Assembly (NCBI GenBank): GCA_947625045.1
Contig: CANQMW010000002.1
Coordinates: 1-64,000 of the forward strand
Length of the DNA stretch: 64,000 nucleotides
Direction: 5' to 3'
DNA from: an uncultured Oscillospiraceae bacterium
Lineage (GTDB): Bacteria > Bacillota > Clostridia > Oscillospirales > Oscillospiraceae
Shown here: one piece after another, positions 1-64,000 of the stretch
Position numbering within the stretch: position 1 is the stretch's first letter
How the letters are laid out: each line of letters begins with the position of its first letter
The notes under the pieces: model-generated
What the model saw: only the letters and a program-made list of their open reading frames with translations
Told to the model about the DNA's origin: nothing
The model's database searches: none
Translations under genes and position numbers: made by a program

Positions 1-117
1 ATGGGCTGGTTCAATACCGGCCACGGCGGCAAGAACGGCCAATGCACCTGGACCGAGAACTGGGGCAGCTATGACCCAGCCACAGGCCTGTGGGGCGATG
101 GCAGGAGCCATAGATAA
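1..117 (+). CDS. C-terminal tail of an unidentified protein (partial)
   Basis: An open frame runs from base 1 to a TAA at 115-117, giving 38 residues rich in Gly, Trp and Asn, including TWTENWGSYDP and GLWGDG. The frame is already open at base 1, so the ATG there may be internal, and the gene probably starts outside the window. A strong hairpin follows 18 bases after the stop, which fits the end of a real gene. The Trp/Gly-rich tail suggests a secreted or surface protein, but I do not recognise a family. Confidence 0.45.
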   Translation: MGWFNTGHGGKNGQCTWTENWGSYDPATGLWGDGRSHR

Positions 118-134
118 GCGATAGAATGTAAAGC

Positions 135-162
135 AAAAGACCTGCCAACCGGCAGGTCTTTT
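135..162 (+). terminator. Rho-independent terminator after the partial gene
   Basis: The hairpin AAAAGACCTGCC / GGCAGGTCTTTT has a 4-base loop and ends in a T run. Because the arms begin with As and end with Ts it could stop transcription in both directions. Confidence 0.75.
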
Positions 163-171
163 GCGCTTTAT

Positions 172-277
172 AGCCTCCCCTGCGCAAGGGGAGGTGCCGA
201 GCGGAGCGAGGCGGAGGGGTTGTTGGACAATCCCCCAGTCATGCTTCGCATGACAGCCCCCTTTGCACAAGGGGCCT
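172..277 (+). repeat. MITE-like palindromic element, copy A
   Basis: This is one of seven related elements in the window (106 bp). It opens with a self-complementary AGCCTCCCCTGCGCAAGGGG segment, holds a GAGGGGTTGT / ACAATCCC pair in the middle and closes with a second palindromic segment, CCCCTTTGCACAAGGGGCCT. The two ends are also roughly inverted repeats of each other. It sits just 3-prime of the YfhO gene and may also act as its terminator. Confidence 0.8.
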
Positions 278-294
278 TTTGGTGTGCACTATGC

Positions 295-2832
295 TTAAGA
301 TGCCTTCCTTTTCCTCTCCCACGTCCACAGGCCCACGCAGGCGATCACGGCCAACGCGGACACTGCCGCGCCGGGGATAAGGCCGGGAGGCGTGTAGCGC
401 ATGTCCAAGGTGTGCTCTCCCGCCGTGAGGGGGATGGCCATGAGGCAGTCCTGGATCTCCATAGGCGCCACCGCTTCCCCGTCCAGGGTAACACGCCAGC
501 CCCTGTCATAGGGGATAGTGAGGAGCAGCACCTGACCCTCGCCCCCGGTGAAGGTGCCGGCGAAATGGCGGCCGGAGATTTTCTCCAGGTCCCCGCCCGC
601 CAGGGCGTCGTGATAGGCCAGGAGGGCGGCCATGTCCTCGGTGGCAAAGGCGGCCCCGGCGGTGTGCAGGTCCGCGGTCACGTCCAGCCGGACCGTGACG
701 GCGTCCCCCGCGGCGAAGTCGCCCAGATACAGGCTGCCGTTGGTCTGGGCCGTGCCGTAATAGGCCAGGAACGCGTCGTTCACGAACACCATGAGCCCGG
801 GGTAGTCCTCCATGAGGATGTGGCCGTAGAGAGGGCCGTCTGCCCGGACCGTGAGGGTGTAGGTCAGGCTGCCCCGGCTGCCGGTGCGGGCGTAGTCCCC
901 ATCTCCGGCGTCGGTGAGGCCGTCGAGAGCTATGTCCGCGACCTCCGCGGGGGTGTAGATGTCCTCGCCCAACTCCGGCGCGGCGGCGTCATAGAGGGCC
1001 TGGATATAGGTGAAGCAGTCCGCCGCGTCTATGGGCTGCGCAACGGTCTCGTCTGCCGCAAAGGCCACGGGCAGGGCGGCGGGGTTTTCGTATACGGTAT
1101 AGGCCCCTGCGGCGGCGATGGGCATATAGGTCTTGGCGGTATCCTTGCCCACCAGGTACCGAATGCCCAGGAAGCTGTCCGCTCCGGCGGTGACGCCGCC
1201 GGTATAGAGGGCGAACAGGTCCTTGAACCGGGTCACGCCCAGGCGCTGGAGCAGGTCCAGATTCTTCTGGGACAGGACAGAGCTGTAGTGGGAGATACCG
1301 TCGTAGCCGAAGAGCAGGGGCTCGTCCCGGTCCTGGCCGAAGGCGTCGGTGCTCTCCACCCGGACGAAGGAGTCGTCGGCAGGCACCGCGTCCATGGCCG
1401 CTGACTTTTCGATCACATACCCGGCGAACTGCTCCGGGTCCGCCGAGGCGGCGGTGAGCCGGGAGAGGGTGACGGCGGCGTTGCTGGTGATGAGGACCAG
1501 ATGGACAAGGAAGACCAGGGCCATGACCGCGGTCCGGGCCCGGGGGCATTTGGCCCGCCACAGGCTCACGCACAGCGCGGCGGTGAGGAGCGCCGCGCCC
1601 AGACCGGCCCGTCCGTCGATGAAGTCATAGCTCCGCCCGGCGAAGGCCAGCAGGGCCAGCAGGGCCATGACGACGGGCGGCAGCAGCCAGTGCCGGGGAC
1701 GGGTGCCGTCCTTCCAATGGGCCAGCGCTTCGTCCGCCGCGGATATGAGCAGGAAGCTCAAAAGAAAGCTGTAGCGGTGGTTATACCATTCGGGCACGTT
1801 GAACCCGTGCCAAATAAGATCCGGCCCCGCCAGCCAGAAGGACAGCACCAGCACGCCCATGAGGCCGCCAATAACAAGCTTCTTCCGCCGGGGCACGGCG
1901 GTATTGGCGAACCACAGCACGGCGAAGAGGAGCGTCACCTCTCCGCAGTAGATATGGGGCAGGCCCTGCTCCATCAGCTCCTCGAAGTTGAAGGCGCCCA
2001 AAAAGAGCTTGGAGAACATCTCCGGGAGGGAGAAGCTGGCCGCGAGAGACAGGTCCGACGGGGAGAAGGAGGCCTTGCCGCCGGCCAGGGACAGGAAGGC
2101 GGGCGCCAGCACCACCGCCGCCAGGGCACCTGCCAAGAGGCTGGAGAGGGCGAAGTTCCCGATGCGCCGCCAGGGCTTTTCCGTGGGACCGATGAGAAGC
2201 TGGGCCAGGAAGAACAGTACCGCGAAGATGCACAGGATATAGCCTATATAAAAGTTCACGGCCAGCGCCGCCGCGAGAGCGCATACGTAGAGCCACCGGC
2301 CCCGGCTCTCTGAGAGGTCATGGATGCCCAGGGCGATCAGGGGCAGCAGAAGACAGCCATCCAGCCACTGGTAGTTGTAGCTGTAGGCCACCGTGTAGGC
2401 CATGAGGCCGTAGGCGGCCGCGGCGAACAACACCCGCCAGGCCCAGCCGTGCCGCCGCCCGGCGTAGTACGCCATGGCCATACCGGCGAGGCCCACCCGC
2501 AGGATATATACAAGGCTCACCGCCAGGAGCAGCCGCTCTTTGGGGAACAGGCAGATGAGCCAGGTGAGCGGGCTCATGAGGTAATAGGCCGCCAGACCCA
2601 GCATATTGCCCCCCAGGGCCATGCTGGGCAGATAGAGGGCGCCGGTTTTGCCGGACAGCACGTCCTTCCCGGCGCTCAGAAAGCCCAGGTATTGGTTGGT
2701 CATGTCCTGCACGCCGAAGCTCTTGCTCCCAAAGGGGCATATGCCGCACACCGCCATGGCCAGGGCGGCCAGGCCCGCGCTCAGCAGGAAGGACGCCAGC
2801 AATATATGGCTTTTTTTCGGTCCCTTGGTCAT
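295..2832 (-). CDS. YfhO family integral membrane protein
   Basis: The 845-residue protein starts with a hydrophobic helix and has about a dozen membrane segments over residues 1-450, then a large extracytoplasmic region of about 360 residues, and a last membrane helix near the C-terminus (GAAVSALAVIACVG). The early loop with DMTNQYLGFL and the NYQWLDG motif fit the YfhO family. YfhO-type proteins of Firmicutes are linked to glycosylation of lipoteichoic or wall polymers and resemble GT-C glycosyltransferases; that role here is inferred from family. The gene stands alone, with a weak ribosome binding site (GAGGG) before the ATG and repeat copy A downstream. Confidence 0.85.
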   Translation of the reverse strand: MTKGPKKSHILLASFLLSAGLAALAMAVCGICPFGSKSFGVQDMTNQYLGFLSAGKDVLSGKTGALYLPSMALGGNMLGLAAYYLMSPLTWLICLFPKERLLLAVSLVYILRVGLAGMAMAYYAGRRHGWAWRVLFAAAAYGLMAYTVAYSYNYQWLDGCLLLPLIALGIHDLSESRGRWLYVCALAAALAVNFYIGYILCIFAVLFFLAQLLIGPTEKPWRRIGNFALSSLLAGALAAVVLAPAFLSLAGGKASFSPSDLSLAASFSLPEMFSKLFLGAFNFEELMEQGLPHIYCGEVTLLFAVLWFANTAVPRRKKLVIGGLMGVLVLSFWLAGPDLIWHGFNVPEWYNHRYSFLLSFLLISAADEALAHWKDGTRPRHWLLPPVVMALLALLAFAGRSYDFIDGRAGLGAALLTAALCVSLWRAKCPRARTAVMALVFLVHLVLITSNAAVTLSRLTAASADPEQFAGYVIEKSAAMDAVPADDSFVRVESTDAFGQDRDEPLLFGYDGISHYSSVLSQKNLDLLQRLGVTRFKDLFALYTGGVTAGADSFLGIRYLVGKDTAKTYMPIAAAGAYTVYENPAALPVAFAADETVAQPIDAADCFTYIQALYDAAAPELGEDIYTPAEVADIALDGLTDAGDGDYARTGSRGSLTYTLTVRADGPLYGHILMEDYPGLMVFVNDAFLAYYGTAQTNGSLYLGDFAAGDAVTVRLDVTADLHTAGAAFATEDMAALLAYHDALAGGDLEKISGRHFAGTFTGGEGQVLLLTIPYDRGWRVTLDGEAVAPMEIQDCLMAIPLTAGEHTLDMRYTPPGLIPGAAVSALAVIACVGLWTWERKRKAS

Positions 2833-2900
2833 CGTTCACCCTCCGTTATTGGATTATAGCAGGAAAAGGGCGGCAGGACAAGTGTTGGGGCGGGAGAAGC

Positions 2901-2929
2901 TTGACATAATATGCCAAGGCGAGTATAAT
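2901..2929 (+). promoter_or_regulatory. Consensus sigma-A promoter for the small lipoprotein gene
   Basis: TTGACA is followed after exactly 17 bases by TATAAT, a perfect match to the housekeeping consensus. It lies about 50 bases before the lipoprotein start codon. Confidence 0.85.
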
Positions 2930-2977
2930 GACCACTGTTCGCAGACAAGATGAAACGCGACACCAAAGGAGATACTT

Positions 2978-3406
2978 ATGATGAAAAAGACGATAACGCT
3001 CATTCTGGCCCTTTCCATGGTGCTGGCGCTGTGCGCCGGCTGCGGCGGCAATAAGGAAGAGGCCCAGCCCACCGCCGCCCCCACGGACCTGCCCGCCGTC
3101 ACCGCCCCTCCCGAGGGCCAGACCGGCGCCGGCCTCGCCTCCGCCAACGACGACACCGCCCCCATAGGCCAGCCCGGCCAGGGCCCCAATCTGACCAGCG
3201 AGGACGCCAAGACCGCCTACGGTCTCATGGGCAAGGACGTGTCCGAGCTGTATAAGGCCATCGGCGAGCCCACGAAGAGCGAATATTCCGCCAGCTGCAT
3301 CGCCCCCGACGCGGGCGCCGAGGACGGACAGCTGTTCTACGACGGCTTCACCGTGTCCACGGTCCGCATGCCCGACGGCACCGAGACCATCTACGGCGTG
3401 TTCTGA
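2978..3406 (+). CDS. Small hypothetical lipoprotein
   Basis: The 142-residue product begins with a lipoprotein signal peptide (MMKKTITLILALSMVLALCAGC); the lipobox LCAGC puts the lipidated cysteine near residue 21. A Pro/Ala/Thr-rich linker follows (residues 25-70), then a small C-terminal domain with GKDVSELYKAIGEP and YDGFTVSTVRMPDG. That pattern resembles small SmpA/BamE-like or DUF-type lipoprotein domains, but I cannot assign it. GGAG lies upstream of the ATG. A perfect promoter and a strong terminator suggest a well-expressed single-gene unit. Confidence 0.8.
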   Translation: MMKKTITLILALSMVLALCAGCGGNKEEAQPTAAPTDLPAVTAPPEGQTGAGLASANDDTAPIGQPGQGPNLTSEDAKTAYGLMGKDVSELYKAIGEPTKSEYSASCIAPDAGAEDGQLFYDGFTVSTVRMPDGTETIYGVF

Positions 3407-3427
3407 TACAACAGGCAGAAAAAAGAA

Positions 3428-3453
3428 AGACGGCGCTCAAAGCGCCGTCTTTT
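3428..3453. terminator. Bidirectional terminator shared by convergent genes
   Basis: The stem AAGACGGCGCT / AGCGCCGTCTT has T runs on both strands. It lies between the lipoprotein gene and the histidine kinase gene. The last codons and the TGA of the kinase gene are inside the hairpin. Confidence 0.85.
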
Positions 3454-4765
3454 CATTTGTGGGAGGATTTTGATCCAGCCGGAGCATCACGTCGGCGAAG
3501 AACTCGCCGCCCTCGTGGTGGAACCGGGCCACGCCCCCGTACCGCTCGGCGGTGAGGGATACGGACTGCAGGCCCATGCCCCGGGTCCGGTGCTTGGTGG
3601 AGAGGTACTCTCCGCCCTTCCGGCGGACCTTGCCGTCGAAGCTGTTGGTGGCGATGATATAGAGGTTGACGCCGTTTTTTATGGCGGTGGTCAGGGCGAT
3701 GAACCGGCCCTCCTCTACGGTGCGGCATCCGGCCAGGGCGTTTTCCAGGAGGTTGCCCAGGAGGCTGCACAGGTCTATCTCCATCCCGCCCAGGTCCGCC
3801 GGCAGGTCGATGCGCCAGTCCATCCGCACATGATCCTCTTCGGCCATGGCGGCGTAGTAGTTCAGCAGGGAGTTGACTGTGTGGTTGTTGCAGTAGCGTA
3901 TAAGCGTCTGCTTGGGATAGCGGGCCACGTACTCGTCCAGGTGCCGGCGCAGGGCGTCCAGGTCCCCCTCGTCCGCCAGGGCCTGCAGGGCCCGCAGGTT
4001 GTGGCGGAAATCGTGGCGCAGGCGGGAGGTCTCCTTCATATGGTGGGCCATGGCGGCGACCTGGGTCTCCTGCATCTGGAGAAATCGCAGCCGCTCCTGG
4101 GCCCGGGACTGCTCCAGGGCGCCGGCGGCGGTGGTGTGAAAACACACGCACAAAAACAGGTACAATACCAGCAGCGCCGTCAGCACCAGCAGGCCCCGGG
4201 AGAACAGGTCCTCGTAATGGTCCGGCTTGAACAGCAGGTTGATGGCGGCCATGATGACGGACACCGGCACCGTGGACAGCCACACCCGCCCGGGCAGGAA
4301 CTGGTCCACCAGGGGCGTGAAGGAGGTCTTTATCAGCGGGTACAGCGCTGCCACGAACACCGCGGACATGCCCAGCTGGAACAGCAGCGCCTGGGGAGAG
4401 TACATGACCGGGCCCGCCTGATGGTTGAGCCAGGCGTCAAAATAATAGGTGTAGCTGGCGGGAAAGCTCATCATGGCCGCGTCCATGGTGTACACGGCCA
4501 GGGCCACGGACCAGCTCACCTTCACCGTCCGCTTATACACAAAAAACAGCGCGACGGAGATGATGGCCATGCCCGTCACCGCGTTTAAGTCCGACAGCTG
4601 CAGCGCCGCCATGGCCAGGATGCCCAGCGCCGCCAGCCCCAGCACGTAGGGGATGAGCCGCCGCCGGGGAAGCACGCACTGGTGCATCACCGGCAGGTAG
4701 ACCAGCACCGCCGCCGGCAGCAGAACCAAGTCTGCCAGACAGTACTGCAGGAACTGCTGGGTCAT
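3437..4765 (-). CDS. AgrC/ComD-like sensor histidine kinase, GHKL type
   Basis: The 442-residue protein has about six hydrophobic segments in residues 1-210 and then a coiled dimerisation region with LRHDFRHNLRAL, in which the RHDFRHN histidine is the likely phosphorylation site. The C-terminal third is a GHKL ATPase with the N-box NLLENAL and the G-box GMGLQSV. This matches peptide-sensing kinases of the AgrC/ComD class. Its start ATGA overlaps the stop of the upstream LytTR regulator gene by 4 bases, so the two are translationally coupled. No AgrD-like peptide or AgrB-like protease gene lies nearby, so the signal is unknown. Confidence 0.88.
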   Translation of the reverse strand: MTQQFLQYCLADLVLLPAAVLVYLPVMHQCVLPRRRLIPYVLGLAALGILAMAALQLSDLNAVTGMAIISVALFFVYKRTVKVSWSVALAVYTMDAAMMSFPASYTYYFDAWLNHQAGPVMYSPQALLFQLGMSAVFVAALYPLIKTSFTPLVDQFLPGRVWLSTVPVSVIMAAINLLFKPDHYEDLFSRGLLVLTALLVLYLFLCVCFHTTAAGALEQSRAQERLRFLQMQETQVAAMAHHMKETSRLRHDFRHNLRALQALADEGDLDALRRHLDEYVARYPKQTLIRYCNNHTVNSLLNYYAAMAEEDHVRMDWRIDLPADLGGMEIDLCSLLGNLLENALAGCRTVEEGRFIALTTAIKNGVNLYIIATNSFDGKVRRKGGEYLSTKHRTRGMGLQSVSLTAERYGGVARFHHEGGEFFADVMLRLDQNPPTNEKTAL

Positions 4766-5511
4766 TTTTCGGGCTCCTCATGCCGCCGCTGGGACTGGCG
4801 TATCTGCCGGAAGGACCAGTCCTGCCACTGCCGCTCGATCTGCCGGGCGGAGCGTATCTTCACCGGCAGCGCCAGCCCGCAGGCCAGAAGGCAGTTGTTG
4901 CGTTGGAAGGCCGTCACCTCATCCATGTTCACCAGCACGCCCCGGTTGATGGTGAGAAAGCGGCCGTCCCCCTCCAGCTTTTCCAGCAGCTCCGAGAAGG
5001 TGAGACGGGTGACAAAGGTCCGGCCCGCCCGGTCGGTGAGGCGGATATAGTGGCCCTCGGTCTGGGCCGCGGCGATGTCGCTCATGGCCAGGCGCGCCGT
5101 CTGGCGGCTGCTGGTGAATTCCAGATACCGCTCCGCCCCGGGGATGGCCCGTACGGCGTCGTCCATGAGGCGGAAGATGCGCTCTTCCTCCGCCGGCTTT
5201 TGTATGTAGTCGAAAGCGTGGCAGGCAAAGGCGTCGGGCATGTGCTCCTGGCTGGTGGTGAGGAATATGAGCAGGCACCGCACGTCCCGGGCCCGCAAAA
5301 GCGCCGCCGCCTCTGCGCCGGTCATGCCGTCCATGTATACGTCCATGAATACCAGGTCGAAAAGACCGGGCCGGAACTGCTCCAAAAGAGCCTCGCCGCT
5401 GGCGAACAGGCGGGTCTGGATGACCACGTCCCGGGCCATGGCATAGCCGGCCAGCATCTGTTCCAGCTGGACGGCGTCCGCTGTATCGTTGTCAACGATG
5501 GCTACTACCAT
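4762..5511 (-). CDS. LytTR family response regulator
   Basis: The 249-residue protein has a receiver domain (residues 1-120) with acidic residues in IVDND and the phosphoacceptor Asp57 in FMDVYMDG, plus the conserved lysine in DYIQKPA. Residues 140-240 form a LytTR DNA-binding domain (TEGHYIRLT and FLTINRGVLVNMD). It is the first gene of a two-gene operon with the kinase and overlaps it by 4 bases. AAGGAGC lies 8 bases before the ATG. A TATAAT-like box on the minus strand at about 5575-5580 could serve the operon, but its -35 is poor. LytTR regulators bind paired direct repeats, which I could not define with confidence here. Confidence 0.9.
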   Translation of the reverse strand: MVVAIVDNDTADAVQLEQMLAGYAMARDVVIQTRLFASGEALLEQFRPGLFDLVFMDVYMDGMTGAEAAALLRARDVRCLLIFLTTSQEHMPDAFACHAFDYIQKPAEEERIFRLMDDAVRAIPGAERYLEFTSSRQTARLAMSDIAAAQTEGHYIRLTDRAGRTFVTRLTFSELLEKLEGDGRFLTINRGVLVNMDEVTAFQRNNCLLACGLALPVKIRSARQIERQWQDWSFRQIRQSQRRHEEPEK

Positions 5512-5652
5512 AGCCCAAGCTCCTTTCTGAATATATCTTTCCTATTTTAAATGTGTATCACACTATATCATGGAATTATACGATTTTCTATGAATAATTT
5601 GAGCCCTTTTTGCCGAAAAGTGGCCGATCATGCCAGAAAATGGATGTACACG

Positions 5653-5687
5653 CCAAAAAAGCCCCCGGGGAACATGTCCCCGGGGAC
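5653..5687 (-). terminator. Terminator downstream of tRNA-Arg
   Basis: On the minus strand the stem CCCCGGGGACAT / ATGTTCCCCGGGG is followed by GCTTTTTT. It begins only a few bases after the tRNA 3-prime end, so the tRNA is probably a single-gene transcript. Confidence 0.85.
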
Positions 5688-5688
5688 T

Positions 5689-5765
5689 TGGCACGGCATG
5701 AGGGATTCGAACCCCCGGCCTTCTGGTCCGTAGCCAGACGCTCTATCCAGCTGAGCTAATGCCGC
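5689..5765 (-). tRNA. tRNA-Arg (anticodon ACG)
   Basis: The minus strand folds as a complete 77-base cloverleaf. The acceptor arm GCGGCAT pairs with ATGCCGT (one G-U pair), the D arm carries AGCTCAGCTGG, the anticodon stem TCTGG/CCAGA encloses CTACGGA with anticodon ACG, and the T arm has GGGTTCGAATCC. The CCA end is encoded. The anticodon ACG (read as ICG) decodes CGU, CGC and CGA arginine codons. Confidence 0.97.
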
Positions 5766-5825
5766 TCGCGCCAAAGTATAATAGCATAAGCCCGGCCAGA
5801 ATGCAAGGGGGTAATTGGAAAAACC

Positions 5826-5987
5826 TCAGAGACCGAGGGCGCCGGCCACGTTGTCCATCACGTCGCCCATGGATTTGAGCGCCTTGCCCACGTTGATCTT
5901 TTTCTTCTTCGGCATGGCGATCATGCCCACCATGGAGCCCACGGCCAGGCCCACGCCCATGCCCTTGATAAACGACATATTATTCAT
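5826..5987 (-). CDS. Small YtxH-like basic membrane-associated protein
   Basis: This 53-residue ORF is too short for the ORF track. It reads MNNMSFIKGMGVGLAVGSMVGM, then a lysine cluster (PKKKK) and a short amphipathic tail with KALKSMGDVMDN. One glycine-rich hydrophobic helix followed by a basic patch resembles small YtxH-type proteins. AGGGG lies 7 bases before the ATG. It is transcribed toward the tRNA gene and is divergent from the YmdB gene. The function is unknown. Confidence 0.7.
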   Translation of the reverse strand: MNNMSFIKGMGVGLAVGSMVGMIAMPKKKKINVGKALKSMGDVMDNVAGALGL

Positions 5988-6070
5988 GCTTTACCCCTCT
6001 TTCTCCGCTAGTATTTCCCGCGGAAACATGATATATTTAATGAAACTGTAAATTTTTTGAGGAGCGTCCT

Positions 6071-6850
6071 ATGATCATCAGTATATTGGCCGTGGGCGAC
6101 GTGTGCGGCGCGCCGGGCCTTGCTTTTCTTGAGAAGAATCTGAAAGCCCTCCGCCGCCAGCGGGGCATATCCTTCGTGGTGGTGAACGGGGAGAACGCCA
6201 ACGTGGTGGGCGTGACGCCGGAGCAGTGCGACCGCATCCTGAACGCCGGGGCGGACGTGGTGACTTTGGGCAACCATACCTGGGTGCGCTGGGAGCTGAA
6301 GCCCTATCTTGCCGACAACGTGCATGTGCTGCGGCCCCTCAATTTCGCGCCCCAGTGCCCGGGCCGGGGCTACGGCGTCTACCGCACCCCCTTCGGGGAG
6401 ATATGCGTCATCAACCTCATGGGCCGGTTCACCCTGGACCCCAATACGGACAACCCCTTCGTGGAGGTGGACGTGCTCCTGAAGGAGCTTGACCCCAAGC
6501 CGAAGATCATCCTGGTGGACATGCACGCCGAGGGCACCAGCGAGCGCCTGGCCATGGGCTACTTCCTGGACGGGCGGGTCAGCGCCGTGTGGGGCACCCA
6601 CACCCATGTGCAGACCTCGGACGCGGGCGTGCTGCCCGGGGGCACGGGGTTTATCAGCGACCTGGGCATGACCGGCGCCAGCCACAGCGTGCTGGGCATC
6701 GACGTGGACCAGTCCATCAACCGCTTCCTGGGCGACCCGCCCATGCGCTATAAGCCCGGGGACGGGGACGGGAAGATGGAGTGCTGCGTGTTCGACATCG
6801 ACACGGACACCGGCCTGTGCGTGGGGGCGGAGGCCCTTCGCATCCTATGA
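6071..6850 (+). CDS. TIGR00282/YmdB family metallophosphoesterase
   Basis: The 259-residue protein carries the dimetal phosphodiesterase motifs in order: Asp10 in AVGDVCG, VVNGENAN (Glu41, Asn42), LGNHTW (Asn68, His69), VDMHAEGTSE and the final HTHVQT. This is the YmdB family, whose Bacillus member is a phosphodiesterase active on 2-prime,3-prime-cAMP and affects RNA turnover and biofilm choice. The length is normal for the family. GGAG lies upstream of the ATG. The gene ends in an ATGA overlap with the next metallophosphoesterase gene, so the two are coupled. Confidence 0.92.
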   Translation: MIISILAVGDVCGAPGLAFLEKNLKALRRQRGISFVVVNGENANVVGVTPEQCDRILNAGADVVTLGNHTWVRWELKPYLADNVHVLRPLNFAPQCPGRGYGVYRTPFGEICVINLMGRFTLDPNTDNPFVEVDVLLKELDPKPKIILVDMHAEGTSERLAMGYFLDGRVSAVWGTHTHVQTSDAGVLPGGTGFISDLGMTGASHSVLGIDVDQSINRFLGDPPMRYKPGDGDGKMECCVFDIDTDTGLCVGAEALRIL

Positions 6851-7950
6851 TAAGAGTACTGCATGCCGCGGACCTGCACCTGGACTCGCCCTTCCAGGCC
6901 CTGGGCCGGGAGAAGGCCGCCCTGCGCCGGAGCGAGCAGAGAAATCTGCTTGCCCGGATGGGGGAGCTCATAAGGTCTGAGGGGGTCGACATGGCCCTGC
7001 TGGCGGGGGACCTCTTCGACGCGGACGCCCCCTATCCCGAGACGGTGCGGCTGCTGGAACAGACCCTGCCCGCCTGGGGCGTGCCCGTGTTCATCGCCCC
7101 GGGCAACCATGACTGGTACGGCCCCCGCTCCCCCTGGGCCCGGCTGGATCTGGGGGAAAACGTGCATGTGTTCACAGGCGAGGAGATAGCGTGCGTCGAG
7201 GTGCCCGCCCTGAACGCACGGGTGTGGGGCGCGGCCTTCACGGGCAAGTACCGCAGACCGCCCCTGGCGGGCTTCGAGGCGGAGAAGGCGGGGGACACGA
7301 TCGATATCATGGTCCTGCACGGGGAGGTGGGCGTGCCCGGCTCTCCCTACGGGGCCATTTCGGAGCAGGACATCGCCCGCAGCGGCATGGACTATGTGGC
7401 CCTGGGCCACAGCCATGCCTGCAGCGGCCTGCGCCGGGCAGGGGAGACCTTCTATGCCTGGCCCGGCTGCCCTGAGGGCCGGGGCTTCGACGAGACCGGC
7501 GAAAAGGGCGTGCTTTTGACGGAGATAGGACCGGAGGGATGCGAGGCAAAGCTCATGGACCTGGGCGGCCGGCGGTATGAGGTGCTGACGGTGGACGTCA
7601 CCGACAGCGTGGACCATGAGAAGGCGGTGCTGGACGCCCTGGGGCGGGATACGAGCCGGGACATATACCGGGTCATCCTCACCGGCGCGCCGGAGGCGGC
7701 CCCGGACCTACCTGCCCTGCAGAGCGCGCTGGAGGGGCGGTTCTTCGCCCTGGAGCTGCGAGACGGGACAAGCCTTCGCCGGGACGTATGGGAGGGCCGG
7801 GAGGTATTGAGCCTGAAGGGCCTGTTCCTGGACGGCCTCTGGCGGCGCTACGAGGCGGCGGAAACGGACGAGGAAAGAGCGGATATAGAGCTGGCGGCGA
7901 GATACGGATTGGCGGCGCTGGAAAACGGGGAAGAGCCGCCGCTGGCGTGA
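6847..7950 (+). CDS. SbcD/YhaO-like DNA repair exonuclease (metallophosphoesterase)
   Basis: I start this gene at 6847, where ATG overlaps the previous stop as ATGA; the track start at 6781 is an upstream extension. The 367-residue protein opens with the Mre11/SbcD signature LHAADLHLDSPF, then LAGDLFD, APGNHDWYG, MVLHGEVG and GHSHACSG, which together bind two metal ions. YhaO-type proteins pair with a YhaN-type SMC-like ATPase in DNA repair. The partner follows at 8188, separated here by repeat copy B. The C-terminal 130 residues are helical and acidic, as in the family. Confidence 0.88.
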   Translation: MIRVLHAADLHLDSPFQALGREKAALRRSEQRNLLARMGELIRSEGVDMALLAGDLFDADAPYPETVRLLEQTLPAWGVPVFIAPGNHDWYGPRSPWARLDLGENVHVFTGEEIACVEVPALNARVWGAAFTGKYRRPPLAGFEAEKAGDTIDIMVLHGEVGVPGSPYGAISEQDIARSGMDYVALGHSHACSGLRRAGETFYAWPGCPEGRGFDETGEKGVLLTEIGPEGCEAKLMDLGGRRYEVLTVDVTDSVDHEKAVLDALGRDTSRDIYRVILTGAPEAAPDLPALQSALEGRFFALELRDGTSLRRDVWEGREVLSLKGLFLDGLWRRYEAAETDEERADIELAARYGLAALENGEEPPLA

Positions 7951-7997
7951 TACCAGCAATCGAAAGGCCATTTGCGCCGTAAGGCGCACATTATGGA

Positions 7998-8138
7998 AGG
8001 CTCCCTTGTGCAAAGGGAGCTGTCAGCGCCTTTGGCGCTGACTGAGGGATTGTTACCAGGCTAGGCTGTCCACCGAGACCGGTGACAACCCCTCCACCGC
8101 GCTCCGCGCGGTCCCCCTCCCCTTGCACAGGGGAGGCT
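7998..8138 (-). repeat. MITE-like palindromic element, copy B
   Basis: This 141-bp copy is in the opposite orientation to copy A. It starts AGGCTCCCTTGTGCAAAGGG and ends CCCCTTGCACAGGGGAGGCT. Internal stem-loops include CAGCGCC/GGCGCTG and CCGCGC/GCGCGG. It is the longest copy and separates the SbcD-like and SbcC-like genes. Confidence 0.85.
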
Positions 8139-8187
8139 TGCAAAGCGGAAGGAATTTAAAGTCCCCTTTTTCCTATAAGGAGAAGAT

Positions 8188-10143
8188 ATGATCATCAAAA
8201 AAATGACCGCGTGGTTCGGGACGCTGGAGGGCCGGTCCCTGGAATTGGGACCGGGGCTCAACATCCTCACCGCCCCCAACGAGAGCGGCAAATCCACCTG
8301 GTGCGCCTTCCTGCGGGCCATGCTCTACGGCGTGGACACCGGCCAGCGGGCGAAGCAGGGCCAGCAGCCGGACAAGGTGAAGTACCTGCCCTGGAGCGGG
8401 TCGCCCATGTCCGGCAGCATGGATATAGAGACTTCTGACGGCCCCGTGACCCTGCGGCGGTGGACCGAGCGGGCCAACCAGCCCATGCAGGCCTTCTCCG
8501 CCACCGTCACCGGCACGGACCTTTCCGCGCCCCTCACTGCCGACGGGGCGGGACAGGCCCTCACCGGCGCGCCCCGGGAGGTATTCGAGCGCAGCGCCTT
8601 CATCCACCAGATGGGCCTGGGCCTGACCAACGACCCGGAGCTTGAAAAGCGCTTTGCCGCCATCGTCTCCGCCGGGGACGAGGAGCAGTCCTTCACCGAG
8701 ACGGATAAGCGCCTGCGCACCTGGCTGCGCCGGCGCCGGTCCGGCCGCCGGGGGGCCATCCCCGAGCTGGAGGGGGAGCTTGCCCGGCTGGAGGGGGAAT
8801 TGGGCGAGATGGACCGGGCTGCCGCCGAGGTGGGCCGGCTGGAGGAGGAGCTGGGCATGGCCCAGACCCGCCAGGAGGAGCTGGTGCGCCGCATGGAGCA
8901 GGCCCGGGCCGAGGCCCGGAAGAGGGCCCTGGCGGAGCTGGCCGCCGCCCGGGAGCAGGTGCAGGCCCGGGAAGCGGACCTTGCGGAGACAACCCGCCGG
9001 GCGGAGGACGCCCAGCGGGCCTTGGACGACACCCCCTTCGCAGGGCTCGAGCCCGGCGAGGCGGCGGAACAGGCCGGGGCGGATATGGACCGGCTGGAGG
9101 ACCTGGACCGGCAGGCCAAAAGCCTGCCCGGGGAATGGATACCTATCATCCCCTTGATCATCGCCGGGATATTGTGGGCGGCGACGGCGTTTCTGCCCTA
9201 CTACCCCATCGCCCCTATCGCCGGCGGGGCGGTGTTTTTGGCGGCGGCCGTGGGCGCGTGGCTCTGGCGGCGGCGCATCCGGGACAGGCGGCAGGCGCTG
9301 GAGACAATGGCGCGGCATATACTGGAGAGCTATGACGCATCGGCGCTGGAGGACATCCGGGACCGCTTGGAGGAGTATGAGGACCTGTGGGATGAGGCCC
9401 AAAACGCGGCCCATGCCCGGAGGCAGGCGGAGGCCGCGCTGGAACAGGCCCGGGCCCGGCGAAAGGCCGCCGAGGAGCCGGTGCTGAACGGCCTGGACTT
9501 TGAACACGGTGACAGCGAGGCGGCCCGGGCCTCCCGGGCGGTGGTCCAGGGCCAGCGGGACATGGACGCGCTCAAAGAGCGGCGGGCCATGGCCGAGGGC
9601 CGGGTCCGGGCCATGGGAGACCCCATGGCGCTGCGCTCGGAGCGGGATAAAGGGCAGGACCGGCGGCAGGCGCTGCTCATGCAGGAACGGGCTCTGCAGA
9701 TGGCCATAGAGGCCATGGAGGGGGCGGACGGCGCCCTCCGGGAGAAGTTCACCCCCATGGTGGCGGAAAAGGCCGCCGGGATATTCGCCGCCCTCACCGG
9801 GGGGCGCTACGACGAGATCACCCTGGCCCGGGACCTGTCCGCCAAGGCACGGCGGACTGGGGACGCGGTGGGCCGGGAGGCGGACTACCTGTCCCAGGGG
9901 GCAAGGGACCAGCTGTATCTGGCCCTGCGTCTCGCGGTATGCCAGCTTGTGCTGCCCCAGGAGCAGGCCTGCCCCATCGTATTGGACGACGCCCTGGCCG
10001 CCTTCGACCAGGGGCGGATGGAGAAGGCGCTGGATATGCTGAAGGAGCTGGCCGGGGAGCGGCAGGTGCTGCTGTTCACCTGCCACGACCGGGAGCGGGC
10101 ATATTTCAAAGACGACCCGGCCGTGACGGTCCAGGGGATATAA
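8188..10143 (+). CDS. SbcC/YhaN-like AAA ATPase with coiled coil
   Basis: The 651-residue protein has a Walker A box APNESGKST (residues 29-37), a long Arg/Glu-rich coiled coil (about 190-300), two hydrophobic segments (WIPIIPLIIAGILWAA and IAPIAGGAVFLAAAV, about 315-360), a second coil, a LSQGARDQLYLALRLA signature and a Walker B box IVLDDALAAFD near residue 605. This is the YhaN architecture, an SbcC-like ATPase with membrane hairpin segments in the middle of the coil. It should partner the SbcD-like nuclease upstream. AAGGAG precedes the ATG. Inverted repeat copies B and C flank the gene. Confidence 0.88.
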   Translation: MIIKKMTAWFGTLEGRSLELGPGLNILTAPNESGKSTWCAFLRAMLYGVDTGQRAKQGQQPDKVKYLPWSGSPMSGSMDIETSDGPVTLRRWTERANQPMQAFSATVTGTDLSAPLTADGAGQALTGAPREVFERSAFIHQMGLGLTNDPELEKRFAAIVSAGDEEQSFTETDKRLRTWLRRRRSGRRGAIPELEGELARLEGELGEMDRAAAEVGRLEEELGMAQTRQEELVRRMEQARAEARKRALAELAAAREQVQAREADLAETTRRAEDAQRALDDTPFAGLEPGEAAEQAGADMDRLEDLDRQAKSLPGEWIPIIPLIIAGILWAATAFLPYYPIAPIAGGAVFLAAAVGAWLWRRRIRDRRQALETMARHILESYDASALEDIRDRLEEYEDLWDEAQNAAHARRQAEAALEQARARRKAAEEPVLNGLDFEHGDSEAARASRAVVQGQRDMDALKERRAMAEGRVRAMGDPMALRSERDKGQDRRQALLMQERALQMAIEAMEGADGALREKFTPMVAEKAAGIFAALTGGRYDEITLARDLSAKARRTGDAVGREADYLSQGARDQLYLALRLAVCQLVLPQEQACPIVLDDALAAFDQGRMEKALDMLKELAGERQVLLFTCHDRERAYFKDDPAVTVQGI

Positions 10144-10170
10144 AGACCTGCGTGGTCCCAGGGCGGCAAA

Positions 10171-10279
10171 AGCCTCCCCTGTGCAAGGGGAGGTGCCGAG
10201 CGAAGCGAGGCGGAGGGGTTGTCAGACAATCCCTCAGTCAGCGCTTCGCGCTGCCAGCCCCCTTTGCACAAGGGGGCCT
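10171..10279 (+). repeat. MITE-like palindromic element, copy C
   Basis: This 109-bp copy has the same orientation as copy A and is nearly identical to it through GAGGTGCCGAGCG. It starts 27 bases after the YhaN-like stop and ends 18 bases before the methyltransferase start, with that gene's ribosome binding site just outside it. Confidence 0.85.
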
Positions 10280-10296
10280 ATAAGGAGATAGATTCT

Positions 10297-11403
10297 ATGT
10301 CTGAATTTCTGGTGCCGTGTCTGTTCGGGCTGGAGGGGCCCTGCGCCGACGAACTGCGGCGTATGGGCGTCCATGACGTCCGGGCGGAGAACGGCCACGT
10401 CCGCTTTTCCGGGGACGCGGCGGACTGCGCCCGGGCCAACATCCGCCTGCGCACCGGCGAGCGGGTGCTGCTGCGGCTGGGGGGCTTTGAGGCCCCTACC
10501 TTCGACGCCCTCTTCGAGGGCGTGAAGGCCCTGCCCCTTTCCCGGCTCATCCCCAAGGACGGGCAGTTCCCCGTGAAGGGCTATTGCCTGAACTCGGCGC
10601 TCCACTCCGTGCCCGACTGCCAGAGGATCATCAAAAAGGCCGCGGCGGCGGCCCTGGGGACGGCGTACGGCGTCCAGTGGCTTCCCGAGACCGGGGCTCT
10701 CTATCAGATACAATTCTCCGTCGTCAAAGACTTTGCGGAGATATTCCTGGACACCACCGGCGCGCCGCTCTTCAAACGGGGCTACCGGCCCGGCCATGTG
10801 GCCGCGCCCCTGCGGGAGACGCTGGCGGCGGCGCTGGTGGGTTTCGCCCGCTACCGGGGCCGGGACGGGTTCTGGGACCCCTTCTGCGGCAGCGGCACCA
10901 TCCCCATCGAGGCGGCCCTCATGGCCCGAAACCGGGCCCCCGGCCTGGACCGCACCTTTGCCGCTCAGGCGTGGCCCAACGTGCCCGCCCGGGTGTGGCG
11001 GGACGCCGCCCGGGAGGCCCGGAGCCTGGAATACCACGGGGAGTATCACATCTTCGCCTCGGACATAGACCCCAGGGCCGTGGCCCTGGCCCGGGAGAAC
11101 GCCCGCCGGGCCGGGGTGGAGGGGGACATCACCTTCTCCGTGGCCGACGCCCTCAGCGCCCCCGCGCCCTGGGAAAAGGGTGTGCTCGTCTGCAACCCGC
11201 CCTACGGCGAGCGGATGCTGGAAAAACAGCAGGCCCAGGACCTTTACAGGGCCATGGGCCGGGCCTGGCGGGACATGGAGGGCTGGCAGAAGTTCGTCAT
11301 CACCTCCGAGCCGGACTTCGAGCGGCTCTACGACGCCCCCGCCGCCAAGCGCCGCAAGCTCTACAACGGCATGATACAGTGCTGGCTGAACATGTACAGG
11401 TGA
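10297..11403 (+). CDS. THUMP-domain class I RNA methyltransferase (RlmL/YpsC family)
   Basis: I start at 10297 (AAGGAGATAGATTCTATG); the longer track ORF begins inside repeat copy C. The 368-residue protein has an N-terminal ferredoxin-like and THUMP region (residues 1-155), then an SAM-binding domain with DPFCGSGTIPIEAALMA and the catalytic NPPYGER, the motif of N-methyltransferases acting on exocyclic amines. COG0116 members methylate 23S rRNA guanine (RlmL type). The length fits the short Firmicute form without the RlmK half. The exact target is inferred from family only. Confidence 0.9.
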   Translation: MSEFLVPCLFGLEGPCADELRRMGVHDVRAENGHVRFSGDAADCARANIRLRTGERVLLRLGGFEAPTFDALFEGVKALPLSRLIPKDGQFPVKGYCLNSALHSVPDCQRIIKKAAAAALGTAYGVQWLPETGALYQIQFSVVKDFAEIFLDTTGAPLFKRGYRPGHVAAPLRETLAAALVGFARYRGRDGFWDPFCGSGTIPIEAALMARNRAPGLDRTFAAQAWPNVPARVWRDAAREARSLEYHGEYHIFASDIDPRAVALARENARRAGVEGDITFSVADALSAPAPWEKGVLVCNPPYGERMLEKQQAQDLYRAMGRAWRDMEGWQKFVITSEPDFERLYDAPAAKRRKLYNGMIQCWLNMYR

Positions 11404-11428
11404 GCGCTCTCCAAAAGGAGGATGAGAA

Positions 11429-11806
11429 GTGGGCTTTTGGATATTTATGCTGGTCATGGACCTGATCATCCCGGCGGCGATGATCGGGTGCGGCAGGCTT
11501 CTTCAGGCCAAACCGCCAAAAAACATCAATGCCACATTCGGCTACAGGACCACCCGGTCGATGAAGAGCCAGGACGCGTGGGATTTCGCCCAGACATACT
11601 GCGGACGGCTATGGGTCCGGCTGGGGCTGGCGCTGCTGCCCCTGTCCGTCGTCCCGCTCCTCGTCGTGCTGGGCAGGGATATAGCCGTTATCGGGAACAC
11701 CGCCATCATCGTCGCCGCCGTGCAGCTTATCCCCTTCCTGGGGTCGATCGTCCCGGTGGAACGGGCGCTTAAAAAGACGTTTGACGAAAACGGCTTTCGG
11801 AAATGA
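11429..11806 (+). CDS. SdpI family membrane protein
   Basis: The 125-residue protein starts at GTG, 7 bases after AAGGAGG. It has an N-terminal helix (FWIFMLVMDLIIPAAM), the SdpI-family signature NATFGYRTTRSMKSQDAWDFA, and two further helices. SdpI of Bacillus is an immunity protein against the SdpC toxin, but many family members have no linked toxin. No SdpC-like gene is nearby, so immunity is unproved. It lies 25 bases after the methyltransferase and may be cotranscribed. Confidence 0.82.
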   Translation: MGFWIFMLVMDLIIPAAMIGCGRLLQAKPPKNINATFGYRTTRSMKSQDAWDFAQTYCGRLWVRLGLALLPLSVVPLLVVLGRDIAVIGNTAIIVAAVQLIPFLGSIVPVERALKKTFDENGFRK

Positions 11807-11864
11807 GAGCCGGGTCTTGGTGATGATGACAAGAATTTTAGCCCAAATTTGTGCAGATTACCAG

Positions 11865-11893
11865 TTGAAGAAAGTATATAGATAGGGTATTAT
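11865..11893 (+). promoter_or_regulatory. groESL promoter
   Basis: TTGAAG is followed after 17 bases by TATTAT. The predicted start of transcription falls at the first bases of the CIRCE operator, the usual arrangement. Confidence 0.8.
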
Positions 11894-11900
11894 TACGGTG

Positions 11901-11927
11901 TTAGCACTCATAGGACATGAGTGCTAA
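11901..11927 (+). promoter_or_regulatory. CIRCE operator (HrcA binding site)
   Basis: The sequence is a perfect CIRCE: TTAGCACTC, nine bases, GAGTGCTAA. CIRCE is bound by the repressor HrcA, whose activity depends on GroEL, so this element predicts heat-shock induction of groESL. No hrcA gene is in the window. Confidence 0.97.
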
Positions 11928-11970
11928 CACCCATGAAGAACGAATATTCTTGTTAGGAGGCTTTTATAAA

Positions 11971-12255
11971 ATGACACTGAAACCGTTGGCCGACAAAGTC
12001 GTCCTCAAGCGCCTGGAGGCGGAGGAAAAGACCAAGAGCGGTATCTTCCTGGCCCCCGCGGCCCAGGAGAAGCCGGAGCTTTTTGAAGTCGTGGCCGTGG
12101 GCCCCGGCGGCATGGTGGACGGCAACGAGGTCAAGATGGAGGTCGCCGCCGGCGACCGCATCATCACCGGCAAGTACAGCGGCACCACCGTGAAGGTGGA
12201 CGGCGTGGAATACACCATCGTGCGCCAGGGCGACATCCTGGCCATCGTAAAGTAA
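11971..12255 (+). CDS. groES: Co-chaperonin GroES
   Basis: The true start is 11971 (MTLKPLADKVVLKRL), 12 bases after TTAGGAGG; the upstream track extension covers the CIRCE. The 94-residue protein has the GroES beta-barrel, a mobile loop around EEKTKSGIFLAPAAQEKP and the C-terminal VDGVEYTIVRQGDILAIVK. It caps the GroEL chamber in ATP-dependent protein folding. It is cotranscribed with groEL, 18 bases downstream, under the CIRCE promoter. Confidence 0.98.
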   Translation: MTLKPLADKVVLKRLEAEEKTKSGIFLAPAAQEKPELFEVVAVGPGGMVDGNEVKMEVAAGDRIITGKYSGTTVKVDGVEYTIVRQGDILAIVK

Positions 12256-13899
<1,644 letters not shown>

Positions 13900-13992
13900 G
13901 TCGGAGCACGCTCCATAGGTCAAGCCCTTGCACTGTACAGCCCCAGGAAAAACGGACAGGGAAAAGAAGAGGTCCCTGCATAGGAATAGGAA

Positions 13993-14590
13993 TTAAGCGG
14001 AGTGGCGCAGCGAGAGCGGCGCCACTCCAGTCTTTAACTGGATGCGCTCATGGTTGTAGAAGTGGATGAAACGGCGTTATGCCGTATTCTTGTGTCAGGT
14101 TAAAGTATGCTTGTGAGGTGTACTGAAATCCCTGGTCGCTGTGGAGGTGGAGTTCCGCAGCGACCTTCTTTTTCTCCTTCTTCATTGCCAGCCGTATCGT
14201 GTCCAGGACAAGGTTCACGGTCTGTTGTGTCGCTGTTTTGTAGGCTACTATGCTGTTGTCATAGAGGTCCCGGATCATGGATAGGAACAGCACGCCCTGG
14301 CCAGTATGGATATACGAGATATCCGTTACCCACTTACTGTTGGGCCTGTCCGCATGGAACTGCCGGTTCAGAAGGTTCTCATACCTGTGGACCTGCTGGC
14401 CCATCTGTACCCACTTCCTGCGGCGGCGGATCTCAGATAACAACCCATACTTCTTCATGACTCTGAGAACGGTTTTTCTGTTTCTGTGGATGCCTTGCAT
14501 CTCCAGCCAGCGCCACACGCGGCGGTAACCGTATGTTTAGTTCCCATATCACTTTTGCTTTCTCTCTTGCCGTACTCTCTTGCCGTACCC
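13993..14590 (-). pseudogene. IS3-family OrfB transposase, internally deleted
   Basis: The retained central part (track ORF 14048-14518) has the rve integrase motifs FHADRPNSKWVTDISYI and LHLHSDQGFQYTS, giving the first two catalytic aspartates. The N-terminal part survives only as KKLNALVAERVRQES followed by a jump to TYGYRRVWRWLEM, with TAA just before it. The C-terminal part jumps from EYGITP to FIHFYNHERIQLK, out of frame, removing the block with the catalytic glutamate. The old C-terminus ends at the TAA at 13993. Confidence 0.85.
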
Positions 14591-14608
14591 TCTCGGCAAC
14601 CAAGGCAT

Positions 14609-14910
14609 TCAATTTTTTAGATATGCATTCTCCGCCCGTAACCGCTGCACCCCAGCCAGCAAATCTTCCTCTACCTCCGGGCGCAGTCCCTTTGGCGGAC
14701 GCCCTTTACTTCCTCGCCCTCGTCTCTCAATATACAGGCCTTCCGGTCCTTCTTCGAGATAGATGCGCTCCCATCTGGCAACCGTCTTGTGATTGGTTAT
14801 TCCATATTCCCGTGCTGTCTCACAGTAGCTCAGTTTCTCCCGCATCATTGCCTCTACGACCCTTTGCTTGAATTCTCCGCTGTATTTCGGTTTCCTTTCC
14901 CTTTTGGCAT
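14609..14910 (-). pseudogene. IS3-family OrfA (helix-turn-helix), frameshifted
   Basis: The frame encodes KPKYSGEFKQRVVEAMM, then the HTH YCETAREYGITNHKTVARWE and a leucine-zipper-like end VQRLRAENAYLKN. The ATG at 14910 (MPKG...) is one base out of frame with the rest, suggesting a single-base loss from an original A run. At the end, CTAAAAAAT resembles the slippery A run used by IS3 elements for -1 frameshifting into OrfB. Confidence 0.8.
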
Positions 14911-14990
14911 AAGCAACACCCCATTCGTTATCAGTATACCATACTGTCTAACAAATGGGGTGCTGTTCAGAGGCAGGTCTTTCCTTATAT

Positions 14991-15115
14991 GGCTCCCTTG
15001 TGCAAAGGGAGCTGGCTCCGGCGTCAGCCGGAGTCTGAGGGATTGTTGCGTTACGGAAGGTCACAACCCCTCCACCGCACTTCGTGCGGTCCCCCTCCCC
15101 TTGCACAGGGGAGGC
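14991..15115 (-). repeat. MITE-like palindromic element, copy D
   Basis: This 125-bp copy starts only 21 bases beyond the end of the IS relic. It shares the internal GGCTCCGGCGTCAGCCGGAG stem-loop with copies E and F and ends CCCCTTGCACAGGGGAGGC, just before the 3-prime end of the CBS gene. Confidence 0.85.
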
Positions 15116-15124
15116 GTTATCCAA

Positions 15125-15553
15125 CTATCCCCTTCGGATATTGGCTGATATATCCCCCAGGGCGGCGGCCGCCTCCATGGTCAGCTTCTCCCGCCGGGCC
15201 ATGTCTGCTAAAGACACCATCCCAACCAGCTTGCCGTCCTCCGTCACCGGAAGCCTTCGTATCTGCTCCCGGCCCATGGCCGCGGCGGCCCGGTCCGCGT
15301 CGTCCCCGGGCCGGCAGGTGGTGACGCCCCGGCTCATGATCTCCCGGAGCATGGTGTCCGTGGGGTCCAGGTCCATGGCGATGCACCGGGTGACGATGTC
15401 CCTGTCCGTCACCAGGCCCCGGAGATTGCCTCGCTCGTCGCACACCGGCAGCGCCCCCAGGTTGTGGCGCTTCATCAGCCGGGCCGCCACGGTCACCGGC
15501 TCCTTCTGGCCCACGCTGATCACGTGGCCGGACATGATATCGGATACTTTCAT
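15125..15553 (-). CDS. Tandem CBS-domain protein
   Basis: The 142-residue protein is two CBS domains and little else: MKVSDIMSGHVISVGQKEP...ALPVCDERGNLRGLVTDRDIV (residues 1-58) and IMSRGVTTCRPGDDADRAA...RLPVTEDGKLVGMVSLADMA (68-125). Stand-alone CBS pairs bind adenine nucleotides and act as energy or redox sensors; the partner is unknown. AAGGGGG lies 5 bases before the ATG. It follows the SpoIIP gene on the same strand with an 80-base gap containing a TGCGCT/AGCGCA palindrome. Confidence 0.9.
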   Translation of the reverse strand: MKVSDIMSGHVISVGQKEPVTVAARLMKRHNLGALPVCDERGNLRGLVTDRDIVTRCIAMDLDPTDTMLREIMSRGVTTCRPGDDADRAAAAMGREQIRRLPVTEDGKLVGMVSLADMARREKLTMEAAAALGDISANIRRG

Positions 15554-15635
15554 TTTCTGCCCCCTTGTGGTATACTGCGCTCAGCGCAGATATGTAAGCG
15601 CGGGACAGGAAAAGCATACCCATATCCCGCCGCGT

Positions 15636-16793
15636 TTATGCGCCCACCCGGGCGGCCAGGGCGGGGCCCACCGCCTGGGCGAACAGGTCCACGGCGGCCA
15701 GCGCCTCCTGCAAGGTGTTGCCTGTGGCGCCCACCTCCAAAAGGAGGCTCCCCGGCGTCAGCTGCTGGTTGTACCGGTTGGAGCACAGCGTCGTGGGCCG
15801 CATGAGATGGGGATACGCCTCGTCCACCAGCCCCTGCAGGCTCATGGCCAGAGCCAGGTTCTTCTCCCAGTTGGGGTAGCTCAAGGACCCCTCCGAGCCC
15901 ATGACGAACATCATCTGGGCCGCCCCGTCGGACACGGGCCCGTAGGCCACCTCCCCGTCCCCGATGGCGTCCCGGTGCAGGTCGATGACCATGGCCAGAG
16001 AGGGGTATTGGGCAAGATAGTCTTCCATGGCCTGGCCGCTGCGGGCGTAGGCCCCGTCGTAGTTGGGGTAATCGTAAAGCTCCGTATCCACCAGCACGTC
16101 CAGGCCGTATTCTTCCAGCGCGTCGGCCAGGGCCCGGCCCACACGGGTCACGTTCTGCTCTTCATCCGTGGTCCGGTAGGGCTCCAGGGCCTCGTACCGG
16201 TCCGCCCCGTCGGGGGTATAGGCCTCCGTGCCGTGGGTATGTATGATGAGTATCTGGGGCCCCGACCCGGGCAATGATATCTCCGGGGACCTGTCCAGCA
16301 GGGCGAAGGCGTCCACATCGTGGTCCGTCACGTTGTTGATAGGGTCGCGGACCCAGGTGATAGTGGTGGAGACCGCTACCGCCTCCGGCTCCCACCAGGC
16401 GGTCTCATCCGCTGTCGTCGGCGCAGGCGTTTCTGTGGGCGCCGCTGTCGGTTCAGATGTGGGCGCAGTTGTTGGCTTGGGCGTATATGCAGACGCAGCC
16501 GTTTCAGCTGCCGCCTCTGTGGGCGCGGCGGTGGGCTCCGGCGTTTCGGTCGGCGCGGCCGTAGGGCTGGGCACGGGACTTGCCGTGCGCACCGGCGTGG
16601 GCCCGGCTGTGGGCGGCACGGTGACACGGGGCATGGATTTGGCCGTGGGGATGGCCGCGGCGGGAACGGCCTCCGCCGCCGGGGCTTTATCCGTGGCCCG
16701 GCCCGGGACGGTGACGGGGATGGCGCCGCTCATGACCGCCAGCGCCAGAAAGCACAGGCCCAGCAGGACCACGGTAAACACTTTGAACTTCAT
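15636..16793 (-). CDS. spoIIP: Stage II sporulation protein P (SpoIIP)
   Basis: The 385-residue protein has an N-terminal membrane anchor (VFTVVLLGLCFLALAVM), a Pro/Thr/Ala-rich linker of about 110 residues with TAAPTETPEPTAAPTE units, and a C-terminal amidase/endopeptidase domain. Key motifs are ILIIHTHGTEAYTP, VIDLHRDAIGDGE and SNRYNQQLTPGSLLLEVGATGNT, which hold the zinc ligands and active-site residues of SpoIIP. It degrades septal peptidoglycan during forespore engulfment with SpoIID and SpoIIM. The linker is longer and lower in complexity than in Bacillus. GGAG lies before the ATG. Confidence 0.93.
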   Translation of the reverse strand: MKFKVFTVVLLGLCFLALAVMSGAIPVTVPGRATDKAPAAEAVPAAAIPTAKSMPRVTVPPTAGPTPVRTASPVPSPTAAPTETPEPTAAPTEAAAETAASAYTPKPTTAPTSEPTAAPTETPAPTTADETAWWEPEAVAVSTTITWVRDPINNVTDHDVDAFALLDRSPEISLPGSGPQILIIHTHGTEAYTPDGADRYEALEPYRTTDEEQNVTRVGRALADALEEYGLDVLVDTELYDYPNYDGAYARSGQAMEDYLAQYPSLAMVIDLHRDAIGDGEVAYGPVSDGAAQMMFVMGSEGSLSYPNWEKNLALAMSLQGLVDEAYPHLMRPTTLCSNRYNQQLTPGSLLLEVGATGNTLQEALAAVDLFAQAVGPALAARVGA

Positions 16794-16918
16794 GGGGATG
16801 CTCCTTTCGGCCGAAGGCCAGGGGGGTGTCGGAAATATGTATCAATGAAGTATATGCGCCTGCCCGGCGGGATATGCTTCCTTAGATAAAAACGTCAACG
16901 TAAAGGAGAAAACATAAA

Positions 16919-17161
16919 ATGGAAGTCACCTACAAGCCCAAGGGGACCTGCTCCCGCCTCATGCATGTGGCCGAGGAAAACGGCGTCATCAAAAGTGTGG
17001 AGATAGTGGGGGGATGCAACGGGAATCTCCAGGGTATCATGCGCCTGGTGGAGGGCATGCCCGTGAAAGAGGCCATATCCAAGCTGGAGGGCATCGACTG
17101 CAACGGCAAGGGCACCTCCTGCCCCGATCAGCTTGCCCAGGCGCTGAAACAGTTGACATAA
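16919..17161 (+). CDS. TSCPD domain protein (TIGR03905 type)
   Basis: The 80-residue protein contains the name-giving motif GTSCPDQLA at its end, with GTCSRLM and VGGCNGNLQGI before it. The three conserved cysteine sites suggest metal binding. TSCPD domains also occur at the end of some B12-dependent ribonucleotide reductases, and stand-alone forms are common in anaerobes; their role is unsettled. AAAGGAG lies 11 bases before the ATG. Confidence 0.9.
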   Translation: MEVTYKPKGTCSRLMHVAEENGVIKSVEIVGGCNGNLQGIMRLVEGMPVKEAISKLEGIDCNGKGTSCPDQLAQALKQLT

Positions 17162-17496
17162 AATGACGGAAAATTTGCATTTTTGTAGACATAACGTGAG
17201 TTATGCCCCCAAAGATGCGTCGATTTTTTTGGAAATTTCTGTCGAAATTACAAAAAACTATTGCCCCGTGGGCGTTTGCGGCCACAAGATATAGATTTTC
17301 GCTGCCGATTTTTTTCGAAAAAATCCACAATTTCTTGTGCATTTGGTACAATCTCCAATTTGAAAACCCCCGATTTTGCCACAATGCCGATTGTTTTGAC
17401 GGCTTCCCTTTCGATATAATATGATCAACAAAATGAATGTTGGGGTGCTATATCCTGCAAAAATTTTGACGATCATGCGAAAGGAAGGCGGTCCGG
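17162..17496. other. AT-rich intergenic region with small palindromes and a promoter candidate
   Basis: These 335 bases are much richer in A and T than the surroundings and contain no credible gene. CATAAC-GTGA-GTTATG lies soon after the TSCPD gene and GATTTTTT-TCG-AAAAAATC at 17307-17325. Near the right end, TTGTTT (17391) and TATAAT (17415) are 18 bases apart and could drive the SleB-like gene. Confidence 0.55.
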
Positions 17497-18429
17497 ATGA
17501 AAAATCGTTGGTTTGCGAAAATAGCGGCGATCCTGTGCGCGAGCTGCCTTGCGATAGGCGTGATGAGCCAGACGATGTTCGCGCGGGACAGCGCCACCGC
17601 CCTGGCGGCGGAGGAGGATGCGCTCCCTGAGGCCACCTTCGTGGTCCTGGGAGACGAGACGGACCCCACCGCCGCGCCCACGGCCACTACGGATAACCGC
17701 CTGTCCGTCCCGGTGTATGTGGACGGGGCCCAGCGGGGCCAGTGCGCTATCCTGGACGGGGAGCCCTATATGGAGGTGCGGGACCTGTTCGCCGCCATCG
17801 GTCAGGATATCCAGCTCATCGACTACGGCAGTTCTATCTCCATGGCCATGGACGGCCTTTTGATGACGGCCCAGGAGGGCCAGCGCTGGTTCATGTGCAA
17901 CGACCGGTACCTCTATGTGCCCCACGGGGTGAAGACCCTGAACGGCACCGTGGCCCTGCCCATGGAGGAGCTGGTGAAGTGCGTGGGCCTCACCGCGTCC
18001 TGGGACAAGCTCCAGTGGCGCATCGACCTGTCCGCCGGCCCGGTGAAGCCGCTGGAACAGGGCAGCACATATTATAATGAGACGGACCTCTACTGGCTCA
18101 GCCGGCTCATCTACGCCATGGCGGCGGGGGAGAGCTTCGAGACCCAGGTGGCCGTGGGCAGCGTGTGCGTCAACCGCATGCACGACGACGCCTTTGCCGG
18201 CGAGAACGGCAACATCTATGAGGTGGTCTTCGCCAAGAACCAGTTCGACATGGTGACCAACGGCATGATATACGTGGAGCCGGATGACTCCGCCGTGCTG
18301 GCGGCCAAGCTGGCCCTGGAGGGCTGGGACCCCTCCGACGGCGCCACCTACGTCTCTGCCCGGGATATGGGCGCGGGCTATGAGTGCGTGGCGAAAATGG
18401 GGAAGCTTGAATTCTTCACAGCCGCTTGA
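17497..18429 (+). CDS. Secreted SleB-like cell wall hydrolase with altered active site
   Basis: The 310-residue protein has a signal peptide (residues 1-38), a middle region like a copper amine oxidase N-terminal domain (VPVYVDGAQRGQ, LDGEPYMEVRDLFAAIGQ), and a C-terminal Hydrolase_2 domain (about 195-305) with WLSRLIYAMAAGESFETQVAVGSVCVNRM. SleB enzymes are spore-cortex lytic transglycosylases. The family usually has YAEARGE or YGEARGE here, in which the first Glu is the catalytic acid; this protein has Met at that place. It may be inactive or use another residue. AAGGCGG lies before the ATG. Confidence 0.82.
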   Translation: MKNRWFAKIAAILCASCLAIGVMSQTMFARDSATALAAEEDALPEATFVVLGDETDPTAAPTATTDNRLSVPVYVDGAQRGQCAILDGEPYMEVRDLFAAIGQDIQLIDYGSSISMAMDGLLMTAQEGQRWFMCNDRYLYVPHGVKTLNGTVALPMEELVKCVGLTASWDKLQWRIDLSAGPVKPLEQGSTYYNETDLYWLSRLIYAMAAGESFETQVAVGSVCVNRMHDDAFAGENGNIYEVVFAKNQFDMVTNGMIYVEPDDSAVLAAKLALEGWDPSDGATYVSARDMGAGYECVAKMGKLEFFTAA

Positions 18430-18479
18430 TGGACTGGGGGCCATGTGGTATACTGGCCCTGGCGCAAAAATGAAAAAAC

Positions 18480-18510
18480 GGGACGCGCCGGAAGGCGCGT
18501 CCCTCTTTTT
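18480..18510 (+). terminator. Terminator after the SleB-like gene
   Basis: The stem GGGACGCGCC / GGCGCGTCCC with a GGAA loop is followed by TCTTTTT. It ends only 13 bases before the rsmG start, so rsmG is expressed by read-through or from a promoter close to TGGTATACT at about 18446. Confidence 0.85.
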
Positions 18511-18522
18511 GAGGAACAAGCT

Positions 18523-19227
18523 ATGGAAGACATCATCCGCCAGGGGCTGGCGGCCCTGGGTGTGCCGGCGGACGAGGCGCAGATCGGAGCCATGGCCCGG
18601 TACGGCGCGCTCCTTTTGAAGGCCAACGAGACAACGAACCTCACCGCCATCACCGACCCCGCCGCCGCGGCGCGGCTCCACTTTCTGGACAGCGCGGCCC
18701 TGGTGACCGTGGCGGAATTCGCCGGGAAACGGGTCATCGACGTGGGCTCCGGGGCGGGCTTTCCCGGGGTGCCCCTGCGCATCCTGACGCCGGACATGGA
18801 CCTGACATGTCTGGACAGCGTGGGGAAGAAGATGGACTTCGTCCGGGAGGCCTGCGGGGAACTGGGCCTTGCCGATGTGGAGTGCCTCTGGGGCCGGGCG
18901 GAGGAGATGCCCCAATTGCGGGAGCGGTTCGATATCGCCGTGAGCCGGGCGGTATCGGAGATGGTGATGCTCGCAGAGCTGTGCCTGCCCCTGGTGAAGC
19001 CGGGCGGCCTCTTCCTCGCCATGAAGGGCCCGGACTGCGGCGAGGAGGTCCAAAAGGCGGAGTTTGCCATCAAGGCCCTGGGGGGCCGGGTGCGGGAGAT
19101 ACGCCGCTACGATGTGCCCGGGGCGGACGCCGTCCACGCAGTGGTAGTGGTGGAAAAGATAAAGCCCACCCCGGCGCAGTACCCCCGCCGCTGGGCGCAG
19201 ATCAGGAAAAAGTCCCTGCTGGGATGA
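18523..19227 (+). CDS. rsmG: 16S rRNA (guanine(527)-N(7))-methyltransferase RsmG
   Basis: I start at 18523 (MEDIIRQGLAALG) with GAGG 10 bases upstream; the longer track ORF runs through the terminator. The 234-residue protein has NLTAITDP, HFLDSAAL and the SAM-binding motif VIDVGSGAGFPGVPL, all characteristic of RsmG/GidB. It methylates N7 of G527 in the 530 loop of 16S rRNA; loss of the enzyme gives low-level streptomycin resistance in other bacteria. The length is normal. Confidence 0.96.
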   Translation: MEDIIRQGLAALGVPADEAQIGAMARYGALLLKANETTNLTAITDPAAAARLHFLDSAALVTVAEFAGKRVIDVGSGAGFPGVPLRILTPDMDLTCLDSVGKKMDFVREACGELGLADVECLWGRAEEMPQLRERFDIAVSRAVSEMVMLAELCLPLVKPGGLFLAMKGPDCGEEVQKAEFAIKALGGRVREIRRYDVPGADAVHAVVVVEKIKPTPAQYPRRWAQIRKKSLLG

Positions 19228-19300
19228 GCGCGGGAAAAATCCTATTTTCCCTTAGCCCTTTTCCCCGGCCGGGCCGTATAAAGAGACAGGAAACAAACCG

Positions 19301-19316
19301 CCCCGCGGCCGCGGGG
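19301..19316 (+). promoter_or_regulatory. Perfect GC palindrome in the leader of the peptide genes
   Basis: CCCCGCGGCCGCGGGG is a 16-base perfect palindrome 22 bases before the first peptide start. It could be an RNA hairpin before the ribosome binding site or a protein-binding site. No clear promoter is visible; TATAAA at 19277 lacks a good -35. Confidence 0.5.
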
Positions 19317-19338
19317 CACGATGGAAAGGAGAACCACA

Positions 19339-19575
19339 ATGGATAACAAGGAAAACAAAAAGCCCGCCGAAGAGCTGACGGACGAGGCGCTGGACAAAGT
19401 GACGGGCGGCAGGAGAACTCCCGTCGCCGATTATTTCAGCATCAGGCAGATCGCCTGCGTATGCGGTCAACTCATACCCGTTGGAGATGCCACGGTCCTG
19501 ACCTGTCCCAAATGCCAGCATGTGTGGTATGAGGAAGTAAAAGACAAGAGCTGGCGTGACAGCCCCAATGTGTGA
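19339..19575 (+). CDS. Double-glycine leader peptide with Cys4 core
   Basis: I choose ATG 19339 because AAAGGAG lies 7 bases upstream; the track start at 19321 precedes that site. The 78-residue product has an acidic leader ending in EELTDEALDKVTGG, the form of class II bacteriocin-like or other GG-processed leaders. The 54-residue core has CVCGQ...TCPKCQHVWYEE, a four-cysteine arrangement that looks like a small zinc ribbon. A second GG-leader gene follows 40 bases later. No C39 peptidase, ABC exporter, lanthipeptide synthetase or YcaO gene is in the window. Whether it is a secreted peptide or another small protein is open. Confidence 0.65.
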   Translation: MDNKENKKPAEELTDEALDKVTGGRRTPVADYFSIRQIACVCGQLIPVGDATVLTCPKCQHVWYEEVKDKSWRDSPNV

Positions 19576-19615
19576 CGGGGCGATGACAGCCGATACCATA
19601 AAGGAGGAAGAGAAC

Positions 19616-19807
19616 ATGAGCGAAGAGAAAACCAAAAAAGAGGAAAAGACCCTGACCGACGAAGTGCTGGACGATGTTGCCGGCGGCGCCAATCTGGGCA
19701 TCCTCAGCACGCCCGGCATCCTGTCTCAGGGGGAGATAGACGACCTCGTGCAGAAGGTGACCGGCCCTGACGCCCCCAAGCCCAAGCTGACCTCCACCGT
19801 AGTGTAA
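19616..19807 (+). CDS. Second double-glycine leader peptide
   Basis: The start is 19616 with AAAGGAGG 10 bases upstream. The 63-residue product has the leader EKTLTDEVLDDVAGG, closely matching the preceding gene, followed by a different 39-residue core with no cysteine: ANLGILSTPGILSQGEIDDLV and a Pro/Lys/Thr-rich tail. The shared leader with unrelated cores is typical of precursor families that share one processing enzyme. The core segment LSQGEIDDLV resembles the N-terminal motif of FliM-type proteins, probably by chance. The function is unknown. Confidence 0.65.
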   Translation: MSEEKTKKEEKTLTDEVLDDVAGGANLGILSTPGILSQGEIDDLVQKVTGPDAPKPKLTSTVV

Positions 19808-19814
19808 CAAAACG

Positions 19815-19839
19815 CCCGCCGGAGCATCGCTCCGGCGGG
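19815..19839. terminator. Hairpin between the peptide genes and the XRE gene
   Basis: CCCGCCGGAG / CTCCGGCGGG with a 5-base loop lies between the convergent units. The T run is weak on the plus strand (ATCCGTTTATG) and on the minus strand it is followed by CGTTTTGTT, so it works best for the XRE gene. Confidence 0.7.
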
Positions 19840-19845
19840 ATCCGT

Positions 19846-20085
19846 TTATGGTTCCAGGCCGTCTTCGTCGAACAGAGGGGAATGGAAAAACTCCTCCAGC
19901 CCTATCCCCAGCCCCTGGCACAGCTCGTGGAGGATGCGAAGCTTCACAGAATCGTAGACGCAGTTGACGATGTTCCCGATGGTGGACTTGGGCACGCCGC
20001 TCTGCATGTAAAGCTGGTACTGGGTCATATCCCTCTCCCGCAGCAGTTCCGTCAGACGACGGCTCACCGCCTCGTTTAGCTGCAT
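19846..20085 (-). CDS. XRE-family helix-turn-helix regulator
   Basis: The 79-residue protein is a single Cro/CI-type HTH: MTQYQLYMQSGVPKSTIGNIVN, then a short C-terminal region ending in GIGLEEFFHSPLFDEDGLEP. The GLEEFF...PLF tail resembles that of the XRE protein at 49787, so they are one subfamily. AAGGA lies 10 bases before the ATG. It follows pcrA on the same strand and converges on the peptide genes; control of those genes is possible but unproved. Confidence 0.85.
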   Translation of the reverse strand: MQLNEAVSRRLTELLRERDMTQYQLYMQSGVPKSTIGNIVNCVYDSVKLRILHELCQGLGIGLEEFFHSPLFDEDGLEP

Positions 20086-20130
20086 CCCCTCACCGTCCTT
20101 GTGGCTGTACTACGGACATTATTGTTTGGC

Positions 20131-22569
20131 TCAGATCTTTTTCATATACCTTGCCGCGGCTTTGAGCATCAGGCGCTTGAGGCCGGCGGTGTCGAACTGT
20201 ATCTCCACCAGGTGGTCGCCGCCCATGGGCGTCATCTTCACGATGGTGCCGGCGTGGAAGGCGCTGTGCTCCACCCGGTCCCCCACATGGAAGCTGACGG
20301 CGGGCGCCGCATTTTTGGGCGCCGGGGGCGCGATGGTCTTCTTCCGGGTCTTCTGCCAGTCCCGGACCGCGGGCGCCGGGGGCGCGGCCCGCTTGGGGGC
20401 GGGGGCGGACCAGCCGGCGTCGGCCTCCGGCACGTCGTCGAAGTCGAACCAGGCGGAGGTCTTCAGGTCGGAATAAGGCCGGTCGATGTGCTCCGGCGGT
20501 ATCTCGTCCACGAAGCGGCTGACCCGGTGGGGGGCCGTCTGGCCGAAGACCATCCGCTGGCGGGCGCTGGTGAGGAAGAGCCTCTTTTTCGCCCGGGTGA
20601 TGGCAACGTAGGCGAGCCTGCGCTCCTCTTCCATCTGCTCCGACTCGCCGATGGCCTGCAGGGAGGGGAAGACCCCCTCCTCCATCCCCACCACGAACAC
20701 GGTGGGGAATTCCAGGCCCTTGGCGGAGTGGATGGTCATGAGGGTGACGGTGTTCTCGTCCAGGTCCACCGCCTGCAGGTCCGTATAGAGGCTCACCTCG
20801 TCCAGGAACCCGGCCAGGGTGTCGTCCCCGCTCTCCTTCACGTGGGTCACGATGAAGTTTTTAAGCTCCCGGACGTTCTCCAGCTTGTTGGCCGCCTCGT
20901 CGGTGCGGGCGGATTCCAGCATGGCGGCGTAGCCGGTCTTTTCCAGAAGCGCGTCATAGAGGGCCTCCAGGCCCTCGTTGCGGGCCGTGGCGGAAAGGCC
21001 GTTCATCATCTCCACGAAAGGCTTCAGTTTCCCCGCGCTCTTTGAAAGCTCCGGGAAGGCCTCGGCCATGGATATGACGGTGAACAGCGGCAGGCCGTTT
21101 TCCTCCGCGATGCCCCGGGCCCGCTCCACGGTGGTATTGCCGATGCCCCGGGCGGGGACGTTGATGATGCGGGAAAGACGCAGGTCATCCGCGGGGTTCA
21201 AAAGCACGAAGAAATAGGCCATCAGGTCCTTGATCTCCGCCCGCTCGAAGAAGGGATTGCCCTTCACGATGCGGGGGCGGATGCCGTGGCGCAGGAACGC
21301 CTGCTCCAGCGCCCGGGACTGGGCATTCAGGCGGTACAGCACCGCGTGGTCCCGGAGATTGTCCCCCCGGTCCACGGCCTGCAGGACCTGCCGCACCACG
21401 TACTGGGCCTCGTCGTCCTCGTTTTTCGCCACGTACAGGGTGATGCGCTCCCCATCCCCGGCGTCGGTCCAGAGCTTCTTGCCCTTCCGGCCCTTGTTGT
21501 TGGCCACCACCGCGTTGGCGGCGTCCAGGATGTGGGCGGTGGAGCGGTAGTTCTGTTCCAGGCGGATGACCCGGGCGCGGTCGTACTGGTCCTCAAAGGA
21601 CAGGATGTTCTCGATGGTGGCGCCCCGGAAGGCATAGATGGACTGGTCATCGTCGCCCACCACGCATATGTTCTGGTGGCCTCCCGCCAGGAGCGTGGCC
21701 ATCATGTACTGGAGGTTGTTGGTGTCCTGGTACTCGTCGATGAGCACGTATTTGAACTTGCGCTGGTACCGCTCCCGGGCCTCGGGGAATTCCCGCAGGA
21801 TGCGCACGGTGTTGTAAAGAAGGCCGTCGAAGTCCATGGCCCCGGCCTCCATCAGCCGCTTGGCATAGGCCTCGTAGAGCTTCGCCGCCCCCTGCATGCG
21901 AAAGTCCCCGGACTTCTCCGCCGCCTGGGCGAACATGGCCGGGGTCTGCATCCGGTCCCGGGCCTTGTCGAAGCAATGGGCCGCCCACCGGGGCGGATAC
22001 ACCTTCTCATCCATGTTCTCGTCCTTGAGGATGCGCTTGATGACCGCGATGCGGTCCGCCTCGTCGTAGATGGTGAAGCTGTCGGGATAGCCCAGAAGGG
22101 GGGCTTCTTTCCGCAATATACGCACGCAGGCGGAGTGGAAGGTGCGGGCCCACACGTCTTCCGCCGCTTCGCCCAGCATGGCGTTCAGGCGGTCCTTGAG
22201 CTCCCCGGCGGCCTTGTTGGTGAAGGTGATGGCGAGGATCTGCCAGGGCGCCACCGGGTCCAGCGCCGCGGCTTCCTCCGCCTCCCGTTTGAGGCTCTCG
22301 TCCCCCGCCAGATACCGGCGCATGACGTCCAGCTTCTCCCCGTCCGCGTCGGGGGGAAGCTGGTCACTGTCGGAGGCCCGGCCGTATTTCATGAGGTTGG
22401 CGATGCGGTTGATGAGCACCGTGGTCTTGCCGCTGCCGGCCCCGGCCAGTATGAGCAGGGGCCCCTCCGTGGTCATGACGGCCTCCTTCTGTTTCGCGTT
22501 CAGCCGGGGGAAGTTCTTCGCGATGACCTTCCGCCGGGCGTCTATGTAGTTTTTCGTAAAATCGTCCAT
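20131..22569 (-). CDS. pcrA: ATP-dependent DNA helicase PcrA/UvrD
   Basis: The 812-residue superfamily 1 helicase has the Walker A motif LAGAGSGKTTVLINR, ITFTNKAAGELKDRL, the Walker B VLIDEYQDTNNLQY, QNYRSTAHILDAAN and TIHSAKGLEFPTVFVVGMEEG. A C-terminal Tudor-like region (HVGDRVEHSAFHAGTIVKM) is typical of PcrA, which binds RNA polymerase and works in replication restart and excision repair. I start at MDDFTKNY (22569) rather than the track start at 22596. A TATACT box lies 6 bases before this ATG, which suggests a leaderless message. Confidence 0.95.
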   Translation of the reverse strand: MDDFTKNYIDARRKVIAKNFPRLNAKQKEAVMTTEGPLLILAGAGSGKTTVLINRIANLMKYGRASDSDQLPPDADGEKLDVMRRYLAGDESLKREAEEAAALDPVAPWQILAITFTNKAAGELKDRLNAMLGEAAEDVWARTFHSACVRILRKEAPLLGYPDSFTIYDEADRIAVIKRILKDENMDEKVYPPRWAAHCFDKARDRMQTPAMFAQAAEKSGDFRMQGAAKLYEAYAKRLMEAGAMDFDGLLYNTVRILREFPEARERYQRKFKYVLIDEYQDTNNLQYMMATLLAGGHQNICVVGDDDQSIYAFRGATIENILSFEDQYDRARVIRLEQNYRSTAHILDAANAVVANNKGRKGKKLWTDAGDGERITLYVAKNEDDEAQYVVRQVLQAVDRGDNLRDHAVLYRLNAQSRALEQAFLRHGIRPRIVKGNPFFERAEIKDLMAYFFVLLNPADDLRLSRIINVPARGIGNTTVERARGIAEENGLPLFTVISMAEAFPELSKSAGKLKPFVEMMNGLSATARNEGLEALYDALLEKTGYAAMLESARTDEAANKLENVRELKNFIVTHVKESGDDTLAGFLDEVSLYTDLQAVDLDENTVTLMTIHSAKGLEFPTVFVVGMEEGVFPSLQAIGESEQMEEERRLAYVAITRAKKRLFLTSARQRMVFGQTAPHRVSRFVDEIPPEHIDRPYSDLKTSAWFDFDDVPEADAGWSAPAPKRAAPPAPAVRDWQKTRKKTIAPPAPKNAAPAVSFHVGDRVEHSAFHAGTIVKMTPMGGDHLVEIQFDTAGLKRLMLKAAARYMKKI

Positions 22570-22575
22570 GGGGAG

Positions 22576-22581
22576 AGTATA
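22576..22581 (-). promoter_or_regulatory. Extended -10 box immediately before pcrA
   Basis: On the minus strand TGCTATACT ends 6 bases before the pcrA ATG, so transcription would begin at or next to the start codon. No good Shine-Dalgarno sequence is present, and the -35 is weak, which fits an extended -10 promoter. Confidence 0.55.
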
Positions 22582-22688
22582 GCACACATAGGGCACTTTT
22601 GGCTATGCCCTATTTGCATTGTTCCGCCGGGATGTGTATAATCGTCTCGGCGGCCATGAGCCGCCGGATATCCGCGAGGGGGTGCGTC

Positions 22689-24260
22689 ATGGCACAGGAA
22701 TACGGCCAGGAGCAGATGGACCGGCTGGTCAAAGAGTTTTGTAAGGTCTATCAGGGCTCCCAGCGGGAGCATCCAGGCGATTACGCTGCCTGCGACGCCT
22801 TCATCGCCGCCGCGCCGGAGGCTTGCCGGCCCGAGCTGCACGCCCAGCTTTTCACGCTGGCGTCGTTTGAGCTGGCCGCCGGATATCTGCGGTACGGGAC
22901 GGACAAAAACTTCCGGACGCTGCGGGCAACGCCCGTCTACGCCAAGTTTGAGAGCGAGCTGGCTCTTATGAGCCGGGACGACAAGTATTACGAATTGTAC
23001 TGTATCTGGGCGGAGGTCCTCCGGGGCGGAGCGGCCCACATCCTGCCCCGGCTCACTGTCTGGCTGGGCGCAGAGCTGAAAAGGGCCCGGAAAAAGGATA
23101 TGCCGTTCCTTAGCACGGAACTCATCGACCTGCTGGTCACGCCCCTGAAGGAGGGCGTGCCGGGCATGTGGACGGCCATCGGGGAGCTGATGCGGGAGGG
23201 CGGCGCGGAAAAGGGCCTGGCGGAGCTGTGCTTCGCCCTGGAAAAGTTCTATTACAGCGCCGATGACGACGAGGTCGTAAACGCCCTGCAGGCCGCTCTG
23301 CGGGAGAACGACAGCCTGCACCCGGCCCGGGAGCTGCTGGCCGATATCTATTGCGGCATGAAGCTGTGGTCCAACGCCCTGGCCTGCTATGAGCGGCTGG
23401 AGGACGACGGCGCCCTGGGACAGCTCTTTTTTGCGGACGACGACCTGTTCTGGATGGCCTGGTGCTATGACAAGCGAAGGGAATACGCCCAGTCGGAGAC
23501 CTATTACCGCCGGGTCCTGGAGGCCTGGCCGGAAAAGCCCTTTGTGCTGAATAATCTGGGCTACAGCCTTTACCGGCAGAAAAAATACGCCGAGGCCAAG
23601 GAGATCTTTCAGCGCTGCATCCGGGAGGACCGGGACGCCCGCGTCGCGGCCAACAACCTGGTCCGCACCCTGCTGGCTATGGGCGACGGGTCCGGAGCCC
23701 GGGAGTTCATCGCCAACAGCGGCTTTCACGTCTACAAAGGCCTGGCCGCCCGGGCGGAGCACGCTCCCGACCACGTTCCGGCGCCGCCGCCGGAGCCGGA
23801 GACGGAGGATGAGCCGTCCGAACCTGCCGAGGCGGCGCAGCCCCGGAACATCGGCGTCAAAAAGCAGCAGTTCTCCAGCGAAAAGCTGCTGGAGGACGAG
23901 CTGGTGGCCCGCATCGAGGCGGGCGTCCCCACCTTCGGCATGTCCCTGCGCGTATACAGAAAGCGGGGCGTCTACGGCCGTCAGTTCGTGCTCCCCAGCG
24001 GCCGCATGGACATCCTGGCCCAGGACGACCGAGGCGATCTTTACATCATCGAGCTGAAAAAGGACGCGGGTTATGACGACGCGTACCGGCAGACCCGGGA
24101 ATACATCGACTGGGCCGAACAGCATCTTGCGTCGGACGGCCAGAGGGTCTTCGGCATCATCTGCCTCAACAGTCCCCCGCCGAAGCTATTGCAGAAGGTC
24201 AGAGAGGATCCGCAGATGCGGCTTTTTGAGTACGCCATTTCCTACAGGGAGATCAAATAA
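22689..24260 (+). CDS. TPR protein with C-terminal NucS/DUF91 endonuclease-like domain
   Basis: I start at 22689, after GAGGGGG. The 523-residue protein has a helical N-terminal region, tetratricopeptide-like repeats over about residues 200-340 (WCYDKRREYAQSETYYRRVL, NNLGYSLYRQKKYAEAKEIFQR), a Pro/Glu linker, and a C-terminal PD-(D/E)XK domain with GRMDILAQDDRGDLYIIELKK and GYDDAYRQTREYIDW. The D...ELKK pair is the nuclease core of the NucS/DUF91 fold. Such domains can cut branched or mismatched DNA or serve as defence effectors. Joined to TPR repeats, a regulated nuclease is plausible. The gene is divergent from pcrA. Confidence 0.8.
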   Translation: MAQEYGQEQMDRLVKEFCKVYQGSQREHPGDYAACDAFIAAAPEACRPELHAQLFTLASFELAAGYLRYGTDKNFRTLRATPVYAKFESELALMSRDDKYYELYCIWAEVLRGGAAHILPRLTVWLGAELKRARKKDMPFLSTELIDLLVTPLKEGVPGMWTAIGELMREGGAEKGLAELCFALEKFYYSADDDEVVNALQAALRENDSLHPARELLADIYCGMKLWSNALACYERLEDDGALGQLFFADDDLFWMAWCYDKRREYAQSETYYRRVLEAWPEKPFVLNNLGYSLYRQKKYAEAKEIFQRCIREDRDARVAANNLVRTLLAMGDGSGAREFIANSGFHVYKGLAARAEHAPDHVPAPPPEPETEDEPSEPAEAAQPRNIGVKKQQFSSEKLLEDELVARIEAGVPTFGMSLRVYRKRGVYGRQFVLPSGRMDILAQDDRGDLYIIELKKDAGYDDAYRQTREYIDWAEQHLASDGQRVFGIICLNSPPPKLLQKVREDPQMRLFEYAISYREIK

Positions 24261-24273
24261 AACATACCCGGGC

Positions 24274-24302
24274 TTGATATTTCAGATCCGGGTCATTATA
24301 AT
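24274..24302 (+). promoter_or_regulatory. Promoter for the MATE transporter gene
   Basis: TTGATA is followed after 17 bases by TATAAT, close to the housekeeping consensus, about 30 bases before the start codon. Confidence 0.75.
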
Positions 24303-24330
24303 GGGCGGAGATTTGAGAGGAGGCGGCGTC

Positions 24331-25659
24331 ATGTTCACAAAAAAAGAGATACGGGCGCTGCTGTGGCCCCTTATATTGGAGCAGGTCCTCACCGGGCTCA
24401 TGGGCGTGGCGGACACGTTCATGGTGTCCAACGTGGGCGAGGCGGCCATCTCCGGGGTGGCGCTGGTGGACTCGCTGAATATGCTCATCGTCTACTTCTT
24501 CTCCGCCCTGGCCGCCGGCGGCACCATCGTCTGCTCCCAGTACATCGGCCAGGACGACAAGCTCCAGGCCAACCGGGCCTCCGCCCAGGTGCTGAGCGCG
24601 TCCTTCGGCCTGTCCATGGCCTGCTGCCTGGTGCTGGCGCCCCTGCGCCGGCCAGTGCTAGGGCTCATCTTCGGCACAGTGGAGCCCGCGGTCATGGATT
24701 CGGCAGACGTGTACCTGCTGGTGACGGCGTTAAGCTACCCCTTCCTGGCCCTCTATACCGCCAGCGCGGCCCTGTTCCGGGCCACCGGCGACTCCCGCCG
24801 GCCCATGATCGTGGCCCTGGTGGCGGATCTCTTGAACATCATCGGCAACGCCATCCTCATCTTCGGCTGCGGCATGGGGGTGCTGGGGGCGGCATTGGCG
24901 ACGCTGGCAAGCCGCATCGTCAGCGCCGCGGTGATGCTCCGGTTCCAGGCCCGGCCCGGGCAGGTCATTTCTCTCGGCAAACTGAGCTCTTTCCGGCCCG
25001 ACGGGACCATGCTCCGGCGCATCCTGCGCCTGGGCATCCCCTCCGCCATCGAAAACGGCATGTTCCAGTTCGGCAAGCTGGTGGTCCAGTCCACGGTGTC
25101 CGTGCTGGGCACCACGGCCATCGCCTCCCAGGCCATCATCGCGGTCATGGACTCCTGCTGCGGCATGCCCGGCCAGGCCATCGGCATCGGCCTTCTCACT
25201 GTGGCGGGCCAGTGCATGGGCCGGGGCCGGCCCGACGAGGCCAAAAAGTACATGATATACTTCACGAAGATCTCCACCGTAATGGTGCTCATCTCCGGCA
25301 GTATCATCAGCGCCGGGGCGCCGCTCATAACGAAGCTCACGGCCCTCACCCCCGAGGGCCGGGCGCTGACCTGCCAGATCACCTGGTTCGTGTCCGCCAT
25401 GCGGCTCATCCTCTGGCCCATGGCCTTCACCCTGCCCAACGGCCTGCGGGCCGCGGGGGACGTGTCCTTCACCATGTGGGTGGGCACTGTCAGCATGTGG
25501 ACGCTGCGGGTGGGCCTTTCCTGGTACCTGTGCCGGTACACCGGCGTGGGCCTCTGGGGCATATGGTTCGGCTGGTGCGCCGACTGGGTGCTCCGGGGCG
25601 CCTGCTTCGTGTGGCGGCTTAAGTCCAACAAGTGGCAGGACCACAATGTACTGGCATAA
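24331..25659 (+). CDS. MATE family multidrug/cation exporter
   Basis: I start at 24331 (MFTKKEIRALLWPL), with GAGAGGAGG 8 bases upstream. The 442-residue protein has 12 predicted membrane helices in two MATE half-repeats: LILEQVLTGLMGVADTFMVSNVG and SAIENGMFQFGKLVVQSTVSVLG. MATE transporters exchange drugs or metabolites for Na+ or H+. The substrate cannot be read from sequence. It has its own promoter and terminator. Confidence 0.93.
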   Translation: MFTKKEIRALLWPLILEQVLTGLMGVADTFMVSNVGEAAISGVALVDSLNMLIVYFFSALAAGGTIVCSQYIGQDDKLQANRASAQVLSASFGLSMACCLVLAPLRRPVLGLIFGTVEPAVMDSADVYLLVTALSYPFLALYTASAALFRATGDSRRPMIVALVADLLNIIGNAILIFGCGMGVLGAALATLASRIVSAAVMLRFQARPGQVISLGKLSSFRPDGTMLRRILRLGIPSAIENGMFQFGKLVVQSTVSVLGTTAIASQAIIAVMDSCCGMPGQAIGIGLLTVAGQCMGRGRPDEAKKYMIYFTKISTVMVLISGSIISAGAPLITKLTALTPEGRALTCQITWFVSAMRLILWPMAFTLPNGLRAAGDVSFTMWVGTVSMWTLRVGLSWYLCRYTGVGLWGIWFGWCADWVLRGACFVWRLKSNKWQDHNVLA

Positions 25660-25670
25660 AGAAAAGAGCC

Positions 25671-25710
25671 GCGGGAAGATGTTTTTTGCAGGACATCTTC
25701 CCCGCTTTTT
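25671..25710 (+). terminator. Terminator after the MATE gene
   Basis: GCGGGAAGATG pairs with CATCTTCCCCGC (one bulged C) and is followed by TTTTT. Confidence 0.8.
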
Positions 25711-25742
25711 GCGATGATCTATTTCGCGATTTTGAAAAAATG

Positions 25743-25770
25743 TTGATTTTGCGAAACAGAGTGGTATAAT
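25743..25770 (+). promoter_or_regulatory. Promoter of the AAA-DUF4143 gene
   Basis: TTGATT and TATAAT are 16 bases apart, within an AT-rich leader about 20 bases before the GTG start. Confidence 0.65.
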
Positions 25771-25789
25771 CCTATTGAGGTGATATGCG

Positions 25790-26980
25790 GTGCGGCTGAT
25801 CGAGCGGAGTACCTATCTGGACAAGCTGAAGGATGTGATGGGCACACCGGATATTAAGGTCATTACGGGCGTCCGGCGAAGCGGTAAATCTAAGCTGTTG
25901 GAGGCTTTTATGACCTATATTCGGGAAAACGACCCGAAAGCGAACATCATACACATCAACTTCAATTTGACTGAACATGAGGGACTGGCCGAGTACCATG
26001 CGTTGAACGGCTATGTTGAGAGCGCATATATCCCAGGGAAGAATAACTTTGTCTTCGTTGATGAAGTACAGATGTGCACCGGTTTTGAAAAAGCCATCAA
26101 CAGCCTCCATGCCTCTGAAAAGTATGACATCTATATCACCGGCTCCAACGCCTTTTTGCTGAGCAGTGACCTGGCGACCTTGTTCACCGGGCGCACCTTT
26201 GAGATCGAGGTGTTCCCGTTTTCATTCAGCGAATTCATGCAGTATTATGAGCTTACCGACCAGTATGCCGCGTTTGACCGTTATATCCGGGAGGGCGGCA
26301 TGTCCGGCTCCTACCTTTACAGGACGCCGGAATCGAAATATGACTATATCGCCGATGTGTTCAACACGCTCATTGTCCGCGACATCCAGAAAAAATACAA
26401 TATCCGCAATATGCCGCTGATGGAACGGCTGTATGACTATCTTATCGACAATATCTCCAACCTTACATCCTCGCGCAGTGTGGCAGCGGCCTTTGCCCGC
26501 GAACAGGTCAAAACGAATGACCGTACTGTCAGCGCCTACATCAGGTATCTGTGCAATGCTTTTGCCTTTTACAAAGTGAGAAGATATGACATCCAGGGCA
26601 AACGCTATCTGACGTCGAACGATAAGTATTACCTCAGCGACCATGCTTTTAAGTACGCCAAACTGGGCACGAAAAACGCCGACTATGGCAGGATGATAGA
26701 AAACATCGTCGCCGTCGAACTGCTGCGCCGGGGATATGAACTGTATGCAGGAGTGCTGTATAAAAAGGAGATCGACTTTGTAGCCATCAAACGAAATGAA
26801 AAGCTTTATATCCAAGTGGCGAACAGCATCGATGATCCCGATACCATGGGACGCGAAGTCGACCCGCTCCTGAAGATAAAAGACGCCTATCCCAAGATGA
26901 TCCTCACCAGGACCCGGCAGGAGACTTATCAATATGAGGGCGTTCAGATCGCAGATATCGCCAACTGGCTGAGAGCATAA
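25790..26980 (+). CDS. AAA ATPase with DUF4143 domain
   Basis: The 396-residue protein starts at GTG after GAGGTGAT. The N-terminal AAA_14 domain has the Walker A ITGVRRSGKSKLLEAF and Walker B NFVFVDEVQMC, with YITGSNAFLLSSDLATLFTGR as sensor region. The C-terminal DUF4143 half (about 200-390) has LTSNDKYYLSDHAFKYA and a VELLRRGYELYAG...EIDFVAIKRNEKLYIQV segment like a restriction-type fold. Members are widespread, often horizontally moved, and of unknown role. Its codon use is clearly more AT-rich than its neighbours, suggesting recent acquisition. It is framed by its own promoter and terminator. Confidence 0.9.
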   Translation: MRLIERSTYLDKLKDVMGTPDIKVITGVRRSGKSKLLEAFMTYIRENDPKANIIHINFNLTEHEGLAEYHALNGYVESAYIPGKNNFVFVDEVQMCTGFEKAINSLHASEKYDIYITGSNAFLLSSDLATLFTGRTFEIEVFPFSFSEFMQYYELTDQYAAFDRYIREGGMSGSYLYRTPESKYDYIADVFNTLIVRDIQKKYNIRNMPLMERLYDYLIDNISNLTSSRSVAAAFAREQVKTNDRTVSAYIRYLCNAFAFYKVRRYDIQGKRYLTSNDKYYLSDHAFKYAKLGTKNADYGRMIENIVAVELLRRGYELYAGVLYKKEIDFVAIKRNEKLYIQVANSIDDPDTMGREVDPLLKIKDAYPKMILTRTRQETYQYEGVQIADIANWLRA

Positions 26981-26983
26981 AGA

Positions 26984-27010
26984 AAAAGAGCCGCCCATGG
27001 CGGCTCTTTT
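26984..27010. terminator. Bidirectional terminator between convergent genes
   Basis: AAAAGAGCCGCC / GGCGGCTCTTTT with a 3-base loop is symmetric with A and T runs. It serves both the AAA-DUF4143 gene and the mntR-like gene. Confidence 0.88.
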
Positions 27011-27034
27011 CATTTTCATGGAAATGCGCTATAC

Positions 27035-27457
27035 TTATTTTTGCCCGGCGTGGGCCCGCTCGTGGGCGGCCCGGTCCAGGTCTGCGGTGACGCCGTGCTC
27101 GGCCATGTGGGCCTGGATGCAGCGGAATGTCTCGTCGGACAGGTCGTGCTCTATCTTGCAGGCGTCCCGGTAGGCCGTGCCCCTGTCCACCCCCAGGCTC
27201 ATGAGCACCGCCGCGATGGTCTCGTGGCGCTCATAGATGCGTTTGGCGATGGCCAGGCCCTTGTCCTCCAGGTAGAGGAGCCGGTCCCCGTCCCGGCGGA
27301 TGTAGCCGTTGGCCTCCAGCTGCTTCATGGCCACGCTGACGGAGGGCTTGGAGTAGCCCAGGGAGTTGGCCACGTCGATGGAGCGGACAACGCCCTTTTC
27401 CAGGCCGATCATGTAGATGGCCTCCAGATAATCCTCCGCGGACTCGTGGATGTTCAT
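27035..27457 (-). CDS. mntR: DtxR/MntR family metal-dependent regulator
   Basis: I start at 27457 (MNIHESAEDYLEAIYM), with AGGGGG 8 bases upstream, rather than the track start at 27478. The 140-residue protein has the winged HTH VRSIDVANSLGYSKPSVSVAMKQLEANGYI, followed by the metal-binding dimerisation half with LYLEDKGLAIAKRIYERHETI and CKIEHDLSDETF. The short length without an SH3 domain fits MntR, which senses Mn2+ and represses Mn uptake. The metal is inferred. It is divergent from cca. Confidence 0.88.
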   Translation of the reverse strand: MNIHESAEDYLEAIYMIGLEKGVVRSIDVANSLGYSKPSVSVAMKQLEANGYIRRDGDRLLYLEDKGLAIAKRIYERHETIAAVLMSLGVDRGTAYRDACKIEHDLSDETFRCIQAHMAEHGVTADLDRAAHERAHAGQK

Positions 27458-27530
27458 ACGCGCACCCCCTGTTCTCAAAGCTTTAATTTATTGTATCATA
27501 CCCATCGGAAAATTACAAGCGAGGCATGCC

Positions 27531-28871
27531 ATGACCAACGTACCCGCACCCATCGAAACGCTGCTCGGAGCCCTGCGGGCGGCGGGCTATGAGGCGTACC
27601 CGGTGGGGGGCTGCGTCCGGGACAGCCTCATGGGCCGCGTTCCGGCGGACTGGGATCTGTGCACCAGCGCCCTGCCCCATGAGACCGAGGCGGTCTTCGC
27701 CGGATACCGGCTCATCGAGACGGGACTGAAGCACGGCACCGTCGCGGTGCTGACGGAGGAGGGAGTCGTGGAGATCACCACCTTCCGGGCCGACGGGACC
27801 TATGCCGACGGCCGCCACCCGGACGCGGTGACCTTCGTCCCGGATATCCGGGAGGACCTGGCCCGGCGGGACTTCACCGTGAACGCCATGGCCCTGGCCC
27901 CGGACGGGACGGTGATCGACCCCTTCGGGGGCCGGGAGGACCTGGCCGCGGGCGTCATCCGCTGCGTGGGGGAGCCGGACGCCCGCTTACATGAGGACGG
28001 ACTGCGCATCCTGCGGGCGCTGCGGTTCGCCTCCAAGCTGGATTTTGAAATCGAGCCCGCCACGGCCCGAAGCGTCATCGCGGACCGGGCCCTGCTGGAC
28101 GGCATCTCCCGGGAGCGGGTGCTCTCGGAGCTCAAAGGCCTGCTCATGGGCCCGGGAGCGGGACGGGTGCTGCGGGATTTTGCCCCGGTCATCTTCCAGG
28201 TCATCCCGGAGCTGGCCGCGGCGGCGGGATTTGAGCAGCATAACCCCTACCACATCCACGACGTGTGGACCCACACGACGATGGCGGTAGACGCCTCTCC
28301 CCGGGACGAGGCGCTGCGCCTTGCCATGCTGCTGCACGACGTTTCCAAGCCGGAGAAATTCTTCACCGATGAAAAGGGCGCGGGCCATTTCTACGGCCAT
28401 GCCCAGGCGGGGGCGGAGGCGGCGGATAATATCCTGCGCAGGCTCAAATGCGACAACGACACCCGCCGGACGGTGGTCACCCTCATCGATAACCACGACA
28501 TCCAGCCGCCCCAGACGCCCCGGGCCATGAGAAGGCTCCTGGCAAAGGTGGGGGAGGAGAGAGTGCGGCAGCTCATCGCCTGCTGGCGGGCGGACCAGTC
28601 CGACCGGGCGGAGGAGGTCATGGCCCGGAACATGCCCATGATCGACGCCGCGGAGGGGCTGCTGGCCCAGGTCCTCAGCGAGGAGGCCTGCCTCTCGGTG
28701 AAGAGCCTGGCGGTGAACGGCCGGGACATCCTGGCCCTGGGCGTGGAAAAAGGCCCGGAAGTGGGGCGGATATTGAATGCGCTGTTTTCTTTGGTACTGG
28801 ACGGGGCATTGCCCGACCGGCGGGAGGAACTGCTGAAAAAGGCGGCGGAGCTGGCGGCGGAGGGGAAATAA
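27531..28871 (+). CDS. cca: CCA tRNA nucleotidyltransferase
   Basis: I start at 27531 (MTNVPAPIETLLGAL), with GAGG 9 bases upstream. The 446-residue class II enzyme has the nucleotidyltransferase motif VGGCVRDSLMGRVPADWDLCTSA with its DxD pair, ERxR-type RDFTVNAMAL, GEPDARLHEDGLRILRALRFASKL, and an HD domain (LHDVSKPEKFF, HAQAGAE, DNHDIQPP). It adds or repairs the 3-prime CCA of tRNAs. The HD domain places it with CCA-adding enzymes that also have phosphohydrolase-like regions. The gene is monocistronic. Confidence 0.95.
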   Translation: MTNVPAPIETLLGALRAAGYEAYPVGGCVRDSLMGRVPADWDLCTSALPHETEAVFAGYRLIETGLKHGTVAVLTEEGVVEITTFRADGTYADGRHPDAVTFVPDIREDLARRDFTVNAMALAPDGTVIDPFGGREDLAAGVIRCVGEPDARLHEDGLRILRALRFASKLDFEIEPATARSVIADRALLDGISRERVLSELKGLLMGPGAGRVLRDFAPVIFQVIPELAAAAGFEQHNPYHIHDVWTHTTMAVDASPRDEALRLAMLLHDVSKPEKFFTDEKGAGHFYGHAQAGAEAADNILRRLKCDNDTRRTVVTLIDNHDIQPPQTPRAMRRLLAKVGEERVRQLIACWRADQSDRAEEVMARNMPMIDAAEGLLAQVLSEEACLSVKSLAVNGRDILALGVEKGPEVGRILNALFSLVLDGALPDRREELLKKAAELAAEGK

Positions 28872-28948
28872 AAACTGCCCCATTTTGACCGTTTTTTCGC
28901 GGATCTTTTCGGCGGCGAAAAAACATGGGATAAATATGCACATTTTGC

Positions 28949-28977
28949 TTGCCTTTTTCCGAGAAGGTATATATAAT
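28949..28977 (+). promoter_or_regulatory. Promoter of the coiled-coil protein gene
   Basis: TTGCCT is followed after 17 bases by TATAAT. The gene's GGAGG site is about 30 bases downstream. Confidence 0.8.
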
Positions 28978-29017
28978 ATATCCGTAATTCATCTTATTTC
29001 CACAGGAGGAAAATATC

Positions 29018-29353
29018 ATGCCCAGACCCAAGGGAAGCAAGAACAAGAAATCCATCGCCTCTGTGGCGAAGGTGGAAGAAAAGCTGGCCGCCCAGGAAGC
29101 GCTGAAAAAGACGCTGGAGGCCGAGCAGGCGGAGATCCTGGCCGCCATCGAGAAGCAGAAGCAGCTTCTGAAGGCCAAGAAGAAGGAGCTGCGGGCCGTG
29201 GAGAAATCCATCGTCTCCCTGGAACAGAAGAAGGTGGAGGCCGCCGCCATCGAGACCGCCGTGGCCCAGAAGGCGGAGATCGAGAAGGTCGTGACAAAGC
29301 TTGTCAGCAGCGGAAAGTCCGCCGAAGACATCCTGGAGATGCTGAAAAAATAA
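29018..29353 (+). CDS. Small basic coiled-coil protein, possibly DNA-associated
   Basis: The 111-residue protein begins MPRPKGSKNKKS, a short basic stretch like an AT-hook (PRPKGSK), then about 75 residues of continuous coiled coil rich in Lys, Glu and Ala, and a short C-terminal segment SSGKSAEDILEMLKK. CAGGAGGA lies 7 bases before the ATG. A strong promoter and terminator make it a single-gene unit of probably high expression. The layout suggests a nucleoid-associated or scaffold protein, but I recognise no named family. Confidence 0.75.
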   Translation: MPRPKGSKNKKSIASVAKVEEKLAAQEALKKTLEAEQAEILAAIEKQKQLLKAKKKELRAVEKSIVSLEQKKVEAAAIETAVAQKAEIEKVVTKLVSSGKSAEDILEMLKK

Positions 29354-29366
29354 ACCGTCCCCTCAT

Positions 29367-29398
29367 CCGGCCGGCTGTATCGCCGGCCGGTATTTTTA
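29367..29398 (+). terminator. Terminator after the coiled-coil gene
   Basis: CCGGCCGGC / GCCGGCCGG with a 6-base loop is followed by TATTTTTAT. Confidence 0.85.
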
Positions 29399-29402
29399 TC
29401 GT

Positions 29403-30155
29403 ATGGACTGTAAAGAACTTTGCCGGGTGATACGGGGCAAAAAGGCGGCCCTGTTCGACATGGACGGCACGCTCATCGACTCCATCGGCGTCTGGAACGA
29501 GACAGACCGGCGCCTGCATGTGGAGCTGACGGGCGCTGAGCCGGATATGACGGCGCTCCAGGCCTTTCGGGATGACGCTTTGCGCCGGTTCCGGGGGGAG
29601 GAAAACCCCTATCTCCGCTACGGCGCGGCGCTGAAAGCGCGGTATCACACCGCCCTCTCCGCCCGGGAGATATACGAGCGCCGGTACGCCATCGCCCAGG
29701 ACCTTTTGGAGCGGGTGGACTATAAGCCCGGGGCCGACCGGCTTTTATGGGCGCTGAAGAGCGCGGGCCTGCGGCTTTTTCTGGTGACCACCACACGCCG
29801 GCGCACCATAGAGACATATCGGACAAAAAACGAAAATATCATGAAAAAGGCCCCGCTGGACGCGCTTTTCGAGCATGTCTATACCTGCGAGGACGCAAAG
29901 CACATCAAGCCGGACCCGGAGATATATTTTACGCTCTTTCGGGATACCGGCCTCGGGCCGGAGGACTGCGTGGTATTTGAGGACTCCCTCACCGGCGTGC
30001 GGGCGGCGAAGGACGCAGGGCTCTTCACCGTGGCGGTGTACGACAAATATTCCGACGCCGACCGGGAGAAGATCATTTCCCTGGCGGACGGATATATCGG
30101 CGGCTTCCCGGCGCTTATAGAGGCGCTCACCGAAAAAGAGGAGAAAAAAGCATGA
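29403..30155 (+). CDS. HAD family hydrolase (phosphoglycolate/beta-phosphoglucomutase-like)
   Basis: The 250-residue protein has HAD motif I AALFDMDGTLIDS (nucleophile Asp in DMDGT), motif II LVTTTRRR, motif III IKPDPEIYF and motif IV VFEDSLTGVRAAKDAG, plus a helical cap between motifs I and II. It is a HAD-IA phosphatase of unknown substrate. The chosen ATG lies only a few bases after the preceding terminator and has no clear ribosome binding site, so initiation may be weak or start elsewhere. Its last ATGA overlaps the next gene. Confidence 0.88.
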   Translation: MDCKELCRVIRGKKAALFDMDGTLIDSIGVWNETDRRLHVELTGAEPDMTALQAFRDDALRRFRGEENPYLRYGAALKARYHTALSAREIYERRYAIAQDLLERVDYKPGADRLLWALKSAGLRLFLVTTTRRRTIETYRTKNENIMKKAPLDALFEHVYTCEDAKHIKPDPEIYFTLFRDTGLGPEDCVVFEDSLTGVRAAKDAGLFTVAVYDKYSDADREKIISLADGYIGGFPALIEALTEKEEKKA

Positions 30156-30430
30156 AAAAATTTGACCGTATCATGGCCGTGGTCATGTCCCTGACCGGCG
30201 GGGCCTATCTTGTCTATGTCATATGGCAGCTTTGGGACCGGCACGCCCGGCCGGAATTCTATGCCGTGGGCTCCGCGCCCTGGTATACGTCCATGGAGAT
30301 CATGGGGCTCATCGCGGCGGGGCTTATTGCCTTAGAGATGGTGGTCTATATGGCTCTGCGCCGGTTCGCCGAGCGGGCGGATCAGCAGAAAAACGCCGGG
30401 AAAACTGAAAAGAAGGACGAAGAGCCCTGA
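30152..30430 (+). CDS. Small two-helix membrane protein
   Basis: The 92-residue protein has two hydrophobic helices (IMAVVMSLTGGAYLVYVIW and MEIMGLIAAGLIALEMVVYMAL) and a charged Lys/Glu-rich tail. It overlaps the HAD gene by 4 bases (ATGA) and is 3 bases before the VanZ gene, so the three form an operon. AGGAG is inside the HAD gene end. I recognise no family. Confidence 0.8.
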   Translation: MKKFDRIMAVVMSLTGGAYLVYVIWQLWDRHARPEFYAVGSAPWYTSMEIMGLIAAGLIALEMVVYMALRRFAERADQQKNAGKTEKKDEEP

Positions 30431-30433
30431 CGC

Positions 30434-30901
30434 ATGGAAAATGCCCCCAAAAAGCGGATATGGATACTCTTCGCCGTCTACGCCGCGGTGCTCATCTGGC
30501 TGCTCTTTGGACAGCGGCTGGGATCGCCCCTGACGGAGGAGACCCTGGGCGGGGCCAGCCGGCTCAACCTGGAGCCCTTCGCCATCATCCGCCACTTCCT
30601 GCGGGTCGCGGCCCTGGCCGATAAGCCCTGGCTGGTGCGCCTGGCGGTGGTGAATCTGGCGGGGAACGTGGCGGTGTTCGTGCCCATGGGCGTGTTTTTG
30701 CCCTGGCTGTGGCCGCCCATGCGGAAGCTGTGGCTGTTTTTGCCTGTTATATTGGCCCTCATCGTTCTCATTGAAGTGGTGCAGTACGCCACGTACCTTG
30801 GCGTGTGCGACGTGGACGACCTCATCCTGAACGCCGCCGGCTGCCTCATGGGCTGGGCCATATTCATGCTGGCCCGCCATGTTCGCAGGAAGAAGAAATA
30901 A
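30434..30901 (+). CDS. VanZ family membrane protein
   Basis: The 155-residue protein has four membrane helices and the VanZ signature NLAGNVAVFVPMGVFLP, then EVVQYATYLGVCDVDDLILNAAGCLMG. VanZ of enterococci gives low-level teicoplanin resistance, but most chromosomal members have no proved drug role. It is the last gene of a three-gene unit and is followed directly by repeat copy E. Confidence 0.88.
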   Translation: MENAPKKRIWILFAVYAAVLIWLLFGQRLGSPLTEETLGGASRLNLEPFAIIRHFLRVAALADKPWLVRLAVVNLAGNVAVFVPMGVFLPWLWPPMRKLWLFLPVILALIVLIEVVQYATYLGVCDVDDLILNAAGCLMGWAIFMLARHVRRKKK

Positions 30902-30915
30902 AACAGTTCATTATT

Positions 30916-31040
30916 GGCCCCCTTGTGCAAAGGGGGCTGGCTCCGGCGTCAGCCGGAGACTGAGGGATTGTTACGTTACGGAAGGTCACAACCCCTCCGA
31001 CCGCCTGACGGCGGCCACCTCCCCTTGCACAGGGGAGGCT
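30916..31040 (-). repeat. MITE-like palindromic element, copy E
   Basis: This 125-bp copy begins GGCCCCCTTGTGCAAAGGGG and ends CCCCTTGCACAGGGGAGGCT with a following T run. It has the GGCTCCGGCGTCAGCCGGAG stem-loop and a GACCGCC/GGCGGCC variant of the second loop. It could terminate transcription from the VanZ operon. Confidence 0.85.
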
Positions 31041-31068
31041 TTTTTGTGGGGGAAATGGGCATACTCTC

Positions 31069-31097
31069 TTGCGGGGGCAGGCGGGGTGTGATACAAT
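31069..31097 (+). promoter_or_regulatory. Promoter of the thioredoxin-valS operon
   Basis: TTGCGG is followed after 17 bases by TACAAT, about 36 bases before the thioredoxin reductase-like start. Confidence 0.7.
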
Positions 31098-31132
31098 ACC
31101 TTGTTAGCAAACTATGGTATGGAGGACCCTCT

Positions 31133-31960
31133 ATGGCGGAGCTTTACGACATCCTCATACTGGGCGCGGGGCCCGCGGGCATCTCGGCGGCCCTGACGGC
31201 GAAGGCCCGGGGCAGAAACACCGTGATCCTATCGGCGGAGCCCCTCAATACGCCTTTGGCCGAGGCGCCCCATATCGCCAACTACCCGGGCGTGGCCGCC
31301 ATGGACGGGCGGCAGCTGTTGGCCTCCATGCTGGGCAACGTCTTTGAGCAGGGCGTGCCCATCCGCACCGGCCGGGTCACGAACGCGGTGGCCTTTGACG
31401 GGAAGTTCATGGTCAGCCAGGAGCAGGAGGTATTCCAGGCGAAGAGCCTCATCCTCTGCCCGGGGGCGCAGCAGGGGACGAAGCCCCTCCCCGGCGAGGC
31501 GGAGCACTTGGGAAAGGGCGTAAGCTACTGCGCCACCTGCGACGGGATGCTGTACCGGGGCAAGCATGTGGCTGTACTGGGCCTGGGCAGCGGGGCGGAG
31601 AAGGACGCTGAATTTCTGCGCGGCATCGGCTGCGACGTGCTCCTTCTCACCGGGGCCCAGGCGAAAGACGTGGAGATCATTGGCGCGGACGCCGTGACGG
31701 CCATCCGCTTCGGCGGCGAAGAGCAGGCCGTGGACGGGGTGTTCATCCTCCGGGACACGGTGGCGGCGGACGCCCTTTTGCCGGGCCTTGCCATGGCCGA
31801 TGGCCATATCGCCGTGGGCCCGGATATGCAGACGAATATCCCCGGCGTGTTCGCCGCCGGGGACTGCACCGGCCGGCCCTATCAGGTGGCCCGGGCGGTG
31901 GGACAGGGAAATGTGGCGGCCCTGGCCGCAGACAGATATGTGAAGGAGCGGGAGACATGA
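31133..31960 (+). CDS. Thioredoxin reductase-like flavoprotein
   Basis: The start is 31133 with GGAGG 7 bases upstream; the longer track ORF begins inside repeat copy E. The 275-residue protein has the FAD motif ILGAGPAGISAAL, the redox-active CATCDG (two cysteines), and the C-terminal GVFAAGDCTG. It is shorter than usual NADPH thioredoxin reductases (about 310), and its second Rossmann region reads GLGSGAEKDAEFL with no HRRxxxR motif for NADPH. It may therefore be one of the pyridine-nucleotide-independent, ferredoxin- or flavin-linked reductases known in clostridia. It overlaps the thioredoxin gene by ATGA. Confidence 0.85.
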   Translation: MAELYDILILGAGPAGISAALTAKARGRNTVILSAEPLNTPLAEAPHIANYPGVAAMDGRQLLASMLGNVFEQGVPIRTGRVTNAVAFDGKFMVSQEQEVFQAKSLILCPGAQQGTKPLPGEAEHLGKGVSYCATCDGMLYRGKHVAVLGLGSGAEKDAEFLRGIGCDVLLLTGAQAKDVEIIGADAVTAIRFGGEEQAVDGVFILRDTVAADALLPGLAMADGHIAVGPDMQTNIPGVFAAGDCTGRPYQVARAVGQGNVAALAADRYVKERET

Positions 31961-32259
31961 GCGTGATAGAGCTTACGAAAGAAAACTTCGACGAGACCAT
32001 CGCCGACGGAACCACCCTGGTGGACTTCTGGGCCGTATGGTGCACCCCCTGCAAGATGCAGGCCCCCGTGGTGGAGGCTTTCGCGGAAAAGCAGAGCGAG
32101 GTGAAGGTGGGCAAGGTCAACGTGGACGAGCAGGTGGACCTGGCCGCCCGGTACGGCATCATGAGCATCCCCACCCTGATGGTGTTCCGGGACGGGGTGC
32201 TGGTCAATAAAACGGTGGGCCTTTCCGGCCCCGAGGAGATAGAGGAGCTGTGCAAATGA
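31957..32259 (+). CDS. trxA: Thioredoxin
   Basis: The 100-residue protein has the thioredoxin fold with active site WCTPCK (most have WCGPCK), [25 protein letters not shown] with the cis-proline, and a C-terminal helix. The upstream flavoprotein is its likely reductant. The gene overlaps its neighbours on both sides by ATGA, so flavoprotein, thioredoxin and valS are translationally coupled. Confidence 0.95.
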
Positions 32260-34865
32260 GAGAGCTGCCCAAACAGTACGACCCCAAGCAGGTCGAGAAG
32301 AAGATATACCAGCAGTGGCTGGACGGCAATTACTTCCACGCCCAGCGGGACCCGGAGAAGAAGCCCTTCACCATCGTCATCCCGCCCCCCAACGTGACGG
32401 GCCAGCTCCACCTGGGCCACGCCGTGGACGAGACCATCCAGGACGTGCTCACCCGCTACAAACGGATGAAGGGCTACTCCGCCCTGTGGCTGCCCGGCTA
32501 TGACCACGCGGGCATCGCCACCCAGATCAAGGTGGAGGAGAACCTGCGCAACGAGGAGGGCCTGACCCGCTTCGACCTGGGCCGGGAGAAGTTCCTGGAC
32601 CGGGTGTGGGACTGGAAGAACAAGTACGGCGACCGCATCGTGGAGCAGCTGAAGACCCTGGGCTCCTCCTGCGACTGGTCTCGCCAGCGCTTCACTATGG
32701 ACGAGGGCTGCTCCAAGGCGGTGCGGGAGGTGTTCTGCTCCCTCTATGAGAAGGGCCTCATCTACAAGGGCAAGCGCATCATCAACTGGTGCCCCCACTG
32801 CACCACCGCCCTCTCCGACGCGGAGGTGGAGTATGAGGAAAAGCCGGGCCACCTGTGGCACCTGCGCTATCCCCTGGCCGACGGCTCCGGGGAAGTGGTG
32901 GTGGCTACCACCCGGCCCGAGACCATGCTGGGCGACACCGGCGTGGCGGTGAACCCCAATGACGAGCGGTATACGGATATCGTCGGCAAGACCTGCATCC
33001 TGCCCCTGGTGGGCCGGGAGATACCCATCGTGGCCGACGAGTACGTGGACATGGAATTTGGCACCGGCTGCGTGAAGATGACCCCCTGCCACGACCCCAA
33101 CGACTTCGAGGTAGGCCTGCGGCATAACTTGGAACAGATCCTGGTCATCGACGACAACGGCTGTATCATCAACGGCGGCAAGTATGATGGCCTGGACCGG
33201 TACGAGGCCCGGAAGGTCATCCTGAAGGACCTGGAAGAGCAGGGGTATCTTGTGAAGGTGGAGGAACACGTACATAACGTGGGCACCTGCTACCGCTGCC
33301 ACAGCGACGTGGAGCCCCTGGCCAGTGACCAGTGGTTCGTGAAGATGGAGCCCCTGGCGAAGGAGGCCATCCGCGTCGTGGAGGACGGCACTATCAAGTT
33401 CGTCCCCGACCGCTTCGCCAAGACCTACCTCAACTGGATGCACAACGTCCGGGACTGGTGCATATCCCGGCAGCTGTGGTGGGGCCACCAGATACCCGCC
33501 TGGTACTGCGCGGACTGCGGCCATGTGACCGTGAGCCGTGAGGACGCATGCCAGTGCGAAAAGTGCGGGTCCAAAAACATTGAGCGGGACCCGGATGTGC
33601 TGGACACATGGTTTTCCTCCGCCCTGTGGCCCTTCTCCACCCTGGGCTGGCCGGACAAGACCGAGGACCTGGAATACTTCTATCCCACCGACGTGCTGGT
33701 GACGGGCTACGACATCATCTTCTTCTGGGTGGCGAGGATGATATTCTCCGGCATGGAGCACATGAAAAAGGAGCCCTTCAAGACCGTGCTGATACACGGC
33801 CTTGTCCGGGACCCCCACGGCAAGAAGATGAGCAAATCCGCCGGCAACGGCGTGGACCCCATCGAGGTCATCGACCAGTACGGCGCGGACGCCCTGCGCT
33901 TCAACCTCATCACCGGTAACTCCCCCGGCAACGACATGCGCTTCTACGTGGAGCGGTGCGAGGCCATGCGCAACTTCGCCAACAAGCTGTGGAACGCCGC
34001 CCGGTACGTGATGATGAACCTGACGGTGGAGGAGAATAAGCTGCCCGCGGCGCTGAAGCTGGAGGACAAGTGGATCCTCTCCAAGCTCCAGTGCCTCATC
34101 GCCGAGGTCAACGAGAACTTCGATAAGTACGAGCTGGGTCTCGCCGCCACGAAGATATATGACTTCATCTGGGACAGCTTCTGCGACTGGTATATCGAGA
34201 TCACCAAGCCCCGCCTGCGGGAGGGGGACGTGAGCGCCCAGCAGGTGCTGCTGTATGTGCTCACCGACATCCTGCGGCTGCTCCACCCCTTCATGCCCTT
34301 CATCACCGAGGAGATCTACGGCGCCATCCCCCATGAGGGAAAGGCTCTCATCGTGGAGACCTATCCCGAGGTGAACGAGGCCCTGTGCTTTAAGACCGAG
34401 GAAGAGGACTTCGAGAAGATCATGGAGGCGGTGAAGGCGGTGCGCAGCCGCCGGGCGGAGATGAATGTGCCGCCCTCCAAGCGGCCCCATATCACCCTTG
34501 TCACCGCCGAGCCCCAGGTCTATGAGGCCGGGACAGTGTACATGGCGAACCTGGCCTATGCCGGGGCGGTGAACGTGACGACCGAGGCCCCCGCGGATGT
34601 GTCCGGCATGGTGACGGTGGTCACCGGCGGCGCCACGGTGTATATGCCCATGGCGGAGCTGGTGGACCTGGACAAGGAGCGCCAGCGCATCGAAAAGGAG
34701 CTGGCGAAGGCGAAGCAGGACATCGCCAACCAGGAGAAGAAGCTGGCCAACGAGAGCTTCGTCTCCCGGGCCCCGGAGCGGGTGGTGGCCGCCGAGCGGG
34801 ACAAGCTGGCGAAAGCCCAGGCCCTGGCGGCGAACCTGGAGGAGAGCCTGAAGAACCTGGGGTAA
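32256..34865 (+). CDS. valS: Valyl-tRNA synthetase
   Basis: I start at ATG 32256, which overlaps the thioredoxin stop and has GAGGAG 8 bases upstream; the track start is a GTG two codons earlier. The 869-residue class I synthetase has the HIGH motif variant [14 protein letters not shown], an editing domain ([17 protein letters not shown]), the KMSKS motif [14 protein letters not shown], and a C-terminal coiled-coil arm (residues 805-869). It charges tRNA-Val and edits misformed Thr-tRNA. No T-box leader is seen; it depends on the upstream operon promoter. Confidence 0.98.
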
Positions 34866-34880
34866 GGCATAATAAAACGG

Positions 34881-34911
34881 ACCGGCGCGGCATCATGCCG
34901 CGCCGGTTTTA
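34881..34911 (+). terminator. Terminator after valS
   Basis: ACCGGCGCGGCA / TGCCGCGCCGGT with a 3-base loop is followed by TTTAT. The XRE gene on the other strand ends 8 bases later, so the hairpin may serve both. Confidence 0.88.
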
Positions 34912-34918
34912 TGCGATT

Positions 34919-35116
34919 TTATATCCCCAATATCTGGTCGGACGAGACGTGGTACAGCCGGCACAGCGCTATCAAATGGCGGATGGGGAGTTCGTTCGCG
35001 CCGCGCTCATACCGGGCGTACATCGTCTGGGACGTGCCCAGATAGGCAGCCACCTGCTCCTGGGTCAGGTCATGGTCCTCCCGGAGCGCTCTGATGCGTT
35101 CCTGATATGCTTCCAT
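34919..35116 (-). CDS. XRE-family helix-turn-helix regulator
   Basis: I start at 35116 (MEAYQERIRALREDHDL) rather than the track start. The 65-residue protein is almost only an HTH: LTQEQVAAYLGTSQTMYARYERGANELPIRHLIALC. It begins 2 bases after the stop of the ribbon-helix-helix gene, so the two are one operon. It likely binds the shared upstream palindrome or another nearby site. Confidence 0.88.
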   Translation of the reverse strand: MEAYQERIRALREDHDLTQEQVAAYLGTSQTMYARYERGANELPIRHLIALCRLYHVSSDQILGI

Positions 35117-35118
35117 GG

Positions 35119-35289
35119 TTATTTCCCGCCCAGTTCGATTTTGCCGTGCTCCTGTTCGTACTGCTCGACGCACCGGCGGATGAGGATCAATATCTGGCTG
35201 TTGGCAGACCGCCCCTCGTAGTCCGCCACCACGTGGAGCTTGTCCAAGAGCTCCGGCTCTATCCGAATGGAAAGGCTCTTTGTGACCAC
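35119..35289 (-). CDS. Arc-like ribbon-helix-helix DNA-binding protein
   Basis: I start at GTG 35289, since GGGGTG lies 5 bases upstream; the track uses a TTG six codons earlier. The 56-residue protein reads TKSLSIRIEPELLDKLHVVAD, then GRSANSQILILIRRCVEQYEQEHG, matching the Arc/CopG ribbon-helix-helix fold. Such proteins are antitoxins or autoregulators. Here the partner gene is an XRE regulator, and a small DYxKMY gene is divergent. Confidence 0.82.
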   Translation of the reverse strand: MVTKSLSIRIEPELLDKLHVVADYEGRSANSQILILIRRCVEQYEQEHGKIELGGK

Positions 35290-35303
35290 GAAATCACCCC
35301 AAA

Positions 35304-35318
35304 ACAAATATATTTTGT
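35304..35318. promoter_or_regulatory. Palindromic operator candidate between divergent genes
   Basis: ACAAATATATTTTGT is a near-perfect palindrome lying just upstream of the ribbon-helix-helix start and upstream of the TATACT box (35343) of the divergent small gene. It is a plausible binding site for the RHH or XRE protein. Confidence 0.5.
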
Positions 35319-35401
35319 ATTTATTTTAGGGCGGATATGTGTTATACTGGCGAAAATGGATGCGTTATATATCCAAAATATGTTTACAAGGAGCTGCTAT
35401 T

Positions 35402-35554
35402 ATGGCGGACTATCAGAAGATGTACTATATCCTGTGCCGGGCCATGGACAAGGCGCTGGATATGCTGCCGGATGGAGAGGCGCGGCAGATACTGCAGCGG
35501 GCCATGGAAGAGGCGGAGGAAAAATATATCGATACGGCGGGGGAGCAGGATTGA
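35402..35554 (+). CDS. Small DYxKMY-family protein
   Basis: I start at 35402 with AAGGAG 9 bases upstream. The 50-residue protein reads MADYQKMYYILCRAMDKALD, then LPDGEARQILQRAMEEAEEKYI. It is clearly related to the 54-residue product at 49518-49682 (shared DY.KMY.ILC.A, ALD.LP, LQ.A...AEE.YI). Both are helical and divergent from small DNA-binding genes. I know of no function; it could be an antirepressor, a partner of the HTH protein, or a small toxin-antitoxin component. Confidence 0.75.
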   Translation: MADYQKMYYILCRAMDKALDMLPDGEARQILQRAMEEAEEKYIDTAGEQD

Positions 35555-35603
35555 TATTTTCCTGCCGCCACCGTTCAACGGCATTCGACAGCGCATATAT
35601 CGT

Positions 35604-35639
35604 AAAATCACACTGTACGTTTGTACGGTGTGATTTTTT
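35604..35639 (+). terminator. Terminator after the DYxKMY gene, just before spoIIAA
   Basis: AAAATCACACTGTAC / GTACGGTGTGATTTT with a 4-base loop is followed by TT. It ends about 26 bases before the spoIIAA start, so spoIIAA must use read-through or a very close promoter; I could not define a sigma-H promoter. Confidence 0.8.
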
Positions 35640-35664
35640 GCCGGGAAAAAGGGGGACGAGCCTT

Positions 35665-35979
35665 ATGAAGGTGCTGTCAAGCTACGTGGACGGGCGGCTG
35701 ACGCTGTATCTGAAGGGGGAGCTGGACCATCACGAGGCGTCGGCGGCCCTCAGGAAGATCAGCGCCGCCGTGGACGACTATCTGCCCCGGGACTGTGTGG
35801 TGGACATGGCCGGGCTCACCTTCATGGACTCCTCCGGCATCGCCCTCATATTGAAGATCGCCCGGCTCATGGCGGAGACCGGGGGCCGTGCCTGGGTGGA
35901 GAATGTGAAGAACCAGCCCTTAAAGGTCATCGACGCATCGGGGATAGACAGAGTTATCAAGATCAGCACCGGCGCGTGA
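35665..35979 (+). CDS. spoIIAA: Anti-sigma F factor antagonist SpoIIAA
   Basis: The start is 35665 with AGGGGG upstream; the long track ORF is an upstream extension. The 104-residue STAS-domain protein has the phosphorylation motif FMDSSGIALILKIARL (serine 56 or 57). Dephosphorylated SpoIIAA binds SpoIIAB and frees sigma F in the forespore; SpoIIAB phosphorylates and inactivates it. It is the first gene of the spoIIAA-spoIIAB-sigF operon. Confidence 0.95.
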   Translation: MKVLSSYVDGRLTLYLKGELDHHEASAALRKISAAVDDYLPRDCVVDMAGLTFMDSSGIALILKIARLMAETGGRAWVENVKNQPLKVIDASGIDRVIKISTGA

Positions 35980-36010
35980 CAGTGACGCCGGATACATAAG
36001 GAGAACGCAT

Positions 36011-36448
36011 ATGAAACAGCGCAACTACATAAAGCTGGAATTCCCCGCCAGGAGCGTGAACGAGGGCTTCGCCCGGGCCGCGGCGGCGGCTTTCGCCGCC
36101 CAGATGGACCCCACGCTGGAGGAGCTGGGGGATATCCGCACTGCCGTAAGTGAGGCGGTGACTAACGCCATCGTCCACGCCTACCCGGACCGGGTGGGCA
36201 CGGTGCAGATGCGCCTGCGCATCCTGGAGGGGAGCGTGCTGGAGATCATGGTGCGGGACAGGGGCCGGGGCATCCCGGACGTGAAAAAGGCCATGGAGCC
36301 CATGTACTCCACCGGCGGGGAGGAGCGAAGCGGCATGGGCTTCACCATCATGGGCTCTTTCATGGACGGCCTGCGGGTCCGCTCCACCGTGGACAAGGGT
36401 ACCACCGTCACCATGTCCAAGCGCATCCGGGTGAAGGCGAGCGCGTAA
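36011..36448 (+). CDS. spoIIAB: Anti-sigma F factor SpoIIAB
   Basis: The 145-residue GHKL kinase has the N-box EAVTNAIVHAYPD, G1 box DRGRGIPDVKKAMEP and G2 box ERSGMGFTIMGSFMD. It holds sigma F inactive and phosphorylates SpoIIAA with ATP. AAGGAG lies 6 bases before the ATG. The next gene, sigF, begins at TTG directly after its stop. Confidence 0.97.
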   Translation: MKQRNYIKLEFPARSVNEGFARAAAAAFAAQMDPTLEELGDIRTAVSEAVTNAIVHAYPDRVGTVQMRLRILEGSVLEIMVRDRGRGIPDVKKAMEPMYSTGGEERSGMGFTIMGSFMDGLRVRSTVDKGTTVTMSKRIRVKASA

Positions 36449-37153
36449 TTGGACGAGACCATCACCCTTCTGCGGGCCGCCCAGGCCGGGGACCGGGAAG
36501 CGGCGGGCCGCATGATCGAGGCCAACGCGGGCCTCATATGGAGCGTGGCCCGGCGGTACTTCGGCCGGGGCGCGGAGCCGGACGACCTGTACCAGCTGGG
36601 GTGTCTGGGCTTTCTGAAGGCCATCGACGGCTTTGACGAGAGCTACGGCACCCGTTTCTCCACCTACGCCGTGCCCAAGATATCCGGGGAGATACGCCGC
36701 TTCCTGAGGGACGACGGGGCGGTAAAGGTGAGCCGGGGCATCAAGGAACGGGCCATGGCCCTGCGCACGGCCCGGAAGACCCTGGAGCAGGACCTGGGCC
36801 GGGACCCCACTGTGTCGGAGCTGGCCGCGGCCACGGGCATCAGCCCCGAGGATATCGCCGTGGCGGAGACCGCCACCGTGCCCATCGAGTCCCTGCAGCA
36901 GCCCAACACCGAGGACGGCTTTTCCCTGGAACAGGTGCTGGGGGACTGGACCGAGGAGGAGAGGCTGGTGGAGCATGTGGCCCTGCGCCAGGCCATCGAA
37001 CAGCTGCCCGAAAAGGAGCGGCAGGTGGTGTTCCTGCGCTTTTACCACGGCATGACCCAGGACCGGGCCAGCCGGGTGCTGGGGGTGAGCCAGGTGCAGG
37101 TGTCCCGCCTGGAGCGCCGGGCGGTGCGCCAGCTCCGGGCCCTGCTGGAATGA
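36449..37153 (+). CDS. sigF: Forespore RNA polymerase sigma factor SigF
   Basis: The 234-residue sigma factor starts at TTG with no gap after the spoIIAB TAA, which suggests translational coupling. Region 2 has DDLYQLGCLGFLKAIDGFD and YGTRFSTYAVPKISGEIRRFLRDDG; region 3 has GRDPTVSELAAATGI; region 4 has QLPEKERQVVFLRFYHGMTQ and VLGVSQVQVSRLERRA. Its position after spoIIAA-spoIIAB identifies it as sigma F rather than sigma G. It starts the forespore gene programme. Confidence 0.96.
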   Translation: MDETITLLRAAQAGDREAAGRMIEANAGLIWSVARRYFGRGAEPDDLYQLGCLGFLKAIDGFDESYGTRFSTYAVPKISGEIRRFLRDDGAVKVSRGIKERAMALRTARKTLEQDLGRDPTVSELAAATGISPEDIAVAETATVPIESLQQPNTEDGFSLEQVLGDWTEEERLVEHVALRQAIEQLPEKERQVVFLRFYHGMTQDRASRVLGVSQVQVSRLERRAVRQLRALLE

Positions 37154-37154
37154 C

Positions 37155-37183
37155 GTTCCCCGCCTTGTCAAAAGGCGGGGAAC
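37155..37183 (+). terminator. Hairpin after sigF
   Basis: GTTCCCCGCCTT / AAGGCGGGGAAC with a 5-base loop directly follows the stop. There is no T run, so termination may be partial. Confidence 0.6.
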
Positions 37184-37220
37184 ATGCTATCATGGGCGGG
37201 ACCGAAAGGGGGTCAAGTCC

Positions 37221-38678
37221 ATGAAAAAACGCGCGCTGTGCCTGGCGCTCATCCTGGCGCTGGCGGCATCTTTCTGCGCCCTGGGGGCTGGCGCCCTGGG
37301 GGCGGAAGACGCCTATGAAGAGCAGGTGCTCTTTGCCGGCGGCGGGATCACCGTGTCCGTCACGGGCTATGAACCGGAGGGCACATGGGGCCCGGCCTTC
37401 ACCATCCTTTTGGAAAACGGTGCCGACCGGAGCATGGACTTTGCCCTGGACAGGATATCCGTGAACGGCGTCATGTGTGGGCAGGGCTGGAGCGAGACGG
37501 TGCCCGCCGTGAAGCCGGCGACATCTGAGGTGGGGTGGTTCGCCGAGGACCTGGCCGCCGCGGGTGTGAACTACATTGAGACGGTGGAGGCATTTCTCAC
37601 CGTCCGGCCCGGCGGAGACAGGGAGGCGGCGCCTCTGTTCGCCGGGAAGGTATCTTGGTCTGCCCCCGAGGAGGAGCATACCGGCCCCGCGGCGACGGAG
37701 CCCGCTGTAGAGGACTTCGTGCCCGTGCCTCTGATGGAGGGGGACCTGGCCGTGACGGCGATAGATTATAGATCCGGTGACGACGGCCCGGCGGTGCTGC
37801 TCCGGGTGGACAACGGCACGGACCGGGACCTGTGGCTGCACATGAAGCGCGCGGCGGTGGACGGGGAGTTCTCCGAGCCATATTGGAGCGCGGCGGTCTC
37901 CGCCGGGAAGCGGGCCTACGAATGGTGCCGGTGGGATGGGGAGGACCTGGAGGCCCTGCCCCGGAGGGCGGAGCTCACCGTAGAGGCGGTGGACCTGGAC
38001 ACCCTGGACCCGGTGGACGAGACCACGGCGGAACTGGCGTTTCCGGCGGCGAAAACGCCTGCGGAAACGGAGACGCCGGAGGCGACGGAAACGCCCCTGG
38101 ACGAGGACACCGCGCCTCTGGGCGTGCTGAAGGCGGGACGGTACGAGAACGCGTGGTTCGGTCTGGCCTTTGAGCCGGGGGAGAACTGGCACTTCATGAC
38201 CGAGGAGGCGATCCGGGCGATCCAGGACGCCAGCGTGCAGATCATCGGCGGGGACGACGCCCAGAGCTATATGGACCTGCTGGCCGGCAGCTTCGTGGCC
38301 TCCGCCAGCACCCTGGACGGGCGGATGAACGTGAACATCATGGTCCGGCAGGTGCCGGGCCTCGCCGAGGCGGCGGACCAGGAGGACTTCCTGGACCTGG
38401 TGCTGGGGGACGTGGGCACGGACGAGGACGGCGAGCTCGCCATTCCCGGCATGGAGAACGCCACGGTCCGGCGCAACACGGTCACGCTGGCGGGGCAGGA
38501 GCTGCCCGGCCTGCTGGTGGAGACCGGCTCCCGGGTGCTGGGAATGGACATGTCCATGACCCAGCAGCAGGCTTACGCCGTCAAGGGAGACTGGTTCATG
38601 CAGCTGAGCATGACATGCCTCTCCGCTGCCGGGGGCGCGGAGGATATGACGGCCCTGTTCACGCCCCTGGAGGGGTGA
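37221..38678 (+). CDS. Secreted hypothetical protein with two domains
   Basis: The 485-residue protein has a signal peptide (MKKRALCLALILALAASFCALGAGA) without a lipobox, two repeats of a beta-rich region (residues 30-150 and 165-270, with GITVSVTGYEPEGTWGPAFTILLENG and GDLAVTAIDYRSGDDGPAVLLRVDNG), a Thr/Glu/Pro linker (275-300), and a C-terminal alpha/beta domain of about 180 residues with ENAWFGLAFEPGENWHFMTEE. The last part resembles stress-type secreted domains of anaerobes, but I cannot name it. AAGGGGG lies 7 bases before the ATG. It sits alone after the spoIIA operon. Confidence 0.78.
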   Translation: MKKRALCLALILALAASFCALGAGALGAEDAYEEQVLFAGGGITVSVTGYEPEGTWGPAFTILLENGADRSMDFALDRISVNGVMCGQGWSETVPAVKPATSEVGWFAEDLAAAGVNYIETVEAFLTVRPGGDREAAPLFAGKVSWSAPEEEHTGPAATEPAVEDFVPVPLMEGDLAVTAIDYRSGDDGPAVLLRVDNGTDRDLWLHMKRAAVDGEFSEPYWSAAVSAGKRAYEWCRWDGEDLEALPRRAELTVEAVDLDTLDPVDETTAELAFPAAKTPAETETPEATETPLDEDTAPLGVLKAGRYENAWFGLAFEPGENWHFMTEEAIRAIQDASVQIIGGDDAQSYMDLLAGSFVASASTLDGRMNVNIMVRQVPGLAEAADQEDFLDLVLGDVGTDEDGELAIPGMENATVRRNTVTLAGQELPGLLVETGSRVLGMDMSMTQQQAYAVKGDWFMQLSMTCLSAAGGAEDMTALFTPLEG

Positions 38679-38698
38679 AAAACCGCATAAAAATACGG

Positions 38699-38727
38699 CC
38701 CGCTCTCCCAAAGGAGGGCGGGTTTTT
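38699..38727 (+). terminator. Terminator after the secreted protein gene
   Basis: CCCGCTCTCC / GGAGGGCGGG with one G-U pair is followed by TTTTT. Confidence 0.82.
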
Positions 38728-38779
38728 CGTTTGATATGTAAAAATATAAAAAAAGAGCGGTCCGGCGGGGGAAATATAC

Positions 38780-38808
38780 TTGATAAATGGCCGGATTTCG
38801 ATTATAAT
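38780..38808 (+). promoter_or_regulatory. Promoter of the butyrate operon
   Basis: TTGATA is followed after 17 bases by TATAAT. A leader of about 60 bases separates it from crt. Confidence 0.85.
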
Positions 38809-38875
38809 CATCATGGCGTGAAAGGGCACTTGCGCCCGGACATTGTTACATAAATAACAAACGAGGTCGAGAATT

Positions 38876-39652
38876 ATGGCATTAGTAGAACTGGAACTGA
38901 AGGATCAGGTCGGCATCCTGACCATCAACCGCCCGGAGGCCCTGAACGCGCTGAACGACCAGGTCATCAGCGAGCTGGACAAGGTCCTGGACAGCATCGA
39001 CGTGAATACCGTGCGGTGCCTCATCGTCACCGGCGCGGGCCAGAAGGCCTTCGTGGCCGGCGCGGACATCGCCCAGATGAGCGGTCTTACCAAGGCCGAG
39101 GGCGAGGCCTTCGGAAAGCTTGGAAACGACGTGTTCCGCAAGCTGGAGACCCTCCCCATCCCCACCATCGCCGCGGTGAACGGCTTCGCCCTGGGCGGCG
39201 GCTGTGAGCTCAGCATGAGCTGCGACATCCGCCTGGCCTCTGAGACGGCGGTGTTCGGCCAGCCCGAGGTGGGCCTGGGCATCACCCCCGGCTTCGGCGG
39301 CACCCAGCGCCTGGCCCGGCTGGTAGGCATGGGCAAGGCCAAGGAGATGATCTACACCGCCCGCAACATCAAGGCTCCCGAGGCCCTGGCCTGCGGCCTG
39401 GTGCAGGCGGTCTATCCCGCCGAGGAGCTGATGGCGGAGGCTGAGAAGATGGCCGCGCGCATCGCCGGCAACGCCCCCATCGCCGTGCGAGCCTGCAAGA
39501 AGGCCATCAACGACGGCACCCAGGTGGACATGGACAAGGCCATCGTCGTCGAGGAGAAGCTCTTCGGCTCCTGCTTCGAGACGAAGGACCAGCGCAGCGC
39601 CATGGCCGCGTTCGTGGAAAAGCGCAAGCACGACCCGTTTGAAAACTGCTGA
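38876..39652 (+). CDS. crt: 3-hydroxybutyryl-CoA dehydratase (crotonase)
   Basis: The 258-residue enoyl-CoA hydratase has the CoA/oxyanion motif AGADIAQMSGL, GFALGGGCELSMSCDIRLAS and FGQPEVGLGITPGFGGTQRL, with the two catalytic glutamates in the CEL and PEVG segments. It converts 3-hydroxybutyryl-CoA to crotonyl-CoA. It leads an operon of crt, hbd, bcd, etfB and etfA, with codon use of a highly expressed gene. AGG lies weakly before the ATG (GAGGTCGAGAATT). Confidence 0.95.
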   Translation: MALVELELKDQVGILTINRPEALNALNDQVISELDKVLDSIDVNTVRCLIVTGAGQKAFVAGADIAQMSGLTKAEGEAFGKLGNDVFRKLETLPIPTIAAVNGFALGGGCELSMSCDIRLASETAVFGQPEVGLGITPGFGGTQRLARLVGMGKAKEMIYTARNIKAPEALACGLVQAVYPAEELMAEAEKMAARIAGNAPIAVRACKKAINDGTQVDMDKAIVVEEKLFGSCFETKDQRSAMAAFVEKRKHDPFENC

Positions 39653-39710
39653 TAAGGCGGATTTCATATACCAAAGGAATTTAAAAAATTATTTTTAGGA
39701 GGACCACATA

Positions 39711-40547
39711 ATGAAAGTCGCAGTATTTGGCGCCGGCACCATGGGCAGCGGTATCGCCCAGGTCTTTGCCGCCAAGGGCCACACCGTCATGATGTTCGCC
39801 AGCTCCGTCGCTTCCGCTCAGAAGCATAAGGACAAGCTGGCCGCCTCCCTGGCCAAGCGCGTGGCCAAGGGCAAGATGACCCAGGAGGCCGTGGACGCCC
39901 TGCTGGCCAACATCGTCACCGAGGAGCGCCCCGCCGCCGCTGACGCCGATCTTGTCATCGAGTGCGTCAAGGAGGATATGGCCACCAAGAAGACCCTGCT
40001 CCAGGAGCTGGATACGCTCTGCAAGCCCGAGACCGTCTTCGCCTCCAATACCTCCTCCCTGTCCGTCACCGAGATGGGCAACGGCCTTGCCCACCCCGTC
40101 ATCGGCATGCACTTCTTCAACCCCGTCCCCAGCATGAAGCTGGTGGAGGTCATCCGGGGCGCCAACACCACCCAGGAGACCTTTGACTTCATCTACAAGC
40201 TGGCCCAGGACATCGGCAAGGACCCCGTGGAGGTCGCCGAGGCCCCCGGCTTCGTCGTCAACAAGATCCTCATTCCCATGATCAACGAGGCCATCGGCCT
40301 GGTGGAGACCGGCGTCGCCTCCGTCGAGGACATCGACAAGGCCATGCAGCTGGGCGCCAACCACCCCATGGGCCCCCTGACCCTGGGCGACTTCATCGGC
40401 CTGGACGTGTGCCTGGCCATCATGGAGACCCTCTTCAACGAGACCGGCGACCCCAAGTACCGTCCGGCGCTGCTGCTGAAGAAGATGGTCCGCGGCGGCC
40501 TGCTGGGCCGGAAGACCGGCAAGGGCTTTTACGATTACAGCAAATAA
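39711..40547 (+). CDS. hbd: 3-hydroxybutyryl-CoA dehydrogenase
   Basis: The 278-residue enzyme has the NAD-binding [18 protein letters not shown], the catalytic histidine in [16 protein letters not shown], and [19 protein letters not shown]. It reduces acetoacetyl-CoA to 3-hydroxybutyryl-CoA. TAGGAGG precedes the ATG by 7 bases. In many clostridia hbd is last in the cluster; here it is second, after crt. Confidence 0.96.
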
Positions 40548-40568
40548 CATTTTGAAGGAGAAAAAAGT

Positions 40569-41726
<1,158 letters not shown>

Positions 41727-41746
41727 GCAGGAGGTAAAGGATAGAA

Positions 41747-42547
41747 ATGAAAGTTATCGTTTGTGTGAAGCAGGTCCCCGACACCTCCGGCAAGGTGGCG
41801 GTGAATCCGGACGGCACCCTGAACCGTGCCTCCATGGAGACCATCACGAACCCCGACGACATGAACGCCGTCGAGGCCGCTCTGAAGCTGAAGGACGAGA
41901 CCGGCTGCAAGGTCATCGTCGTGACCATGGGTCCTCCCCCCGCGGAGGGCATGCTGCGCGAGCTGCTGGCCATGGGCGCCGATGAGGGCTACCTCATCTC
42001 TGGCCGTGAGTTCGGCGGTTCCGATACCTATGCCACCAGCCAGATCGTCGCCGCCGGCGTCAACAAGATCGGCGTGGAGAAGGGCGACATCGTCATGTGC
42101 GGCCGGCAGGCCATCGACGGCGACACCGCCCAGGTGGGTCCCCAGATCGCCGAGAAGCTGCACCTGCCCCAGGTGACCTACGCCGCCGACATCCAGAAGG
42201 ACGGCGACGACATCACCGTCAAGCGCATGCTGGAGGACGGCTACATGACCATCAAGGTCAAGACCCCCTGCCTGCTGACCTGCATCAAAGAGCTGAACGA
42301 GCCCCGCTACATGTCCGTTGGCGGCATCTTCGAGGCCTACAGCAAGCCCGTGACCGTGCTGGACTACGAGGCGCTGAAGGACGATCCCCTGATCGACGCC
42401 ACCACCATCGGCCTGAAGGGCTCCCCCACCAACATCCTGGTCTCCTTCACGCCCCCCCAGAAGGGCGCCGGCATGATGCTGGAGGGCGCCGATATGGCTA
42501 CCTGCGAGAAGCTGGCGGGCATCCTGGCCGGCAAGCACATCATCTGA
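41747..42547 (+). CDS. etfB: Electron transfer flavoprotein subunit beta
   Basis: The 266-residue protein has MKVIVCVKQVPDTSGKVAV, GADEGYLISGREFGGSDTYATSQ and the ETF-beta signature MCGRQAIDGDTAQVGPQIAE, with the later KRMLEDGYMTIKVKTPCLLT. It pairs with EtfA and carries one flavin plus the NADH site in bifurcating ETFs. GGAGG lies upstream and the gene is 20 bases after bcd. Confidence 0.95.
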   Translation: MKVIVCVKQVPDTSGKVAVNPDGTLNRASMETITNPDDMNAVEAALKLKDETGCKVIVVTMGPPPAEGMLRELLAMGADEGYLISGREFGGSDTYATSQIVAAGVNKIGVEKGDIVMCGRQAIDGDTAQVGPQIAEKLHLPQVTYAADIQKDGDDITVKRMLEDGYMTIKVKTPCLLTCIKELNEPRYMSVGGIFEAYSKPVTVLDYEALKDDPLIDATTIGLKGSPTNILVSFTPPQKGAGMMLEGADMATCEKLAGILAGKHII

Positions 42548-42563
42548 GAGAGGAGTTAAGAAA

Positions 42564-43697
42564 ATGGCTTTTAACAATACTGATCTGGCTGCTTTCAAGG
42601 ATGTATGGGTATTCTGTGAGCAGCGCGAGGGCAAGCTGATGCCCACCGATTTTGAGCTGATCAGCGAAGGCCGCCGTCTGGCGGACGAGCTGGGCGTGGA
42701 CCTGTGCGGCCTGCTGCTGGGCGACAATGTCGAGGGCCTGGCCAAGGAGCTGGGCGGCTACGGCGCCGACAAGGTCTATGTCTGCGACCATCCCCTGCTG
42801 AAGGTCTACACCACCGACGCCTATGCCAAGGTCATCTGCGACGTGATCGAGGAGCTGAAGCCCGAGGCGTTCCTCATCGGCGCCACCAACATCGGCCGTG
42901 ACCTGGGCCCCCGGTGCGCCGCCCGGCTTCACACCGGCCTGTGCGCCGACTGCACCCACCTGGACGTGGACATGGGCATCTACAAGGACTTCCTGCACGA
43001 GGCCTCCACGCTGGAGGACGCCCGCATCGACGGCCTGAACACCGCCATGGTCCTGGGCGAGAAGCACGACGTTTCCCGTGACCTCAAGATGACCCGTCCC
43101 GCTTTCGGCGGCCACCTGATGGCCTCCATCATCTGCCCCCGGTTCCGTCCCACCATGGCCACGGTCCGTCCCGGCGTTATGAAAAAGCGCCCCTTCGACC
43201 AGGCCAAGGCCGACGCCGTCGAGATCGTGAAGCCCGCCTTTGAGCTTTCCGAGGCCGACATGCAGACCGAGGTCACCGAGGTCGTCAAGGCCGCGAAGAA
43301 GCTGGTGGACCTGATCGGCGCGGACTTCATCGTGTCCGTGGGCCGCGGCATCAGCAAGGACGTGGAAGGCGGCATCAAGCTGGCCGAGGAGCTGGCTGCG
43401 GAGCTGGGCGGCGTCGTCGGCGGCTCCCGTGCCGTTATCGACTCTGGCTGGCTCTCCGCCGACCATCAGGTTGGCCAGACCGGCAAGACCGTGCACCCCA
43501 AGGTATACGTGGCTCTGGGCATCTCCGGCGCCATCCAGCACAAGGCTGGCATGCAGGACTCCGAGTGCATCATCGCGGTGAACAAGAACGAGTCCGCCCC
43601 CATCTTCGAGATCGCCGATTACGGCATCTGCGGCGACCTGTTCAAGGTCACCCCCATGCTGACCGAGGCCATCCGCGCCGCCAAGGCCGCGAAGTAA
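42564..43697 (+). CDS. etfA: Electron transfer flavoprotein subunit alpha
   Basis: The 377-residue protein has an N-terminal alpha/beta domain (DVWVFCEQREGKL) and the FAD-binding C-terminal region: GVVGGSRAVIDSGWLSADHQ, GQTGKTVHPKVYVALGISG and IAVNKNESAPIFEIADYGI. It is longer than the usual 320-340 residues, owing to an insertion around DFLHEASTLEDARIDGLNTAM in the first domain. AGGAG precedes the ATG. A strong terminator follows, so it ends the operon. Confidence 0.95.
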   Translation: MAFNNTDLAAFKDVWVFCEQREGKLMPTDFELISEGRRLADELGVDLCGLLLGDNVEGLAKELGGYGADKVYVCDHPLLKVYTTDAYAKVICDVIEELKPEAFLIGATNIGRDLGPRCAARLHTGLCADCTHLDVDMGIYKDFLHEASTLEDARIDGLNTAMVLGEKHDVSRDLKMTRPAFGGHLMASIICPRFRPTMATVRPGVMKKRPFDQAKADAVEIVKPAFELSEADMQTEVTEVVKAAKKLVDLIGADFIVSVGRGISKDVEGGIKLAEELAAELGGVVGGSRAVIDSGWLSADHQVGQTGKTVHPKVYVALGISGAIQHKAGMQDSECIIAVNKNESAPIFEIADYGICGDLFKVTPMLTEAIRAAKAAK

Positions 43698-43719
43698 GGG
43701 ACCCATCCCAATCGCAACA

Positions 43720-43749
43720 AAAGGACCGCTCTCCGAGCGGTCCTTTTTC
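43720..43749 (+). terminator. Terminator of the butyrate operon
   Basis: AAAGGACCGCTC / GAGCGGTCCTTT with a 3-base loop is followed by TT. Confidence 0.9.
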
Positions 43750-43783
43750 TGTGTAAATGGCGATAGTATTCCGGCGGGCGGTG

Positions 43784-43792
43784 TGCTATACT
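43784..43792 (+). promoter_or_regulatory. Extended -10 promoter of the cyclase operon
   Basis: TGCTATACT is an extended -10 box about 30 bases before the cyclase start. The -35 is poor. The same TGCTATACT word precedes pcrA on the other strand. Confidence 0.55.
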
Positions 43793-43822
43793 GCCGGGAG
43801 AAACAGCGAAAGGCGGGACATC

Positions 43823-44404
43823 ATGCTTTACGACATCACCCAGGAGATCTTCTCCTGCAAGGTATATCCCGGGGACCCGGCCCCGGCCATGGAGCGCATC
43901 CGCAGCATCGACAGGGGGGACGCCAGCAACCTGACGGCGTTTTCCATGTGTGCCCACAACGGCACCCATGTGGACGCGCCCTTCCACTTTGTGAACACCG
44001 GCAGGACCCTGGACCAGATGGGACTGGACCCCTTCGTGGGCCGGTGCGCCGTCGTCCGGCGGGAGGGCTCACTCTCGGCGGCGGACGCGCAGTCCGTTCT
44101 GGCGGAGGCTAAGGCCGCCGGCGGGGCGGAGCGCATTCTCATCGCCGGCGACGTCACCGTCACGGCCCAGGCCGCGGAGGTATTCGCCGCGGCGGGGCTG
44201 AAGCTTTTGGGCAACGAGAGCCAGACCTTCGGCCCCGACGAGGACCATAAGACCGTCCACCGGATATTGCTGGGGGCGGGCATGGTCCTGCTGGAGGGCG
44301 TGGTGCTGGACGGTGTGCCCGCGGGGACCTATCTTCTGAACGCCGCGCCGCTGAATCTGGGCGGCTGCGAGGGGGCGCCCTGCCGGGCGTGGCTCATGAA
44401 ATGA
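43823..44404 (+). CDS. Cyclase family metal-dependent hydrolase (KynB-like)
   Basis: I start at 43823 (MLYDITQEIF). The 193-residue protein has the family signature HNGTHVDAPFHF, with the metal-binding His and Asp residues, and LLGNESQTFGPDEDHKTVHRILL. The family includes kynurenine formamidase and other amide hydrolases. The substrate is unknown, and no kynurenine pathway gene is nearby. The gene overlaps the EamA gene by ATGA. Confidence 0.88.
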   Translation: MLYDITQEIFSCKVYPGDPAPAMERIRSIDRGDASNLTAFSMCAHNGTHVDAPFHFVNTGRTLDQMGLDPFVGRCAVVRREGSLSAADAQSVLAEAKAAGGAERILIAGDVTVTAQAAEVFAAAGLKLLGNESQTFGPDEDHKTVHRILLGAGMVLLEGVVLDGVPAGTYLLNAAPLNLGGCEGAPCRAWLMK

Positions 44405-45300
44405 AGACGAAGACGAACAAAAACGCCCTGGCGGTGGCGATGATCCTGATCGCCGCCAGCGGATGGGGCGTCATAGGCGTGTTCTCCCGGCCCATGACCG
44501 CGGCGGGCCTCAGCTCTTTTCAGGTGACGCTGGTGCGCAGCGTCACGGTGATGGTGCTCATGGGGGCGCTGCTGCTGGTGAAAGACCGGGCGCTGTTCAA
44601 GGTGAAGCTCCGGGATTTTTGGATGTTCCTGGGCACGGGGCTCATCAGCATCGTGTTTTTCAACGTGTGCTACTTCTCCACCATCCAGATGACCACCCTG
44701 GCCACCGCGTCCATATTGCTGTACACCGCGCCCTGCTTCGTCATGCTCATGTCGGCGGTGTTCTTCCATGAGGCTGTCACCGCCCGGAAGCTGACGGCGC
44801 TGGTGCTGGCCTTCGCCGGGTGCGTGCTGGTCAGCGGCCTCACCAGCGGTTCCATCACGCCCCGCGCTCTGCTCACGGGCGTCGGCGCCGGGTTCGGCTA
44901 CGCCACCTACAGCATCTTCGGGAAGGTGGCGCTGAAAAAATACCACACCTTCACCGTTATCTTTTACACCTTCGTGGTGTCCACGGTGTGCCTGCTGCCC
45001 TTCGCCGGGGCGGGGGAGGCCTTCGCCATTTTGGCATCCAACGGCCGCGCGGCCTTGATGGCCCTGGGCCTGGGGGTCATAAGCACCTTCATGCCCTATG
45101 TGTTCTACACTACCGGTCTGGAGAGCGTGGAGGCGGGGAAGGCCTCCGTGCTGGCCTTCGCCGAGCCCATGGTGGCTACCATATCGGGCATATTGGTGTT
45201 CCATGAGAAGCTGAACGTCATGAACGCCGCTGGTATCGGGCTCATCTTCGTGGCCATCGTGCTTTTGAACGTGCCGGCGGGCGGGAAGAAGGGAGAATGA
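44401..45300 (+). CDS. EamA/DMT family transporter
   Basis: I start at 44401, overlapping the cyclase stop as ATGA. The 299-residue protein has ten membrane helices in two EamA repeats (GWGVIGVFSRPMTAAGLSS and GAGFGYATYSIFGKVALKK). DMT exporters carry amino acids or other metabolites. The substrate is unknown. It lies between the cyclase and the DegV gene in a three-gene unit. Confidence 0.9.
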   Translation: MKTKTNKNALAVAMILIAASGWGVIGVFSRPMTAAGLSSFQVTLVRSVTVMVLMGALLLVKDRALFKVKLRDFWMFLGTGLISIVFFNVCYFSTIQMTTLATASILLYTAPCFVMLMSAVFFHEAVTARKLTALVLAFAGCVLVSGLTSGSITPRALLTGVGAGFGYATYSIFGKVALKKYHTFTVIFYTFVVSTVCLLPFAGAGEAFAILASNGRAALMALGLGVISTFMPYVFYTTGLESVEAGKASVLAFAEPMVATISGILVFHEKLNVMNAAGIGLIFVAIVLLNVPAGGKKGE

Positions 45301-45301
45301 C

Positions 45302-46150
45302 ATGAGCGTGCGCATCATCACGGACTCCGCCTGCGACATCCCGCCGGAGGAGGCCAGTGCCTTGGGGATAGAGGTGCTGCCCATCACCGTCATGTTCGGC
45401 GATAGAGAGTACCTGGACGGGGTCACGTTGTCCAATCGGGCGTTTTTCGAGAAGCTGGTGGAGTCGGACGCCCTGCCCCATACCTGCCAGATCACCCCCT
45501 TCCAGTATGGGGAGGCGTTCCGCGCCGCCAAAGAGGCAGGGGAGGAGGCAGTGTGCCTCACCCTGTCCGGCCGTCTCTCCGGCTGCTGGAACAGCGCCTG
45601 CCTCGCGGCGGAGGACTATGAAAACGTCACCGTGGTGGACAGCGAGAACGTGAGCATCGGCATGCGCATCCTGGTGCTGCTGGCGGTGCGGCTCCGGGAC
45701 GAGGGGCTCTCCGCGGCTCAGATCGCCGCGGCGCTGGAGGCGCAGAAAAAGCGCGTCCGGCTGCTGGCACTGCTGGACACGCTGGAATATCTGAAAAAGG
45801 GCGGGCGCATCTCCCCGGCGGTGGCCTTTGCCGGGGGCATATTGTCCATCAAACCGGTGGTGGCGGTGCAGAAGGGCGAGGTGGCGCTCATCGGCAAGGC
45901 GAGAGGCTCCAAGAACGGCAATAACCTGCTGACCCAGTTCGTGGAGAGAAGCGGCGGGATAGACTTCTCCCTGCCCTATGCCCTGGGCTACAGCGGCCTC
46001 AGCGACGCCCTGCTGCAAAAGTACATCCGGGACAGCGAGGCGCTGTACAAGGACCATGTGCGGGAGCTGCCCGTCTGCTGCATTGGCAGCACCATCGGCA
46101 CCTACGCCGGCCCCGGCGCCGTGGGCGTGGCCTTCTTCAGCGCGGGGTGA
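45302..46150 (+). CDS. DegV family fatty-acid-binding protein
   Basis: The 282-residue protein opens with RIITDSACDIPPEEA, the DegV signature, and has CLTLSGRLSGCWNSACLAA and ALLDTLEYLKKGGRISP, which line the fatty-acid pocket. In Firmicutes DegV (FakB) proteins present fatty acids to the kinase FakA. No fakA gene is in the window. It starts 1 base after the EamA stop, with AAGGGAG upstream. Confidence 0.92.
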   Translation: MSVRIITDSACDIPPEEASALGIEVLPITVMFGDREYLDGVTLSNRAFFEKLVESDALPHTCQITPFQYGEAFRAAKEAGEEAVCLTLSGRLSGCWNSACLAAEDYENVTVVDSENVSIGMRILVLLAVRLRDEGLSAAQIAAALEAQKKRVRLLALLDTLEYLKKGGRISPAVAFAGGILSIKPVVAVQKGEVALIGKARGSKNGNNLLTQFVERSGGIDFSLPYALGYSGLSDALLQKYIRDSEALYKDHVRELPVCCIGSTIGTYAGPGAVGVAFFSAG

Positions 46151-46362
46151 CGAGGGGTGCTACCAAGGCGGCCTCGCCCGACAGGGCCCCTCCCGCTAAA
46201 GTTCGCTTCGCTCACCGAGCGCGTGCGGGGCACTGCCGGTTCTCGCCGCCCGTCGGACTGGCAAAGCCTCGCAGAGTTCGCGTCCGCAGACGCGAAAAAA
46301 GTGGGATATGATTTCCGGGGGCGTGTACCTCGGAAATCATACTTATCAGCCCGCAAACGTGG

Positions 46363-46391
46363 AAATCCCCCGTCCAATGGACGGGGGATTT
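46363..46391. terminator. Strong symmetric hairpin, possible terminator
   Basis: The 13-bp stem AAATCCCCCGTCC / GGACGGGGGATTT is followed by a short ATG-rich stretch rather than a long T run. It lies between convergent genes and could stop transcription from either side. Confidence 0.6.
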
Positions 46392-46425
46392 ATGCGCTGC
46401 AGCGGGCTGCAGCTCTTATCGGGGT

Positions 46426-46460
46426 CCCCATGAGAGCCCAGCGAAGCGGGTCTCATGGGG
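46426..46460 (-). terminator. Hairpin just downstream of thl
   Basis: CCCCATGAGA / TCTCATGGGG encloses a 15-base loop and begins 6 bases after the thl stop on the minus strand. The T run is missing, so its strength is unclear. Confidence 0.5.
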
Positions 46461-46466
46461 TAGCTT

Positions 46467-47726
46467 TTAGCATTTCTCCCAGATCGTCGCAACGCCCATG
46501 CCGCCGCCGATGCACAGGGTGGCCAGGCCCTTCTTGGCCTCGGGACGCTTCAGCATCTCGTGGATGAGGGTGACGATGATACGCGCGCCGGAGGCGCCCA
46601 CGGGGTGGCCCAGGGCGATGGCGCCGCCGTTGACGTTGACCTTGGACATGTCGAAGCCCAGCTCACGGGCCACGGCGATGGACTGAGCCGCGAAAGCCTC
46701 GTTGGCCTCGATGAGGTCCATGTCGTCGATGGTCAGGTCGGCCTTGGCCAGCGCCTGACGGGTGGCGGGCACGGGGCCCACGCCCATGATCTTGGGATCC
46801 ACGCCGCCCTGGCCGTAGCTGATGAGCTTGGCCATGGGCTTGAGGCCGTACTTCTCCACGGCCTCGCCGCTGGCAAGAATGATGCAGGCGGCGCCGTCGT
46901 TGATGCCGGAGGCGTTGGCGGCGGTGACGCGCTGGACATGCTTCTTGGTGTCGGCCTCATGGACCTGGGTGGGCTCAAAGGTGTGGACGATCTCGTCCTC
47001 CACGCCCTCGGGGCCCACGGGGAAGGCGCCGCGCAGCTTGGCGATGCTCTCGGGGGTCACGCCCTTGCGGGGGAACTCGTCGACCTTGAACTCGATGGTC
47101 TCCTTCTTGACCTTCACGGGGACGGGGACGATCTCGTCGTCGAACTTGCCGGCGGCCTGGGCGGCCTCGGTCTTCTGCTGGCTGGAGGCGGCGAAGGCGT
47201 CCAGCTCCTCGCGGGTGATGCCCCACACGTCGCAGATGTTCTCAGCGGTGGTGCCCATGTGGTAGTTGTTGTAAGCGTCCCACAGGCCGTCCTTGATCAT
47301 GGTATCCACCATCTTGGTGTCGCCCATGCGCGCGCCCATACGGGTGGCGGGGGTGGCGTAGGGGGCCATGGTCATGCTCTCCATGCCGCCGGCCACGATG
47401 ATGTCGGCGTCGCCGGCGTTGATGGCCCGGGCGCCCTCAATGACGCTCTTCATGCCGGAGCCGCAGACCATGCCCACGGTGTAGGCGGGAACGGACAGGG
47501 GCAGGCCGGCCTTGATGCCCACCTGGCGGGCAGGGTTCTGGCCCTGGGCGGCGGTGAGGATGCAGCCGAACATCAGCTCGTCCACCGCGTCGGCGGGGAC
47601 GTTGCCGCGCTTCAGGGCTTCCTTCACGACGATGGAGCCCAGCTCCACGGCGGGGGTCTTGCTCAGGGTGCCCTGGAAGCTGCCGATGGCGGTACGGCAG
47701 CAGGATACGAGATAAATGTCTTTCAC
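46467..47726 (-). CDS. thl: Acetyl-CoA C-acetyltransferase (thiolase)
   Basis: The 419-residue enzyme has the nucleophile cysteine in [36 protein letters not shown] with the catalytic histidine, and the second cysteine in [15 protein letters not shown]. It joins two acetyl-CoA into acetoacetyl-CoA, the first step of the butyrate pathway. It starts at GTG (47726) with TAAGGAGGAT 7 bases upstream. It is on the opposite strand from the crt operon, with its own promoter divergent from but. It is some 25 residues longer than typical thiolases. Confidence 0.95.
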
Positions 47727-47816
47727 GGGGGGTATCCTCCTTAAAATGATTTTCTGGTCCTTCGCTCCCGTGGGAACGATTTGCCGGGGTACAATTGTTT
47801 AAATTTTAGCAGCATC

Positions 47817-47845
47817 AGTATAGTATAATATATAGTAAAAGTCAA
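47817..47845 (-). promoter_or_regulatory. Promoter of thl
   Basis: On the minus strand TTGACT is followed after 17 bases by TATACT. A leader of about 85 bases precedes the GTG start. Confidence 0.8.
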
Positions 47846-47912
47846 GACGCACCCATGAGGAATTTCCGCCGGCGGGGCCATAGAAAGGGGCTTATGGACA
47901 TATCTGCCGCCC

Positions 47913-47941
47913 TTGACAACCGGGGCGCCGGAGGGTAAACT
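47913..47941 (+). promoter_or_regulatory. Promoter of but
   Basis: TTGACA is followed after 17 bases by TAAACT, about 38 bases before the but start. It is divergent from the thl promoter, with 67 bases between the two -35 boxes. Confidence 0.75.
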
Positions 47942-47978
47942 ATTGACAATATTACATAACAAAAGGAGACTTTCCCAT

Positions 47979-49313
47979 ATGGACTATCAGGCGCTGTATA
48001 AGTCAAAGCTCACCACCCCGGCCGAGGCCGTGAAGCTGGTGAAGTCCGGGGACTGGGTGGACTACACCTGGTGCACCAACCATCCCGTGGAGCTGGACAA
48101 GGCACTGGCGGCCCGGGCCCATGAGCTCACCGACGTGAAGGTCCGGGGCGGCGTGACCATGTGGATGCCCGAGATCGCCAAGGCGGACGACGCGGGTGAC
48201 CATTTCGCCTGGCACTCCTGGCACTGCTCCGGCGTGGACCGGAAGATCATCGCCAAGGGCATGGGCTGGTTCAGCCCCATCCGCTACTCCGAGCTGCCCC
48301 GCTACTACCGGGAGAACATCGATGTGGACGTGGTGATGATGCAGGTCCCGCCCATGGACGCCCACGGCAACTTCTCCCTGTCCCTGGCCCCCTCCCACCT
48401 CTATGACATGTGCGCCAAGGCCAAGCACGTCATCGTGGAGGTCAACGAGAACCTGCCCGTGGTCTACGGCCTCTACAAGAGCGAGATCAACATCCAGGAC
48501 GTGGACTATGTGGTGGAGGGCTCCAATCCCCCCGTGGCGGAGCTGGGCTCCGCCGCCCCCAGCGACATCGACGTCGCCGTGGCGAACCTCATCGTCCCCG
48601 AGATACCCAACGGCGCGTGCCTGCAGTTGGGCATTGGCGGCATGCCCAACGCCGTGGGCGCCATGATCGCCCAGTCGGACCTCAAAGACCTGGGCGTACA
48701 TACCGAGATGTATGTGGACGGCTTCGTGGACATCGCCATGGCCGGGAAGATCAACGGCAAGAACAAGACCCGGGACTATGGCCGGCAGGTGTTCGCCTTT
48801 GCGGCGGGCTCCAAGAAGCTGCATGATTATGTAAACCGCAATCCCGACGTGGTGGGCGCGCCGGTGGACTACACCAACGACGTGCAGGTCATCGCCCAGC
48901 TGGATAAGTTCATCTCCATCAACAACGCCGTGGACCTGGACCTGTTCGGCCAGGTGAACGCCGAGTCCGCCGGCATCAAGCACATCTCCGGCACCGGCGG
49001 CCAGCTGGACTTCGTCATGGGCGCGTATTTGAGCAAAGGCGGCAAGAGCTTCATCTGCCTCTCCTCCACCATGAAGGCCAAGGACGGCACCGTGAAGAGC
49101 CGCATCGTGCCCACCCTCACCCCGGGCTCTATCGCCACGGACCCCCGCTCCTGCGTGCAGTACATCGTCACCGAGTACGGCATGGTGAATCTGAAGGGCC
49201 TGTCCACCTGGCAGCGGGCCGAGGCGCTCATCTCCATCGCCCACCCCGACTTCCGGGAGGAGCTCATCGCCGAGGCCGAGAAGATGCACATCTGGAGAAG
49301 GAGCAATAAGTAA
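47979..49313 (+). CDS. but: Butyryl-CoA:acetate CoA-transferase
   Basis: I start at 47979 ([11 protein letters not shown]) with AAAGGAG 10 bases upstream. The 444-residue protein closely follows the But sequence type of butyrate-producing gut clostridia: [73 protein letters not shown] with the likely catalytic glutamate in HTEM, and the end [11 protein letters not shown]. It transfers CoA from butyryl-CoA to acetate, releasing butyrate. Its place next to thl and the crt operon supports this over a 4-hydroxybutyrate CoA-transferase role. Confidence 0.93.
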
Positions 49314-49328
49314 CCTGTTAAAAGCAGT

Positions 49329-49356
49329 GACCCCGCCCGTTCCCGGGCGGGGTCTT
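49329..49356 (+). terminator. Terminator after but
   Basis: GACCCCGCCCG / CGGGCGGGGTC with a 4-base loop is followed by TTCATATTG. The same hairpin and flank recur at 50306. Confidence 0.85.
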
Positions 49357-49364
49357 CATATTGG

Positions 49365-49490
49365 AGGCTCCCTTGTGCAAAGGAAGCTGGCTCCGGCGTC
49401 AGCCGGAGTCTGAGGGATTATAACGTCGGATAACAGACAACCCCTCCACCGCACTTCGTGCGGTCCCCCTCCCCTTGCACAGGGGAGGCT
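49365..49490 (-). repeat. MITE-like palindromic element, copy F
   Basis: This 126-bp copy lies 8 bases after the but terminator. It resembles copy D closely at both ends, with the GGCTCCGGCGTCAGCCGGAG loop, but its middle (TATAACGTCGGATAACAGACAA) differs. Confidence 0.85.
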
Positions 49491-49517
49491 TTATTGCACC
49501 GCTTTATGGCGAGGACA

Positions 49518-49682
49518 TTATTCCCCGCTGGCTTCGGCGGAAATGTATAGCTCTTCTGCCTTATCCAGAGCCTGCTGCAGCGTCTCCCGTCCGGCGGCGT
49601 TCTCCGCCGTCTCCGGCAGCTTGTCCAGCGCCTCCGACGCCGCGGCACATAGAATGGCATACATCTTTTTATAGTCCGGCAT
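49518..49682 (-). CDS. Small DYxKMY-family protein, second member
   Basis: I start at 49682, with GGAGGTG 6 bases upstream, rather than the track start at 49754. The 54-residue protein reads MPDYKKMYAILCAAASEALD, then RETLQQALDKAEELYI. It shares about half its residues with the product at 35402. Both are short, helical, acidic toward the C-terminus, and divergent from HTH genes across a palindrome. The function is unknown. Confidence 0.75.
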   Translation of the reverse strand: MPDYKKMYAILCAAASEALDKLPETAENAAGRETLQQALDKAEELYISAEASGE

Positions 49683-49721
49683 AGTGCTCACCTCCACGGC
49701 GAGCATAACATATTTTTGGGA

Positions 49722-49739
49722 TATACGCAAGTGCGTATA
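49722..49739. promoter_or_regulatory. Palindromic operator candidate
   Basis: TATACGCA-AG-TGCGTATA is a perfect inverted repeat with 8-base arms in the divergent region between the DYxKMY gene and the XRE gene. It is followed by a further alternating CGCGCGTGCG stretch. It is a likely binding site for one of the two XRE proteins. Confidence 0.6.
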
Positions 49740-49786
49740 CGCGCGTGCGGACAAAACGATACTATCGCTGTTGAGGTGATAGTACG

Positions 49787-50026
49787 ATGGTCAAGGACGC
49801 GGTGGCCGTGCGGTTTGCCCAGCTGTGCCGGGAGCGGCATATCAAATATAACGAGCTGGCGACGCTGTCCGGCGTAACGCCCTCCACGGTGTACAGCATG
49901 ATGGACCCGGCCCGCAGGGATATATCCGTCACCACTGTCAAAAAGCTGTGCGACGGATTGGACATCACCCTGGGCGCGTTCTTCTCCGCGCCGGTGTTCG
50001 ACGAACTGGAACAGGAAATACGATGA
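49787..50026 (+). CDS. XRE-family helix-turn-helix regulator
   Basis: The 79-residue protein has the HTH NELATLSGVTPSTVYSMMDP and a C-terminal LDITLGAFFSAPVFDELEQEI. Its tail resembles that of the XRE protein at 19846. GAGGTGAT lies before the ATG. The stop overlaps the next HTH gene by ATGA. It probably autoregulates through the 49722 palindrome. Confidence 0.88.
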   Translation: MVKDAVAVRFAQLCRERHIKYNELATLSGVTPSTVYSMMDPARRDISVTTVKKLCDGLDITLGAFFSAPVFDELEQEIR

Positions 50027-50271
50027 AGACCGCCCCACCGGGGCAGTCTATGGAGGCGTCTATCGTGGTGAGGCTGAATGTGCTGGATCTGTTGGAGAGG
50101 AAGGGGAAGACGAAGTATTGGCTCTATAAGCAGCTGGGGATGAGCTATCAGAACTTCAGCCGTATGGTCAACAACGAGACCAGCTCCATCAAACTGGAGC
50201 GCATCGAGACCCTTTGCCAGCTCCTGGACTGCACGCCCAACGAGCTTTTTGTGATCGACTGGGATAAATAA
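50023..50271 (+). CDS. XRE-family helix-turn-helix regulator, second of a pair
   Basis: I start at 50023, which makes an ATGA overlap with the previous gene; an alternative start is MEASIVV at 50050. The 82-residue protein has VVRLNVLDLLERKGKTKYWLYKQLGMSYQNFSRMVNNETSSIKLERIETLCQLL as separate short motifs of a Cro/CI HTH. Paired HTH genes transcribed together with a divergent small gene suggest a switch of the repressor/antirepressor kind. Confidence 0.85.
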   Translation: MKTAPPGQSMEASIVVRLNVLDLLERKGKTKYWLYKQLGMSYQNFSRMVNNETSSIKLERIETLCQLLDCTPNELFVIDWDK

Positions 50272-50305
50272 AGTCTCCCTCTGACAAGGGAGGCGAACAT
50301 AGTGA

Positions 50306-50333
50306 ACCCCCGCCCGTTCCCGGGCGGGGTCTT
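50306..50333. terminator. Terminator between the XRE pair and the GNAT gene
   Basis: ACCCC(C)GCCCG / CGGGCGGGGT repeats the but terminator almost exactly, including TTCATATTG downstream. It can serve the convergent GNAT gene too. Confidence 0.8.
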
Positions 50334-50346
50334 CATATTGATTTGG

Positions 50347-50802
50347 TTACACATCTTTCGCATATACGCGTGACATTTCGCCGTTCATGGCCGGCAGAAG
50401 GCGGTCGAAGTGCCAGCCGTATTTTTCGTACAGGCCCGTCTCGCCGGTGGAGATATAGACGCGCTTTGCCCCCTCGGCCCCGGCGATTTGAAACGCGTGA
50501 TCCAGGAGCCGACCAACGCAGCGGTGGCCCCGCCAGGCCGGGAAGGTGTACACGAAGCCGATCCAGGGGCCCAGGTCCGTGTCCCGCACATCGTCTTGCT
50601 CCGCCAGGGTGCAGAAACTGACAAGATCGGTACCCTCTGTCAGTAAATACACCCGCGCTGTTTTGCCGCACAGAGGCCGGAAGGCACCGGAGCACAGCAG
50701 CCAGTATAGGAGCTGTCCCGCGGCCCAGTCGCTCTCCCTGAGTTTGCCCAGCCAGCGGTCCTTATCCGGCTGGGGCAGGGAGTAGTATTCCAGGATATCC
50801 AT
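50347..50802 (-). CDS. GNAT family N-acetyltransferase
   Basis: I start at the ATG at 50802, with GAGGTG upstream; the track uses a TTG four codons earlier. The 151-residue protein has the GNAT core: CTLAEQDDV, GFVYTFPAWRGHRCVGRLLDHAF with the acetyl-CoA loop variant RGHRCVG, and YISTGETGLYEKYGWHF. The substrate is unknown. It lies 1 base downstream of the end of the short pyruvate kinase gene on the same strand and may be cotranscribed. Confidence 0.85.
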   Translation of the reverse strand: MDILEYYSLPQPDKDRWLGKLRESDWAAGQLLYWLLCSGAFRPLCGKTARVYLLTEGTDLVSFCTLAEQDDVRDTDLGPWIGFVYTFPAWRGHRCVGRLLDHAFQIAGAEGAKRVYISTGETGLYEKYGWHFDRLLPAMNGEMSRVYAKDV

Positions 50803-50803
50803 A

Positions 50804-51766
50804 TCACACCTCAAAACGCTCCGCGGCGCGGACAGTGTTCACCAAATATTTTATGACCTCCACGGGGTATTGGCCGGCGGCGGTCTCGCCGGTGACCATC
50901 ACCGAGGCGGCCCCGTCCAGGACGGCGTTGAAGATATCGTTGACCTCCGCCCGGGTGGGGACGGGGCTATGTTCCATGCTGGCCAGCATCTGGGTCACCA
51001 CCATGAAGGGCGTGCCCACCGCACGGCATTGGGCGGCGATGCGCTTTTGCAGGGCGGGCAGGTCCCACAGGGGAACGGCGTTGCCCAGGTCCCCCCGGGC
51101 GATGACGATCTCGTCCGCGGCGGACAGGAGCTCCGCCAGCTTTTCCGCCCCGGCCAGGTTCTCGATCTTGGCGAACAGGCGCACATGGCCGCAGCCCGCC
51201 TCATCCAGGTCCGCCCGGACGGCCTCCAGGTCCGCCCGGTCCCGGACGAAGGGCTGCATGACCCCGGTGACGCCGTACTCTGCCGCGTCCCGGAGGTTTT
51301 CCCTGTCCGCCTCCGTCAGCGCCGGCAGGCGCACGTCCAGCCCCGGCAGGGCCAGGCTCTTCCGGCTTTGGAGCATGCCGCCCCGCAGGACCCGGGCTCG
51401 CCCGCCGCCGGACACCTCCAAGAGCAGCTTCCCGTCGTCCAGGAGCATTTGCTGGCCTGCCGCGAGCAGGGGCAGGACGGGGGCGGGCAGGGGGATGGCG
51501 CTCAGGTCCACAATGGCGCCCTCTTCCAGCGCCAAGGGCGCGGCCAGGGCGCCCACCCGCAGCTCCGGCCCCTGCATGTCGATGAGCAGCTTTGGCGCGA
51601 CGCCCGCCCGCTTCGCGGCGGCGTGGAAGGCGTCCAGCAGGGGGGCGGAGGAACGCAGTGTGGTGTGGGAAAGGTTCAGGCGCACGCCGGTCATGCCGGC
51701 CCGGAACATGGCCTCCAACGTGTCCTCCGACCCGCAGGCGGGGCCCAGGGTGCCGTATATCTCCAA
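50804..51766 (-). CDS. Short pyruvate kinase-like protein lacking the C-terminal domain
   Basis: The 320-residue protein has pyruvate kinase motifs in order: AGMTGVRLNLSH, a shortened B-domain region with LLIDMQGPELRVG, RLFAKIEN (catalytic lysine), IVIARGDLG, VTQMLASM and PTRAEVNDIFNAVLDG. Normal enzymes are about 470 residues or more; the allosteric C-terminal domain is absent. The usual DTKGPEIR is DMQGPELR here, a Lys to Gln change. It could be a regulatory or alternative phosphotransfer enzyme. Its best Shine-Dalgarno AAGGAGG lies 14 bases upstream, and GGAG abuts the ATG. Confidence 0.85.
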   Translation of the reverse strand: MEIYGTLGPACGSEDTLEAMFRAGMTGVRLNLSHTTLRSSAPLLDAFHAAAKRAGVAPKLLIDMQGPELRVGALAAPLALEEGAIVDLSAIPLPAPVLPLLAAGQQMLLDDGKLLLEVSGGGRARVLRGGMLQSRKSLALPGLDVRLPALTEADRENLRDAAEYGVTGVMQPFVRDRADLEAVRADLDEAGCGHVRLFAKIENLAGAEKLAELLSAADEIVIARGDLGNAVPLWDLPALQKRIAAQCRAVGTPFMVVTQMLASMEHSPVPTRAEVNDIFNAVLDGAASVMVTGETAAGQYPVEVIKYLVNTVRAAERFEV

Positions 51767-51846
51767 GGAACGCGCCTCCTTTTTTCTCTATGTGAAAAAC
51801 ATATCATATCCCCCGCCGGGGCGCAAGAGTTTCCAGTTATCGCCTA

Positions 51847-51875
51847 TTGACATACCCGGCGGATTTTGGTATATT
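51847..51875 (+). promoter_or_regulatory. Promoter of the second CoA-transferase operon
   Basis: TTGACA is followed after 17 bases by TATATT, about 70 bases before the start codon. Confidence 0.8.
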
Positions 51876-51945
51876 TAGCGAAGTGCATAAGAAAAAGTTT
51901 TGCCAAACATTAAAAACACTCACACATTGGAGCGCATAGAATAGA

Positions 51946-53241
51946 ATGGGTTATGAAGACGAGTACAGGAAAAGACTAACGACTGCCGACGGCGTCGCGG
52001 CCATGATCGAGAGCGGCTGGACCTGCGTCACGGACGCGGCGGCGGCCATCCCGCCGGCGATATTGGAGGCATTGGGCCGCCGCGCCGGGGCGGGGGATGT
52101 GAAGGACCTGACCTTCCACGGCCTTTTGGACCTCATGCCCAGCGCCATGTTCTCCTATCCCGGCCTGTTCACTCCCGTGTCATGGTTCTCCGGGAAGATC
52201 GCCAAGGCGGCGGCGAACCGGGGCGAGGCGGACATCATGCCCTGCTACTACCGGGATATGCCGGGGCTTTACCGGGACTATATCCACGTGGACGCCTTCC
52301 TCATCGTGGTGTCCCCCATGGACGCGGACGGCTTTTTCAGCGCCGGGGTCACCGGGTCCTATACGGCGGCCCTCTTTGAAAAGGCGGAGCACATCTTTTT
52401 GGAGGTCAACCCCAAAATGCCCCGGGCGGTGACAGCCCCGAAGATACATATCTCCCAGGTGACGGCCCTGTGCCAGTCGGACGCGCCCCTGCCCATCCTG
52501 CCCCCGGCGCAGCTGGACGACGTGAGCCGGACCATCGGCGGGTATATCGCCGAAGAGGTGCCCAGCGGCGCGACATTGCAGCTGGGCATCGGCGCGGTGC
52601 CCGAGGCGGTGGGCCTGGCGCTCAAAGGTAAGCACGACCTGGGCATCCACACGGAGCTGCTGCCTGACAGCATGATCGAGCTCATCGAGTGCGGCGCGGT
52701 CACCAATATGAAAAAACCCATCCATACCGGCAAGACCGTGGCCACCTTCACCTTCGGCTCGGAGCGGCTCTATAAGTTCATAGACAACAACCCGGACGTG
52801 GAGATACTGCCGGTGGACTACGTGAACGACCCCGCGGTCATCGCCCGCCATCCCAACTTCATATCCGTGAACGGGGGGCTGGAGGTGGACTTCTTCGGCC
52901 AGGTCTGCGCCGAGAGCATCGGCACCGTCCATGTCTCCGGCACCGGCGGTCAGACGGACTATGTCCGGGGGGCCATCCAGTCCCCCGGGGGCAAGAGCTT
53001 CATCGCCTTCCCCTCCACCGCCGCGGGGGGCACCGTGAGCCGCATCCGGCCCACACTGAACCCCGGCGCCCGCGTCAGCACCAGCAAGAACGACGTGGAC
53101 TACATCGCCACGGAGTACGGCCTGGCCAAGCTCCGGGGCAAGACCGTCTCCCAGCGGACCAAAGCCCTGATCGCCATCGCCCATCCCCGGTTCCGGGAGG
53201 AGCTGACCGCCCAGGCCAGGGCCATGCACATCCTGATATGA
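51946..53241 (+). CDS. Acetyl-CoA hydrolase/transferase family CoA-transferase (non-But)
   Basis: The 431-residue protein is in the same family as But, with YIHVDAFLIVVSPMDADG, LQLGIGAVPEAVGLAL and LGIHTELLPDSMIELIE, the last with the likely catalytic glutamate. It is clearly diverged from But, and its C-terminus (ARAMHILI) is shorter. The start has only GGAG 13 bases upstream. It begins an operon with the P-loop gene and the 2-oxoacid:ferredoxin oxidoreductase, so it may release acyl groups made by that enzyme as free acids. The substrate is inferred. Confidence 0.88.
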   Translation: MGYEDEYRKRLTTADGVAAMIESGWTCVTDAAAAIPPAILEALGRRAGAGDVKDLTFHGLLDLMPSAMFSYPGLFTPVSWFSGKIAKAAANRGEADIMPCYYRDMPGLYRDYIHVDAFLIVVSPMDADGFFSAGVTGSYTAALFEKAEHIFLEVNPKMPRAVTAPKIHISQVTALCQSDAPLPILPPAQLDDVSRTIGGYIAEEVPSGATLQLGIGAVPEAVGLALKGKHDLGIHTELLPDSMIELIECGAVTNMKKPIHTGKTVATFTFGSERLYKFIDNNPDVEILPVDYVNDPAVIARHPNFISVNGGLEVDFFGQVCAESIGTVHVSGTGGQTDYVRGAIQSPGGKSFIAFPSTAAGGTVSRIRPTLNPGARVSTSKNDVDYIATEYGLAKLRGKTVSQRTKALIAIAHPRFREELTAQARAMHILI

Positions 53242-53251
53242 GGAGGCGCCC

Positions 53252-53941
53252 ATGACGAACGATCTTCCCGCCTGGATGACCGCCCACCGGCTCACGGCCA
53301 TCGTGGGCCACATGGGCGGCGGCAAGACGGAGCTGGCGGTGAATATGGCGGTGGCCCTGGCGAAGGCCGGGGAGAGGACCGCCATCGCGGACCTGGACGT
53401 AGTGAACCCCTACTTCCGCAGTCGGGAGCAGCGGGAGATGTTCAAGGCCCTGGGCATCCGGTTCGTGGCCTCCGCCCAGAGCCTCATCGACGCAGATGTG
53501 CCCTCTCTGCCGGCTGAGCTCAATACCCTTTTGCAGGACGAGAGCTTTTATAGCGTCCTGGACATCGGCGGGGACTCGGGGGCCCGGGTCCTGGCCCGGT
53601 ACCGGCACCAGATCGCGGCGAGGGATTTCGCCGTGTGGTTCGTTTTGAACGCCCGGCGGCCCCAGACTGCCACATTGGAAAAGGCCGTCTGGTCCCTCCG
53701 AAAGATCGAGGAGGAGATGGGCCTTCCCGTGACGGGCGTCGTCAACAACACCCATCTCTGCGCCGAGACGACGGCCGCCGACGTGCTTCTGGGCGCAGGC
53801 CTGGCCGACGAGGTCTCTTATGTTACGAACATCCCGGTGATCTGCCACACGGCGCCCCGGCCCATCGCGGCGGGGCTGCCCCAGCTGGCGGAGCCGGTGT
53901 TCCCCATAGATATCTACATGAAAAAGCCCTGGGAGCGCTGA
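53252..53941 (+). CDS. MinD/ParA-like P-loop ATPase of the oxidoreductase operon
   Basis: The 229-residue protein has a Walker A motif variant GHMGGGKTELAVNMAVALAKAG, a Walker A-prime region TAIADLDVVNPYFRSREQREM and Walker B-like SVLDIGGDSGARVLARY. It is a SIMIBI-class ATPase. It sits between the CoA-transferase and the ferredoxin-like subunit, the place where clostridial genomes often have such a gene; a role in cofactor insertion or assembly is only a guess. AGGAGG lies 6 bases before the ATG. Confidence 0.8.
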   Translation: MTNDLPAWMTAHRLTAIVGHMGGGKTELAVNMAVALAKAGERTAIADLDVVNPYFRSREQREMFKALGIRFVASAQSLIDADVPSLPAELNTLLQDESFYSVLDIGGDSGARVLARYRHQIAARDFAVWFVLNARRPQTATLEKAVWSLRKIEEEMGLPVTGVVNNTHLCAETTAADVLLGAGLADEVSYVTNIPVICHTAPRPIAAGLPQLAEPVFPIDIYMKKPWER

Positions 53942-53972
53942 TGAGCGCGAGGGAGAGGGGAGGTGACAACCT

Positions 53973-54185
53973 ATGACCGTGTTTTTACATTTCGACAGCG
54001 ACCGCTGCAAGGGCTGTGAGCTGTGCGTGTCGGTGTGCCCCAAGCACATCTTGGCGCTGGACATGGCCGCCGTCAACGTGAAGGGCTACCACCCGGCGTC
54101 GGTGACGGACCCGTCGGCGTGCATCGCCTGTGCCAGCTGCGCGAAGATCTGTCCTGATTCGGTCATCAGCATTGAGAAGGAATAA
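53973..54185 (+). CDS. 2-oxoacid:ferredoxin oxidoreductase delta (ferredoxin-like) subunit
   Basis: The 70-residue protein has two CxxCxxCxxxCP-type clusters: CKGCELCVSVCPKHI and CIACASCAKICPDSV. It should carry two 4Fe-4S clusters that take electrons from the catalytic subunits to ferredoxin. GGAGGTG lies 9 bases before the ATG. The alpha subunit gene follows 22 bases later. Confidence 0.92.
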   Translation: MTVFLHFDSDRCKGCELCVSVCPKHILALDMAAVNVKGYHPASVTDPSACIACASCAKICPDSVISIEKE

Positions 54186-54207
54186 CGGTGAAAAGGAGAT
54201 GAATACC

Positions 54208-55275
54208 GTGGAAAAAGAACTGTGGAAGGGCAACGAGGCCGTGGCGGAGGCCGCCATACGGGCGGGCTGCAAGTGCTTCTTCGGTTACCCTATCACCCCT
54301 CAGAATGAGATACCGGAATACATGTCCGCCCATCTGCCCGAGGCGGGGGGCGTGTTCGTCCAGTCGGAGTCGGAGCTGGCGGCCATCAACATGGTCTACG
54401 GCGCGGCGGCCTCCGGTGTGCGGGCCATGACTTCCTCCTCCTCCCCCGGCATCAGCCTGAAGCAGGAGGGCATCAGCGCCATGAGCAGCGGCGAGCTGCC
54501 CGGCGTGGTGGTGAACATGATGCGCGGCGGCCCGGGCCTGGGAACCATCCAGCCGTCCCAGTGCGACTACTTCCAGGCCACCCGGGGCGGCGGCAACGGC
54601 GACTACCGAACCATCGTGCTGGCCCCCTGCGACATCCAGGAGGCCGTGGACATGACCCAGGAGGCCTTCGACCTGGCGGACATCTACCGCATGCCCGTGA
54701 TGATATTGGGCGACGGCATGATCGGCCAGATGATGGAGCCCATCGTGTGGCACGATATCCCCAAGCGGGAGCTGCCCCCCAAGGACTGGTGCGCCGGCGG
54801 CCGGAAGGGCCGGGATCACAGCAATTTCGTGACCTCCCTTCGCATCGACGCCCAGGACTGCGAGGACTTCAACCGGCATCTTGAGGCCAAGTATAAGACC
54901 ATCGCCGAGAAGGAGACCCGGTGGGCGGAGAAGGACGCCGAGGGCTGCGAGATTTTGATCGCCGCCTACGGCACCCCCTCCCGCATCGCCCTGTCTGCGG
55001 CGGAGGAGCTGGAGGCCAAGGGCATCAAGGCGGGCCTCTTCCGTCCCCAGACCGTGTGGCCCTTCCCGTCCAAGCGGCTGGCGGAGCTGGCCGCCCAGGA
55101 GAGCGTCAAGGCCATCCTGGTGGTGGAGATGAGCCTGGGCCAGATGCTGGAGGACGTGCAGCTGGCCGTCCAGGGCATAAAGCCCGTGCGGTTTTACGGC
55201 CGCGTGGGCGGCATGGTGCCCAGCGTGGAGGAGATCGCCGAGGAAGCGGAGAAGATCCTTCAGGAGGTGCAGTGA
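54208..55275 (+). CDS. 2-oxoacid:ferredoxin oxidoreductase alpha subunit (VorB-like)
   Basis: I choose the GTG at 54208 because AAAGGAG lies 9 bases before it; the ATG at 54199 touches that site with no spacing. The 355-residue protein then starts MEKELWKGNEAVAEAAIRAGC, with FFGYPITPQNEIPEYM, SSSPGISLKQEGISAM and a C-terminal Rossmann-like domain with LFRPQTVWPFPSKRLAEL. It matches the VorB type, which oxidises branched-chain 2-oxoacids to acyl-CoA, but KorA-type activity on 2-oxoglutarate is possible. Confidence 0.9.
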   Translation: MEKELWKGNEAVAEAAIRAGCKCFFGYPITPQNEIPEYMSAHLPEAGGVFVQSESELAAINMVYGAAASGVRAMTSSSSPGISLKQEGISAMSSGELPGVVVNMMRGGPGLGTIQPSQCDYFQATRGGGNGDYRTIVLAPCDIQEAVDMTQEAFDLADIYRMPVMILGDGMIGQMMEPIVWHDIPKRELPPKDWCAGGRKGRDHSNFVTSLRIDAQDCEDFNRHLEAKYKTIAEKETRWAEKDAEGCEILIAAYGTPSRIALSAAEELEAKGIKAGLFRPQTVWPFPSKRLAELAAQESVKAILVVEMSLGQMLEDVQLAVQGIKPVRFYGRVGGMVPSVEEIAEEAEKILQEVQ

Positions 55276-55276
55276 T

Positions 55277-56020
55277 ATGACCACAGTATATCGCAAGAGC
55301 GCGGGATTGCAGGACCGGGAGCTCCACTACTGCCCCGGCTGCAGCCACGGTATCGTACATAAATTGGTAGCGGAGTGCATGGAGGAGCTGGGCCTCATCG
55401 ACACGGCCATCCTCGTCTGCCCGGTGGGCTGCTCGGTGTTCGCGGGCAACTACTTCGCCTGCGACTGCATCGAGGCCATCCATGGCCGGGCCCCGGCGGT
55501 GGCCACCGCCGTGAAGCGCACCCACCCGGACCAGCTGGTCGTCACCTATCAGGGCGACGGGGACCTGGCTTCCATCGGCGCGGCGGAGATCGTCCACGCC
55601 GCCATGCGGGGGGAGAAGTTCACCACGGTCTTTATCAATAACGCCATCTACGGCATGACCGGCGGCCAGATGGCCCCCACCACCCTCCTGGGCCAGCGGG
55701 CCACCACCGCCCCCCACGGGCGCATCAAGGAGCTGCACGGCAGCCCCATCCGCATGGCGGAGCTTCTGTCCACCATGGACGGGCTGGCCTACGCCGAGCG
55801 GGTGTGCGTGGCGGACATCCCCCACCTGAACAAAGCCAAAAAGGCCATCAAGAAGGCCTTCGAGGTGCAGCTTTCCGGCGCGGGCTTCTCCTTCGTGGAG
55901 GTGCTGTCCGCCTGCCCCACCAACTGGGGCATGACGCCGCTGGAGGCCAACAAGTGGCTTTTGGAGAACATGGCCGCCTACTATCCCCTGGGGGTCATCA
56001 AGGAGGTGCCGGAATCATGA
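55277..56020 (+). CDS. 2-oxoacid:ferredoxin oxidoreductase beta subunit (TPP-binding)
   Basis: The 247-residue protein has the N-terminal LHYCPGCSHGIVHKLVAE and the thiamine-diphosphate motif QGDGDLASIGAAEIVHAA followed by FINNAIYGMTGGQMAP. It contains the catalytic cofactor and works with the alpha, gamma and delta subunits. It begins 1 base after the alpha stop, and its stop overlaps the gamma subunit start by ATGA. Confidence 0.93.
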   Translation: MTTVYRKSAGLQDRELHYCPGCSHGIVHKLVAECMEELGLIDTAILVCPVGCSVFAGNYFACDCIEAIHGRAPAVATAVKRTHPDQLVVTYQGDGDLASIGAAEIVHAAMRGEKFTTVFINNAIYGMTGGQMAPTTLLGQRATTAPHGRIKELHGSPIRMAELLSTMDGLAYAERVCVADIPHLNKAKKAIKKAFEVQLSGAGFSFVEVLSACPTNWGMTPLEANKWLLENMAAYYPLGVIKEVPES

Positions 56021-56553
56021 AAAAGCAGATCACCATCGCCGGCTTCGGCGGCCAGGGCGTCATGAGCATCGGCAAGAGCCTGGTGGAGGCCGCCGTCAAC
56101 GAGGGCCTGCACGCCACATGGGTGCCCTCCTACGGCCCGGAGATGCGGGGCGGCACCGCTAACTGCGAGGTGGTGCTCTCCGAGGAGCCCGTGGGCTCTC
56201 CCGTATTCACCTACCCCACAGAGCTCATCGCCATGAACCGGCCTTCCCTTCACAAGTTCGAGGACAAGGTGAAGCCCGGCGGCATCATCTTTGTCAACAG
56301 TTCCATCATCGGGGACAAGGTCCAGCGCACGGACGTGAAGGCCGTGTATGTGCCCTGCGACACCATCGCGGACGAGCTGGGCAACAAGAAGGTGTCCAAC
56401 ATGGTGATGCTGGGGGCGTATATCGCCGCCACCGGCGCGCTGAAGGAGGAGACCATCCGCCAGATGCTGGTGCACATGTTCACAGGCCCCAAGGCAAAGC
56501 TGGTGGACCTGAACATGAAGGCCCTGGAGCGGGGCGCGGCCTGCATCGGCTGA
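56017..56553 (+). CDS. 2-oxoacid:ferredoxin oxidoreductase gamma subunit
   Basis: I start at 56017, overlapping the beta stop as ATGA. The 178-residue protein has IAGFGGQGVMSIGKSLVEAA, VPSYGPEMRGGTANCEVVLS and NMVMLGAYIAATG, characteristic of the gamma subunit. The order delta-alpha-beta-gamma is the common four-subunit arrangement. A strong terminator follows. Confidence 0.93.
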   Translation: MKKQITIAGFGGQGVMSIGKSLVEAAVNEGLHATWVPSYGPEMRGGTANCEVVLSEEPVGSPVFTYPTELIAMNRPSLHKFEDKVKPGGIIFVNSSIIGDKVQRTDVKAVYVPCDTIADELGNKKVSNMVMLGAYIAATGALKEETIRQMLVHMFTGPKAKLVDLNMKALERGAACIG

Positions 56554-56572
56554 CAGTTCACAAATATAGCAA

Positions 56573-56603
56573 GGTCCCGGGGCGTATGCCCCGGGACCGT
56601 TTT
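56573..56603 (+). terminator. Terminator of the oxidoreductase operon
   Basis: GGTCCCGGGGC / GCCCCGGGACC with a 4-base loop is followed by GTTTTG. The surface protein gene on the other strand ends right after it. Confidence 0.88.
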
Positions 56604-56605
56604 GT

Positions 56606-58225
56606 TTACCGCTTTCTGTATATCTCCGTTGTCACCGCCAGCACCGCGGCCAGGGTGACGGCCAGGGCCAGCCAGCGGAGGATATCCGTCTCATCCCCGG
56701 TCCGGGGAGCCGTCTGGCCGCCGGTGGGGGCCTGGGCCGGTCCCGTGGGGCCGTCCGCCGCCGGGATGGGCGCGCCGGGCGTCACTGTGGGGGCTGTGGA
56801 CATCTCAGTGGGGAAGAAAGGCGTTTCTGTGGCCGGAACCGGCGTAATGGTGGGGCCGAGCGTTGGCATATCGGTGGGAATTGGCGTCAAAGTGGGGGAT
56901 GTGGTCGGTTCCGGAGTCGGCACAGGTGTGTCGGTGGGGAGTGGGGCCGGTTTTATCGTTGGTATGGGCGTCATGGTGGGGGACACGGTTGGTTCTGTCT
57001 TGGGAATAGGCGTGTCGGTGGGGACCGGCGACGGTTCTGTGGTAGGAACGGGCGTGTCCGTGGGGACGGGCGTGTCCGTTGGCGTGTCGCTGGGCTCGGC
57101 GGTGTAGACCGGGTCCGGCGTCGGCGTATCGGTGGGCTCCGGCGTATCGGTGGGCTCCGGTGTATCGGAGGGCACCGGAGTATCGGAAGGCTCCGGCGTG
57201 GCGGGAATGATGGCCTCGAAGTCCAGCACGGGATAGCCGTTGTTCTGCCCGGTCGCGGCCTGGTAGAAGGCCTCGCTCAGCAGGGCGGGGAAGGGGGCGC
57301 TCTGCATCTGGACAGTGGGCGCGCCCGTGACCGTGCCGCCGTAGGCCCCCGCACCGGAAGCGGTCAGGGGGGCCGTCAGCTCCCCGTCATGCCAGACATT
57401 GCTGAAGCTGGAGCCGCCCGTCATGCCGGCGAAGGCTCCGGCGGTGTTGGCGCCGGTGACCATGCCCCCGGCGGCGTAGCTGTCCGTCACCTGGCTGTCG
57501 GCCAGGTACCCGGCGTAGCCGCCCAGGACGAGCCCGGCGTCGTTGCCGAAGACATAGGCGGTGGCGTAGCAGTTGGTGAGGGCGCCGCCGGTGAGATAGC
57601 CTATCGCGCCGCCCACATATACCTTGGCGCCGAAGGCCCCCGCCGCCCCCAGGGAGCCCCGGGCGGCGCACCGGTCCATGACGGTCCGGCCCTCCGCCCG
57701 TCCGGCGAGCACTCCGGCGGCCAGCACGCCGTCGGGGGAGGCCGCCCAGCTCCCGGCGGTGACGGTCCCGTCCACCGCCACGTTCAAAAGGGTAGTGTCC
57801 GTCATCCGGCCCGCCAGGCCGCCGGCGGCGGTCTGGCCCTGGGCGCTGACCGTGACGGCGAGGTGCAGGTTTTTGACCACCGCCCCCCGGAGGGCGGCGA
57901 ACAGCCCCGGCCCGGCGATGGCCAGCCCCTGTATGGTGTGCCCCTGGCCGTCAAAGATGCCCTGGAACGATTGGCTGCCGTCGGGGGTGTCCCGGCCGAT
58001 GGGGGCCAGGGCCCGGCCGGTCATGTCGATGTCCCCGGCCAGAAGCACAGTCCGGCCGGCATAGGTCTGCCCGGCGGATACGCTGTCGCTGAAGGCGGCC
58101 AGCGCCCCGGGCCCGTCGATGACCACCGGCCCCTCCGCCCCGTAGGCGGCGGGGAGCCAGGCGATCAGCAGCGATAACAAAAAGAGACCGGCTATACACC
58201 CGGTCACGATGCGACGTATTCTCAT
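56606..58225 (-). CDS. GLUG-type surface protein with Pro/Thr repeats and sortase-like signal
   Basis: The 539-residue protein has a signal peptide (residues 1-29), a beta-helical GLUG-like region (about 30-345; FQGIFDGQGHTIQGL, GGLAGRMTDTTLLNVAVDG, GGYAGYLADSQVTDSYA), a 120-residue low-complexity stretch of TDTP and PTPE units, and a C-terminus with APRTGDE, a hydrophobic helix and basic tail YRKR. That end resembles an LPxTG-type sortase signal, although Leu is replaced by Ala. It is probably a wall-anchored adhesin or matrix protein. Start ATG at 58225 has GAGGGG upstream. Confidence 0.82.
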   Translation of the reverse strand: MRIRRIVTGCIAGLFLLSLLIAWLPAAYGAEGPVVIDGPGALAAFSDSVSAGQTYAGRTVLLAGDIDMTGRALAPIGRDTPDGSQSFQGIFDGQGHTIQGLAIAGPGLFAALRGAVVKNLHLAVTVSAQGQTAAGGLAGRMTDTTLLNVAVDGTVTAGSWAASPDGVLAAGVLAGRAEGRTVMDRCAARGSLGAAGAFGAKVYVGGAIGYLTGGALTNCYATAYVFGNDAGLVLGGYAGYLADSQVTDSYAAGGMVTGANTAGAFAGMTGGSSFSNVWHDGELTAPLTASGAGAYGGTVTGAPTVQMQSAPFPALLSEAFYQAATGQNNGYPVLDFEAIIPATPEPSDTPVPSDTPEPTDTPEPTDTPTPDPVYTAEPSDTPTDTPVPTDTPVPTTEPSPVPTDTPIPKTEPTVSPTMTPIPTIKPAPLPTDTPVPTPEPTTSPTLTPIPTDMPTLGPTITPVPATETPFFPTEMSTAPTVTPGAPIPAADGPTGPAQAPTGGQTAPRTGDETDILRWLALAVTLAAVLAVTTEIYRKR

Positions 58226-58359
58226 GTGTATACCCCTCTCATACGATTTAGTGAGGCGCTATGGCCTCACTCCATTGTATACAGAGGGGCATGGATAGGT
58301 GCGGACAGGCATATTCTGGAAAAGCCGCGGGCACGTCAGACGTGTCCGCGGCCTATGTT

Positions 58360-59658
58360 TTATTTGTTTTCAAGAGCGCGGATGGCCCGGTCCCGGCGGA
58401 AGGCGAGGCACAGGACCACGCCCGCGAACCCCAGCAGACCCAGCAGCAGCGCCGCGCCGCTGCCCTTGCCGGAACCAACCAGACGGACCGCCCACGCGCC
58501 CGGGGCCAGCGACGCCATATAGGGCTCGAACACCCGGTCCACCGCCAGTCCGCCTAGAAAATATCCCAGAGGGATGGTGAAATACTGCAAACAGTTGCGC
58601 ACCGCGTAGACCCGGCCCTGGAGGGCGGCGGGGATGCGCAGGCGGAACAGCGCGCTCATGCAGGCGTTCATCAGCGGGATGGGCGCCCAGCCCAGAAAGG
58701 AGCCCAGACACCACGCCGCCGGGCCCCGGCCGAAGGCCAGGAGAAAATTCTCCGTGCCCAGGGAGATGAAGAGGCAAAGCCATATGGTCCGGACCCGGCT
58801 CCTGGGCGCGGGCAGGGCCGCCGCCAGAAGGCTCCCGGCCAGCATGGCCAGCCCCGCCGCGGAGCTCACCAGGCCCATGACACGCTCCCCGCCGCCGGCC
58901 CGGGACAGGAGCATGGCGGGAAAGGCGGCCTCGTACAGGGAGGATACCAGGTTGACCGCCGCCAGAAACAGGATCATATGGGCCAGGCCCGGCTCCCGGC
59001 GGAGATAGGCCAGTCCTTCGCCCGCCGTGCGCAGCAGGCCTTCATCCTGCATGCCGGGCGCCTCCGGCACCGGGGGGATACGGATAAAGAAGAGCAGGGC
59101 CAGCGCCGCCGCAGCGAAGGAGCCCAGGTCCAGGGCCAGCACGGCCCCCATGCCCCGGAGGCCCATCACCGCCGTGGTGAGAAGGGGCGTCAGGAGCGTG
59201 GTCACGGACCCGGACAGCTGGCTCAGCCCGCCGGCCCGCTGGTAGTATTTTTCCGGCAGCAGCAGCGTCACCGCCACCTCCGAGGCGGGCTGCTGGACGG
59301 AGTTCATCAGCCCTGTCAGGGCGTTGATGAGGTAGAGATGACCCACCCGAAGCTGCCCGGCGTGGAGAAGCACCGCCACCGCCAGGGTGCCTGCCGCGGC
59401 CAGGCCGTCACAGCAGAGCATGGTGCGTTTTTTGTCCCACCGGTCGCTGAGGGCGCCGGCGAAGACGCTGACCAGCACGTAGGGCGTGTAGGAGCACACC
59501 ATCAGCAGGGCGGTGCGCAGCGCCGAGCCGTGTTGACCGTAGGACCAGAGAACCAGGGCATACGCCGTCATGGCGCTGCCCAGACCGGAGAGGGCCTGGG
59601 TGCTCCACAGCAGAAGAAAGGGCCCCATGTCGTGAAGCCCTTGTTTTATTTTGTTCAT
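58360..59658 (-). CDS. MFS family exporter (MefA-like)
   Basis: I start at 59658 (MNKIKQGLHDMGPFLLLW), with AAGGAGC 8 bases upstream, rather than the track start. The 432-residue protein has 12 membrane helices and SALRTALLMVCSYTPYVLVSVFAGALSDRWDKKRTML, the loop motif of the MFS_3/MefA-like group (quoted as its parts SYTPYVLVSVFAG and LSDRWDKKRTM). Such proteins export macrolides and other drugs. The leader region contains a 13-codon ORF and a hairpin covering the ribosome binding site, the layout of translation attenuation. It follows the cardiolipin synthase gene. Confidence 0.88.
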   Translation of the reverse strand: MNKIKQGLHDMGPFLLLWSTQALSGLGSAMTAYALVLWSYGQHGSALRTALLMVCSYTPYVLVSVFAGALSDRWDKKRTMLCCDGLAAAGTLAVAVLLHAGQLRVGHLYLINALTGLMNSVQQPASEVAVTLLLPEKYYQRAGGLSQLSGSVTTLLTPLLTTAVMGLRGMGAVLALDLGSFAAAALALLFFIRIPPVPEAPGMQDEGLLRTAGEGLAYLRREPGLAHMILFLAAVNLVSSLYEAAFPAMLLSRAGGGERVMGLVSSAAGLAMLAGSLLAAALPAPRSRVRTIWLCLFISLGTENFLLAFGRGPAAWCLGSFLGWAPIPLMNACMSALFRLRIPAALQGRVYAVRNCLQYFTIPLGYFLGGLAVDRVFEPYMASLAPGAWAVRLVGSGKGSGAALLLGLLGFAGVVLCLAFRRDRAIRALENK

Positions 59659-59660
59659 TT

Positions 59661-59704
59661 GCTTTGCTCCTTTTTTGATGTTTGTGTCGGTCAAAGAGCA
59701 AAGC
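59661..59704 (-). promoter_or_regulatory. RBS-sequestering hairpin before the MFS gene
   Basis: On the minus strand GCTTTGCTC (59704-59696) pairs perfectly with GAGCAAAGC (59669-59661). The second arm contains part of the GGAG ribosome binding site of the MFS gene. The first arm is inside the last codons of a 13-codon leader ORF. A ribosome held on the leader would break the hairpin and expose the site. Confidence 0.7.
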
Positions 59705-59732
59705 CGGCAGGATAGGAGACATCCTGCTCCAT
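59691..59732 (-). CDS. Leader peptide MEQDVSYPAGFAL (13 codons)
   Basis: A complete small ORF runs from ATG at 59732 to TGA at 59691. GGATAGGGG lies 5 bases upstream of the ATG as a ribosome binding site. The codons for Phe-Ala-Leu form the first arm of the hairpin that hides the MFS gene's ribosome binding site. It is far too short for the ORF track. Drug-induced ribosome stalling within it would induce the exporter; this is inferred from layout and known erm, cat and related systems. Confidence 0.6.
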   Translation of the reverse strand: MEQDVSYPAGFAL

Positions 59733-59765
59733 GCGGCCCCTATCCTATGCGGCTTCGCATGGAGC
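59705..59765 (-). promoter_or_regulatory. Alternative stem-loops in the MFS leader
   Basis: Further pairs can form here: GCTCCATGCG with CGCATGGAGC (59765-59756 and 59735-59726), AGGATAGG with CCTATCCT (59746-59739 and 59716-59709), and GCAGGA with TCCTGC around 59707-59727. The first covers the leader's ATG. Because they share bases they cannot all form together, which is the pattern of an attenuator with exclusive states. Confidence 0.6.
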
Positions 59766-59808
59766 AAAAACGATGGCAAGCGGTAAAACGATCATATCCT
59801 GTCCTTTC

Positions 59809-61377
59809 TCACATGAGAGGGGCGGCGATCTTCAAGAGCGCCGCGGCCAGGCGGGTGGAGAGCTTCATGTTCTTCACCGTCTCCTCCGTCACAAGGCGGC
59901 ACTGGGGGAAGGTGTCCTGAAAGTCCCCCATGATGTCTTTCAGGACCGGGGACTTGTAGAGGTAGGCCGCGCACTCGAAGTTGAGGTAGAGGCTCCGGTA
60001 GTCCAAATTAATGGTGCCAACCACGGCGCAGGTGTCATCGGCCAGGAACACCTTGGAGTGGATGAACCCGGGGGCGTATTCGTATATCTTCACCCCCGCC
60101 TCCGTCAGGGCCTTATAGTGGCCCTTTGCCAGGAGGTTGGCGTACTTCTTGTCCGGGATGCCCGGCAGGATGATGCGCACGTCCACGCCCCGGCGGGCGG
60201 CGAAGGTGAGGGCCGTGGCCATCTCCCCGTCCAGGATGAGATAGGGGGTCATGATGTACACATACCGCCGGGCGGTGTTGAGGATGTGCAGATAGAACAT
60301 CTCCCCGGTGCGCTCGTCGTCCATGGGGCTGTCCCCGTAGGGGATGACGTAGCCCAGGCTGCCGTCGGAGGCGGGGCCGGGGTCATTGAGGTACGGCGCG
60401 TATTCCTGCTGCTTCTCGCCGGCGTTCCATATCCGCAGGAACATGAGCGTCATGCTGCGCACCGCGTCGCCGGTGAGCATGATGCCCTCGTCCTTCCAGT
60501 GGCCGAACTTCTCCCGGCGGTTGATGTACTCGTCCGCCAGGTTCACCCCGCCGGTGAAGCCCACCTTCCCGTCTATCACCAATATCTTCCGGTGGTCCCG
60601 GTTGTTGTAGCTGGTGGAGATGAAGGGCCGGATGGGGGCGAAGACCTTGCACTGGATGCCAAGGGCCCGCAGGGTCTTGGGGTAGCTGGCCGGCAGGCGC
60701 AGCAGGGAGCAGGTGCCGTCATAGAGGACCCGCACGTCCACGCCCTGGCGTACCTTGCGCTTCAGGATGTCCAGTACGGCGTCCCACATCTCCCCCTCCT
60801 CCATGATGAAGTACTCCAGGAAGATGAACTTCTCCGCCTTCTCCAGCTCCCGCAGGAGGGCGGCATATTTGTCCTCCCCCTGGGGGTAGTACTCGGCGGC
60901 GGTGTTTTCATATACGGCGAAGCCGTTGCGCTTGGATGCGTACACGGCGAGGGGATAGAGGTCCGGCTCGGACTCTTTAAGCCGCTCCATGAGTTCTTTT
61001 TGCTGGGGCATATAGGGGGCGCTGGCTTCCACCTGGGCCCGGAAGATGCGCTGCTCTGCCCGGTGGCCAAGATCAAAGGTGATAAAAAGATAAAGGAGCA
61101 CACCGAACACCGGCACCAGCGCGATGATGACGCACCAGCTCAGCTTGACGCTGGGGTCAGAGCCGGTGTTCAGCAGATACACCAAAAACAGCCCCGCCAG
61201 CAGGTCTACTGCCCAGGTCAGATAGAAGCTGGACCGCTGCAGCCGGAAGAAGAGCAGGAAGATGAAGAGGAACTGCATCAGCAGCAGGATGGCCGCCACG
61301 GCGCCCCGGCCGAACACGATGCTCAAAAACCCCCGCCGGGACCGAGTGTTCCGGGAGTTATTTTCTTTTTCCGGCAT
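59809..61377 (-). CDS. cls: Cardiolipin synthase (phospholipase D family)
   Basis: I start at 61377 (MPEKENNSRNT), with AGGGGG 9 bases upstream; the track ORF start at 61998 is a long shadow extension. The 522-residue protein has two or three N-terminal membrane helices (AVAAILLLMQFLFIFLLFF, FGVLLYLFITF) and two HKD motifs: NNRDHRKILVIDGKVGFTGG and FIHSKVFLADDTCAVVGTINLD. It joins two phosphatidylglycerols into cardiolipin at the membrane. It is followed on the same strand by the MFS gene. Confidence 0.94.
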   Translation of the reverse strand: MPEKENNSRNTRSRRGFLSIVFGRGAVAAILLLMQFLFIFLLFFRLQRSSFYLTWAVDLLAGLFLVYLLNTGSDPSVKLSWCVIIALVPVFGVLLYLFITFDLGHRAEQRIFRAQVEASAPYMPQQKELMERLKESEPDLYPLAVYASKRNGFAVYENTAAEYYPQGEDKYAALLRELEKAEKFIFLEYFIMEEGEMWDAVLDILKRKVRQGVDVRVLYDGTCSLLRLPASYPKTLRALGIQCKVFAPIRPFISTSYNNRDHRKILVIDGKVGFTGGVNLADEYINRREKFGHWKDEGIMLTGDAVRSMTLMFLRIWNAGEKQQEYAPYLNDPGPASDGSLGYVIPYGDSPMDDERTGEMFYLHILNTARRYVYIMTPYLILDGEMATALTFAARRGVDVRIILPGIPDKKYANLLAKGHYKALTEAGVKIYEYAPGFIHSKVFLADDTCAVVGTINLDYRSLYLNFECAAYLYKSPVLKDIMGDFQDTFPQCRLVTEETVKNMKLSTRLAAALLKIAAPLM

Positions 61378-61481
61378 GGCACGTTCCCCCTGTTCTTTCA
61401 GTCTCCTTATTATAATACTGCCACGCTTGGGCGGAAAAATCAAGTAGCGGGGTGTGCGCGCAAAAAATAACGAAGAGGCAC

Positions 61482-61510
61482 TTGACAGGGCGGGATGCAT
61501 ATGATAACAT
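61482..61510 (+). promoter_or_regulatory. Promoter of the ArsR-family regulator
   Basis: TTGACA is followed after 17 bases by TAACAT. The -10 overlaps the left arm of the operator, so repressor binding would block polymerase. Confidence 0.75.
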
Positions 61511-61530
61511 ATGAACAATAATTCATATGT
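61507..61530 (+). promoter_or_regulatory. ArsR/SmtB-type operator
   Basis: ACATATGAA-CAATAA-TTCATATGT is a perfect inverted repeat with 9-base arms. It contains the TGAA...TTCA core seen in operators of CadC/SmtB/CzrA-type repressors. It overlaps the -10 box and ends 21 bases before the regulator's ATG. Confidence 0.88.
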
Positions 61531-61551
61531 TTGTTTGAAGGAGGCAGGACC

Positions 61552-61911
61552 ATGGCGGAGAACGATGTGGAGCGGTGCGGTTTTCTGTTCGTCCATGAGG
61601 CCGTGGTGGAGCAGGTGTTGTCCGAGATGCCGGCCGACGAAAAGCTCTACGACCTGGCGGAGCTTTTCAAGGTCTTCGGCGACTCCACCCGCATCAAAAT
61701 TCTGTACGCCCTGTTCGAGGCGGAGCTTTGCGTGTGCGACATTGCCCAGCTTCTGGGCCTGACCCAGTCCGCCGTGAGCCACCAGCTGCGGGTGTTGAAG
61801 GCGGGGCGGCTGGTGAAGCCCCGGAAGGACGGCAAGACGGTATTCTACTCCCTGGCCGATGACCATGTGCGGACCCTCATCGCCCAGGGCATGGAACATA
61901 TCGAGGAATAA
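61552..61911 (+). CDS. ArsR/SmtB family metal-sensing repressor (CadC-like)
   Basis: I start at 61552 (MAENDVERCGFLF), with GGAGG 8 bases upstream. The 119-residue winged-helix protein has ELCVCDIAQLLGLTQSAVSHQLRVL and an N-terminal cysteine in ERCGFLFVHEAV, matching the ligand layout of CadC-like sensors for Cd, Pb or Zn. The apo form should bind the 61507 operator. The metal-efflux genes follow, beyond repeat copy G. Confidence 0.92.
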   Translation: MAENDVERCGFLFVHEAVVEQVLSEMPADEKLYDLAELFKVFGDSTRIKILYALFEAELCVCDIAQLLGLTQSAVSHQLRVLKAGRLVKPRKDGKTVFYSLADDHVRTLIAQGMEHIEE

Positions 61912-61923
61912 TGCCCTCCCAAA

Positions 61924-62049
61924 AGCCTCCCCTGTGCAAGGGGAGGTGGGCCGCCGTAAGGCGGCTCGGAGGGGTTGTAAACGTTCGTGACGCAACAATC
62001 CCTCAGTCAGCGCTTACGCGCTGCCAGCTCCCTTTGCACAAGGGAGCCT
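61924..62049 (+). repeat. MITE-like palindromic element, copy G
   Basis: This 126-bp copy is in the same orientation as copies A and C, with GCCGCCGTAAGGCGGC and CAGCGCTTACGCGCTG stem-loops. It lies between the ArsR regulator and the HMA gene inside what is otherwise one metal-resistance unit, so read-through must pass its hairpins. Confidence 0.88.
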
Positions 62050-62084
62050 AAGAGGAATTAATTAAATGAGAGGAGATATACATC

Positions 62085-62306
62085 ATGAAAAAGTCATTCA
62101 AGCTGGTGGACCTGGACTGCGCCAACTGCGCCCGGAAGATGGAGGACGCCATCAAGAAGCTGGACGGCGTCAACGACGCCACCGTCAGCTTCCTCACCCA
62201 GAAGATGACCGTGGACGCGGACGACGGCCGCTTCGACGACATCATGAAGCAGGTGGTCAAGTGCTGCAAGCGGGTGGAGCCCGACTGTGAGATCGTGCTG
62301 AAGTGA
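62085..62306 (+). CDS. Stand-alone heavy-metal-associated (HMA) domain protein
   Basis: The 73-residue protein is a single HMA domain, beginning KKSFKLVDLDCANCARKMED with the metal-binding CANC, then VSFLTQKMTVDADDG and a C-terminal CCKRVEPDCEIVLK with further cysteines. It is likely the detached N-terminal metal-binding domain, or a chaperone, of the ATPase encoded 13 bases downstream. GAGAGGAG lies 10 bases before the ATG. Confidence 0.92.
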   Translation: MKKSFKLVDLDCANCARKMEDAIKKLDGVNDATVSFLTQKMTVDADDGRFDDIMKQVVKCCKRVEPDCEIVLK

Positions 62307-62319
62307 GGAGGCGGGGCCC

Positions 62320-64000
62320 ATGACCCGGAAGGAGAAAAAGGCCCTGGCCCGCATCCTCGCGGCCGGGGCGCTGCTCATCGCGGTGAGCATCTGGAAGCCG
62401 GAGGGCTATATCGCCCTGGCGGCGTATCTGGTGCCCTACGCCGTGGTGGGCTGGGACGTGCTGTGGAAGGCGGTGCGGAACATCGCCCACGGGCAGGTGT
62501 TCGACGAGAACTTCCTCATGGCCCTGGCCACCGTGGGGGCCCTGGCCCTGGGGGAGTATTCCGAGGCCGTGGGCGTCATGCTCTTCTACCAGGTGGGCGA
62601 GCTGTTCCAGACCCACGCCGTGGGCCAGAGCCGCAAGTCCATCGCCGCCCTCATGGACATCCGCCCGGATACCGCGACCGTAGAGCGGGACGGGGCGTTC
62701 GTGGAGGCGGACCCGGAAGAGGTGGCCGTGGGCGACGTCATCCAGGTGAAGCCGGGGGAGAAGGTGCCCCTGGACGGGGTGGTGCTCACCGGCACGTCCA
62801 CATTGGACACCGCCGCCCTCACCGGCGAGAGCGTGCCCCGGCGCATAGCCGAGGGGGACGAGATCGTCTCCGGGTGCGTGAACCTGTCGGGCGTGCTCAC
62901 CATCCGGGTGACCAAGCCCTTCGGGGAGAGCACCGTGGCGAAGATATTGGAGCTGGTGGAGAACGCCGCCAGCAAGAAGGCCCAGGCGGAGAACTTCATC
63001 ACCCGCTTCGCCCGGGTATACACCCCCGCGGTGGTCATCGGCGCGGTGTGCCTGGCCCTGATCCCGCCGCTGTTCACAGGCGGATGGGCCACCTGGGTCC
63101 ACCGGGCGCTCATCTTCCTGGTCATCAGCTGCCCCTGCGCGCTGGTCATCTCCATCCCCCTGGCCTTCTTCGGGGGCATCGGCGGGGCGTCCCGCCGGGG
63201 CATCCTGGTGAAGGGAGGCAACTATCTGGAAAAGCTGGCCCAGGTGAAGGTGGCCGTGTTCGACAAGACCGGCACCCTCACCAAGGGCGAATTCGAGGTG
63301 GCCGCCGTCCATCCGGCGGCGGGCGTGACGGAGGATATGCTCTTGGAGTCCGCCGCCCTCGCGGAGCAGTACTCCACCCACCCCATCGCCCAGTCCCTCC
63401 TGCGGGCCTATGGCAAGGCCCCGGACCCGGCCCGGGCCGCTGACGTGTCAGAGGTCGCCGGCCAGGGCGTCACCGCCCTGGTGGACGGGGAGAAGGTGGC
63501 CGCCGGCAACCGGCGGCTCATGCAGACCCAGGGCCTGGACGCCCCCGAGGACGGCTGCGCCGGCACGGTGGTCCATGTGGCCCGGGCGGGGCAGTATATG
63601 GGCCATATCCTCATCGCCGACGGGGTGAAAGAGACCACCCCCGCCGCCATCCGGGAGCTGAAAGAGCGGGGCATCCGCACCGTCATGCTCACCGGCGACG
63701 CCCAGGCCGTGGGCGACGCGGTAGGGAAGGAATTGGGCCTGGACGAGGTCCACGGCGGGCTCCTGCCTGGGGACAAGGTGGACCGGCTGGAGGCCATCCT
63801 GGCCCAAAAGGACCCCAAAAGCGCCCTGGCCTATGTGGGCGACGGGGTGAACGACGCGCCGGTCTTAAGCCGGGCGGACGTGGGCGTGGCCATGGGAGCC
63901 ATGGGCTCCGACGCCGCCTTGGAGGCGGCGGACGTGGTGCTCATGGACGACGACCTGGGCAAGCTGGTCCAGGCCATGGACGTGGCCCGCAAGTGCAGCC
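62320..64000 (+). CDS. Heavy-metal P1B-type ATPase (CadA/ZntA-like), partial
   Basis: This gene is not in the ORF track because it has no stop before the window end. It starts at ATG 62320 (MTRKEKKALARILAAGALL), after GAGGAGGCGGGG, and reads 560 residues to base 64000. Motifs in order are AALTGESVP, the metal-site CPC in LVISCPCALVISIPL, the phosphorylation site VFDKTGTLTKGE, the HP motif STHPIAQSLL and VGDGVNDAPVLSRADVG. The CPC motif and the ArsR regulator point to Cd2+, Zn2+ or Pb2+ export. It has no N-terminal HMA domain; that function is supplied by the preceding gene. Confidence 0.93.
   Translation, partial: MTRKEKKALARILAAGALLIAVSIWKPEGYIALAAYLVPYAVVGWDVLWKAVRNIAHGQVFDENFLMALATVGALALGEYSEAVGVMLFYQVGELFQTHAVGQSRKSIAALMDIRPDTATVERDGAFVEADPEEVAVGDVIQVKPGEKVPLDGVVLTGTSTLDTAALTGESVPRRIAEGDEIVSGCVNLSGVLTIRVTKPFGESTVAKILELVENAASKKAQAENFITRFARVYTPAVVIGAVCLALIPPLFTGGWATWVHRALIFLVISCPCALVISIPLAFFGGIGGASRRGILVKGGNYLEKLAQVKVAVFDKTGTLTKGEFEVAAVHPAAGVTEDMLLESAALAEQYSTHPIAQSLLRAYGKAPDPARAADVSEVAGQGVTALVDGEKVAAGNRRLMQTQGLDAPEDGCAGTVVHVARAGQYMGHILIADGVKETTPAAIRELKERGIRTVMLTGDAQAVGDAVGKELGLDEVHGGLLPGDKVDRLEAILAQKDPKSALAYVGDGVNDAPVLSRADVGVAMGAMGSDAALEAADVVLMDDDLGKLVQAMDVARKCS

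Follow-up and report, generated by a model that had tools for sequence, protein, structure and literature searches.

A probable drug-inducible translation attenuator with a conserved leader and five RNA arms upstream of a Mef-like exporter gene in Oscillospiraceae

The short gap upstream of an MFS exporter gene in an uncultured member of the Oscillospiraceae very probably holds a translation attenuator that works by ribosome stalling. This class was proposed in an earlier note on the window (the whole 64,000-nt stretch of DNA analyzed), and it agrees with what was found: three mutually exclusive and covarying helices, one of which hides the Shine-Dalgarno sequence (SD) of the exporter gene, in a leader free of a terminator. 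We further consider it highly likely that the attenuator responds to a drug, and that a ribosome stalled on a first leader ORF (leader 1) switches the RNA from a helix termed D:E to one termed B:D. The interpretation given in the earlier note is thus partly supported as a whole. The ORF that it took for the leader peptide, MEQDVSYPAGFAL, is shared with just one 94%-identical relative, and it is the ORF upstream of this one that constitutes the conserved leader.

Architecture of the exporter gap

The exporter is related to the Mef-type pumps (TIGR00900, Mef(A)) and scores below every named family cut-off; against the NCBIfam model of the Mef(A) macrolide pump (NF000245) it reaches 94.8 bits, short of the cut-off of 675. 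Upstream and on the same strand, across a gap of ~150 nt, lies cls, the gene for a cardiolipin synthase (Table 1). This gene adjoins the exporter only in the closest relatives, the other homologues having a different neighbor, which indicates that the switch travels with the exporter. A search of 59600-60100 yielded no intrinsic terminator of the kind that would mark a transcription attenuator of the mef/mel or vmlR type, and no promoter match was found in the cls-exporter gap or the end of cls. As to the wider surroundings, a protein carrying a long repeat rich in Thr and Pro (TDTPEPTDTPVP...) is encoded at 56606-58225 on the minus strand, adjoining the exporter, and ORF translations of 61531-64000 give an ArsR-type regulator and a small heavy-metal-associated protein, followed at 62320 by a heavy-metal P-type ATPase, likely together a metal-resistance operon.

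Table 1. Features of the exporter gap and its flanks, in positions of the window
Feature	Position	Strand	Remarks
MFS exporter	58360..59658	-	432 aa, Mef-like
Arm E AAGGAGCAAAGC	59661..59672	-	exporter SD and spacer; pairs with 59693-59704
ORF 2 MEQDVSYPAGFAL-stop	59691..59732	-	not conserved
Arm D CCTATCCT-GC-CGGCTTTGC	59698..59716	-	pairs with B (on) or E (off)
Arm C CGCATGGAGCA	59725..59735	-	pairs with arm A
Arm B GCGAAGCCG-CAT-AGGATAGG	59739..59758	-	holds the stop of leader 1; pairs with arm D
Leader ORF 1 MIVLPLAIVFAPCEAA-stop	59745..59795	-	conserved leader; present with SD in all 16 genus homologues
Arm A TGCTCCATGCG	59756..59766	-	within leader ORF 1; perfect 11-bp inverted repeat with arm C
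SD of leader ORF 1, AAAGGA	59802..59807	-	from sequence; relatives have an SD at the same position
cls, cardiolipin synthase	59809..61377	-	TIGR04265, 335.9 bits (cut-off 290)
Leader MKLCIATAPCRV			named alongside the window's leader

The gap folds at -57.9 kcal/mol, as compared with -38.9 +/- 3.9 for shuffled sequences (z -4.9; none of 200 shuffles as low), and in the free RNA of the window the exporter SD has an unpaired probability of 0.004. Every stem that the earlier note had described was recovered. The last codons of its ORF (ATGGAGCAGGATGTCTCCTATCCTGCCGGCTTTGCTCTTTGA, 59732-59691 on the minus strand, with 32 nt between the end of its stop and the exporter ATG at 59658) pair at 59693-59704 with 59661-59672, over 12 nt at 92% and including a perfect core of 9 bp, with AAGGAG lying in the 3' arm of this stem. 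A second stem of 11 bp (59756-59766/59725-59735) covers the ATG of the same ORF, and overlapping stems are formed by 59750-59758/59698-59706 (9 nt, 89%) and 59739-59746/59709-59716 (8 bp). The region assigned to the element, 59658-59765, is too short, omitting the better-placed upstream ORF at 59745-59795.

These stems resolve into five arms and three helices, A:C, B:D, and D:E, the last formed by the 3' half of arm D with the arm that carries the exporter SD. The helices are mutually exclusive, as A and B overlap and D is unable to pair with B and E together; the SD is paired in the default fold and freed in an alternative one. In leaders of the L069 type, in which the arms read, 5' to 3', GCTCCATGCA (A), GCAAGGTTTGAGGATA (B), TGCATGGAGC (C), TATCCTCGGACTTTGC (D), and AAAGGAGCAAAGTC (E), the B:D helix spans ~16 bp; in the window it comprises 9 and 8 pairs about a small internal loop.

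Comparison of leaders upstream of homologous MFS genes, a check that the earlier note had put forward, uncovered compensatory changes in all three helices, as measured against shuffle controls that leave shared ancestry in. Across ten genus leaders, A:C and D:E together have 93.5% of cells paired (34-41% in slid controls) and five pairs changed on both sides, a number reached by 1 of 500 shuffles. For B:D the same ten leaders give 91.2% paired and four pairs changed on both sides, and in 58 leaders nine of its pairs show such changes, with 45 both-side-changed cells vs 21 in shuffles. Arms also form better duplexes with their own partner than with that of other genomes (z of -12.3 for B:D, -9.1 for D:E, and -7.5 for A:C, values that relatedness inflates). 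Evidence for covariation of A:C comes from the genus set, where three pairs have changes in both partners, and from a few variants, because arms A and C were kept constant in the pattern scan. At locus L201, A and C change jointly (TTTCCATGC / GTATGGAA) and the leader peptide becomes MKFCIAVFPCKA.

The loops of the switch carry inserted sequence in a few loci. A short palindromic repeat, AGCTGACGGGAGGCGAACACACGTCAGCT, lies in the B-C or C-D loop of L004, L005, and L015 with the arms intact, and occurs in seven copies in 4 of the 35 genus genomes, being absent from that of the window; longer inserts in L012 and L013 have ends related to it.

Leader ORF 1 and the predicted stall

Leader ORF 1, a short ORF that precedes the regulated gene and has an SD of its own, starts 13 nt past the cls stop codon. 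Among the genus homologues it encodes, e.g. MPTLPLAIGGAPCKV-stop, MFLAIAFAPCKV-stop, and MLALDAAPCRV-stop. The leader consensus is M-x-L-[C/A]-I-[A/V/D/G]-x-A-P-C-[K/R]-[V/A]-stop. We know of no cat or fexA/cmlA leader that these peptides match. In 61 of 80 genome loci the leader has exactly 12 codons before the stop. In one of the genus homologues (L016) the usual stop is lost and reading continues for seven codons. The N-terminal codons fall outside every arm. There, Leu at codon -5, upstream of arm A, is kept in 66 of the 80 leaders through six different codons, exceeding every nucleotide shuffle, and codon -4 is Cys or Ala in 64, again beyond nucleotide shuffles. Codon -4 is sometimes Met or Ile instead, and in view of so loose a motif a strict arrest peptide is not evident.

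The recurrence of Leu, Cys, and Ile codons would also suit an amino-acid attenuator, in which a shortage of cysteine or of a branched-chain amino acid stalls leader 1 and turns on a metabolite exporter. We regard this as very improbable: the Cys at codon -4 is missing from 39 of the 80 leaders, CatA, Cfr, and Vat-like genes also lie behind related switches (see below), and the exporter most resembles drug pumps of the Mef type.

In the drug-responsive mechanism that we favor, the mRNA would adopt A:C and D:E when ribosomes move freely along leader 1 or are absent from it, and the exporter SD would be hidden. A drug would halt the ribosome early in leader 1, with an Ile codon in the P site (usually codon 5, and codon 8 in the window); the footprint of the stalled ribosome would cover arm A and leave arm B free, B would then pair with D, and release of E with its SD would allow the exporter to be made. 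Folding of the 80 leaders with a ribosome footprint at each position agrees in part with this sequence of events. The SD is most exposed (0.39 vs 0.14 without a ribosome) when codon -3, the Ile that is normally codon 5, occupies the P site, and a footprint placed there reaches as far as the CCAT of arm A, immediately ahead of arm B. For the window, Ile8 is the one codon of leader 1 at which the energy needed to open the SD dips deeply, from 12.4 to 5.6 kcal/mol. An equilibrium model nevertheless keeps the SD mostly paired when the ribosome sits at Ile8 (~1% open), because the D:E stem of the window is unusually strong; folding during transcription, or an additional event on ORF 2, may help it to open. 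Stalling on leader 1 is itself inferred. Chloramphenicol halts ribosomes on the cat-86 leader once five residues have been joined, codon 6 then being in the A site, and the stall predicted here has the same geometry. Together with the CatA, Cfr, and Vat-like targets described below, this likeness suggests that the inducer is likely a drug acting at the peptidyl-transferase center, i.e. a phenicol, lincosamide, pleuromutilin, streptogramin A, or similar compound.

Footprint folding, which the earlier note had advised for its own ORF (here ORF 2), showed that in the window a ribosome at codons 7-14 opens the SD (0.21-0.36) more than one at any position of leader 1. A drug-stalled ribosome on ORF 2 might open D:E directly, or might act second, once a stall on leader 1 has made ORF 2 accessible, in a two-step cascade like that proposed for ermA; an SD-like stretch does precede the ATG of arm C in 67 of 80 relatives. 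In the window, the ribosome binding site that the note had assigned to the ORF is present as a putative one, ATAGGGG-CCGC-ATG, of mediocre quality. We nonetheless judge a role for ORF 2 of either type unlikely. Its ATG is a consequence of the pairing between arms C and A, being the complement of CCAT, and formation of B:D would place the ORF 2 ribosome binding site inside a helix. The peptide is identical in the 94% relative, reads MERYS-stop or MEQDS-stop in 79%-identical relatives, and elsewhere in the genus gives way to MEL-stop, VEP-stop, or unrelated longer peptides. Among the 80 leaders the ORF from arm C has 2-6 codons in 35 and stops short of arm D in 39, and is otherwise unconserved in length, frame, and residues. 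As a candidate for the conserved leader ORF 2 was rejected, as it varies freely across this set; we take it to be a by-product of arm C.

Distribution and downstream genes

The earlier note had named homologous exporters lacking both leader and arms as evidence that would speak against it. A DNA search of 35 genus genomes followed by tblastn provided 16 exporter homologues, that of the window included, which are 52-100% identical; leader 1 and arms A-E precede all 16, most with different upstream neighbors. A separate family sample contained 12 homologues, 11 of them full length, and 10 of these 11 carry the switch. The sole full-length exception (L217) lies directly behind a tRNA-like stretch, a gene for 5S rRNA, and a terminator (~330 bases upstream of position 876), and possibly represents a constitutive allele.

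Covariance model R1 detected the switch in 34 of 401 family genomes and 23 of 106 genera, and model R2 in 26 of 391 genomes of the class and 5 of 399 of the phylum. At least 119 stretches of GTDB species genomes contain the exact core pattern, where ~0.06 would be expected by chance (estimated from 24 base equivalents and 31 gap lengths over 264 Gb on both strands). Among the matches listed, most carriers belong to the Oscillospiraceae, Lachnospiraceae, and other Clostridia of the gut and rumen; the spirochaete Breznakiella homolactica also has the switch, and Ruminococcus callidus ATCC 27760 (L063) is an example of a carrier in culture. A BLAST search of plasmids with two leaders gave no match; viral contigs gave two, each before the same exporter.

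The MFS exporter is the next gene after the switch in 145 of 175 loci, and most of the other targets counter ribosome drugs. These include CatA-like acetyltransferases at six loci (L056, L057, L109, L200, L201, and L202; leaders e.g. MKRGLDAAPCKA-stop), SpoU-type rRNA methyltransferases at three (L061, L178, and L207), MATE pumps at two (L142 and L152), and Cfr at L205 (621 bits, cut-off 550). At L210 a CD3324-family gene is followed by a Vat-like acetyltransferase, and at L058 CD3324 stands alone; the occurrence of these small proteins after switch-like leaders may hint at a role for CD3324. Covariance matches at E values of 1e-5 to 1e-3 are partly due to chance, as with L060, which falls within a coding gene, and probably also with L203. 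For the Cfr, Vat-type, GNAT, radical SAM, and L061/L207 methyltransferase cases we therefore rely both on the score and on arms visible immediately ahead of the gene.

At the two MATE loci translation passes through arm A in a different frame, with the start codon 22 nt from the arm rather than the usual 23. It is thus the spacing that is kept, and the A-P-C at the C-terminus of the peptide mirrors arm A, a conclusion that the joint change of arms at L201 supports. Codons fixed by the RNA and a change of frame could also suggest that the arms form a ligand riboswitch or a protein site, with leader 1 a mere by-product of RNA conservation. This possibility seems to us slight, given that N-terminal codons outside the arms keep Leu and Cys/Ala beyond nucleotide shuffles, that leader length is so widely the same, and that the MATE start-to-arm distance holds to within 1 nt despite the change of frame. 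A translated leader on which a ribosome would stall remains the preferred reading. To a broader, still tentative proposal we give a little less than even weight: that these loci form a single portable attenuator family, constant in its arms and start-to-arm spacing but exchanging both the frame of the leader and the gene behind it (exporter, CatA, MATE, Cfr, rRNA methyltransferase, or CD3324-Vat), providing anaerobic gut bacteria with a common sensor of peptidyl-transferase-center drugs.

Relation to known attenuators

Attenuation of this class has been known for a long time (PMC5418344, PMC8274638, PMC10201436), and the particular switch is without a match in Rfam or in the literature found. 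An Rfam covariance search of the window and seven related loci returned sub-threshold chance matches only, and no earlier description of the leader peptide or element was found in the openly accessible journal literature searched. If the proposed mechanism is true, many unstudied exporters of gut and rumen Clostridia would be inducible antibiotic-resistance genes that are silent in ordinary tests. One recognizable RNA would mark such exporters and offer a search handle for new resistance genes, and the leader would serve as a ready test for which ribosome drugs cells sense.

In the ermC, ermA, and ermB attenuators, a small leader ORF and exclusive hairpins keep the SD of the resistance gene hidden until a ribosome stalls (PMC5418344, PMC8274638). 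The present switch shares this plan, and ermA has two leaders, but arms, leader sequence, and target differ here, the predicted stall is at about codon 5, and no Erm gene was found behind the switch. The mef/mel(msrD) system likewise places a leader peptide before a Mef-type MFS pump, and is distinguished by its transcription attenuation (PMC4335068), no terminator being present here. The clostridial cplR switch, also a uORF device for resistance to ribosome drugs (PMC10201436), is set apart by its three-codon MR[I/M] uORF, its terminator, and its ABC-F target. Finally, the cat and fexA/cmlA phenicol systems control an acetyltransferase or an exporter by translation attenuation (PMC5418344); what differs here is the five-arm layout, in which helix B:D encloses arm C and which is common to several unrelated gene families.
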